Source: Patescibacteria group bacterium (lineage in GTDB: Bacteria > Patescibacteriota > Minisyncoccia > Phycocordibacterales > GWA1-40-21). From it: a DNA stretch of 42,169 nucleotides. Numbering within the stretch: position 1 is the first letter of the stretch; every line of letters begins with the position of its first letter. The stretch covers positions 1 to 42,169 of the forward strand of contig JAGWZI010000003.1 of NCBI GenBank assembly GCA_018968925.1, read 5' to 3'. The notes beneath the pieces were generated by a model. The model was not told the DNA's origin. It made no database searches and was given only the letters and a program-made list of their open reading frames with translations. Below, piece after piece: positions 1 to 42,169 of the stretch. The position numbers and the translations under genes are program-made.

Positions 1-1
1 G

Positions 2-331
2 GCGTTTCTCCATTATAAGGAAGCGATTCTCGGCCCACGATACGAGCTCTCCGTTGCCGTCGTCAGTCCGGCAAAGATGCGCGCAATCAACCGGCAGTAT
101 CGCAAGCTCGACAAGCCGACGGACGTTCTCGCATTTCCCCTTTCAAAAACACAGGGCGAGGTGTTCCTCTGTCTGCCGGAAACGAAAAAAGAGGCGAAAA
201 AATTCGACCGCGGCTATGAAAATTTCCTGTCATTCCTCTTCATCCATGCTTGCGTCCATTTGCTCGGCTATGATCACGGGACAAAAATGGAAAAAATGGA
301 GAAAAAATGGAGAAAAAAATTCAACATTTGA
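2..331 (+). CDS. ybeY: Endoribonuclease YbeY (rRNA maturation factor), 5'-truncated by window edge
   Basis: Frame open from base 2 (AFLHYKEAILGPRYELSVAVVSPAKMRAINRQYRKLDKPTDVLAFPL); HxxxHxxxxxH zinc motif in FIHACVHLLGYDHG. Confidence 0.9.
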   Translation, partial: AFLHYKEAILGPRYELSVAVVSPAKMRAINRQYRKLDKPTDVLAFPLSKTQGEVFLCLPETKKEAKKFDRGYENFLSFLFIHACVHLLGYDHGTKMEKMEKKWRKKFNI

Positions 332-337
332 CCGCTG

Positions 338-364
338 AGCGGAGCCGCGAGCTCCGCTTTTTTA
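338..364 (+). terminator. Rho-independent terminator after ybeY
   Basis: GCGGAGC-cgcga-GCTCCGC followed by TTTTTT. Confidence 0.8.
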
Positions 365-428
365 TGCACACTTCTCATTCCCCGAATAGTCTGGTACAAT
401 AACCCCAACAGAATCTTATCTTATAAAA

Positions 429-1619
429 ATGGCGCAGAAAATTTCAGTCGGCATAGACATCGGAACGGACCGCGTCAAAGTGGTCGTCGCCGAGAACGTG
501 AAGACCGACCGCGCGTTCGCGCCGCGCGTCATCGGTCTCGGATCGGCGAAATCGTCGGGGCTCCGCCACGGCTACGCCGTCTCGCCTGACGAAGCGACCG
601 AGGCCGTGCGCGAAGCTCTGCATCATGCCGAAAAATCCGCCGGCGTGAAGATCCGCAAAGTCCGCCTCGGCGTAGGCGGCGTCGGCCTCTCGGCCGTCGT
701 CGGCAAGGGATCGGTCATGGTCTCGCGGGCGGATTCCGAGATCACCGAGCTCGACATCCGAAACGTCCTTGCCGCCGCCGAGAGCGAATTGCCGGCAAGT
801 TCCCTCGTGAATCGGAAGATCATCGTTCCCGTGCCGCTCTCCTACAAGATCGACGAGGAGATCGTCCCCGGCCGGCCGCTCGGCATGCGCGGCGCCAAGC
901 TCGAAGCGCGCGTCCTCTTCGTTCTCTGCCTTGAACAACATATCAACGATATCATCAATGCCGCGGAAAACGCGGGTCTTGAGGTAACCGGAGTCATGGC
1001 ATCCCCGCTCATGGCGAGCCTGGTCAACATGACAAAGCTCGAACGCGTGGCCGGCAGCGTCCTTGTCAACATCGGCGCGGAAACCACCTCGCTCGCCGTC
1101 TTCGAGAACAACCTGCCCATTTCGCTCGAGGTCTTCCCCGAAGGCGGCGCGGACATCACAAACGACATCGCGCTCGGCTTCCGCATTCCGATCGACGAAG
1201 CGGAAAGCCTGAAGGTCGGTTCCGTGGCGAATGCCGATTATCCGAAAAAGAAACTCGATGACATCATCCGCAAGAAATCGGAATCCATATTCGCACGCGT
1301 CGAAGCGCATCTGAAAAAAATCGGCCGTTCGGGCCTTCTGCCCGCGGGCATCGTCATCACGGGCGGCGGCTCCGGTGCAACCGGCATCGGCGAGATCGCC
1401 CGTGCGGAACTCGGCCTGCCGGCAAAGATCGCACTGGTTAATTCCGGAGACGAGGCGAAACATGAGATCAAGGACAATGTCTGGTCGGTCGCGTACGGTC
1501 TTGCCGTCTGGGGACTCTCGAACGACGACGATATTTCCTCCGGCCTTCATTTCTCCGCAAGCTCGGGCAAAAAGCTTTTCCGCGGCATGAGCGACTGGTT
1601 CAAGCAATTCATGCCATAA
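429..1619 (+). CDS. ftsA: Cell division protein FtsA
   Basis: Actin-fold N-terminus KISVGIDIGTDRVKVVVAE; SHS2-like region; immediately upstream of ftsZ. Confidence 0.92.
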   Translation: MAQKISVGIDIGTDRVKVVVAENVKTDRAFAPRVIGLGSAKSSGLRHGYAVSPDEATEAVREALHHAEKSAGVKIRKVRLGVGGVGLSAVVGKGSVMVSRADSEITELDIRNVLAAAESELPASSLVNRKIIVPVPLSYKIDEEIVPGRPLGMRGAKLEARVLFVLCLEQHINDIINAAENAGLEVTGVMASPLMASLVNMTKLERVAGSVLVNIGAETTSLAVFENNLPISLEVFPEGGADITNDIALGFRIPIDEAESLKVGSVANADYPKKKLDDIIRKKSESIFARVEAHLKKIGRSGLLPAGIVITGGGSGATGIGEIARAELGLPAKIALVNSGDEAKHEIKDNVWSVAYGLAVWGLSNDDDISSGLHFSASSGKKLFRGMSDWFKQFMP

Positions 1620-1771
1620 CCGCGACACGCGGAATCGATCCCTGCAAGGCTTCCCTTTCCGTCCTGTTTTTTGCTATAATTCCCCCACGAAACGGAGTTC
1701 GTTTTTTTATTATCAGCGTTAACGCCCGCCCGAAAGGCCGCTTGCCGGCTTGTCCGCAAGCATCATTACCC

Positions 1772-2920
1772 ATGCCACACGTCAAACCGGAAATCGAAGT
1801 GTTCGCGCGCATCAAAGTCATCGGCATCGGCGGCTCGGGCGGCAACGCGGTGAACCACATGGTGAATTCCAAAGTGAAAGGCGCCGAATTCATCGCCGTC
1901 AACACCGACGCGCAGGACCTCCACCACTCCCTTGCGGGCAAAAAGATCCACATCGGCAAGAATCTGACAAAAGGCCTCGGCACCGGCATGAATCCGGAGC
2001 TCGGCAAGCGCGCCGCCGAAGAGACGAAAGAGGAGCTCCAGGAAGCGCTCAAAGGTGCGGACATGGTCTTCGTTGCGCTTGGAGAAGGCGGCGGCACGGG
2101 TACCGGCGCGGCGCCGTTCGTGGCAAAGATCGCCAAGGAGCTCGGCATCCTGACGATTGCCGTCGTCACGAAACCGTTCGTCTTCGAGGGCCAACAGCGC
2201 AACCGCATCGCGGACGCAGGCATCGACGAGCTGAAAAAGTGCGTCGACGCCATCATCGTCGTGCCGAACGACCGCCTGCTCGCCATGGTCACGAAAGAAA
2301 CGACCATGAAATCCGCCTTTGCGCTCTCGGACGACATTCTCCGCCAGGCAGTCGAGGGTATCTCCGATCTCATCACGACGCCGGGCATCATCAATATCGA
2401 CTTCGCCGACATCCGCACCGTCGTCGAGAACGCCGGATCGGCCTTGATGGGCATCGGTACGGCATCGGGCGAGAGGCGCGCCGAGGAAGCCGCGCGCGCC
2501 GCGATCAATTCGCCGCTCCTCGAGGTCTCGATCAACGGCGCGAAAGGCGTGCTCTTCTCCATCGCGGCGGGCGACGACCTGACCTTGTTCGAAGTCCAGG
2601 AAGCCGCAAAAATCATCACCGAATCGATCGACCCGAACGCGAAAGTTATTTTCGGTACCATCCACACCGACAAGCTCAAGAAAAACGAGATCCAGATCAC
2701 CGTCATCGCGTCCGGCTTCGGCGAAAGCCAGGGCAAGAAATCGCTCTTCCAGTCGGCAAAATCCGAAGACAAAGGAAGAATATTCAACACGGTCGAACCA
2801 AAAGAGGAAAAGCCGCTGCCGAAACCGGAACCGATGCCGGCGCCCGAACCGAAAAAATCCGCGAAAATCGAGGAAGAAGACGACTGGGGCGTGCCATCCT
2901 TCCTGCGACGGAAAAAATAA
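1772..2920 (+). CDS. ftsZ: Cell division protein FtsZ
   Basis: Tubulin signature GEGGGTGTGAAP, N-terminal IKVIGIGGSGGNAVNHM, C-terminal core peptide DDWGVPSFLRRKK; ATG at 1772 preferred over TTG at 1742. Confidence 0.97.
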   Translation: MPHVKPEIEVFARIKVIGIGGSGGNAVNHMVNSKVKGAEFIAVNTDAQDLHHSLAGKKIHIGKNLTKGLGTGMNPELGKRAAEETKEELQEALKGADMVFVALGEGGGTGTGAAPFVAKIAKELGILTIAVVTKPFVFEGQQRNRIADAGIDELKKCVDAIIVVPNDRLLAMVTKETTMKSAFALSDDILRQAVEGISDLITTPGIINIDFADIRTVVENAGSALMGIGTASGERRAEEAARAAINSPLLEVSINGAKGVLFSIAAGDDLTLFEVQEAAKIITESIDPNAKVIFGTIHTDKLKKNEIQITVIASGFGESQGKKSLFQSAKSEDKGRIFNTVEPKEEKPLPKPEPMPAPEPKKSAKIEEEDDWGVPSFLRRKK

Positions 2921-2946
2921 CGCGAACCGCGTAGTATCATCATTTC

Positions 2947-3861
2947 ATGACATACGACCTTGCAATCATCGGCGGAGGGCCCGCCGGCATATCGGCCGGC
3001 GTCTATGCCGCGCGCAAGAAAATAAAGACGCTCTTCCTCGCGGAAAACCTCGAGGGCCAGAGCGCCGTGTCCGACGACATCCAGAACTGGATCGGCATGC
3101 CGCACGTGAAAGGCGCGGAGCTCGCGAAGATGATGGCGGACCACTTGCGCGCATACGCCGGCGATTCTCTCGATATCAAAAAAGAGCGCGTGACGCTCGT
3201 CGAAAAAGACGGCAAGGGTTTTTCCCTGCGGACGAACAAAGCGAATTATTCCGCAAAAACGATCTTGGTCGCGACCGGCAGCGTCCGGCGCAAACTCGAC
3301 ATTCCGGGCGCGAAGGAATTCGACAACAAAGGCATCAGCTATTGCGCCTCGTGCGATGCGCCGCTTTTCGACGGCGCGAATGTCGCGGTCGTCGGCGGCG
3401 GCAATGCGGCGTTCGAATCGGCGGCGCAGCTTGCCGCGTATGCGAAGCGCATCACCATTCTCGCCAGAAGCCGCTTCCGCGCCGACCCCGTCACCGTCGA
3501 GAAAGTCCTCGCTGACAAGAAGATCGAGGCCCTTGAAAATATCGACCTTGCCGAAGTGAAAGGCGGCGATTTCGTCACCTCTCTCGCGTATACAAAGCGC
3601 GATTCCGGCGCAAAAAAGGAGATTCCTGTCACCGGCATCTTCGTCGAGATCGGCGCCGTCCCCTCGGTCGATTTCGTGAAAAATCTCGTCAAACTCGACG
3701 GAAAAAACGAGATCGTCACCGACCCGAAGACCCAGGTGACGTCCGCGGAAGGCATTTGGGCCGCCGGCGACTGTACGAACGGCCTCTACAAGCAGAACAA
3801 CATCGCCGCCGGCGACGCCGTGAAAGCGCTCGAGAACATCTTTGAATATCTGAAGACATAA
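2947..3861 (+). CDS. trxB: Thioredoxin reductase-like FAD/NAD(P)H oxidoreductase
   Basis: GGGPAGISAGVYAARK FAD motif, redox CASC in GISYCASCDAPLF, GGGNAAFESA NAD(P) motif, C-terminal GIWAAGDCTN. Confidence 0.9.
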   Translation: MTYDLAIIGGGPAGISAGVYAARKKIKTLFLAENLEGQSAVSDDIQNWIGMPHVKGAELAKMMADHLRAYAGDSLDIKKERVTLVEKDGKGFSLRTNKANYSAKTILVATGSVRRKLDIPGAKEFDNKGISYCASCDAPLFDGANVAVVGGGNAAFESAAQLAAYAKRITILARSRFRADPVTVEKVLADKKIEALENIDLAEVKGGDFVTSLAYTKRDSGAKKEIPVTGIFVEIGAVPSVDFVKNLVKLDGKNEIVTDPKTQVTSAEGIWAAGDCTNGLYKQNNIAAGDAVKALENIFEYLKT

Positions 3862-3888
3862 AAAACCGCCTGTGACACGGCGGTTTTT
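3861..3888. terminator. Bidirectional terminator between convergent trxB and NUDIX genes
   Basis: AAAAACCGCC-tgtgacac-GGCGGTTTTT. Confidence 0.85.
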
Positions 3889-4390
3889 ATTCTGCTGAAA
3901 GCCTTTCGACTTCCTTCACCTGTACGTCGCCGATCAAGGCAGTAAATCCTCTCGCGTAGGTGAACTCGACGAGAACTTTTTTGCCGGCAAGGACCGGCGG
4001 AAGCCAGTACCGGTCGGCAAGCATCATGTCGGCAAGCGGAAGCTTTTCCCGCGGATACCTGCAAGGATCGATCATCTCTTTCGTCGAAATGATGTCCCCG
4101 TTCCACCGGTCGCACAGGAAGACGAGGATCTTCGCCGTGCGCAACATGCCTTCGGCATTCAAACGATGGGCGGTAAGAACGGCCGAAAGACGGAGATCTT
4201 CCGGACGAACCGCTACACCGTCGCCCGGCTTCCGATCGCCGCGCGTCTCTTCCTCGACCTCGCGGATCGCGGCTTGGACCGGCGTCTCGCCCGCTTCCAC
4301 CCCGCCGCCGTACCCGTTTGTTGTTCCGGCCGATTTCTCCGGTATGCCGTGCCAAAAATACATATCGGTCATCGACAAAAAACACGACAA
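3887..4390 (-). CDS. NUDIX hydrolase (MutT/MTH1-like); N-terminal strand appears in another frame, see findings
   Basis: Nudix box GGGVEAGETPVQAAIREVEEE (GX5EX7REUXEE). Confidence 0.8.
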   Translation of the reverse strand: MSCFLSMTDMYFWHGIPEKSAGTTNGYGGGVEAGETPVQAAIREVEEETRGDRKPGDGVAVRPEDLRLSAVLTAHRLNAEGMLRTAKILVFLCDRWNGDIISTKEMIDPCRYPREKLPLADMMLADRYWLPPVLAGKKVLVEFTYARGFTALIGDVQVKEVERLSAE

Positions 4391-4530
4391 CTGCGGTATT
4401 TTGAAACTTTTCTTTCGGAGCTTCCATGCGTATCACCTCGCTTTCATGATAACGTTCCGCTTTCAGCATACTCCTTTCCGCCGGTCGCGCAAGCGCTTCC
4501 TTTTTCCGGAAAAATATGATAAATTCTCGT

Positions 4531-4614
4531 GGCCGAGCGGTTAGCTGTTTGGGTAGGTCATTTCAAATATTGCGGGGATTAGCTGTTTTGGCAGATCGTT
4601 TACAAAAAACTTGC
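4531..4614 (+). repeat. Two tandem degenerate tRNA-Val 5'-end copies upstream of tRNA-Val
   Basis: GAGCGGTTAGCTGTTTGGG and GCGGGGATTAGCTGTTTTGG versus tRNA GGGCGGTTAGCTCAGTTGG, spacing 38 and 42 nt. Confidence 0.75.
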
Positions 4615-4690
4615 GGGCGGTTAGCTCAGTTGGTAGAGCGCAATCTTGACGTGATTGATGTCAGAGGTTCGATTCCTCTACCGCCCACCA
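4615..4690 (+). tRNA. tRNA-Val(GAC), CCA encoded
   Basis: Cloverleaf GGGCGGT/ACCGCCC, D-arm GCTCAGTTGGTAGAGC, anticodon loop TTGACGT, T-arm AGAGGTTCGATTCCTCT, ACCA. Confidence 0.95.
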
Positions 4691-4694
4691 TGGA

Positions 4695-4718
4695 AAAAAT
4701 CCCCTGACGGGGATTTTT
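4695..4718. terminator. Bidirectional terminator between tRNA-Val and receiver gene
   Basis: AAAAATCCCC-tgac-GGGGATTTTT. Confidence 0.85.
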
Positions 4719-5104
4719 CATTTGGAGTGATATTTGCCGTAGACTTCCCGGGCTTTCGCCGCGATGTCCTCCGGGCTGTTCTGACTTTTGACGAGACAGG
4801 CGTCCGCGCCAAGGTCGAGGCCTTTTTTCAGATCTTCCTGGCTCGAAAGGTTCGTGAGGATGATGACCGGAATGTTCTTGAGAGTCGCGTCGGCCTTCAT
4901 AAATTTCAGCACTTCGAAGCCGTCCTTGCGCGGCATCATGACGTCAAGCACCGCGAGGTCCGGCTTTACCGGCATCGCGGCAAGTTTTTCCACCGCTTCC
5001 TGTCCGTCGGCCGCCATCGCGAAATCGAAATTGTCGAGTTTGAAGATCTGGCTGTAAATGCTTACCATCAGCGGATCGTCTTCTGCCATGAAAATCGTCG
5101 CCAT
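4718..5104 (-). CDS. Single-domain response regulator (CheY-like receiver)
   Basis: AEDDPLM acidic pocket, LAVLDVMMPRKDGFEVL phospho-Asp, ILTNLS, LVKS; no output domain. Confidence 0.9.
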   Translation of the reverse strand: MATIFMAEDDPLMVSIYSQIFKLDNFDFAMAADGQEAVEKLAAMPVKPDLAVLDVMMPRKDGFEVLKFMKADATLKNIPVIILTNLSSQEDLKKGLDLGADACLVKSQNSPEDIAAKAREVYGKYHSK

Positions 5105-5137
5105 AAGAATTGCTGTTTTATGTACGTGAGTATCCTA

Positions 5138-6163
5138 TCATTTCGCAAGCGGAATTGCAAAGACGAAGGTGCTTCCCTTCCCGAGATCGCTTTTCTCGAG
5201 CACGACCGAACCGCCGATCATGCCGACGAGAAGCTCCGAAATGTAGAGGCCGAGACCGCTGCCCTGCGTGATGCCGCGACCGATGAAATTCTCGTCCGTC
5301 TGACGGAACTTGCCGAAGAGCATCTGCTGGTCCTGTTCGGCAATGCCGACGCCGGTATCCGTGACGCGCACGCGCATCATGCCGTCATCGGCGGCGCTCG
5401 ATACCGTGACGCCGCCTTGGAAGGTGAATTTCAGCGCGTTGCCGATCAGATTGACGATCACCTGCTCGACGATCTCCTTGTCGGCGAAAACGGCAGGCAA
5501 CGGATCGCGCGGCGCGTCATACGAAAGGGATATGCCTTTGTTGGTGGCGATGATGGCGAGATCGCCGACCGCTTTGCGGATCGTTTCGGCGACATCGAAC
5601 CGCTCCTTCGTGACAGCGATCCGTCCGGCTTCAAGACGCGGCGCTTCGAGAAAATCGCTCACGATCTTGATCAGACGCACGCTCGCGAGATCGATGTTCG
5701 CGATGAGCTTCTTGGCATTCTCGTTCTGGATGTCATTGCTGTATGCCTTCATGATGAGCTCGGCCGACGCCTTGATGGCGGCGAGCGGCGTGCGCAAATC
5801 GTGCGAGGCAACCATGAAAAACTGTTCGCGGTTCTTTTCGACGGTTTTCGCTTCGGTGATATCCTCGACGATGACGGTGCATGCGGATCCGTCGGCCGGC
5901 ACAAAGAAGAATTTCAGGTATTTGCCGTTCCAGGCCGCTTCTTTCACCTCAATCGTCTTCTGTCCCGCGAGACAATCGCGACATGAGCCGGCGACATCGA
6001 AAGCGGAAACGATACTCCCCATGTTCTTGCCGATCAGGGAGCCAAGAATTTCCTCGCTTTTCCGGTTCTGCGATAGGACCGCTCCGTCCGGGCCGGCAAT
6101 AAGAAAACCGAACGGCGCGTTGGCAATGGCGGCGGATGCGAATCGTTCGGTTTCGGAATTCAT
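5138..6163 (-). CDS. PAS-domain sensor histidine kinase, apparently soluble
   Basis: H-box SHDLRTPLAAIKAS, N-box EQVIVNLIGNALKFT, DTGVGI, GSGLGLYI. Confidence 0.93.
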   Translation of the reverse strand: MNSETERFASAAIANAPFGFLIAGPDGAVLSQNRKSEEILGSLIGKNMGSIVSAFDVAGSCRDCLAGQKTIEVKEAAWNGKYLKFFFVPADGSACTVIVEDITEAKTVEKNREQFFMVASHDLRTPLAAIKASAELIMKAYSNDIQNENAKKLIANIDLASVRLIKIVSDFLEAPRLEAGRIAVTKERFDVAETIRKAVGDLAIIATNKGISLSYDAPRDPLPAVFADKEIVEQVIVNLIGNALKFTFQGGVTVSSAADDGMMRVRVTDTGVGIAEQDQQMLFGKFRQTDENFIGRGITQGSGLGLYISELLVGMIGGSVVLEKSDLGKGSTFVFAIPLAK

Positions 6164-6181
6164 GACCTTAAGTATACCACG

Positions 6182-6928
6182 CTAAATCTGTATCTTCGAA
6201 AAAAGCCAACTGCCGATTGCGACAAGAGCGGCGGTGAGAACGATGAGAACCGAGAGGTCGAGACCGAGACCGAATACCGGTGCGCCGCCGAGCGCCGTCC
6301 GGAACGCATCAATACCATAAGAAAGCGGATCGATGCGCGTCAACGCTGCAAGCGCCGACGGCAGGCCGGAAAGCGGAAAGAGCGCGCCAGAGAGGAAGAA
6401 GAGCGGCATGACAAGGAAATTGACCACGAATTGGAATCCCTGCATGTCGTCAAGCTGGGAGGCGATGATCGTGCCGAGCGCGGTGAAAAGGAGCGCGATG
6501 AGGAACATGAGGATGACGGCAAGACCGACAGACAGAGCGCTCGGCGCGCGGAAACCGATAAGCGTCGCAATGAGAAAAACGATGATGCCTTGCATGGTCG
6601 AGGTCGTCGCCCCGCCCGCCGTTCGTCCGAGCATGATCTCGACGCGCGAGACGGGCGCGACGAGCGTCTCCTTGAGAAAACCGAACTGCTTGTCCCAGAT
6701 GATCTCGATGCCGGAAAAGACCGAGGAAAAGATGATCGCCATGCCGATGACCCCGGGCACGAGAAATTGCACGTAATTCCCCTCCCCGGCTTTCTGGAAG
6801 ACCGGTCCGAGACCGTAGCCGAGCGCGACGAGGAACAGGAGCGGCTGGGCGAGCGATCCGAAGACCCGCGATTTCGATCGCAGGTACCTTTTGATCTGCC
6901 GAAGCCATAAAATATAGATCGTTCTCAT
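6182..6928 (-). CDS. ABC-2 type transporter permease (DrrB-like)
   Basis: MRTIYILWLRQIKRYLRSKSRVFGSLAQPLLFLVALGYGLG; ABC-2 membrane topology; next to its ATPase. Confidence 0.9.
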   Translation of the reverse strand: MRTIYILWLRQIKRYLRSKSRVFGSLAQPLLFLVALGYGLGPVFQKAGEGNYVQFLVPGVIGMAIIFSSVFSGIEIIWDKQFGFLKETLVAPVSRVEIMLGRTAGGATTSTMQGIIVFLIATLIGFRAPSALSVGLAVILMFLIALLFTALGTIIASQLDDMQGFQFVVNFLVMPLFFLSGALFPLSGLPSALAALTRIDPLSYGIDAFRTALGGAPVFGLGLDLSVLIVLTAALVAIGSWLFSKIQI

Positions 6929-6932
6929 GTTT

Positions 6933-7739
6933 TTATCGCCGATTGCCGCCCGACCACACCTGCCGCCGCTGTCGCATGGCATCCGCCGCACCGGCTTCCT
7001 CGTCGCGGATCTTGCGGCCGGTGAGCGCGAGGAACGCGTCTTCAAGCGAACTTGTGTCGGTCTTCTTTTTGAGCTCGTCCGCCGTGCCGATCGCCACGAT
7101 CTTGCCGTAATCGATGACCGCGATCCTCTCGGCCACTTTTTCCGCCTCTTCCATGTAATGCGTCGTGAAAAAAACCGTCGTACCTTCGGTCGCGTTCAGG
7201 TCTTTCAAATAATTCCACAGGTGATTGCGAGTTTGCGGATCAAGGCCGATCGTTGGCTCGTCGAGGAAAATGACCTTCGGGTGATGCAGGAGACCGCGAG
7301 CGATCTCAAGGCGCCGTTTCATGCCGCCCGAGAACGATTTGACGAGGCTGTCCTTCCTGTCCCAGAGCTCGACGAACGTCATGAGCTTTTCGATCCGTTC
7401 ACGCCGGACCTTCTTCTCGATGCCGTAGAGCACGCCGTGGAATTCCATGTTCTCCCAGGCGGTTAGTTCGTCGTCGAGCGATGGGTCCTGGAAGACGATG
7501 CCGAAGGATTTGCGCACCGCATGCGGATCATGTTTCGGATCGAAACCGGCAAGCGCGATCGATCCTGCCGTCGGATCGAGAAGCGTCGTGAGCATTTTGA
7601 TCGTCGTGGATTTTCCCGCGCCGTTCGGACCGAGGAACGCGAAGATCTCGCCGCGTGCGACGGAAAACGTGATGTCGTTCACCGCCGTGATGTCGCCAAA
7701 TTTCTTGACGAGGTTTTTTACTTCGATGATATCGGTCAT
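6933..7739 (-). CDS. ABC transporter ATP-binding protein (DrrA-like)
   Basis: Walker A GPNGAGKST, signature SFSGGMKRRLEIARGL, Walker B VIFLDEPTIGLDP. Confidence 0.95.
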   Translation of the reverse strand: MTDIIEVKNLVKKFGDITAVNDITFSVARGEIFAFLGPNGAGKSTTIKMLTTLLDPTAGSIALAGFDPKHDPHAVRKSFGIVFQDPSLDDELTAWENMEFHGVLYGIEKKVRRERIEKLMTFVELWDRKDSLVKSFSGGMKRRLEIARGLLHHPKVIFLDEPTIGLDPQTRNHLWNYLKDLNATEGTTVFFTTHYMEEAEKVAERIAVIDYGKIVAIGTADELKKKTDTSSLEDAFLALTGRKIRDEEAGAADAMRQRRQVWSGGNRR

Positions 7740-7761
7740 GTCGCTAGTATATACGAAAAAA

Positions 7762-8397
7762 TCAGAATTCGGTTGCCTTGCCGATCGGCATCGGTACGAA
7801 CCTGATCCCCTTCGGCTCGAGAAACGTTGGTGCGAGACGATCCGTCGTTGCCGTGCTTTTGCTATTGGCATCATGCACCGGGAAACAGACATCAGGTTTG
7901 AGCGCTTCGGCATAGCTCACGCCTTCGGAAAATTTCATCCACGGCCCGGCGACCGGCAGGGCAAGCACCGGAACACGCCGGTGCGGGTCGGTCAGCGCAT
8001 CGCCCGGATAAAAGAGCTTGCCCGAGATAAAATATCCTGTGTTCTGGCAGACCGGATAATGATCGTGGATGAACGCATGGTCGCGGCCGATGCCTTCGAT
8101 GATGACGCCTTGGTATTCGTATTTTTCGCCATCCTCGACCTTCGTGAACGGAATCCCCTCCTTCACGAGAAGCGCGCCGACCGAAGCGTTCGTGATGACG
8201 ATCGCGTTCGGATTCTTCTTCAGGATGTTTTTCACCGAATCAAGGTGAAAATGATCGAAATGATCGTGCGTGACAAGCATGATGTCGATATTTTCGACGT
8301 CATCCTGCGCCGTCGAATACGTGCCTGGATCAGTGATGATCCGGACGCCTTTCTCTTCAACAAGCAGACAACAGTGACCAAATTTCGTGATCATCAT
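7762..8397 (-). CDS. MBL-fold metal-dependent hydrolase (UlaG-like)
   Basis: ITKFGHCCLLVEEKGVRIITDPG and THDHFDHFHLDSV metal-binding motif. Confidence 0.9.
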   Translation of the reverse strand: MMITKFGHCCLLVEEKGVRIITDPGTYSTAQDDVENIDIMLVTHDHFDHFHLDSVKNILKKNPNAIVITNASVGALLVKEGIPFTKVEDGEKYEYQGVIIEGIGRDHAFIHDHYPVCQNTGYFISGKLFYPGDALTDPHRRVPVLALPVAGPWMKFSEGVSYAEALKPDVCFPVHDANSKSTATTDRLAPTFLEPKGIRFVPMPIGKATEF

Positions 8398-8489
8398 GCC
8401 GAATATTATAGCAGAAAAAACCTTTTGCAGGCTTCAGAATTCAAACGTTTGACGTCAATCACCAGTAAGGATATTCTGACGCGCAACGG

Positions 8490-9953
8490 TCAACGTTCGT
8501 AGACGACCGTGTTCGAAGAGAAGGTTGGAGATTGTGCGCACATGCCGGCCGCATAATCGGCTTCTAATTTAGCTGCACTATCCATGCGAACATCCACGTG
8601 TCCTTCGTTCCCATGTCCGCCCGCGCCAACGGCACCCTCAAAACAGTAGATATTTCCGTCAGCGGTTATCTGACTTGGATCGCGATTTATATATCCGCTG
8701 CCTTGTGGCGTAAAGATAAGTTGAGACCCGAGATATGGACTTGGAATAAGATCAGTGCCTGCGCTCACCACTCCTTTTGCAGGGTCAAGGTTGGAATGAA
8801 CAAGCCCAAGTAGCGAGCTTTCCACAATCCCTTGGTATGAAGCAGTATCGCCTTTGTGATACCAATTCCCTTGAGCCGTGCCTGATTTGTCTTGCATGGT
8901 CGATCCGCATGCGGGGATACCGTTTGCACCGGCATTCTGAACGGTAAGTGCTGCGGAGAGATCCGACCTTACGGTACTCGTGAAATAGTCGAGAGGGCAA
9001 ACGGTGTGCAGATAGCTATCTGCAAGCATGCCTGTTGCTTCGCCTTGATCGATGAATGAAAGCGACGTTGTGCGTACATCGGCAACCGCAAAGTCAGCTC
9101 CGCCGGGTTGACCCTGATACGGCAGTACTGTGCCAAGTTCTTCTCCGCTTGTAAGCGGGATCGAGAGCGGTCCATACACCGTATTCTTTACCGTTGCTCC
9201 CTGGTCAATACTTGCGGGGGTAAGCGTAGAAAGCGCCTGTACGAGTCGGGGCGACAGCGTGTTGATTTGGAAAGCGAACATCAAACTCTTGCACGGCGAG
9301 AAGTAGAGCTTTACATTGTTCGTCCCGGCATCTGCACCGGAAGTTCCCACCGATTCAGCAACGGCAAGGAGAGTGACATTCCCCGGAGCATACACCGGCG
9401 TCGCTCCCGATGAACTTCCGTCGAGATATACGTGATCAGCTTGGTCGGGCAAAATATGTTCGCCGTTCAGATGGCCCATGGGCTCAATTCCAGAGAGATC
9501 TGCCGCACTCATAGGAGAGTTGCTAAATAGTGCATTATTTGAGGGACATGAAGGAAGCGCTCCCGCGTTTGCGGTCGTATTGTTCCCGACGTATGCCACG
9601 TCGTTCGAGCGAACGGGTCCGCTCGGAGTCCCTTGGGTGTAGGCACGCATACCGGAGGACATCATATTCTGGAGTTGCGCGCATGCCGATGTCAGAGCGG
9701 ATTTCATGCAAGCGGCAATGCATGATCCCTGGTCTGTGCAGCCGATCTCATTCATAAGAACCTGTTCTTGAGAATTTGATTGCTGGTCGTTTGATGGAGA
9801 AGTATTTTGTGCCGAGTTCGCTTCTGACCCTATCGGCAACGGGAAGGACGCATTATTTTGGTGAAAAACAAGATATGCTCCTCCAGCGAGGATAATTATT
9901 GCGAGTATACCAATAAGGATGAAAACACTCGACAGTCCTCTTCGAAGATTCAT
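8490..9953 (-). CDS. Secreted/membrane-anchored hypothetical protein
   Basis: Long ORF with N-terminal TM (VFILIGILAIIILAGGAYLVF), -10 box TATCAT 6 nt before ATG; no family recognised with confidence. Confidence 0.75.
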   Translation of the reverse strand: MNLRRGLSSVFILIGILAIIILAGGAYLVFHQNNASFPLPIGSEANSAQNTSPSNDQQSNSQEQVLMNEIGCTDQGSCIAACMKSALTSACAQLQNMMSSGMRAYTQGTPSGPVRSNDVAYVGNNTTANAGALPSCPSNNALFSNSPMSAADLSGIEPMGHLNGEHILPDQADHVYLDGSSSGATPVYAPGNVTLLAVAESVGTSGADAGTNNVKLYFSPCKSLMFAFQINTLSPRLVQALSTLTPASIDQGATVKNTVYGPLSIPLTSGEELGTVLPYQGQPGGADFAVADVRTTSLSFIDQGEATGMLADSYLHTVCPLDYFTSTVRSDLSAALTVQNAGANGIPACGSTMQDKSGTAQGNWYHKGDTASYQGIVESSLLGLVHSNLDPAKGVVSAGTDLIPSPYLGSQLIFTPQGSGYINRDPSQITADGNIYCFEGAVGAGGHGNEGHVDVRMDSAAKLEADYAAGMCAQSPTFSSNTVVYER

Positions 9954-10106
9954 GCGAGTATGATAGCACGATTAAATTGAAATTACATGGCGTCCTCTGA
10001 ACGAAAGTTTGAATTCCTTCGCGGTCGAGGCGCGAAGAGGTTCGAGCTTTTTTTTAAAAAGGCTAAAACAAAGAGTTCTCAGGTATTCTGATAAAAAAAT
10101 CTGACT

Positions 10107-10194
<88 letters not shown>

Positions 10195-10266
10195 GTGGCG
10201 AACGCCGGAATCCTAGCATCTTTTTGCCTTTTCCGCAAAAAATGATACAGTGCTACGCGTATTTCC

Positions 10267-10338
10267 GGCCCTATCGTCTAACGGTTAGGACACGGGCTTT
10301 TCAAGCCTGTAATCGGGGTTCGATTCCCCGTAGGGTCA
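10267..10338 (+). tRNA. tRNA-Glu(TTC)
   Basis: GGCCCTA...TAGGGTC acceptor, anticodon loop TTTTCAA, T-arm CGGGGTTCGATTCCCCG. Confidence 0.95.
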
Positions 10339-10340
10339 CA

Positions 10341-11039
10341 TTATACGTTGCATCCACTTGTTTGGACCGGCGCAACGGAACCGAGACCGCATCCGCTCTC
10401 CTGCTGTCCCGGAAACCACATGGCGTTCGCCTGGGCAGCGGCGGCGAGAAGTTCGCCTTCGTCCATCCCTTTCGACGAAAGGATCTCGAGCAGGCCGAGC
10501 ATCGCCATGCCGTGATTGCAATCCGGAAAGTATGCGCTGTTCCGGCAGCAGGGACGGAACACTTCTTTCGACGTTTTCTCGACAAGCGCCTGTTCGGCCG
10601 GCGTCAGCTCGAGAAACGCATGCATGCCGTAATGATCCATCGGATTGCCGGTCGAAACGGTCCATCCGCCGACGGATGCCATGTTCTGCGGACCGCCATA
10701 AGCCGGATCCGTCATCGGTCCGTTCTCGAGGATCGCATTCTTGTTCGAGAGACCGAAGCCCCACAGCAGGTTGAGTTCCGTTACCTGCGACAATTTCTCC
10801 GGATCGAGCACGCCGTTTTGCACAAGTTCGGCGAGCAAGGCATTCTCGGCCTGCATCGGCAGCAAATGCCCGCCATCCACGATAGTTGCCGTATCCGTTG
10901 CGGCATCCGAGACGGAAATCTGCGCGTTGGGCGGCGGAACGCGTCCCGGCGAATTCCACTTGAGGCCGATAACGAAAGCGGCGAGCATGCCGGCAAGAAG
11001 GATCGCGGCCGCCGGCATTGTTGATGTATGTTGTTTCAT
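10341..11039 (-). CDS. Cys-rich exported/anchored hypothetical protein of the metal operon
   Basis: N-terminal TM, motif FRPCCRNSAYFPDCNHGMAMLGLLE; last gene of metal operon. Confidence 0.8.
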   Translation of the reverse strand: MKQHTSTMPAAAILLAGMLAAFVIGLKWNSPGRVPPPNAQISVSDAATDTATIVDGGHLLPMQAENALLAELVQNGVLDPEKLSQVTELNLLWGFGLSNKNAILENGPMTDPAYGGPQNMASVGGWTVSTGNPMDHYGMHAFLELTPAEQALVEKTSKEVFRPCCRNSAYFPDCNHGMAMLGLLEILSSKGMDEGELLAAAAQANAMWFPGQQESGCGLGSVAPVQTSGCNV

Positions 11040-11046
11040 TTCCGTG

Positions 11047-11826
11047 TCAGATGAAGAGGACGAGAATGCCGATAATGATCATGGCGACGCCGGCCCAAAG
11101 GTGGACGTCTTTCATGTTCGTGGCTTTCCATTCTTTGACCTTGCCGATCAGCGCGGGATTCGCCGCAACAGAGAGCGTCACGGCGAGCGGCGCGACGAGG
11201 ATGGCGTTGTAGAGCAGAAGATAGCCGAAACCCGTCGCATACGTCGCATGGTCGTGCAGGAGGCCGATGACCATGAGATACGGACCGCCCATGCACGGAA
11301 ACTGGCAGAGGCCGACGAGAAGGCCCAAGCCGAACGCGGCGGGAAGCGTCGCCGCGTTCATGAGTTCACCCATCGGCCGATGCGCGGCATCGGGGATCTT
11401 CAGCCGGAGCGGAAATTTCGGGAAGAGGGCGGCGAGCACGTTGAGCAGGCCGAAAACGACGAGTAGCGCCGAGCCGACCTTGCCCATGAAATGCGGAACG
11501 TTGAAAAGATGGATCACTCGCAGGATGCCGATGCCGATCCCGAAGTACGCGGCGAAGATGCCGGCGATGTAGAGCCCGCCGATCTCGAGGATCCGCCTGC
11601 GGCTCATCTGCAGACTGAAAAGGAACGCGATGGTGATGAGCAGGATCGAGAACGAGCACGGGTGCACGCTGTCAAGAAGCGCCGAGAATCCGACGAGCGG
11701 CAGGAGCCAAACGCCGCCGCGGCTCGCATGCCAGAGGAATGCCGAGAATCCCGTGCTTCGCTGAAGCACGGCGATGACGGCAATGGCGAACACAATGGCG
11801 CCGAGACTGATGACGAGTTTCTTCAT
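11047..11826 (-). CDS. CcdA/DsbD-like membrane thiol-disulfide protein
   Basis: Multi-TM; paired Cys-Pro motifs HPCSFSILLI and CQFPCMGGPYL. Confidence 0.75.
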   Translation of the reverse strand: MKKLVISLGAIVFAIAVIAVLQRSTGFSAFLWHASRGGVWLLPLVGFSALLDSVHPCSFSILLITIAFLFSLQMSRRRILEIGGLYIAGIFAAYFGIGIGILRVIHLFNVPHFMGKVGSALLVVFGLLNVLAALFPKFPLRLKIPDAAHRPMGELMNAATLPAAFGLGLLVGLCQFPCMGGPYLMVIGLLHDHATYATGFGYLLLYNAILVAPLAVTLSVAANPALIGKVKEWKATNMKDVHLWAGVAMIIIGILVLFI

Positions 11827-11828
11827 GG

Positions 11829-12341
11829 CTATGGCGTTACGATTGCTTTGATCTCGAACTTGAGCGCGCCGCCGGACGCATCGGTGAGCAGAATGAAGCG
11901 GTCGATCGAACCGACGCCTGCCGGTCCGTGCGCGGCGGGGTTGAAAATGACGCGGAGCGTGCGGGTAACGCCCGCCTTGATCGTCTCATCCGTCGCGTTC
12001 ATGCCGCCCATGCCCGGCATGCCGAAAGGACCTTTGGTCGATCCGTCAGGTTCGACAAGCAAAGCCGACGTGCACATGCAGGACGTCTCGACCTGCGTGA
12101 TCGTGACATCGTGGTTTGCCGGATTGGTGAATGTGAAATCCCTGCTGACGTCGCCGTTTCTCATCGATATGGTGCCGAAGTCGTAGAACGTGCTCGAAGC
12201 GGCGAGTGCGCTTGCCGGCGCATTCGCCGGAACGCCCTGGACGCTCGCCGCGCTTGAACCGCTATTCGCATAACCGAGAACGAAGAGTCCGAAAATTGCG
12301 AGACAGACCGCGAGAATGATGATTGTTTCTTTTAATTTCAT
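11829..12341 (-). CDS. DUF1573-family protein
   Basis: TFYDFGTISMRNGDVSRDFTFTNPANHDVTITQVETSCMCT pattern; N-terminal TM. Confidence 0.85.
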   Translation of the reverse strand: MKLKETIIILAVCLAIFGLFVLGYANSGSSAASVQGVPANAPASALAASSTFYDFGTISMRNGDVSRDFTFTNPANHDVTITQVETSCMCTSALLVEPDGSTKGPFGMPGMGGMNATDETIKAGVTRTLRVIFNPAAHGPAGVGSIDRFILLTDASGGALKFEIKAIVTP

Positions 12342-12409
12342 GTTTGATGGTAAAAATGGTAAAGACAAAAAGCGCTGCATGGCGCGCGCAAGGCCGGATT
12401 TCCGGCGAT

Positions 12410-12808
12410 TTATGAAAGAGATGGACCGTTTTCAAACAGTGAAAGCCATTCGGTCAACGCATGTTGAAAAATATCCGGCGGAGGATCGGGAACGACGGCG
12501 AGCGAGCGCGGCGGTTTGAAAAAACCTTGCATAAAAAATACGCCTGCAACCGCAAAGAGAAGAAAAACAAACGGCATCGCAAAGCTTGAAACGAGCGCAC
12601 CGAGAAACGACTGGTATGCGCCGATATGATGCATCGCTGCCGCGGCCGCATCCTGTGGACAAAGCGCCGTTTCCATCGCTGAAGAAAAAATGCATCCGCT
12701 CATCATGCGCCCGTCAGGACCGAAAGAGAGCGGCAAGCTCAAAAAAACGATCCCCAAAAAGAATGCGAGGATGATCGCGCCAACGGTTTTTGTTGCGTAC
12801 GTTCCCAT
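12410..12808 (-). CDS. Small membrane hypothetical protein of the metal operon
   Basis: Two hydrophobic segments; ORF ends close to DUF1573 gene and starts 2 nt after the ATPase stop. Confidence 0.65.
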   Translation of the reverse strand: MGTYATKTVGAIILAFFLGIVFLSLPLSFGPDGRMMSGCIFSSAMETALCPQDAAAAAMHHIGAYQSFLGALVSSFAMPFVFLLFAVAGVFFMQGFFKPPRSLAVVPDPPPDIFQHALTEWLSLFENGPSLS

Positions 12809-12809
12809 G

Positions 12810-14702
12810 TCAGAGCGTTTGTTTTCTTAAAAGGACCGCGTTCACCGAGACAATGACGGTCGACAGCGACATGAAGACCGCGGCGATCGCCGGCCCGATG
12901 ACGATCCCCCGACTTGCAAGCGCGCCGGCGGCGACCGGCATGGCGATCAGATTGTAACCGGTCGCCCAAAAAAGATTCTGGAGCATTTTTCCGTAGGTCA
13001 GCTTTGAAAGCCTGATGATTTTCGCGACGTCCCGTGGATCGCTCTTGACGAGAACGATGCCCGCCGATTCGATCGCCACGTTCGTGCCCGCGCCGATAGC
13101 GATGCCGAGATCGGCTTGTGAGAGCGCTGGGGCATCGTTCACGCCGTCGCCGACCATCGCGACCTTGCGTCCGCGTGCCTGGAGCTCCTTCACCTTCCTG
13201 ACCTTGTCTTCCGGCAAGATGCGGGCGAAATATTCGTCGAGGCCGAGTTCTTCGGCGACCTGCTTTGCTGTCTCTTCGCTGTCGCCGGTGATCATGGCGA
13301 CGCGGATGCCTGATGTTTTCAGCCGTTCCACGGCTTCTTTCGATTCCGGACGAACGGCATCGGCAATTGCGATCGTTCCGATGCTTCTGCCGTCTTTTTC
13401 GACGACGATATCGTTCCCGCCTTTCGTGCCGACAAAAATCTTGCTGCCGTTCACCACGCCTCGAGCCCCCCGGCCGGGAATACGGGTGAAGTTGGAAACA
13501 TTTTCGATTTTTAACATGCGCTTCTTCGCTTCTTCAACGATCGCCTTTCCGATCGGATGTTCCGAATGCGTATCGATCGCCGCCGCAAGCGCGAGCGTTT
13601 CGTCCGATGTAACCGATACGACTTTGAATTTTGCTTCGGTCAGCGTGCCTGTCTTGTCGAAAAGCACCGTATCAATGTTTCGCGCCGCTTCGAGCGCAAG
13701 GCGCTGGCGTATCAGGAGGCCGCTTCGCGCTCCCATCGTTGTCGAGATTGAAGCGACAAGCGGAACAGCGAGACCGAGCGCGTGCGGACAGGCAATGACG
13801 AGCACCGCCACGACGAACGTTACGGCAACCGCTGGGCTTGCTCCGACCGCGATCCAAGCAATGAATGTGATGATTGCCGCAACAATGGCGACGATCGTGA
13901 GATAGAATGCCGCGCGATCGGAAAGGATCTGAAGCTGCGATTTTGAAGCCTGTGCATCGGCAACAAGACGCATTACTCCGGCAAGGAACGTGTTCTCGCC
14001 GATTTTCGTCACTTCAACTTTCAAACTGCCGTCGCCATTCGTCGAGCCGGCGACGACTTCCTGTCCGACACCTTTCGATACAGGCTTCGATTCGCCAGTA
14101 ATGATCGATTCGTTCAAGTCTGACTTGCCATCGATGATTTTTCCGTCAGCCGGTATTTTTGATCCCGGACGAACCAGAACACTATCGCCCACGTTCAATT
14201 CTGCGAGTGCAACCTTGACTGGCTGTCCGTTTCGGAGAACTTCCGCCGTATCCGGCAAAAGCTTTGCGAGTTCTTTGAGCGCCCCCTGCGCGCCCTGGAC
14301 GGCTTTCATCTCGATAAAGTGGCCGAGCAGCATGACGGCAATGAGCGTCGAAAGCTCCCACCAGAGCGTATTGCCCGAACCGGCAAAGGTCGAATAGACA
14401 CTCCAGGCGTACGCGGTCGTGATGGCAAGCGCGATGAGCGTCATCATGCCCGGCATCTTCGCCCGAAGCTCTCGGACGGCGCTCGCGAGGAACACCCATC
14501 CGCAGAAAAAGAATATGACGCTACCGAAAACGAGCGACGCGTATTTTTCCGGATATGCGAAAATCGCAACGGTCAAAGCAAGCGCGATCCAGAATCTTTG
14601 TAGGAATGATTCCGTATGATGTCCGGCATGCTTGTCAGATTCCCCATGACCGTGGACTTTCATTTGGTGCGTTTCCGGTTGTATGTGCGCGCAACAGTCC
14701 AT
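12810..14702 (-). CDS. copB: Heavy-metal P1B-type ATPase, CPH type (CopB-like)
   Basis: His-rich N-terminus (HQMKVHGHGESDKHAGHH), ACPHALGLAVP, DKTGTLT, GDGVNDAPAL. Confidence 0.92.
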   Translation of the reverse strand: MDCCAHIQPETHQMKVHGHGESDKHAGHHTESFLQRFWIALALTVAIFAYPEKYASLVFGSVIFFFCGWVFLASAVRELRAKMPGMMTLIALAITTAYAWSVYSTFAGSGNTLWWELSTLIAVMLLGHFIEMKAVQGAQGALKELAKLLPDTAEVLRNGQPVKVALAELNVGDSVLVRPGSKIPADGKIIDGKSDLNESIITGESKPVSKGVGQEVVAGSTNGDGSLKVEVTKIGENTFLAGVMRLVADAQASKSQLQILSDRAAFYLTIVAIVAAIITFIAWIAVGASPAVAVTFVVAVLVIACPHALGLAVPLVASISTTMGARSGLLIRQRLALEAARNIDTVLFDKTGTLTEAKFKVVSVTSDETLALAAAIDTHSEHPIGKAIVEEAKKRMLKIENVSNFTRIPGRGARGVVNGSKIFVGTKGGNDIVVEKDGRSIGTIAIADAVRPESKEAVERLKTSGIRVAMITGDSEETAKQVAEELGLDEYFARILPEDKVRKVKELQARGRKVAMVGDGVNDAPALSQADLGIAIGAGTNVAIESAGIVLVKSDPRDVAKIIRLSKLTYGKMLQNLFWATGYNLIAMPVAAGALASRGIVIGPAIAAVFMSLSTVIVSVNAVLLRKQTL

Positions 14703-14706
14703 CGCT

Positions 14707-14973
14707 TTATTTCTGCCCCAGTTTGTAAATCTTCAGAATCTCCGCCGTCGCCTTCTTTTCATTCCCGTGCCTGATGCTGTGGGCGATATGGGTTTCCAGA
14801 TGATTCCTGAGAACCAGGTTGCCGACGCCCGAAAGCGCCTCGCGAACAGCTTCGATCTGCGTGATGATGTCCACGCAGTATTGTTCGCGATCGACCATGT
14901 CGCGAACGCCCTTCACCTGGCCGGCGACAATGGCAAGCCGCCGTTCGACGCTCTTTTTGATATTCTGCTTCAT
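14707..14973 (-). CDS. CsoR/RcnR/FrmR-family metal-sensitive repressor
   Basis: RRLAIVAGQVKGVRDMVDREQYCVDIITQIEAVREAL...NHLETHI; adjacent P1B ATPase. Confidence 0.92.
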   Translation of the reverse strand: MKQNIKKSVERRLAIVAGQVKGVRDMVDREQYCVDIITQIEAVREALSGVGNLVLRNHLETHIAHSIRHGNEKKATAEILKIYKLGQK

Positions 14974-14979
14974 GCCGCC

Positions 14980-15007
14980 ATGATACCCCCGCAGGGTATT
15001 TTGTCAA
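14980..15007 (-). promoter_or_regulatory. csoR-like promoter with palindromic operator in the spacer
   Basis: Minus strand TTGACA-N16-TATCAT; ATACCC-N5-GGGTAT at 14983-14999; ATG 6 nt after -10. Confidence 0.8.
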
Positions 15008-15033
15008 ACACCCTATTCAGCTATACTTATTTT

Positions 15034-15378
15034 ATGGTTACTATCAAAAGGATCTATCTGCCATGGAACAAAAATGACGGCTGTCGCGTGCTTGTCGACC
15101 GGCTCTGGCCGCGCGGGGTGAGCAAGCGGAAAGCGCGCCTGCATGCTTGGATGAAAGATATCGGTCCGTCAGGCGATTTGCGCATCTGGTTCGGCCACCG
15201 CAAAAGCCGCTGGGCAGCCTTCAAGCGGAAATACAAAAAGGAATTGGCCGGCAAGAAAGACCTTGTCGCCAAGCTCAGAAAACTTGAGAAAAAATTCAAG
15301 AAGCTGACGCTTTTGTTCGGTGCAAAGGACGAGAAACGCAATGAAGCGGTCTTGCTTGCCGAAATCCTTCGACGTTGA
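15034..15378 (+). CDS. DUF488 family protein (YeaO-like)
   Basis: IKRIYLPWNKNDGCRVLVDRLWPRGVSKRKARLHAWMKDIGPSGDLRIWFGH typical DUF488. Confidence 0.9.
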   Translation: MVTIKRIYLPWNKNDGCRVLVDRLWPRGVSKRKARLHAWMKDIGPSGDLRIWFGHRKSRWAAFKRKYKKELAGKKDLVAKLRKLEKKFKKLTLLFGAKDEKRNEAVLLAEILRR

Positions 15379-16188
15379 TCAGACGATCAGCATCCGGCCT
15401 GCAGCATCCTCTCGGATAAACCGCTCTGCGAGAAGCGCATCAAGAATGCGCCCGACACGGACGACCGGTTCCCCCGCCCCCCGGGCAAGTTGCCGTGCGT
15501 CCATCCGTCCTCGCACGAGCAGGAGTTTCAGGATTCTGCCGCGCAATTGCCGGTCCGATCCCTCGAATTTGGACTGCTTGGCGTATTGCCCGCTTCTGCG
15601 GTTCGGATTCTCCACTTCCCCTTTCAGGTGCGCGCCGTAATCCATGAGCGCCGAATACCATTCGCGCGGACGCTTCATATCGAGCGTCTTTCGGACGAGC
15701 GGCAGAATGTCCGCATCGCGCACATTCCTTTTTTTCGGAAAAAAATGATGGATGAAAATCCGGCGGATATTCGTCTCGATGAACGCGACCGGCATGTTGA
15801 ACGCATACGCGCATATCGCGGCGGCGGTGTTCGGGCCGACGCCGGGCAAGTCGACAAGCACGGTCAGGTCCCGCGGCAATTTTTCTTTGAATTCCGCCGT
15901 TACCCGTTCCGCGGTACGCTTGAGGTAGAGCGCGCGGCGGTTATAGCCGAGCCCCGACCATGCTTTCAAAACTTGGGCGGTGGAAGCCTGCGCCAGACTC
16001 TTGAAATTCGGAAATTTTTCGATGAATTCCCAGTATTTGCCGATCACCCGCTCCACCTGCGTCTGCTGGAGCATGATCTCGGAAACGAGAATGTGATAGG
16101 GATCGCGCGTATGCCGCCACGGCAAATGACGTCTGCCGTATTTTTCGTAAAAATCGAGAATGAGCTTTCTGAAACGTGATGATTGCAC
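15379..16188 (-). CDS. MutY/EndoIII-type HhH-GPD DNA glycosylase with C-terminal wHTH-like extension
   Basis: LPWRHTRDPYHILVSEIMLQQTQVERV, HhH LPGVGPNTAAAICAYAF; GTG start. Confidence 0.88.
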   Translation of the reverse strand: MQSSRFRKLILDFYEKYGRRHLPWRHTRDPYHILVSEIMLQQTQVERVIGKYWEFIEKFPNFKSLAQASTAQVLKAWSGLGYNRRALYLKRTAERVTAEFKEKLPRDLTVLVDLPGVGPNTAAAICAYAFNMPVAFIETNIRRIFIHHFFPKKRNVRDADILPLVRKTLDMKRPREWYSALMDYGAHLKGEVENPNRRSGQYAKQSKFEGSDRQLRGRILKLLLVRGRMDARQLARGAGEPVVRVGRILDALLAERFIREDAAGRMLIV

Positions 16189-16190
16189 GA

Positions 16191-16637
16191 TTATTTCGAT
16201 TCAATGTCGTAAATATCCTTCAGAATTTCGCCGGCATGGATCGTCGGATCGACTTTCGGGTATGCTTTCAAAATTTTTCCGTCTTTGCCGATCAAATATG
16301 AGATACGTTTCGTAAAAATACCGCCGAGCGCGCCGTACGCCTTGATGACTTCCTTTTTCGGGTCGGAAAGCAGTATGAACGGAAGTTTGTATTTCTCCTC
16401 GAATTTTTTGTGGCTTTCCACCGTGTCGTGGCTCACGCCGAACACTTTCACTCCCGCCCGTTCAAAATCGTTGTACATATCGCGGATCGCGCACGCTTCC
16501 TTCGTGCAGCCGGACGTATCGTCTTTCGGATAAAAATACACGAGAACTAACTGTCCTTTGTGATAGGAAAGAGAATGCTCCAGGCCGTTCTGGTCTTTCA
16601 GTTTGAAATCCGGCACTTTTGTTCCGACTGCAAGCAT
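16191..16637 (-). CDS. bcp: Peroxiredoxin, Bcp/PrxQ type
   Basis: VGTKVPDFKLKDQNG, YFYPKDDTSGCTKEACAIRD. Confidence 0.93.
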   Translation of the reverse strand: MLAVGTKVPDFKLKDQNGLEHSLSYHKGQLVLVYFYPKDDTSGCTKEACAIRDMYNDFERAGVKVFGVSHDTVESHKKFEEKYKLPFILLSDPKKEVIKAYGALGGIFTKRISYLIGKDGKILKAYPKVDPTIHAGEILKDIYDIESK

Positions 16638-16737
16638 GAGAATATTGTACCATGATTTCAAAGATTGACTGCAAGGGAAAATATCGCTAGTATCATCTTA
16701 GAAGCATCTTGACTCAATACTTGTATGGAGGGAATCC

Positions 16738-17310
16738 ATGCCTCAGGCAAAGCCGTTTGCAGAGCGTGTATGGGAAAAACAACAGGATAGGATAAACATC
16801 TGGTATAAGAATTTCCCGCATTTTCAATTGCGGGTATTCCAAAATCCTCTCCCGGACATGGAAAATTCGGGGCAGTACAGCGGAAATGTGTTTTTTGTCA
16901 TACGAGACGCTGCTGGGAAAATCCGCAACGGCCGACCAGCGGAATTTATCGAATACTATCCGACGGCCGCTACAGCAAAAAAAGAAGCTGAGAAAAAATT
17001 TGCTGAAATGGTCCGGCGTATCAGCGTTGAAGCAAAAAATTTGAAAGATTTTCCCTGGAAAAGGAAGGAGGACTTCTGGCCGACAAAAAGAAGGGTCTTT
17101 CATTATGGAAAACATATGAAATACCTTTCCGCGAATGTTTTCAGAGGACCAAAGAAATACAAAGACCGGTGGGTTGTCTTGGTGAATTTCACTGCGCTCG
17201 GAGATCCATTCCTGCTGATCGATACCAGGCCGAGATTGCGTGAAGCAAAAATCCGTGCTGACAAGCTTCTCGCGCAGGCCGCGCGGGAAATTGCAAAAGA
17301 AATAAGGTAG
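16738..17310 (+). CDS. Hypothetical protein
   Basis: 190-aa ORF preceded by GGAGGGAA Shine-Dalgarno and an upstream TATCAT -10, followed by terminator. Confidence 0.75.
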   Translation: MPQAKPFAERVWEKQQDRINIWYKNFPHFQLRVFQNPLPDMENSGQYSGNVFFVIRDAAGKIRNGRPAEFIEYYPTAATAKKEAEKKFAEMVRRISVEAKNLKDFPWKRKEDFWPTKRRVFHYGKHMKYLSANVFRGPKKYKDRWVVLVNFTALGDPFLLIDTRPRLREAKIRADKLLAQAAREIAKEIR

Positions 17311-17319
17311 GCGGACAGA

Positions 17320-17354
17320 AAGACCGTTCGGAAAAAATCCGGATGGTCTTTTTT
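17320..17354 (+). terminator. Rho-independent terminator
   Basis: AAGACC-gttCGGA-aaaaa-TCCGgatGGTCTT-TTTT. Confidence 0.75.
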
Positions 17355-17378
17355 ATCGTCAAATGATACTGTAAAAGC

Positions 17379-18539
17379 ATGAAAATCCTGGCCATCGAGA
17401 CATCCTGCGACGAAACAGCGGTGTGCATCGTCAAAGCGGACGGCGAAGATATCCGCGTCCTCGGCAATGAATTGTATTCGCAAGCGGCGCTTCATGCGCA
17501 GTACGGCGGCGTCTTCCCGAACATGGCAAAACGCGAGCATGCGAAAAATCTCGTTCCCCTGCTTGCAAAATGCCTTGCTGATGCGAAATGCGGCGGCGAA
17601 TCGCGCGCGATTCCCGGCGAAACGAAAGAAAAAATCAAAATCATTCTCGAGCGCGAAGGAAATCTTGCTGACGATCTTCTCATCTTTGCCGAAAAATCGG
17701 TGCGGCCGGATATCGACGCCATCGCCGTGACGAACGGTCCCGGGCTCGAGCCGGCCTTGTGGGTCGGCGTGACGTTTGCAAAATCGCTCGGTATCCTTTG
17801 GGACATGCCCGTCTATCCGATCAATCACCTGGAAGGACATATTTTGGTGGCGGCAATCGAGCGCATCGCGGAAAATGGATTCGCTTTCAAGGAGATCGAA
17901 TATCCGGCGATTGCGCTTCTCGTGTCGGGCGGGCATACGCAGATCGTCCTGAACAAGGCGCCGCTCGCATACAAAATCGTCGGCGACACGAAAGACGACG
18001 CGGCCGGCGAAGCGTTCGACAAGGTCGCGCGCATTCTCGGTCTTCCCTATCCCGGCGGGCCGGAAATCTCGCGTCTTGCGAAAAAGGACCGGGAAGAATT
18101 TCCCGACCAGGAAACGATGTATCCCTTGCCGCGGCCGATGATCCGTTCCGGCGATCTTGATTTCTCTTTTTCCGGACTGAAGACTGCCGTCCTCTACACC
18201 GTGAAAAAAATCCCGAAGATGACCGATGCGACCCGGCAGGAGATCGCCCGCGAATTCGAGGATGCCGCGATCGAAGTTCTCGTCCTCAAGACGCGCCAGG
18301 CCGCCATCGAATATGGCGCGAAGACGATCGTCATGGGCGGCGGCGTGAGCGCAAACGCGAAATTGCGCAGCGATCTCGCGAAACTCGCAGAAGAGCTCTC
18401 CGCAGCGTTCCTCGTCCCCGAAGTGTCGGCTTCGACCGATAACGCGCTCATGATCGGGGTTGCCGCCGCAGTGCGGATCGCACACAGCGCGAAACCGGCC
18501 GCAGATTTCCGCGCCGAGGGCAATCTTTCCCTCAGTTGA
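17379..18539 (+). CDS. tsaD: tRNA N6-adenosine threonylcarbamoyltransferase TsaD
   Basis: MKILAIETSCDETAVCIV, NHLEGHI, LLVSGGHTQIV, GGGVSANAKLR. Confidence 0.97.
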   Translation: MKILAIETSCDETAVCIVKADGEDIRVLGNELYSQAALHAQYGGVFPNMAKREHAKNLVPLLAKCLADAKCGGESRAIPGETKEKIKIILEREGNLADDLLIFAEKSVRPDIDAIAVTNGPGLEPALWVGVTFAKSLGILWDMPVYPINHLEGHILVAAIERIAENGFAFKEIEYPAIALLVSGGHTQIVLNKAPLAYKIVGDTKDDAAGEAFDKVARILGLPYPGGPEISRLAKKDREEFPDQETMYPLPRPMIRSGDLDFSFSGLKTAVLYTVKKIPKMTDATRQEIAREFEDAAIEVLVLKTRQAAIEYGAKTIVMGGGVSANAKLRSDLAKLAEELSAAFLVPEVSASTDNALMIGVAAAVRIAHSAKPAADFRAEGNLSLS

Positions 18540-18544
18540 AATGA

Positions 18545-18890
18545 CCCTTGACTTTCCGGCACTCCGGAGTATTCTTGCCTTCGCACGGGCGCGGTGAAGG
18601 ATTCATGCTCCTAGCCGCAATGTCCGGGCTTATGCAGAACAGCAGTACCTTAAAAGGGACCGCATAAGCGATCCTGCGGAATAATCTGCGGCGCATTCCT
18701 TGTCGGCCTGAAAGCCTGCTCGAAATGTCAAGCATTTGGTGGCTCTCTGTCATTATCAGCCGCCGGTGTCAGCTGCAATCCGCGAAACGACAGGGCGCAT
18801 TTCCCGGCTTCGAGCCCAAGACTCGAGCCAATGGAAGCGCCCTTCCTCAAGCCCCTGCGACCACCTCTCTCCGGTCGCATGGGGCTTTTT
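18545..18890 (+). ncRNA. Unassigned structured RNA ending in a strong terminator (family unknown)
   Basis: ~350-nt gap between tsaD and valS with hairpins GCTTATGC/GCATAAGC (18628-18669) and GGGCGC..TTCC/GGAA-GCGCCC (18793-18842), ending in terminator. Confidence 0.5.
18849..18890 (+). terminator. Strong terminator upstream of valS
   Basis: AAGCCCC-TGCGACC-(10 nt)-GGTCGCA-TGGGGCTT-TTT. Confidence 0.85.
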
Positions 18891-18928
18891 CATTTCCAAA
18901 ATCGCCTTATTTTGCTATGCTGTTTCCC

Positions 18929-21124
18929 ATGAATGAGAAGTTCTTGAAACCCTACAACCCGCAGGAAACCGAAGGAAGGATTTACAAGCTCTGGGAAACC
19001 TCCGGCTATTTCAATCCCGATAAACTGCCGGCAGACCACAAGGATCCGTACACGATCATGATGCCGCCGCCGAACGTCACCGGCGTCCTCCACATGGGAC
19101 ATGCCATGATGATAACGATCGAAGATATCATGATCCGCTACAAAAGAATGCGCGGGTATAAGACGCTCTGGCTGCCGGGCACCGACCACGCCGCCATTGC
19201 CACGCAATCGCGCGTCGAGAAGGACATCAAGAAAGCGGAGGACAAATCGCGCTACGATCTCGGCCGCGAGGAACTTCTGCGCCGGATCGACGCATTTGCC
19301 AAGCAAAGCCACGACACGATCATCTCCCAGCTCAAAGTCTTCGGCGCGTCATGCGACTGGTCGCGCGAAGCGTTCACGCTCGACGAGAAGCGCAACCTTG
19401 CCGTCCGCACGATCTTCAAGAAAATGTACGACGACGGCCTTATTTATCGCGGCAATCGTATCGTGAACTGGGACCCGAAAGGTCAGACGACGATTTCCGA
19501 CGACGAGATCGTCTACGAGGAACGCGACGCAAAATTCTACACGTTCAAGTATTCCAAGGACTTTCCCATTTCCATTTCCACCACGAGGCCGGAAACAAAA
19601 GTCGGCGACACCGCGGTCGCCGTGCACCCGGACGATCTGCGATACCAGAAATATATTGGGAAGGAATATGATGCGGTTTTCTGCGGCGTGCCGATCCATA
19701 TAAAAATCATCGCGGACAAATCCGTCGAGAAGGATTTCGGCACGGGCGCGCTTGGCGTCACGCCGGCGCATTCCAAGATCGACTGGGAAATGGGAGAGAA
19801 AAATCATTTGCCGATCATCCAGGTCATCGACGAGAAAGCCCGCATGATGGTCGGCGATGAACGCCTGATGGGCAAGAAAGTCACCGAAGCCCGCGAAGTG
19901 ATCGTGGAATGGCTCAAATCCGAAGGACTTTTGGAAAAAGAAGAAACAATCAAGCAGAACGTCTCGACCGCCGAACGCACGGGCGGCATCGTGGAACCCC
20001 TGCCAAAACTCCAGTGGTTCGTGGCTGTTGATAAAAAATTTAATATTGAAAAGAAAAACAACAGCGGTATGTTCCCTACCGGCATGAAAGAAGCGTCTTT
20101 GAAAGACATACTCTGGCACGCAGTCAAACCAAATCAAATTAATATTATTCCTGAATATTTTTCAAAAACATATTTTCATTGGACTGAAAAATTAAACGAT
20201 TGGTGCATCTCGCGCCAGATCTGGTACGGCCATCGGATTCCTGTCTGGTACAAAGGCGAGCAAATCTATTGTGGTACCGAAGCGCCGAAAGGCGACGGTT
20301 GGACGCAGGATGAAGACACGCTCGACACCTGGTTTTCCTCGGCGCTGTGGACGTTTTCCACGCTCGGCTGGCCGGAGCAAACGAAAGATCTCGCTATGTA
20401 CCATCCGACAGACGTCCTTGAAACCGGCTACGAGATCATTTTCTTTTGGGTCGCCCGCATGATCATGATGACCGGCTACGCGCTCGGCACAATTCCCTTC
20501 AAGACGGTGTATCTTCACGGCACCGTGCGCGACGCGAAAGGCCGCAAGATGTCAAAATCGCTCGGCAACGGCATCGATCCCCTTGATATCGCGGCGAAGT
20601 TCGGCGCGGACGCCGGCCGCATGGCGCTCGTCGTCGGCAACGCGCCGGGTACGGACAGCAAGATCTCCGAAGACAAGATCAAAGGCTACAAGAATTTCTC
20701 AAACAAGGTCTGGAACATCGCCCGCTTCATCCAGGAAGGAACCGCCGGCACCGCGTATGATCCGAAATTTACCTCGTTCACTCCGGATGAAGAGCACGCG
20801 CGCGAAGAGCGCAGGGCGTTCATCGCGGACATGACGCGCGACATGGAAGAATTCCGCTTCTATATGGCGAGCGAGAAGATCTACCATTACGTCTGGCACA
20901 CGCTCGCCGACGTCATCCTGGAGGACAGCAAAAAGATCTTCAAGGACGGCGCGGAGGAGGCGAAAATATCGCGCAAACAGTTCCTGCTTGAAACGCTCGA
21001 GATCTGCCTCAAACTGCTTCATCCGTTTATGCCGTTTTTGACCGAAGAGATCTGGCAACTCACCGGCAAGAGGAATCTGCTCATGATCGAAACCTGGCCG
21101 ATAGCGAAAGAAACCGATGCATAG
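18929..21124 (+). CDS. valS: Valyl-tRNA synthetase
   Basis: MPPPNVTGVLHMGHAM (HIGH), GRKMSKSLGN (KMSKS), ISTTRPETKVGDTAVAVHP editing domain, DWCISRQIWYGHRIPVWY. Confidence 0.97.
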   Translation: MNEKFLKPYNPQETEGRIYKLWETSGYFNPDKLPADHKDPYTIMMPPPNVTGVLHMGHAMMITIEDIMIRYKRMRGYKTLWLPGTDHAAIATQSRVEKDIKKAEDKSRYDLGREELLRRIDAFAKQSHDTIISQLKVFGASCDWSREAFTLDEKRNLAVRTIFKKMYDDGLIYRGNRIVNWDPKGQTTISDDEIVYEERDAKFYTFKYSKDFPISISTTRPETKVGDTAVAVHPDDLRYQKYIGKEYDAVFCGVPIHIKIIADKSVEKDFGTGALGVTPAHSKIDWEMGEKNHLPIIQVIDEKARMMVGDERLMGKKVTEAREVIVEWLKSEGLLEKEETIKQNVSTAERTGGIVEPLPKLQWFVAVDKKFNIEKKNNSGMFPTGMKEASLKDILWHAVKPNQINIIPEYFSKTYFHWTEKLNDWCISRQIWYGHRIPVWYKGEQIYCGTEAPKGDGWTQDEDTLDTWFSSALWTFSTLGWPEQTKDLAMYHPTDVLETGYEIIFFWVARMIMMTGYALGTIPFKTVYLHGTVRDAKGRKMSKSLGNGIDPLDIAAKFGADAGRMALVVGNAPGTDSKISEDKIKGYKNFSNKVWNIARFIQEGTAGTAYDPKFTSFTPDEEHAREERRAFIADMTRDMEEFRFYMASEKIYHYVWHTLADVILEDSKKIFKDGAEEAKISRKQFLLETLEICLKLLHPFMPFLTEEIWQLTGKRNLLMIETWPIAKETDA

Positions 21125-21890
21125 CGAGGCGCTCTCGTTCGTCATAGCGTTCCTCGGCGGATTCCTGCCGTCCTTCGTCTGGCTTTTTTTCTGGAACGAG
21201 GAAAAGAAATCGGCGGAACCGCTCCGCGCCCTCATCCTCGCTTTCGCCGGCGGCATGGCGGCGGTTTTCATCTCGCTCTTCCTCGAAAAAACCGTTTACA
21301 ACATCGACCCGAACGCGATCTCGCATGGCGCCCTCTGGCAGGCGTTCCTGTCATGGGCAAAAGCGGTCGCAAATATGAAAAATGTGGCGCTCGGCCAGTT
21401 CCTCCTCGTGACGCTTTTCGCGCCGATCATCGAGGAAACGCTCAAATTCCTCGCGGCATACCTGCTCGTCCTGCGTAGCCGCGATGACGAGGAACCGATC
21501 GATCCGGTCATCTTCATGATCACCACGGCGCTCGGCTTTGCCGCCGTCGAGAACATGCTCTTTCTCCTCGATCCGCTGACCCAATCGAGCCTCCACGTCT
21601 CGATCTATACCGGCAACATGCGCTTTGTCGGCGCCATGCTCCTCCATACCGTCTCGTCGGCCACCATCGGCCTCTTCATCGGTTTCAATTTCTTCGATAC
21701 GAAGATCGAGGAGTATTTCTGGGGCTTTACCGGCCTTGTCGCCGCCATTCTCATCCACTCGCTCTTCAACTTCTTCATGATCGGTTCGAACTCGCTCGTC
21801 GTCTTGGAAGGAATCTGGATCAGTGTTATCATGGTCTTGTTCATCATCGAGAAGGTGAAACGGATCCGGCTCGAGAAGATCGAAAAATAG
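21117..21890 (+). CDS. PrsW-family intramembrane metalloprotease
   Basis: EETLKFLAAYLL, GFAAVENMLFLL, HTVSSATIGLFIG, HSLFNFFMI in multi-TM protein; overlaps valS by 8 nt. Confidence 0.88.
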   Translation: MHSEALSFVIAFLGGFLPSFVWLFFWNEEKKSAEPLRALILAFAGGMAAVFISLFLEKTVYNIDPNAISHGALWQAFLSWAKAVANMKNVALGQFLLVTLFAPIIEETLKFLAAYLLVLRSRDDEEPIDPVIFMITTALGFAAVENMLFLLDPLTQSSLHVSIYTGNMRFVGAMLLHTVSSATIGLFIGFNFFDTKIEEYFWGFTGLVAAILIHSLFNFFMIGSNSLVVLEGIWISVIMVLFIIEKVKRIRLEKIEK

Positions 21891-21917
21891 TGCGATTACC
21901 AATTTTCATGCACATTG

Positions 21918-22358
21918 ATGGCAAAAAAATCATTTTTTGAGAAGCTGACGGGCATGGTGCGGGCGGATGAGGATGAGCGCGAAGGCGACGAACTTTCCCC
22001 CGTCCTGACCGACGCCGAGGAAGAAACCGATGGCGAGCTTGCCGTCGACATGTACCAGACGCCGTCCGAAGTGGTCATCAAGACGATGGTCGCCGGCGTC
22101 CGGCCGGAGGATCTCGACATCTCCATCACCCGCGACATGGTGACGATCAAAGGCCATCGCGAGGACACGCGCGAAGCGTCGGACGAGGATTTCTTCCACA
22201 AAGAACTCTACTGGGGCTCGTTCTCCCGCACGATCACCCTGCCCGCCGAGATCGAAGTCGAGGAAGCCGAAGCGACGAACAAGAACGGCCTTCTCACCCT
22301 TACCCTGCCAAAAATCGACCGCAACAAACAGGCGAAAGTGAAGATCAAGAGCGTCTAG
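21918..22358 (+). CDS. Small heat shock protein (Hsp20/alpha-crystallin)
   Basis: MVAGVRPEDLDISITRDMVTIKGHRE ... FSRTITLPAEIEVEEAEATNKNGLLTLTLPK. Confidence 0.95.
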   Translation: MAKKSFFEKLTGMVRADEDEREGDELSPVLTDAEEETDGELAVDMYQTPSEVVIKTMVAGVRPEDLDISITRDMVTIKGHREDTREASDEDFFHKELYWGSFSRTITLPAEIEVEEAEATNKNGLLTLTLPKIDRNKQAKVKIKSV

Positions 22359-22360
22359 CG

Positions 22361-22386
22361 AAAACCGCCCGTACGGGCGGTTTTTT
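22361..22386 (+). terminator. Rho-independent terminator after hsp20
   Basis: AAAACCGCCC-gta-CGGGCGGTTTTTT. Confidence 0.85.
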
Positions 22387-22390
22387 CATG

Positions 22391-22463
22391 TGTCAGGAGC
22401 CGGGTTCGAACCGGCGACCCTTCGCTCTTCAGGCGAATGCTCTACCAACTGAGCTATCCTGAC
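22391..22463 (-). tRNA. tRNA-Phe(GAA)
   Basis: GTCAGGA/TCCTGAC acceptor, anticodon loop CTGAAGA, T-arm GCCGGTTCGAACCCGGC; CCA not encoded. Confidence 0.95.
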
Positions 22464-22535
22464 ATTTCTTGATGTTATCCACCAAAACAGCTATCCTGAA
22501 ATACGCTAATGTTATCAGCCAAAACAGTTATCCTG
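22464..22535 (-). repeat. Two tandem degenerate tRNA-Phe 5'-end copies upstream of tRNA-Phe
   Basis: GTCAGGATAACTGTTTTGG and TTCAGGATAGCTGTTTTGG versus tRNA GTCAGGATAGCTCAGTTGG, period 37 nt. Confidence 0.8.
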
Positions 22536-22599
22536 ACGGACTCTTGCAAACAAAATTCCAGCGAGAAAATACTACACTATTTCCCCTCTTTTTTCCAGC

Positions 22600-22878
22600 C
22601 TATTTCTTCGTGCTCGTGCCGAAGCCGGGGATCTTGCTCGTGATCTCCTTCACGTTGCCAAGATCGGTGACGATGCTCGAATAGGTCCGCAAAACGGTGT
22701 CGACGTACGGCTCGAGATAATAGAACCCGCCGACCGCGACGCCGATGATGAGAATCCAATAGACGGAAGTCAAAAATACCGACCAGCGGTGGGCGTTGCG
22801 CAAGCTGCGGAGAATCTTGTTGTTCTCTTCGGCAAGCTCGGTCATGCGCTCGAACAGCTGTTTCTGATACGGGTCCAT
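22600..22878 (-). CDS. Small single-TM hypothetical protein
   Basis: 92 aa, TM WSVFLTSVYWILIIGVAVGGFYYL; abuts upstream gene. Confidence 0.75.
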   Translation of the reverse strand: MDPYQKQLFERMTELAEENNKILRSLRNAHRWSVFLTSVYWILIIGVAVGGFYYLEPYVDTVLRTYSSIVTDLGNVKEITSKIPGFGTSTKK

Positions 22879-23453
22879 TATATCCGCTCGATCAAGCCGC
22901 TAATGCTGCCCGGATAGCTGAAGTTCAGCGTGCCCGACGGCAAGAGGACGAAATACGCGTTCGTCGTGTTGAAGCCGGCGGTCAGATTCTTCACTTCCAC
23001 CATGGCGAATCCTCCCGAATAAACGAGGAAAAAGGATGTCGACGGCGTCTGCGGATATTTTGCGATGACCGCTTTTTCAAGATCGGCGACGGAGGAGATC
23101 GATACGGTGCCCGGAAATTCGCTCGCACCCGGCCAGTAGTAAAGTTTCATGCCGACGCCCACCTGCTCCGTCCGCGGACCGAAGTACACGAGACTGCCGT
23201 CATTCGTTTTCGTGTTCATGATCCACGTGCTCGGATGCGGATTGGCGAACGAGAAGCCGAGCGCACGGTTGTAATATACGTTCGCCGACACTTTGACCGT
23301 CGAACTTGCCGCCGCCGCAGACGATGTCGATGCGGTCGACGTGGCATTTGCGCCGGTCGACGGCGAGCCGCCCGCGCTCAAAACGACAATTATGATAAGA
23401 ATGATCACTACCGCCGCAATGACAAGATACACTGGTTGAAAATATTTTTTCAT
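22878..23453 (-). CDS. Membrane-anchored hypothetical protein with extracytoplasmic domain
   Basis: N-terminal TM VYLVIAAVVIILIIIVVLSAGG, Ser/Thr/Ala linker, then folded region; TATAAT just upstream. Start could be 23462. Confidence 0.75.
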   Translation of the reverse strand: MKKYFQPVYLVIAAVVIILIIIVVLSAGGSPSTGANATSTASTSSAAAASSTVKVSANVYYNRALGFSFANPHPSTWIMNTKTNDGSLVYFGPRTEQVGVGMKLYYWPGASEFPGTVSISSVADLEKAVIAKYPQTPSTSFFLVYSGGFAMVEVKNLTAGFNTTNAYFVLLPSGTLNFSYPGSISGLIERI

Positions 23454-23485
23454 GGCATTCACATTATACCACCTTCCCGGCCGTG

Positions 23486-23557
23486 TGCCACCAGTTGGAA
23501 TCGAACCAACATCTATCCCTTAGGACGGGACTGTTCTATCCATTGAACTATGGCGGC
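23486..23557 (-). tRNA. tRNA-Arg(CCT)
   Basis: GCCGCCA/TGGTGGC acceptor, anticodon loop GTCCTAA, T-arm GTTGGTTCGATTCCAAC. Confidence 0.93.
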
Positions 23558-23622
23558 AGTGCGCCGACTATACCATGAAAAATAAGCCAAAGAAACATCC
23601 GCCTTTTCGGCGGATGATCTCC

Positions 23623-23868
23623 CTATTTGATGTTGAGGAGCTGTCGGAGGCGGTCTTCGTCAAAACCGAGGACGAGCTCGTTGTCCACATAGATGACCGG
23701 TACGCCCATCTGGCCGGACTTCTGGATCATCTCCTTGCGGCGGGCGAGATCGGACCCGACATCGTACGATTCGTAGGCGATCTTGTTTTCCTTGAAGAAA
23801 TCCTTCGCCGTATTGCACCAGTGGCATGTCGGTGTTGAATAAATGGTCACTTTTTTCGTCTGGGCCAT
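23623..23868 (-). CDS. Glutaredoxin/NrdH-like redoxin
   Basis: VTIYSTPTCHWCNTAKDFF, MGVPVIYVDNELVLGFD. Confidence 0.93.
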   Translation of the reverse strand: MAQTKKVTIYSTPTCHWCNTAKDFFKENKIAYESYDVGSDLARRKEMIQKSGQMGVPVIYVDNELVLGFDEDRLRQLLNIK

Positions 23869-23905
23869 GTGATTATTTGGTTACCTTTTTAGTATATCAC
23901 ATTTT

Positions 23906-24041
23906 GTGCGGGTAGCGAATCGGTCACAGGTTTTCGCGTGCTCGCGAAACCCGCGACCCTGCCTCACTCGCCTTCGCTCGTTCCGGCTTTCGATTCTCGC
24001 TACAAAAGCTTCGCTTTTTAGTGCGGGTAGCGAGAATCGAA
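23906..24041. repeat. tRNA-Gly 3'-end-derived direct and inverted repeats
   Basis: TTCGATTCTCGCTAC (23989-24003) inverted to GTAGCGAGAATCGAA (24027-24041); GTGCGGGTAGCGA at 23906 and 24021. Confidence 0.8.
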
Positions 24042-24092
24042 CTCGCATATCAACCTTGGGAAGGTCGCATTCTGCCACTAAATTATACCCGC
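24022..24092 (-). tRNA. tRNA-Gly(CCC)
   Basis: GCGGGTA/TACCCGC acceptor, anticodon loop TTCCCAA, T-arm GCGAGTTCGATTCTCGC. Confidence 0.93.
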
Positions 24093-24470
24093 TTATTTGA
24101 ATAAATGAAGAAACTTCTGCCAAAGGCTCGTCGATGTCGGCGCGAGGGATGCGGCCGATGCCGTCGCGCCGACGACCACGACGACCGCTTCGCCGGGTTT
24201 GGCCACGGAAAACTTGTCGCGGATCTCCTCGTCCTGCCCGACCGGCGTGCCGAGGCGCGAGACTTCCGATCCTAGCACGGCTTGGCGCTGTTTCAAGCCG
24301 TCGTATTCGGCGAGCACCGAGGCATAATCTGTGGCGCTCACCTCTTCGGTCGCGTAGATACGATACGTCGCCCGGGCGAGCAGGATGACGGCGACGAGAA
24401 GGACGAACAGCGTGAGACGCGAGTAGATGACCTTGCGGACTTTGCGTTTTTCTTGAAAATCGAGCGCCAT
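24093..24470 (-). CDS. DivIC/FtsB-like septum formation protein
   Basis: Short N-terminus, one TM, coiled coil, then GQDEEIRDKFSVAKPGEAVVVVVG typical of the family. Confidence 0.82.
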   Translation of the reverse strand: MALDFQEKRKVRKVIYSRLTLFVLLVAVILLARATYRIYATEEVSATDYASVLAEYDGLKQRQAVLGSEVSRLGTPVGQDEEIRDKFSVAKPGEAVVVVVGATASAASLAPTSTSLWQKFLHLFK

Positions 24471-24492
24471 TGGCATATAGTATACACCAGTT

Positions 24493-24606
24493 ATGAGCAT
24501 CCTGTTCCACAAGAAAACACGGAAAGCGCTGAACGTCTTCATGATCGTTCTCACGTCGCTTGTCATTCTCGGCATGGTTTTGCTTTACACGCCGATCGGC
24601 AGGTAA
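24493..24606 (+). CDS. Putative 37-aa single-TM protein (not in supplied ORF track)
   Basis: MSILFHKKTRKALNVFMIVLTSLVILGMVLLYTPIGR*; basic N-terminus plus TM; TATACA 6 nt before ATG. Confidence 0.55.
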   Translation: MSILFHKKTRKALNVFMIVLTSLVILGMVLLYTPIGR

Positions 24607-24609
24607 AAG

Positions 24610-26400
24610 CTACTCCGGCTTCATCATATCGAGAAAGACATCCTGGCTGATGTTCACCACGCCGCGCTCTTTCATGCGCTTCTTGCCCTTCTTCTGCTTC
24701 TCGCGAAGCTTCATTTTCCGGGTGATGTCGCCGCCGTAGAGGTAATCCGTGACGTCCTTTTTCATGCCGGACATGGCATGCGAGGCGATGATGCGACCCA
24801 TGGCTTTCGCTTGAATTTTAAAGCTGAACATCTGACGCGGCAAGATGCGGGAAAGCTTTTCAACCGCCGCTTCGGCCTCTTCCTGCACCCTGCGGCGCGC
24901 CACAATGCGGGCGAACGCGATGACCGGCTCGTCCGCGACGAGGATGTCCATCTTCACGACATCGGCCTCGCGGAGCGGCAGGGATTCGTAGGAAATGGAC
25001 GCGTAGCCCGAGGTGATGCTTTTGAGCTCGTTGAAGAAATTGCGCATGAGCTCGCGCAGCGGCATCTCGAGCGTCAAGGACGTGCGGTTGTCGCCAAAGC
25101 TTTCCGAATCGCCGATCACCGCCTCGTGGTCGTAGAGCTTCTGCATGATATTGCCGAGATAGTCGGACGGCGTGATGATGCGGACGCGGACCCAGGGCTC
25201 GTATATCTTCTCGATGAGATGGTCTTCGGGAAAGAGCGCGGGCGAGAAAACCGTGATGCGCTTGCCGTTCTTGAGCGCGACGTCGTAATTGATGGACGGC
25301 GTGGTGACGATGAGCTCGAGCGAAAATTCACGGCGCAGGCGCTCGACGATGATCTCGAGATGGAGCATGCCGAGGAATCCGCAGCGGTAGCCGCGACCGA
25401 TCGTGCCGGACGTTTCCTCTTCATACGTGAACGACGAATCGGAGAACTTGAGCTTGCCGAGCGCGAGTTTCAGGAGATCGAAATCATCCTGGCTTTCCGG
25501 ATAGACAGAAGCCCAGACGACGGGCGACGGACTTGCGTAGCCGGGCAGGGGTTCGCGCCGGTCATGGACGTATGCGACCGTGTCGCCGACAGAAGCGATC
25601 GCCGATTCCTTGATGCCGGTTGTGATATAACCGATCTCGCCTGCGGAAAGGGATTCCCGTGGCGACTCGAGCGGCGAGAAAATGCCGACAGCAGTAGCGG
25701 AAAAGGTTCTTCCGGAAACCTTGAACGCAAGCGGTGTGTTCTTCTTCACTTCCCCGTCGAAAACGCGGACAAAAACGGTCACGCCGCTCGTATTCGAGTA
25801 TTTGAAATCGAAGACGAGCGACTGGAACGACTTCTCGTCGCCGCCATGAGCCGAACGCGGAGCCGGCACGCGCCGAACGATCTCATCGAGCAGATGCGCG
25901 ACGCCCTCCCCCGTCTTGCCGGAAACTTCGAGAATATCTTTCTCGTCAACAAAAAGAAGGTTGGAAATTTCCTCCTTCACCTCCTTTGTCCGCGCCAAAG
26001 GCGAGTCGATCTTCGAGACGACCGGAATGATGACGAGGTTCGATTCCTGCGCCATGCGGAGGGTGGTGAGCGTCTGCGCCTGGACGCCTTGCGTCGCGTC
26101 GACGAGCAAAATCGAGCCTTCGACCGCCTTGAGCGCGCGGGAAACTTCGTAGGAAAAGTCGATATGCCCCGGCGTATCGATGAGGTTCATCACATATGTC
26201 TCGCCGCCGCTTTTCCACTCCATGCGCACCGGCTGCATCTTGATCGTGATGCCGCGCTCGCGCTCGAGTTCCATCGAATCGAGCACCTGGTCCATCATCT
26301 TGCGCTTTTCGATCGTGCCGGTGAGCTCGAGCATGCGGTCGGCAAGCGTCGATTTGCCGTGGTCGATGTGGGCGATAATGCTGAAATTCCGTATGTTCAC
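24610..26400 (-). CDS. lepA: Elongation factor 4 (LepA)
   Basis: IRNFSIIAHIDHGKSTLADRMLE, DTPGHIDFSYEVSR, C-terminal KAMGRIIASHAMSGMKKDVTDYLYGGDITRKMKL; GTG start. Confidence 0.98.
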   Translation of the reverse strand: MNIRNFSIIAHIDHGKSTLADRMLELTGTIEKRKMMDQVLDSMELERERGITIKMQPVRMEWKSGGETYVMNLIDTPGHIDFSYEVSRALKAVEGSILLVDATQGVQAQTLTTLRMAQESNLVIIPVVSKIDSPLARTKEVKEEISNLLFVDEKDILEVSGKTGEGVAHLLDEIVRRVPAPRSAHGGDEKSFQSLVFDFKYSNTSGVTVFVRVFDGEVKKNTPLAFKVSGRTFSATAVGIFSPLESPRESLSAGEIGYITTGIKESAIASVGDTVAYVHDRREPLPGYASPSPVVWASVYPESQDDFDLLKLALGKLKFSDSSFTYEEETSGTIGRGYRCGFLGMLHLEIIVERLRREFSLELIVTTPSINYDVALKNGKRITVFSPALFPEDHLIEKIYEPWVRVRIITPSDYLGNIMQKLYDHEAVIGDSESFGDNRTSLTLEMPLRELMRNFFNELKSITSGYASISYESLPLREADVVKMDILVADEPVIAFARIVARRRVQEEAEAAVEKLSRILPRQMFSFKIQAKAMGRIIASHAMSGMKKDVTDYLYGGDITRKMKLREKQKKGKKRMKERGVVNISQDVFLDMMKPE

Positions 26401-26515
26401 GGGGCTATCCTAGCAGAAAAACGGGAAAAATACATGCGCCGAAAAAAATGGACAGTTGATGATTTCTGCTTCAAAAGATATACTATGCCCTGTTAACAGT
26501 CCTGCAACACACATC

Positions 26516-26929
26516 ATGATTTCTTCATTCGAATGGACGAAAGACATGTCGGTCGGAGACGAAACGATCGACCGGCAGCATCAGCAGCTTCTGAAAGAAA
26601 TCGATATCCTGCTTTCGGTACTCATTGCCGGCGCCGATGAAACCGCGATAGCAAGCGCGGTCGCTTTTTTGAGCGATTATATCGCCACGCATCTCGCCTA
26701 TGAGGAAGAATATATGCGGCAGCACGGGTATCCCGACATCGATTTCCACATCTCGCTTCATCGGGATTTCATCGATCATTACGAATTGTTCAAAAAGGAG
26801 GTCACGGACGGCGTGCCAAGAAAGGAACTCATTTCGGAGATCGCCCAATATGTCGGCGCCTGGTGGCTCAAACACATTCTGATCGAGGACAAGAAATACG
26901 CCCGCTACGTCGCGGAGCACCGGAAGTGA
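26516..26929 (+). CDS. Bacteriohemerythrin
   Basis: FEWTKDMSVGDETIDRQHQQLL, THLAYEEEYM, HISLHRDFI, WWLKHILIEDKKY. Confidence 0.95.
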   Translation: MISSFEWTKDMSVGDETIDRQHQQLLKEIDILLSVLIAGADETAIASAVAFLSDYIATHLAYEEEYMRQHGYPDIDFHISLHRDFIDHYELFKKEVTDGVPRKELISEIAQYVGAWWLKHILIEDKKYARYVAEHRK

Positions 26930-27856
26930 TCACTGCTTCTCGCGGTCGATGAAATCCTTGAAGTCGCCGATATGCTTGCGGATATTCTCGATCACCTCGG
27001 TCGAACCGGCGAGTGTTTTAATGCGATCGTCTTTTTCAAGCACGTCGATTTGCGCGTTCACATAGTCGCCAAAATAGCGCAGTTTCATTTCGGCAAGCTT
27101 TTCCGCGCCTGTTCCGGGTGCCGACGGGATCGACGGCATTGGGGATCGTTTGCCCTTCCCCTTTGAAAACCGACCGATGATAAATGCAAGGAAAGCGATG
27201 GCGAGAGCGGCGATAGCGAGTGAAAGCGGGGTGACCGGATAGCCAAAAAGGAGAAGCGGCGCCGGAACCGTGCAAGGCGTTTGTATCGGAGCGGCGGTCG
27301 TGGTGGCGACAGTGGCAGTGGCGGCGACCGCCGTCGGAACCGTCGCCGCCGAAGATGCCGTTGCTTGCGGCAATGTCGGCGTAATCGTGAAGGTTGCGGA
27401 ACCGAGACTCGTCGGAAGGCTCGTGCCGACGCCGTCGTTCGCAAGGACCGAACCGGAATCAAATGAAATTGCCGCTGTGCCTGCCGACTTGGCGCGGAAT
27501 GTGATCGAAACCACTTTGCCATTCTGTCCCTCAAAGCCGGGATTCAATACGATACCCTCAAATGTCACCGAGCCGTCGCTGTTCGAGAACGACGGATCGA
27601 CCGTCCAGAGCGAGACGATGGATCCCGATTTCGAGACGGACACCACGCTCAATTTGTCCTTGGGAAACGCAACGGTCGCCGAAACCGCGTTCATCGCCTG
27701 ATCCGTACTCGCGACATCGGCGTTCACGGTAAATTCGGAACCGGCCGAGACGCTTCCCGTTTGCGGCAAAAATGAAAGCGACGCCGCAGAGGCAGCGAGC
27801 GGCCCTGCAACCGCGGCAAGAACAAGAAGCGCGAATGTTACGATCTTTTTTTCCAT
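26930..27856 (-). CDS. Cohesin-domain protein A, C-terminal TM and cytoplasmic tail
   Basis: Cohesin-like LSFLPQTGSVSAGSEFTVNADVASTDQAMNAVSATVAFPKDKLSV...; TM SLAIAALAIAFLAFIIGRF; signal peptide. Confidence 0.8.
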   Translation of the reverse strand: MEKKIVTFALLVLAAVAGPLAASAASLSFLPQTGSVSAGSEFTVNADVASTDQAMNAVSATVAFPKDKLSVVSVSKSGSIVSLWTVDPSFSNSDGSVTFEGIVLNPGFEGQNGKVVSITFRAKSAGTAAISFDSGSVLANDGVGTSLPTSLGSATFTITPTLPQATASSAATVPTAVAATATVATTTAAPIQTPCTVPAPLLLFGYPVTPLSLAIAALAIAFLAFIIGRFSKGKGKRSPMPSIPSAPGTGAEKLAEMKLRYFGDYVNAQIDVLEKDDRIKTLAGSTEVIENIRKHIGDFKDFIDREKQ

Positions 27857-28716
27857 ACGATAAAATAGAAAAGGAGAAAAACGAACAGAGCGATACCGAT
27901 GACGAACCATGTGTCGAGACTCGCATACCAGGCGAGCGGGTGTTCGGGGAGAAGACGCTCGACGCGGATATTGCCGGCAGTGTCGATCGCTTTGACGTAC
28001 ACGTAGCTCGACAAATTCTGATCGGCAAGCAGATACGGGCTCGTCGCCGGAATCCACGGCGCAAAATCGAACAATACGTGCTTCGTTTCCCGCACTTCAT
28101 AACCCTTGATGCCGCTTCCTTTATCCTGCGTCGAAAAGACGACGAACGCTTTCCCGTCGAATATGTTCGGATCCCGGGCGATTTCGGGCATAAAAGTTTC
28201 CGGCGGGGCCGTATTCGTGACGGGAATGATGCGCGTCGCCGGGCCGTTTTCGGCCACGGTAAACGACGAGCTTGTGACCGTAAATGTCGTCGGTGTGCCT
28301 GCGCCGTCGGCGAGAAGCATGGCGCCGTTCGTTATGCCGATTTCGCCTTTACCGGTCGATTTCGCGGAAAAAATGAGCGAAAGGATCTTTCCTTGCCTGC
28401 CGATGCCGCCCGGCGTGATGCCCGAAAACCGGACGCCCGCCGCAGTCGAGGTCGGCGCATCGACCCAGAAATTGACGACTGAATCGTTATCTCGGATTTG
28501 TTCGAGAGAAAGAAGGTTGGTCGGATACGTGACCGTACCACCGACCGCATTCACATTGGCGCTCGCCGGATCGATGACGATATCGACCTGGAATTCGCCC
28601 CCTGGACCGATACGATCGGCCGATGAGCTCGCAATAAACCGCGCAGCGGAGGAAACGCCCGGCACGGCAAGGATGATGGCGGCAAATACGGTGATGAAAA
28701 AGGAAAAGCGGCGCAT
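27838..28716 (-). CDS. Cohesin-domain protein B, FN3/Ig-like module, C-terminal TM
   Basis: IGPGGEFQVDIVIDPASANVNAVGGTVTYPTNLLSLEQI...; TM WFVIGIALFVFLLFYFIVWKKRS. Confidence 0.8.
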   Translation of the reverse strand: MRRFSFFITVFAAIILAVPGVSSAARFIASSSADRIGPGGEFQVDIVIDPASANVNAVGGTVTYPTNLLSLEQIRDNDSVVNFWVDAPTSTAAGVRFSGITPGGIGRQGKILSLIFSAKSTGKGEIGITNGAMLLADGAGTPTTFTVTSSSFTVAENGPATRIIPVTNTAPPETFMPEIARDPNIFDGKAFVVFSTQDKGSGIKGYEVRETKHVLFDFAPWIPATSPYLLADQNLSSYVYVKAIDTAGNIRVERLLPEHPLAWYASLDTWFVIGIALFVFLLFYFIVWKKRS

Positions 28717-28717
28717 A

Positions 28718-30259
28718 TTACGGGCGGATTATATCATTTTTCGGCGGTTCGGGTGCGATCGGTGCGGCATGGATCGTTCTCGGATCGACGAGCATATCGG
28801 CAGTTTGCACGGGCAAAACGGCAGCGGGAGGAACGGGAAGCGTTTTTGTTGCGGCAGGCGCGGAAACCGGCGCTTCCCTGTTTTCCGGCCGGGAAACGGC
28901 GTCTGCAACGCTGAGCGTTTGAAGATTTTTCAAAAATTGCTCTTTGAGCTCGCGCTGTTTCTGTTCGAGATCGAGCTTCTTCATCGCTTCCGTCGCATCC
29001 ACCAGCTGTTCCATCTGTTCCTTTTCCGACTGGTACAGCAGTTCCTCCTCTTTCGTCGTTTTCATGATGCGTTTCACTCGGGCGATGATGCGATGGCCGA
29101 AAAGATAATCGAGAATGAGGAAGATGACGAGAAGAATCACCAACCAGTTCGCCTGCACGAACGACACGAGTGTCGATGCTGAGGAAATGGTTATCGTTTC
29201 GTCGCGGACATTGCCCGCTTTGTCGAATGCCCGCACGGTGAGCCGCACATGTTCGAAAGGCTTGAGCGGCAATTGATACGGATTTTCCGCCTGGACGAAT
29301 ACCGGCGAGGTATTCGTCGCATTGCTCCCGTCGACGACGCCGACCTCGTAATGATCGATGCCGGCAAGCGTATCGGTCGTAAAGAACGAAACGAGCGCCT
29401 GGGTGCCGCCGGACGCGGAAACCATTTCGACCCCCGGCGTGAATGCCGCGGGAGGCGTCGTGTCGATACGGATCATGAAATGCGTCGTGCCGCCCCAAAC
29501 GCCCTGTTTTTGCGCTTTAATGTGAAAATACCAGATTCCGTCGGACAAATTCGGATATGAGATGACCGTGTCCGTGGCATCGAGCGTATTGTCCGGCACG
29601 GTGAACGGCTTATCATCAAGCGTGAAACTGAAACCGGAGACGCCGATATCGCGATTCCAGGCGAGAACCGGAGAATTGTTGTTATACCAGGTGTCCTCGA
29701 ACGGATGCGTTTCGGAAAAAACGGACGGACCAGCCGGCGACTGCGGCAGGATCGTGTACGAACCGCGATCGAGAGCAAGTTGCGTTTCACTCCCCTGTCC
29801 GTCGTTCGCCAGCACGCGCGAGGCGCTCGAAATCGTGATCGGCGCCTGTCCCGAAGAAACGGCGCGGAAGGTCATGGTCGTGATGAGACCGCTCGACGTG
29901 GTGATGCCGTTCGGAATGACACCAGAAAGCGAGAGCGTGCCGGCCGTGTTCGAATACGAGGGCGGATCGACCCAGATGCCGATGATGGAATTGCTGTTCG
30001 ACGGATTGACAAGCACCATTTTCGACGGATCGAAATTGACCGAGAGAGACACGGCATTGATGCTCCTCCCTTCGGTGTCGACGAAGACCGGAATCTCGAT
30101 CGTCGCGCCCTGGATGATCGTCGCGGAAGCCGGCGAGAAGAAGAGGTGCGATTTCTGCAGGAGTTTCGACGCGTCGACCGATACCGACGGTTGGGCGAAA
30201 ACGGCATGCGGAGCGAGCATGAGGCAGCAAAGGAACACGCTGGTGATGAGCCGTTTCAT
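28718..30259 (-). CDS. Cohesin-domain protein C, FN3/Ig-like module, TM and coiled-coil cytoplasmic tail
   Basis: ATIIQGATIEIPVFVDTEGRSINAVSLSVNFDPSKMVLV...; TM WLVILLVIFLILDYLFG followed by long charged helix. Confidence 0.8.
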   Translation of the reverse strand: MKRLITSVFLCCLMLAPHAVFAQPSVSVDASKLLQKSHLFFSPASATIIQGATIEIPVFVDTEGRSINAVSLSVNFDPSKMVLVNPSNSNSIIGIWVDPPSYSNTAGTLSLSGVIPNGITTSSGLITTMTFRAVSSGQAPITISSASRVLANDGQGSETQLALDRGSYTILPQSPAGPSVFSETHPFEDTWYNNNSPVLAWNRDIGVSGFSFTLDDKPFTVPDNTLDATDTVISYPNLSDGIWYFHIKAQKQGVWGGTTHFMIRIDTTPPAAFTPGVEMVSASGGTQALVSFFTTDTLAGIDHYEVGVVDGSNATNTSPVFVQAENPYQLPLKPFEHVRLTVRAFDKAGNVRDETITISSASTLVSFVQANWLVILLVIFLILDYLFGHRIIARVKRIMKTTKEEELLYQSEKEQMEQLVDATEAMKKLDLEQKQRELKEQFLKNLQTLSVADAVSRPENREAPVSAPAATKTLPVPPAAVLPVQTADMLVDPRTIHAAPIAPEPPKNDIIRP

Positions 30260-30260
30260 A

Positions 30261-31640
30261 TTATCCCGTCCAGTAATACGCCATGATCGAGAAATCCGTG
30301 AGGGTGATCGCGCCGTCGCCTGACAATTCCTTCTTCTCTACGGCCGCGAATGTGGGCGAGAGCGCCCGATGATACCAGTACGCCGCGATCGAAAAATCCA
30401 CGAGATTCACGCGGCAATCGCCGTTCAGATCCCCTTTCGTCGGGCATGCTTGCGATGAGGCAAGGACGGTCTTGTCGCCGACTTGGAAGCCCACGGTATC
30501 CGAAAACGGACTGATGAGCGAGCTCGTGGCGGCTTTCGATTTCGTGCTGTGCAAAGCAAGCGCGAGGGGCGATGTGTCGAAATCATACAAATAGACGCCG
30601 TTCGCATCCGATTCCGTCTGTTCGAAATATTCCGGCGTTGAATGCACCGATATGGTGATCGCGGCATCCGGCACGCTCTGTCCGAAAATGGCGATAGTAT
30701 CGCCGCGCTTCACTTCGCTCTTGTCGACGGCGATCGTCGGCGCGAGAAAGATGCCGCCGATATTGGTCGTCACGCCCTGCGTGATGTAGATCGGGAACGT
30801 GAAGGCGCTCGACCGTCTGTTCTGGCTGTCCTCGCCGTAGACCGAAAACGTGTAATTGCCGGCGGCAAGACCGGCGATCGAAACGCTGAAATTGGCGTCC
30901 GGACCCGCAATGGTCGTCACGGCAAGCTGTCCGTCTTTGAGAATGCCGACCGTTGATAAGGGGTAGGCCCGGCCGGAAAAATTGACGCTGGCCGAGCCGC
31001 CGCCGTATGATACGCCTCCGCCACCGCCCCCTCCTCCGCCGCCACCTGACGAATACGTGCACGGCAACGGTCCGCCGTAATTGGTCGCCGAATGATCGGT
31101 ACATACCGGCGGCGCGCCGGAGGGTGTTGCCGAAACCTGTCCTGACGTGATGATGACATTGCCGTAGGCATCGAGCGCCTCGACGATGAAATAGTATGTC
31201 GTTCCGTTCGCGAGTCCCGGAATAATCGCCGACGTCACATTGCCGACCGAAGTAAAACTGTACGGTCCGCCGGAAACGGCCGACTGGCCGACCTTGTAGC
31301 CGGACACGTTCCAGCCCAAAGCGCCGTTCGCCGCCGTCCAGGAAAGCGACACCTGACCGTCGCCCGGTGTCGCCGCGATGACAGGCGACGAGACGACTGG
31401 ATAATACTGGAAACCGAAACTCCCGAGAAACGCCGAGGATGACGACTGGCCGATCGCGACTTGTCCGAGCGAACTCTGCAATTGGAAATTCGCCGACGCT
31501 GAATATCCGCCGCCGAGATCGATGACCGGATCAAGCACCGTATAATTGCCGGAGGAAAATTCCTGGGCGAAAGCAAACGGCGCCGCAAAGAAACAAGCGG
31601 TACAGAAAAAAACGGCAACTCGTGATAAAAAAAGACGCAT
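30261..31640 (-). CDS. Dockerin-type protein: FN3, Gly-rich linker, Ig-like, C-terminal dockerin
   Basis: Signal peptide; C-terminal duplicated Ca-loop helices KGDLNGDCRVNLVDFSIAAYWY and KKELSGDGAITLTDFSIMAYYW. Confidence 0.85.
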   Translation of the reverse strand: MRLFLSRVAVFFCTACFFAAPFAFAQEFSSGNYTVLDPVIDLGGGYSASANFQLQSSLGQVAIGQSSSSAFLGSFGFQYYPVVSSPVIAATPGDGQVSLSWTAANGALGWNVSGYKVGQSAVSGGPYSFTSVGNVTSAIIPGLANGTTYYFIVEALDAYGNVIITSGQVSATPSGAPPVCTDHSATNYGGPLPCTYSSGGGGGGGGGGGVSYGGGSASVNFSGRAYPLSTVGILKDGQLAVTTIAGPDANFSVSIAGLAAGNYTFSVYGEDSQNRRSSAFTFPIYITQGVTTNIGGIFLAPTIAVDKSEVKRGDTIAIFGQSVPDAAITISVHSTPEYFEQTESDANGVYLYDFDTSPLALALHSTKSKAATSSLISPFSDTVGFQVGDKTVLASSQACPTKGDLNGDCRVNLVDFSIAAYWYHRALSPTFAAVEKKELSGDGAITLTDFSIMAYYWTG

Positions 31641-31717
31641 GATATGGAAAACGGGGCCTGCAAGCGGTCTCTCGAAACCATTCCAGTATACCGCACCGGC
31701 GCGCGGCGCGAAAGGAG

Positions 31718-32158
31718 TTATTTCTTCTTCGCGATATCTTTGACCGGAACTGCGACTTTCGGAATGCCTTCGCCGCGGGAATAGCTGTCGGCGATCTCCC
31801 GGATCTTTGAGACGATCTCGATCGGACTGTATTGGCTCTTGATGAGATAGAGTACCGCCCCGAGCTCAAGCCCTTTCTCGGCATCCTGTTCGCCGGCGAG
31901 GTTCGTCAGGAGAACGACCGGGATCGACTTGAGGGCGCCATCCGCTTTCATTTCCCGCAGGACCTCGAAACCGCTCTTTTTCGGCATCATGATATCGAGT
32001 ACCGCGACGAGCGGCTTCGGATCCATAGAATGCAGAAGGGAGATCGCGCTCTCGCCGTCGAAGGCGATTTTGAGATCGAAACCGTTCGCCTTGAACGCAC
32101 GCTCGTACATTCGGCTCATCAGCGGATCGTCTTCGGCAAAGAATAGCAGTGTCGACAT
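31718..32158 (-). CDS. Single-domain response regulator
   Basis: FAEDDPLMSRMYERAF, VAVLDIMMPKKSGFEVL, LLTNLA, LIKSQ; close paralogue of 4718-5104. Confidence 0.92.
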   Translation of the reverse strand: MSTLLFFAEDDPLMSRMYERAFKANGFDLKIAFDGESAISLLHSMDPKPLVAVLDIMMPKKSGFEVLREMKADGALKSIPVVLLTNLAGEQDAEKGLELGAVLYLIKSQYSPIEIVSKIREIADSYSRGEGIPKVAVPVKDIAKKK

Positions 32159-32170
32159 GATGACTGATGG

Positions 32171-32542
32171 TTATTTGATAAGCTTTTTCACGTTCTCGAG
32201 GATTTCCGCATTGCTCGTATCGATCTTGATGAGGAACATGGCCGCGCCGAGATCGAGAAACGCCTGCTTGTCCTCTTCGAAGAACGAATTGGTCAGAACG
32301 ATGACCGGCACGGACTGTATTCTAGCATCCTTTTTGATTTTTTTCAAAAACTCCCGACCGTCCATTTCCGACATGTGGACGTCAAGGATCATGATGGCAG
32401 GCAGATCCTTGGCCGCGGAGAGGTAGTCAAGCGCCGCCTGTCCGTTTTCCATCCGCGTCACGGCATATCCATGCATGGTGAAGAGACGCTCGTACATGTC
32501 GCCAACAAATTTGTCATCCTCGATAACGAGTATATTCTTCAT
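32171..32542 (-). CDS. Single-domain response regulator
   Basis: LVIEDDKFVGDMYERLF, IMILDVHMSEMDGREFL, VLTNS, LIKIDTS. Confidence 0.92.
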   Translation of the reverse strand: MKNILVIEDDKFVGDMYERLFTMHGYAVTRMENGQAALDYLSAAKDLPAIMILDVHMSEMDGREFLKKIKKDARIQSVPVIVLTNSFFEEDKQAFLDLGAAMFLIKIDTSNAEILENVKKLIK

Positions 32543-32556
32543 CGAATGTTATTGTA

Positions 32557-34509
32557 TCATGAGGCGGCCGGCAGAGTGAAGAAAAACGTGCTGCCGATGC
32601 CGATCTCGCTTTTTTCAAGACCGATCGTGCCGCCCATCCGCTCGACGAGCATCTTCGAAATGTAGAGACCGAGGCCCGTGCTTTTGCTCACGTCGCGGGC
32701 AAGGGCCTGCTCGCCGGCCGGCTGGAACTTGCGGAAGAGCAGGCTCACGCTCGCCGGCGCGATGCCCGAACCCGTATCGGTCACCCGTACCGTCACCAAT
32801 CCTCCTCCGGCGGAGGCCGATACCGCGATGCGACCCTGCTTCGTGAATTTGACGGCATTGCCGATGAGGTTGAACAGGATCTGTTCGGTCTTTTCGCGAT
32901 CGGCCGAAACGGCGGGTAGGGATGCCGGGCGGTCGAAGACGATATCGACCGGCTCGGCGGCGACGAGAAGCTTGGCGGAATCGAGCACCTTGCCGATCGC
33001 ATCGCGGACGTCGAATGTCGTCTTCGTGAACATGATATTCCCCTGCTCGAGGCGGGAGACCTGGAGGAAGTCGTTGACGATGCCGATGAGACGGACGCTC
33101 GCCGTGTCGATATCGGATATCATCTCGCGTACGTCCGTATCCTGCACCTTGTCCGCGTACATGCTCATGATGAGCTCGGTGTTGCCGCGGATGGCCGTGA
33201 GCGGCGTGCGGAGCTCGTGCGACGCGACCGCGAAGAATTCATCCTTGCTCCGCTCCAGGATCTTGGCTTCGGTCGTATCCTCGATCAAGAGCACGTGACC
33301 GATCGTCCGATCCTTGTTCGAAACGGGCGCACAGAAGATGCGGAGGAATTTCGTTCGGTATTCGATATCTTTGACCGTGATCGTCTTGTTTGATTCGAGG
33401 CATTCGCGGCAGCTTTTCTCGAGATCAAACTTGTCGAAGAGCTTCGCCATCTCCGAGATCGCGTGCGGATTCTCCTTCACGTCGAGCACCGTCCGCACGG
33501 CCGAATTCGAGAGAATGATGGCGCCGTTCACATCCGCCATGATATAGCCGATCGAAAGACTGTTGATGGACGCGAGCAGGCGCGATTTCTCGTCGGAAAG
33601 CTCCTCGGTGCGGATCGCGACCGTCTCTTCGACTTTCGATTTTTCGCGCTCAACGTCCTCGAGCAGGTTGACGATCGCCCGCTTCGAATTCTCAAGATTC
33701 TCGTTCGCCGCATGGAGTTCCTGGCCGGACGTCTCGAGATTCGCGATCTTGTCCCGCAGGGCCGCGATCAAGGCGTTGAAGGACGCGGAGAGGCTGCCGA
33801 TCTCGTCGGTCCGGCCGAGCAGGTCCGCACTGACCTCGAGCGAAGACTCACCACTGGTGATGCGTCGGGCGATGTCGGAAAGCTTCCTGATCGGATCGGT
33901 GATCCTGCGCGCGAAGGTATAGGCGAAGAAAATGAGGAACAGGGCGGAACATGCGAGAAACGCGAGAACCGCCGGCGTGATGACCGACTGGATCCTGTTG
34001 ATATCCTGCGTCGTGCGGGCGATGACGGCGGTCTCCGCAAAAATGAGATCCGTCATGTCCTGCTTGACGAAATCGAAATCGTTCGACGCCTGGGAGAAAA
34101 TGTTGGAAATATCGGCGCTCGCGCCCTGCGCCGCGAAGTTGCTCTTGGCGTTCTCGGTCAGGGCGACGATCGTGCCGAGAGCGTTCTTGACGCTCCGGTA
34201 ATCGAGCTTGGCGGTTTCGTCGGCGGACGGAAGGGCGTACGCCTCATCAAGGACCGCTTCTTCCTTCTTGATTTCGGCAAGCTGCGCATCATATTCCGAA
34301 TAATCGTTCGACTTGAACGCGCTGTAGATGTCTTCGACGAGATTCCAGATGTTGTCGCGCAGGGCTTTCTCGGTGATGATGTTCTGATTGATCGCCTGAT
34401 ATTTGCCGACAAGGCTGATGTTGATCGCGGCGACCGCCGCAATCGTAACGAATCCGCCTGCGGCGATGAGCAGGAATGCGGCGGTGATTTTTGTCCGGAT
34501 CGATTGCAT
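32557..34509 (-). CDS. Membrane histidine kinase (extracytoplasmic sensor, HAMP, PAS, HisKA, HATPase)
   Basis: Two TMs, HAMP ARRITDPIRKLSDIARRI, H-box SHELRTPLTAIRGN, N-box EQILFNLIGNAVKFT, DTGSGIAP, STGLGLYI. Confidence 0.95.
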   Translation of the reverse strand: MQSIRTKITAAFLLIAAGGFVTIAAVAAINISLVGKYQAINQNIITEKALRDNIWNLVEDIYSAFKSNDYSEYDAQLAEIKKEEAVLDEAYALPSADETAKLDYRSVKNALGTIVALTENAKSNFAAQGASADISNIFSQASNDFDFVKQDMTDLIFAETAVIARTTQDINRIQSVITPAVLAFLACSALFLIFFAYTFARRITDPIRKLSDIARRITSGESSLEVSADLLGRTDEIGSLSASFNALIAALRDKIANLETSGQELHAANENLENSKRAIVNLLEDVEREKSKVEETVAIRTEELSDEKSRLLASINSLSIGYIMADVNGAIILSNSAVRTVLDVKENPHAISEMAKLFDKFDLEKSCRECLESNKTITVKDIEYRTKFLRIFCAPVSNKDRTIGHVLLIEDTTEAKILERSKDEFFAVASHELRTPLTAIRGNTELIMSMYADKVQDTDVREMISDIDTASVRLIGIVNDFLQVSRLEQGNIMFTKTTFDVRDAIGKVLDSAKLLVAAEPVDIVFDRPASLPAVSADREKTEQILFNLIGNAVKFTKQGRIAVSASAGGGLVTVRVTDTGSGIAPASVSLLFRKFQPAGEQALARDVSKSTGLGLYISKMLVERMGGTIGLEKSEIGIGSTFFFTLPAAS

Positions 34510-34523
34510 GCTTCGCTTCTTGT

Positions 34524-35600
34524 CTATGAATGGGTGCTTGAACCGTAGATTTCCTGGGTCGTGTAATAGCCGTCTTTGATGACCGTATCGGCGATATTGT
34601 CTTTGGTGACGATTTCGACGGACGGCAAAAGAACCGATGGCACGTCGAGAACCCCGTTATTGACCGGAGTCGTTGTGGCCGACAGCGGCTCGCCTTTCGC
34701 AAGCTCGATGGCGGCGGCGACGGCCGCGGCGTCTTCCTCGACGATCGGTTTGTACACCGTCGCGGCCTGCGTGCCAGCGATGATGCGCTGGAGTGCTGAT
34801 ATCTCGGCGTCCTGACCGGAGACCGGGACTTTGCCGTCGAGGCCGTGCTCATGCAGAGCCTCGATCGAGCCGAATGCCGTGCCGTCGTTCGCCGCCACGA
34901 CGCCGTCGACGGCGCCCGACGCATCGAGATACGCCTTCAGGTTCTTGTACGCGTTCTCCGGATTCCAGTTCGGCGTGAATTTGTCAAGAACAATCTTGAT
35001 CTCTCCCTTGTCGATGAGCGGCTGGAGCACCTTGAAAGCGCCCTGCTTGACGAGAATGGCATTGTTGTCGGTCAGCGATCCGCCGATGTAGGCGATGGCG
35101 AGCGGCTTCCCCTTGCCAAGCTTGCCGGACAGAGCGTTCACGACCGATTGCGCTTCATATTCGCCGATCTTTTGATTGTCGAACGAAACATAGAGATCGA
35201 TCGGGGTGTTTGTGATGAGCCGGTCGTAGGAAATGACTTTGATGCCGGCCTTGTGCGCGTCATTCACCACGGATGTCAAGCTTGTCGCATCGTACGGCGC
35301 GATCACAAGGATGTTCACGCCTTTGACGATCATCCCCTCGATCTGCGACACTTGGGTCGCGACGTTGTTTTCCGACGATTCCACGTCGACCACGGCTCCC
35401 AGGGCGTTCGCCTGCTTCACGAATTCGTCGCGATCGCGCTGCCAGCGCTCTTCCTGCAGAGTGCCGAGCGAGAAACCGATAAGAAGGCCGTCACCGGGGC
35501 CCTTTTTCTGAACCGGAACAAGCTGATGCCCCATGAAAAATACCGCGACTCCGAGCGCAATAACGATGATGACCGCACTTGCAATGAAAAATTTTTTCAT
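34524..35600 (-). CDS. XylF-like periplasmic sugar-binding protein with N-terminal membrane anchor
   Basis: LQEERWQRDRDEFVKQANALGA, QIEGMIVKGVNILVIAPYDATSL, SYDRLITNTPIDLYVSFDNQKIGEYEA, AANDGTAFGSIEAL, GQDAEISALQRIIAGTQAATVYKPI. Confidence 0.92.
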   Translation of the reverse strand: MKKFFIASAVIIVIALGVAVFFMGHQLVPVQKKGPGDGLLIGFSLGTLQEERWQRDRDEFVKQANALGAVVDVESSENNVATQVSQIEGMIVKGVNILVIAPYDATSLTSVVNDAHKAGIKVISYDRLITNTPIDLYVSFDNQKIGEYEAQSVVNALSGKLGKGKPLAIAYIGGSLTDNNAILVKQGAFKVLQPLIDKGEIKIVLDKFTPNWNPENAYKNLKAYLDASGAVDGVVAANDGTAFGSIEALHEHGLDGKVPVSGQDAEISALQRIIAGTQAATVYKPIVEEDAAAVAAAIELAKGEPLSATTTPVNNGVLDVPSVLLPSVEIVTKDNIADTVIKDGYYTTQEIYGSSTHS

Positions 35601-35636
35601 TTGTGATGAAAATGGGGCTGATAAAAAAACGGGCTC

Positions 35637-37118
35637 TTACGTCTCCAACTTTTTTGAGATGAGCAAGATGGGCATGAGCATCACGAGCATGATGAGCGTG
35701 ACGGTGATGAGCGTTAGGCGGTTTGCCGCGTTTGCGATATCAACGATATCCTGTTCGGATTCAGCCGAAGAGATCATGCCGACGATCTTGCCGTCGGCGT
35801 TCGCAAGCGGCAGGAAACTCGCATAGAATGGCTTGCCAAAAATATCCGTCGGCCCGCTCCACGGCGCGCCGGAAAACACGGTTGCGGCAATATTCGGATC
35901 GACGGGCGTTCCGACGAGCCGCGTCACGCCGTCCGTGTCGAAAAGCGTGCTTGCGACCGAGGTGGTCCCGTCGTACACGAACATGTCAAGACCGGTAAGC
36001 GCATGCAGACGGTCGGCAAAAACGTTGTCGAGCGGAAAACCAGCGATGACCGTGCCGATGATGCGGCCGCTTCCGTCGCGTACGGATGCGCCGGCCCGGA
36101 TCGAAAATCCCTCGACCGGACTTTCCGCGATCGTCGCGATCGAATTGCCGTTTGCAGCCTCTTCGAATGCGTGGTCATCGGCGAGCGAATCGCCGAGGCG
36201 GGACAGCGCATGCGCCCGGACAAGCACCGTGCCACCCGCGTCGGTGACGGTAAGGAATCCGAGGTTGTACGAACCGAGATACCGTTCGGCGATCTGATCG
36301 AGCGACACCATGTCAGACTTCGCGACGGCGCGGGCAAGCGATCCATCCGCGGCGATAAGGCCGGCTTTTGCGAGCGATTCCTGTTCCCATGCGCCGATCG
36401 AGAGGTTCATGACTTTGACGTTCGTCAGGAGATTTGCCGACGTATCGGTGCTCACGCGAGCAGAAAGAATCGTCGAAAACGCGAGCGTGATGACGGTCGC
36501 AAGGATGAACGTCGTACCGACCGCGATCATGACGAAGCTCTCGCTGAGGCGCAAACGCATGAACTGCCATATCCACGTGCCGAGCGCGACCGATGCAGCA
36601 AGCTCACCCGCGAGGCTGATCAAAGAAGGCGCGCCGAGCATGCTTCCCCCGAACGCGGCGAACAGTACGGCGATGCCGAAAAGAAAGCACGCGGCGGAAA
36701 ACGGCAGCCAGGTGCGGTTATATTCCCTCTTGGCCTGCCGGTAGGAAAGATAGGCGATGAAAAAGAGCACCGCCGCGCCGGCGATGAAAAATCTGCCGGC
36801 GACGGCGGAAAATGCCGGAATGACGATGACCGCGTTCGCAACGAGATCCTTCTTCTCGAGGAAACTTGCGGCAAGAATGATGAGTCCGGCAAAAAAGAAT
36901 ATGAGACCGATATATAAAAGAATGTCGCTCGTGCCTCCGAGGATGTAGAAAATGTTCCAAACAGCCTCGAGCGAAAGGCCGATCGTCCGCAGCAGGACGG
37001 CGTGTTCCCTGCCGAGACGGTAGGCGTCGAACGACAGCCACGCCGCCATGAGCAACATGATGGCGCTGATCATACCGACGGCGAAGCTCAGATTGTTGAC
37101 GAGAAAATATGCGGTCAT
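35637..37118 (-). CDS. Multi-TM membrane protein with double-Cache-like extracytoplasmic domain, no output domain
   Basis: Several N-terminal TMs, Cache-like VLVRAHALSRLGDSLADDHAFEEAANG...GASVRDGSGRIIGTVIAGFPLDN, terminal TM ending in ISKKLET. Confidence 0.78.
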   Translation of the reverse strand: MTAYFLVNNLSFAVGMISAIMLLMAAWLSFDAYRLGREHAVLLRTIGLSLEAVWNIFYILGGTSDILLYIGLIFFFAGLIILAASFLEKKDLVANAVIVIPAFSAVAGRFFIAGAAVLFFIAYLSYRQAKREYNRTWLPFSAACFLFGIAVLFAAFGGSMLGAPSLISLAGELAASVALGTWIWQFMRLRLSESFVMIAVGTTFILATVITLAFSTILSARVSTDTSANLLTNVKVMNLSIGAWEQESLAKAGLIAADGSLARAVAKSDMVSLDQIAERYLGSYNLGFLTVTDAGGTVLVRAHALSRLGDSLADDHAFEEAANGNSIATIAESPVEGFSIRAGASVRDGSGRIIGTVIAGFPLDNVFADRLHALTGLDMFVYDGTTSVASTLFDTDGVTRLVGTPVDPNIAATVFSGAPWSGPTDIFGKPFYASFLPLANADGKIVGMISSAESEQDIVDIANAANRLTLITVTLIMLVMLMPILLISKKLET

Positions 37119-37137
37119 CTCTTTCTATTATATCGCA

Positions 37138-37710
37138 TCACTGTTTGACGAGATTCTCTATCTTGTCCACAAGCGCGCTCCTGCCAAGGACGCCCGCGGA
37201 GACGTCGCGGATGACGCCCGAGCGGTCGATGAAGTACGTTTCCGGCAGTCCCGTCACCCGGTAATTTTCCGTCACGGCGCCCGACGAATCGAGCGCGAAC
37301 GGAACGTTGTAGCCGCTCCGGCGGGCAAGCGAAAGGGCGACGCTCGGGTCTTCTTCCGAATCGATCGCGAGGAACGAGACGAGCGGCGCGGCCGCGTCGG
37401 GATTCGCGCGGTAATCGCTCACGATTCGCAGTTCGTCAAGCGACGGCTGGCTCCAGCTCGACCAAAAAATAAGAACGAGTGGCTTGCCGGAAAATCCGGA
37501 CAATGAAACCGAATCGCCGCTCGCGCCGAGCAGATTGAATGACGGCGCCGCGCTTCCGACGAGGCTCGCATCCGTCGAAGTCGCCGCCGCGGCAGGTGCG
37601 CCGCGCGAACCGGTGATGACCGGGATCGCCTGCTTGCCCGATATGTATGCGATAAAAAACACCGCGGCAATGATCGCGGCGGCGGAAGCGATAAGTCCGG
37701 TGTATTTCAT
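37138..37710 (-). CDS. TlpA/ResA-like thioredoxin-fold protein lacking catalytic cysteines
   Basis: APSFNLLGASGDSVSLSGFSGKPLVLIFWSSWSQPSLDEL...VTGLPETYFIDRSGVI. Confidence 0.85.
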   Translation of the reverse strand: MKYTGLIASAAAIIAAVFFIAYISGKQAIPVITGSRGAPAAAATSTDASLVGSAAPSFNLLGASGDSVSLSGFSGKPLVLIFWSSWSQPSLDELRIVSDYRANPDAAAPLVSFLAIDSEEDPSVALSLARRSGYNVPFALDSSGAVTENYRVTGLPETYFIDRSGVIRDVSAGVLGRSALVDKIENLVKQ

Positions 37711-37746
37711 GACGATTGGTTGCGCTCGCGCTTGGTATTCTTGAGA

Positions 37747-38178
37747 CTACTTTTTCTTGCCGCCCGTAGCTTGCGTTCCGGCGGAAGCGGTGGAAGTTGC
37801 GGAAGCCGGCACGGCGGCGGACCCTGCGCTGTTCACGTCGAACGGTCCGACATTGACGATCTGATTCTGCATCGGATTATAGAGCACCGCCTTTTTCTCG
37901 GTATAATAGAGGAGCACGTAATCTCCCGCTCGCGCATTGGCGAAAAACGGCTGGTCGGCAAGCTGCGACGGATCGGTCACTTTGACGACAGAGGGCGTTT
38001 CGCCTTCCGGCAGGACGATGAGTTTGCTCGCCGCCCGGATGATGGCGTTTGCCTGGTCTTGCGCCGCCTGCTGGGGATTCGAAGAGAGAGCCGACAGCTT
38101 TCCATACAAAACGACGGATGCCGTTATCGACCCGGCAAGAGCGATGCAAAGAACGGCGATGAGAATGTTCTTTTTCAT
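37747..38178 (-). CDS. Membrane-anchored hypothetical protein
   Basis: MKKNILIAVLCIALAGSITASVVLYGKL anchor plus extracytoplasmic domain; TATACT 8 nt before ATG. Confidence 0.7.
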   Translation of the reverse strand: MKKNILIAVLCIALAGSITASVVLYGKLSALSSNPQQAAQDQANAIIRAASKLIVLPEGETPSVVKVTDPSQLADQPFFANARAGDYVLLYYTEKKAVLYNPMQNQIVNVGPFDVNSAGSAAVPASATSTASAGTQATGGKKK

Positions 38179-38218
38179 ATGGCTGTAGTATATCTGTTCC
38201 GCGAAAACAGCGCAATGA

Positions 38219-41200
38219 CTAGAGGGAATACTTGAAGAAATCGATGACGGGTCCGATCCATTTCATGAGGCCAGTCGAGGACGGAAGGAGAAAAGATGCG
38301 TTCACGATGCCGGAGCGACTGAGCGATACCACCTCTTCCTCCGTCCGGTAACCGAAGCCGCTCGCAATGATGCGGTACGCGCCTGCGCGCAGGATGAGAC
38401 GGTAGGTACCGCTCGCATCGGATGCGACCGATGCGAGCGCACCGTACTGCCCCGTCGCCGGATCGAGCCTGAGAATGCGAAGGCGGATGTTCGCAAGCGG
38501 CAGAATGCCGGACGGCGTCTCGGAACCGACAAATCCTTCCTCATGCGGCTCGATCGTGCCGATCCGCTTGTTCGAGACCGCATTGCCCGCGCGGTCGCGC
38601 GCGCTGAGAGCAACGCTCGCCGTCGCGTCGATGCCTGCTTGCACATCGGTCTTCCAGAGGCCGTCCGTCTGGTCGAGCGACAGCGGAACGATCGTCGTGC
38701 CGAGCGAGAGCGATGCGGAAACGGCATCGTTTGAAAGCGATACGGCGAAGAAGAACGGCTTGCCGCGATAAATGCCGATCGTTCCGGATTCGTCGGGATC
38801 AAGTTCCGTTCCGTCCTCGGTCGCGAAGAAACCACCGATATGCGGCGCTGTCGTATCGACCGTGATGTCTTTCGAAACGACATCGGAACGGTTCCCCGCT
38901 TCGTCGACCGCGCGGACGGAAATAGTGTACATGCCGTCGGCAAGCGCCCCGGGATACGCGATGGAAAACGTCCGGTCACTGCTGCCCGGCTCGCCGCCCG
39001 TCACCGCCTCGTACCATTCGCCGGGACTTCCGCCAGCCGGCGTGACGGAAAATTCGACGGCGGCGATGCCAGAAAGTGAATCATGCGCACTGCCGGATGC
39101 GATGAAGCTTTTTCCGGCCGGCGCCGCAGCGAACCGCAGGACGGCGGGCGGTGTGCGATCGACCGAAAAACCGATGACCGATGTGCTCGTCGCGATGCCG
39201 TCCGCCGCAACGATCCGCAGCCGATAGCCCGTCGATTCGGGAAGAGCGGAAAAATCAAACGGTGCGGTACCGCTCGCAGCGGCATTCTCGACGATCGTCC
39301 GGAACGGTCCGTCGGGAGCGCTGTAGCTTATCGTAATACTGGTCGTACTCCGGCTCTCGACGCGCCATGCGAGAAAGCTTTCCCCCGAAAGGCCGCCGAG
39401 CGACTGAGGATTGACAAAGGTGATGACCGGCGGATCGTCATAAGTCACGGAAAACGCCGCCGGCGAACTTGTGTTACCCGCTTCGTCCGTCGCAAAAAGC
39501 GAAAATGTCTGGTTTCCCCGCGCGAGCGTCACGTCATGGAACGCAAACGTCCCGTCCGGCAACGCGACGGCCGTGGTCGTGCCGGACACTCCCCTGAGCG
39601 AAACGATGCTGCCAGCTTCGGCGGTGCCCGCGATCGTGATCTGCACGCCGGGCACGGCCGGATCCTCGTCGTCCGCGGTGGTTACGAGGGATCCGTCGGT
39701 CGGCGTTTTGGTGACAGGCGGCGCGGGCGGCGTGCGGTCGATGATGAGCGCGTGGCTCGCCCGGCCGGTCAGACCATGGTTGTCTTTTATGACGAATTGG
39801 ATCTGATGGACGCCTTCGGAAAGATTTTGCAGACTGAAAGAGAAATTCTGTTCCGGTGCGCGCGAAAGCTTGAAGGGAATGCTGGTCCACGTCGAAGCGC
39901 CGTCCGCCGCATAGAGAACGCTCCCCACGTATGTTCCCGCCGGAGCATTCGGTGCGACAAACGCGTGTCCGGCAACCGTGGCGATCGCATCATGGGTCGC
40001 CGTCACCCTGCCGTCATCGAAACGCGCATACGGCGCGGTATTCTGGACAATGATGCGTACCGGCGACGTCGTAGCCGACAAGATGCCGTCGGAAACGATC
40101 GCCCGGATCATATAGTCGCCGTTGTCCGCTTCGGTGCTGTCCCAGGCATACGCGGCGTCGCCAAGATGATCGGCGACCGTCGTCCATGCCGCAGTGGAGC
40201 TTGCGGAAAGGTACCCCTGGAGAGGCGTTATCTGATAGGTATAAGAGAGGAGATTCTGGTTTTCCGACGAGGCGTCGGCCCTGAGCCGTGCCGTGCCTGA
40301 AAGATAGCTGCCATCGGCCGGCTCGGCAAGACTCGCGGACGGAGGGATTTCCCAGACGATGACGGCGTCCGCCGATGGTCCGATCGAATCGAACGCGTCC
40401 GCCGCATAGACGCTGACGGTATTTCTGCCGTGATTGGCCCCTTTTTCAAGCGGAACGTTCGTGAATACAAAATTGCCGTTCGCGTCCGGCGTCGTCGAAG
40501 CGATAGCTGTGCCGTTCACTTTTATAAAAATGGTCGTGTCCGGACGCGCCATGCCGGCAACGGCGATCGTACCGGCCGTCACGGTCTTCTCGCCGAAACC
40601 GGACATAACGATCGGCGCAGGCGGCGGATTGAAACCGACGATGAACGTTCCGCCGGATACGGTCGTCGTGCCGGTATTGCCCGCGACATCCGTACCGGAA
40701 ACGGCGATGACCGCATTGCCGTCATAGCCCGCAAGAGTAGTATAGACGCCGTTATATATGCTGCCGCTTCCCTGCATCAAAACGGCGACTGGCGCATGGC
40801 CGCGCTGGGCGACCGTCACGGACGGCACGCCTGTGAGATCCTTCGATGCGGTGACGGTGATCGTCACGCTGCCTTTCTTGACGGCAGGCACGTCGGTCTT
40901 TACGACGAACGTGGGCGGCGTGAAATCGACGGTAAAAAGGCCAGATGCGCTTTCGGCAAAATCGCCGCCGCGATCGGTCACATCCGCGATGACGCGGTAT
41001 CCGATGCCCGGCAAGAGATTTCTGACCGGCCAGGCGTACGTGCTCGATGCCGGAAGATCTTTCTCAATCAAGACTTTGTCGGCGGAATCAACCGCCTGAC
41101 CGAACCATTCGGGAGTGGTTGTCGAATAAAAAAGCGATACCGGTAAAGGAGCGAGACCGTACTCGAGTTGTTCGCTGACCGGACCAAGATCGTTCCGATC

Positions 41201-41977
41201 AGTCGCACGATAAGCGATAAGGGTTGAGGAAGAGAATATCATTCCGTCTCTTGGAGAAAACACCTGTATGACCGGATTAAAATTCCGGGCTATCTTCAAC
41301 ATGTCGCTCGAAAACGAGAGAACAAAAACCGACGGAGGTACATAGGTGAAATTCCGATCGAACGCTTGGATCTCATACGTCACAGCATTCGTATCCGGCA
41401 GAATTTCGACCGTGCCGCACTGTACGGGTCCCGAATCGACCCCAACAACCTCGTAATACGCAATATTCGTATTGCATCCGGGAATGAACGGATTGCCGTC
41501 GAACACGGTGGAAGGCGCGATGAGCGGCAAAATGCCGCCCGAAGAATAGTGCGGCGTATCATCATATATGGTAAATGCGGCTTCCCCCGCCGGCCCGTCA
41601 TATTGCGGATCGGCGCGCATGCCGGAAAGCGTCAGATTGGCCGATGTTCCGGAACCGCCGTTCGGATCGGCGTTCGTGAATTCGACGGCGACATAATTTC
41701 CCGGCGGCTGCATGTAATTCGCCCATGTCTGTCCGCATACGTCCGCGCTGTCCACTTGCACGCCGGTATCGGCGTTGAATACGGCAAACGAACCGTCGCA
41801 ATCGAACGTCACGTTATATTCCTGGCTTAAAGCCACTGAATTCGGCGTCACGACCATATGCGCGGCAAACACCCGGGACGGGATGCCGAGCATAAAAACC
41901 GGCAAGAAAAATCCAATCGCGGTAAAGACGCTGCGGAACGACATACATCTTTTGATGCAGGTGGCGATGATTCGCAT
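38219..41977 (-). CDS. Large secreted multi-Ig-like repeat surface protein
   Basis: 1252 aa; signal peptide; repeated VDRTPPAPPV/VDFTPPTFVV/GNTGTTTVSGG Ig-like modules; C-terminal carboxypeptidase-regulatory-like domain. Confidence 0.85.
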   Translation of the reverse strand: MRIIATCIKRCMSFRSVFTAIGFFLPVFMLGIPSRVFAAHMVVTPNSVALSQEYNVTFDCDGSFAVFNADTGVQVDSADVCGQTWANYMQPPGNYVAVEFTNADPNGGSGTSANLTLSGMRADPQYDGPAGEAAFTIYDDTPHYSSGGILPLIAPSTVFDGNPFIPGCNTNIAYYEVVGVDSGPVQCGTVEILPDTNAVTYEIQAFDRNFTYVPPSVFVLSFSSDMLKIARNFNPVIQVFSPRDGMIFSSSTLIAYRATDRNDLGPVSEQLEYGLAPLPVSLFYSTTTPEWFGQAVDSADKVLIEKDLPASSTYAWPVRNLLPGIGYRVIADVTDRGGDFAESASGLFTVDFTPPTFVVKTDVPAVKKGSVTITVTASKDLTGVPSVTVAQRGHAPVAVLMQGSGSIYNGVYTTLAGYDGNAVIAVSGTDVAGNTGTTTVSGGTFIVGFNPPPAPIVMSGFGEKTVTAGTIAVAGMARPDTTIFIKVNGTAIASTTPDANGNFVFTNVPLEKGANHGRNTVSVYAADAFDSIGPSADAVIVWEIPPSASLAEPADGSYLSGTARLRADASSENQNLLSYTYQITPLQGYLSASSTAAWTTVADHLGDAAYAWDSTEADNGDYMIRAIVSDGILSATTSPVRIIVQNTAPYARFDDGRVTATHDAIATVAGHAFVAPNAPAGTYVGSVLYAADGASTWTSIPFKLSRAPEQNFSFSLQNLSEGVHQIQFVIKDNHGLTGRASHALIIDRTPPAPPVTKTPTDGSLVTTADDEDPAVPGVQITIAGTAEAGSIVSLRGVSGTTTAVALPDGTFAFHDVTLARGNQTFSLFATDEAGNTSSPAAFSVTYDDPPVITFVNPQSLGGLSGESFLAWRVESRSTTSITISYSAPDGPFRTIVENAAASGTAPFDFSALPESTGYRLRIVAADGIATSTSVIGFSVDRTPPAVLRFAAAPAGKSFIASGSAHDSLSGIAAVEFSVTPAGGSPGEWYEAVTGGEPGSSDRTFSIAYPGALADGMYTISVRAVDEAGNRSDVVSKDITVDTTAPHIGGFFATEDGTELDPDESGTIGIYRGKPFFFAVSLSNDAVSASLSLGTTIVPLSLDQTDGLWKTDVQAGIDATASVALSARDRAGNAVSNKRIGTIEPHEEGFVGSETPSGILPLANIRLRILRLDPATGQYGALASVASDASGTYRLILRAGAYRIIASGFGYRTEEEVVSLSRSGIVNASFLLPSSTGLMKWIGPVIDFFKYSL

Positions 41978-42016
41978 GGTTCTATGGTTGCATGCTGTTT
42001 AGCAAAAAAATGAACG

Positions 42017-42169
42017 TCAGCGGCCAAGCTGATTGTCGACCTGCGAATACACGTACCGGGAGATGTCCGCGATCGTATTCGCCATCAGATTGAAATCGGT
42101 TCCTTGTGTCATGATGCACAAAAGGTACGGATGGTTCGGGTAGTAGACGATGCCGCAGTCGTGCAGCTC
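42017..42169 (-). CDS. C-terminal fragment of a class A beta-lactamase-like serine hydrolase (partial)
   Basis: ELHDCGIVYYPNHPYLLCIMTQGTDFNLMANTIADISRYVYSQVDNQLGR*; resembles C-terminus of PF13354-type proteins; open at window edge. Confidence 0.55.
   Translation of the reverse strand, partial: ELHDCGIVYYPNHPYLLCIMTQGTDFNLMANTIADISRYVYSQVDNQLGR

Follow-up and report, generated by a model that had tools for sequence, protein, structure and literature searches.

Altered copies of tRNA 5' ends upstream of cognate tRNA genes in one order of Patescibacteria

Pieces of tRNA sequence beside tRNA genes are known in several forms. The tyrT operon of E. coli has tandem repeats next to a tRNA gene that carry the 3' end of that tRNA and lie downstream of one operon. 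Elements integrated in tRNA genes are associated with att or target-site duplications, usually of the 3' end, in which a tRNA end is directly repeated with a breakpoint fixed within the tRNA. Truncated tRNA pseudogenes and disrupted tRNA genes hold partial tRNA sequence, and T-box riboswitches are cis leader elements tied to one tRNA type, which bind the tRNA in trans (via specifier and UGGN) and control mRNAs. The units described here, termed decoys in the following, share these traits in part but differ from each system. Unlike the tyrT repeats, they copy the 5' end, occur upstream of many tRNAs and have a constant, altered D-arm; unlike att duplications, their repeats are only ~15-60 nt apart with no integrase or element seen in between, and again it is the 5' end that is copied. 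Plain truncation would keep CAGTTGG, whereas decoys nearly always have GTYT at nt 13-16 and stand, with cognate sequence, directly before their parent gene, and in contrast to T-boxes the gene downstream of a decoy is the tRNA itself.

The window, i.e., the whole stretch of 42,169 nt that was analysed, is contig 1 of a 579-kb genome with 31 contigs and 45 tRNA genes. Its tRNA-Phe gene is preceded by two 37-nt units, in each of which the 5' strand of the cognate acceptor is followed by TA(G/A)CTGTTTTGG and then by a tail. Start positions on the minus strand are 22537 for GTCAGGATAACTGTTTTGGCTGATAAC, 22500 for TTCAGGATAGCTGTTTTGGTGGATAAC and 22463 for tRNA-Phe (GAA), and both spacings are thus exactly 37 nt, the period that an earlier note on this DNA had reported. 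Two further units precede tRNA-Val (GAC), and the remaining four tRNA genes of the window are without decoy units. The features are as follows.

22501..22537, minus strand: distal decoy unit of tRNA-Phe, GTCAGGA + TAACTGTTTTGG + tail ctgataacattagcgtat, 37 nt, acceptor identical to tRNA-Phe at 7/7
22464..22500, minus strand: proximal decoy unit of tRNA-Phe, TTCAGGA + TAGCTGTTTTGG + tail tggataacatcaagaaat, 37 nt, acceptor 6/7
22390..22463, minus strand: tRNA-Phe (GAA), found by ARAGORN and Rfam RF00005 (72.5 bits)
22568..22576, minus strand: putative -10-like promoter site TGTAGTATT, 5' of both Phe decoys, identified by eye
4535..4572, plus strand: distal decoy unit of tRNA-Val (GAC), GAGCGGT + TAGCTGTTTGGG + tail, acceptor 6/7
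4573..4614, plus strand: proximal decoy unit of tRNA-Val (GAC), CGGGGAT + TAGCTGTTTTGG + tail, acceptor partly decayed, 4/7
4615..4690, plus strand: tRNA-Val (GAC), found by ARAGORN and Rfam
4517..4525, plus strand: putative -10-like site TGATAAATT, 5' of the Val decoys, identified by eye

All four sites in the window that match TAGCTGTTTTGG with at most two mismatches lie 5' of tRNA-Val or tRNA-Phe. Their number is only mildly unusual (4 vs. a mean of 1.4 in shuffles, with four or more in 8 of 100 shuffles); the placement of the decoys and their cognate acceptors are not due to chance. Throughout the genome, decoy units occur before at least 10 of the 45 tRNA genes, the core search finding them also 5' of tRNA-Ile(UAU), Val-UAC, Val-CAC, Thr-GGU, Thr-UGU, Lys-CUU, Asp and Met. 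A search independent of the core identified 8 of 45 tRNAs with a match of at least 10/12 to their own nt 1-12 in the 150 nt upstream, where 0.3 are expected from the same search with mismatched tRNAs, and none of the 45 has such a copy downstream. Sites matching TTAGCTGTTTTGG with at most one mismatch are, in this single genome searched whole, without exception 5' of a tRNA.

For a description across genomes, we assembled 88 tRNA genes with units, a set in which three matches, from other phyla, are due to chance and a few counts are carried over from an adjacent tRNA. A decoy repeats nt 1-12 of its own tRNA, starting at the mature 5' end, carries GTYT at nt 13-16, matches the tRNA to about nt 22 and then ends. 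Among the 79 distal-most copies, identity with the tRNA is 0.24-0.43 over flank positions -20 to -3 and 0.5-0.6 at -2/-1, jumps to 0.86-0.96 at nt 1-7 and 0.95-1.0 at nt 8-12, is zero at nt 13-15, 0.75-0.99 at nt 16-22 and 0.47 at nt 23, and stays at background from nt 24 (nt 10-19 formed part of the search pattern and owe their conservation partly to hit selection; nt 1-7 lay outside it). In a search based on the acceptor, the next seven bases were GTYTTGG in 94 of 111 self-matches, at loci that had been collected by the core pattern but in agreement with the core-independent search of the window's genome, and the unaltered CAGTTGG followed almost only in genuine neighbouring tRNAs, in addition to about one fragment (L289). 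These counts rule out a plain truncated tRNA duplicate.

The length of the D-loop is copied too: tRNAs with the longer GGTTAG have GGTTAG decoys (GGTAG in the others), and a tRNA-Thr with CAGGTAGTAG, which has an unusual GTAGTAG loop, is preceded by the decoy GTTTTAGTAGG. All 88 cognate tRNAs form four of four D-stem pairs, whereas only 9 of 97 decoys form three or more of the four in the canonical register and the other 88 form two at most. The identity profile and the D-stem counts together indicate copies that are faithful at nt 1-12 and in the D-loop yet constantly disabled as tRNA. With pair 13:22, A14, G15 and the D-stem lost, such a copy would presumably be unable to make a tRNA 5' half. 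The earlier note had described a common D-arm change at both loci; an altered D-arm was indeed found at all loci, but the change goes beyond the proposed C13A14G15 to GTT, as position 15 is either T or C (84:26) and the 3' strand of the D-stem (nt 23-25) is lost as well. The acceptor is cognate at nearly all loci, although some decoys keep non-cognate acceptors (L281-L283).

Further copies of tRNA sequence were observed beside the usual ones. A second decoy type combines a cognate acceptor with TAGCTCAGTTGTAGCG, in which one D-loop G is lost and the D-stem broken (L394, L400, L402, L404, L406); it is located 70-73 nt before tRNA-Lys or tRNA-Val in genera g90 and g120, and relatives carry the GTYT type there. 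The genome search for this type at gaps of up to 42 nt gave zero matches, and the known cases need ~50 nt or more. Decoy-like copies also stand before tRNAs with other D-arms in genome G338 (L352 and L354), at Gly(GCC) with two copies (GCGGTCATGGTTTAATGGTTTATTG) and at Cys (GGCCTGGTAGCCAAGTGGCGTGAG), and tRNA-Lys of G395 (L336, L345) and G334 (L273) has acceptor-copy leader hairpins (GCGCCCATATATCCATATAGGCGC) replacing the usual decoy or beside it. In three species of the window's genus (G001, G003, G005), an inverted copy of nt 1-18 of tRNA-Asn (e.g., CCGCTAGCTACTCCGGGA) lies ~25 nt upstream of the gene and could pair with the 5' half of the tRNA. At the opposite end, the 3' end of the tRNA is directly repeated downstream of 34 of 320 tRNA genes, usually within 70-220 nt (in the window at 23900-24092, minus strand, after tRNA-Gly(CCC), and at 33 further loci). 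Between tRNA and copy there is often an inverted T-arm/acceptor copy plus GTACTG and a hairpin (loop NGTAR) or a palindrome like GGGTCGCGA..TTTTC..GAAAA..TCGTGACC; these regions have no Rfam match.

The decoy region itself matches no curated family in Rfam 15. A covariance-model search for the T-box (RF00230) returned only tRNA matches and, on the opposite strand, a Plastid-ycf2 hit below threshold, and an integrated element was rejected on the grounds that units of 35-78 nt leave no coding room between copy and tRNA. No description of decoys was found in the literature covered by our search, which lay mostly outside subscription journals. On present evidence, decoys would represent a new kind of sequence, being by these tests neither a T-box, nor a plain truncated tRNA, nor an integrated element.

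The pattern (A/T)(A/G)CTGTYTTGG, followed by AGCTCAG at 20-50 nt, matched in 53 of 397 sampled genomes and 39 of 179 genera of the same order, a few of the matches being without a cognate acceptor, and the reversed control pattern gave one match in the same scan. A stricter pattern gave 0 matches in ~363 genomes from other orders of the class and phylum. Among the matches listed from the named collection, those with cognate acceptors come from records of Nomurabacteria, Lloydbacteria, Taylorbacteria, Parcubacteria, Paceibacterota, Patescibacteria and uncultured bacteria. In the matches listed from other phyla the acceptors are unrelated; these matches are chance, and a wide bacterial distribution was therefore rejected. 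By association with the records that have cognate acceptors, the window would itself belong to the Patescibacteria. In this sample decoys are restricted to one order, across whose genomes their presence is sporadic, patchy and burst-like.

Where the acceptor of an isoacceptor differs between families, decoys have the base of their own tRNA 275 times, that of the other family 13 times and neither 21 times, in counts that are not independent of one another. For Phe, the tRNA of the window has GTCAGGA and its decoys GTCAGGA and TTCAGGA, with tails GATAACAT; in the family members G006 and G009 the tRNA has GCCGAGA and the decoys GCTGAGA and GCCGATA, with tails GATAACATC and GATAACGC, and the Phe promoter stretch is near-identical between the window and G006. 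For Met, decoy and tRNA both have GTCGGCG in the window's genome and GTCGACG in G002, with related tails. For Val(UAC), both copies and the tRNA have GCGCGGT in G338, while in G320, behind the same promoter, the copies have GTGCGAT and GCGCGAT and the tRNA GCGCGAT. The acceptors, noted earlier as locus-specific at Phe and Val, are cognate at each locus; decoy acceptors track their own tRNA between genomes, and the covariation that the earlier note had proposed to look for is present in the counts as well as in the Phe, Met and Val-UAC orthologues. Among 55 decoys whose flank resembles that of the tRNA at no more than 5 of 12 positions, 6.35 of 7 acceptor bases are still kept on average and 32 acceptors are perfect; the acceptor has accordingly been kept or recopied while the flank was lost. 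The flank is clearly duplicated along with the tRNA start at four loci (L093, L172, L221, L289). Both the existence of the decoys and their cognate tracking are established.

Presence and absence were compared among close relatives. The congeners G002, G003 and G005 have normal-looking tRNA-Phe genes without decoys, and the AAATAGTGTA(G/A)TAT promoter stretch of the window was found again by eye 5' of tRNA-Phe in G003, G005 and G006; this promoter and an upstream frame with a similar peptide (FYxxEPYV, by eye) indicate that the Phe locus of G003 is orthologous. In genus g90, the Val(UAC) locus is empty in G355, whereas G338 and G320 have two units there and G384 and G370 a different decoy type. 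Insertion with target-site duplication was considered in view of such empty orthologous loci and the few flank duplications; judged from sequence, the empty loci would fit gain and precise loss alike. Many older decoy copies drift, and several congeners are without units altogether. In G004, tRNA-Phe (L370) shows a 41-nt direct repeat (29 nt of flank plus nt 1-12) around a hairpin-rich insert of ~95 nt after nt 12.

Tandem arrays reach four or more units, often identical including the tail, e.g., three 55-nt units at L101, three units each at L211 and L138, and four at L110. Units are mostly 37-42 or 52-59 nt long. The conserved spacing that the earlier note had suggested checking holds loosely, with most distances at 35-60 nt, but not strictly. 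Decoy-to-tRNA spacing appears multimodal (~39, 56 and 72 nt), and longer tails occasionally contain a -10-like site. Across families, tails are more alike within an isoacceptor than between isoacceptors (4.14 vs. 3.81 of 10; reached in 0 of 1000 label shuffles), which suggests common descent rather than fresh independent origin and renders doubtful the earlier description of the loci as independent. Complementarity between tail and tRNA was not detected. A hairpin of core and tail was seen in single cases (L266, L138), but it was rejected as a general feature with no excess over shuffles (mean z -0.01).

An extended -10 detector trained on tRNA genes without decoys, which finds 33 of 78 ordinary genes, detected a site 5' of the decoy at 20 of 79 loci and within the tail at 5 of 79. 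The sites lie ~22 nt before nt 1 of the decoy, comparable to a median of 20.5 nt before tRNAs without decoys, and at Val-UAC in g90 decoy nt 1 is at the same distance from the -10 as the tRNA start in G355, where the locus is empty. Decoys also occur between apparently co-transcribed tRNAs (Val-UAC of the window's genome, L264). With promoters usually upstream and decoys between co-transcribed tRNAs, it is probable that the primary transcript includes the decoys. The genome encodes an RNase P RNA (E 5.8e-42).

The boundaries anchored to the tRNA and the cognate tracking suggest a role at the RNA level, of which competition between decoy and true 5' strand for the 3' acceptor strand would be the simplest form. 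Our preferred reading, which we hold tentatively and with less than even confidence, is that decoys act as transcribed, cis-acting pseudo-5' ends that would compete in pre-tRNA folding or RNase P processing. RNA polymerase would make the decoy before its tRNA, and the emerging 3' acceptor strand of the tRNA would have two alternative pairing partners, the decoy and the true 5' strand. Such competition could delay or tune folding, RNase P cleavage or exposure of the CCA end until the true cloverleaf wins; the leader with the decoy would then be discarded by RNase P, and copies would multiply or disappear via recombination between direct repeats. In minimum free energy folds, nt 1-7 of the decoy are often paired to the 3' strand of the tRNA, but a competing fold is trivially expected from the sequence identity of decoy and tRNA. 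Acceptor mismatches in decoys show no bias toward preserving pairs with the tRNA 3' strand, with 24 keeping and 24 breaking transitions, and only 24 of 76 unique acceptor mismatches keep a pair. This test would see nothing if mismatched copies are dead, whereas live mismatched copies would mean that the pairing model is wrong. Pairing with the 3' strand is not supported as the reason for the acceptor match, as selection for it gave no signal. A wider version is unlikely in our estimate: decoys might constitute a lineage-specific control of tRNAs, in which each of many tRNA genes has its own coevolving mimic of nt 1-22, encoded in the leader, that controls maturation in cis; RNase P may set this mimic free as a small RNA, similar to a 5' fragment, that acts on the cognate tRNA.

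The earlier note had argued for function and not random decay, a view to which cognate tracking and the constant core lend weight but which the mismatches, the hairpin result and the sporadic presence do not favor. Decoys could instead be inert repeats that arise by tandem duplication of the tRNA 5' end and slippage, with gene conversion by the adjacent tRNA keeping nt 1-12 alike and no selected role. The identical triplicate units of L101, L211 and L138, the four loci with a duplicated flank, the variable copy number with no-decoy loci in close relatives, and acceptor mutations that look neutral are all consistent with this; we nevertheless consider it somewhat unlikely, as it leaves unexplained the presence of GTYT at nt 13-16 in nearly every locus and isoacceptor with unaltered copies almost absent, the isoacceptor-specific tails across families, and the loss of flanks with retention of nt 1-12. 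Less probable still is a site-specific mini-insertion, in which a sequence starting with GTYTTGG(T)AG enters after tRNA nt 12 and duplicates the target nt 1-12, sometimes with 5' flank, in the manner of mobile elements at tRNA genes. The breakpoint after TAGCT (nt 12) recurs, also where tRNA-Phe of G004 has its unrelated 95-nt hairpin insert flanked by 41-nt direct repeats, the minimal new sequence is ~15 nt (L289), the distribution is patchy and burst-like, and other tRNA-end duplications exist downstream of tRNAs. However, the inserted part copies the cognate D-loop length (GGTTAG vs. GGTAG) and even the GTAGTAG loop of one tRNA-Thr, its second end is not conserved, all TTAGCTGTTTTGG sites in the genome searched whole lie 5' of tRNAs, and a full-length element was not seen.

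A DNA-level element, whose core would be part of a promoter (TTGGNA serving as its -35-like hexamer) or a protein-binding site, such as that of a regulator, and whose acceptor copy would be incidental, appears very improbable. A -10-like sequence does follow TTGGNA by ~16-17 nt at some long-tail loci (L122, L145, L205; by eye), but the usual promoter is upstream of the decoy, decoys also occur between co-transcribed tRNAs, short units leave no room for a -10, and the cognate acceptor would go unexplained.

If decoys are functional, as in the preferred reading of competing pseudo-5' ends, they would represent cis regulation of tRNA biogenesis through cognate mimicry, in bacteria that are reduced, mostly uncultured and little studied as to their tRNA supply. 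If they are not, they would be an unusual case in which concerted evolution is tied to the 5' ends of mature tRNAs. In both cases, tRNA annotation in such genomes misses a recurrent element.
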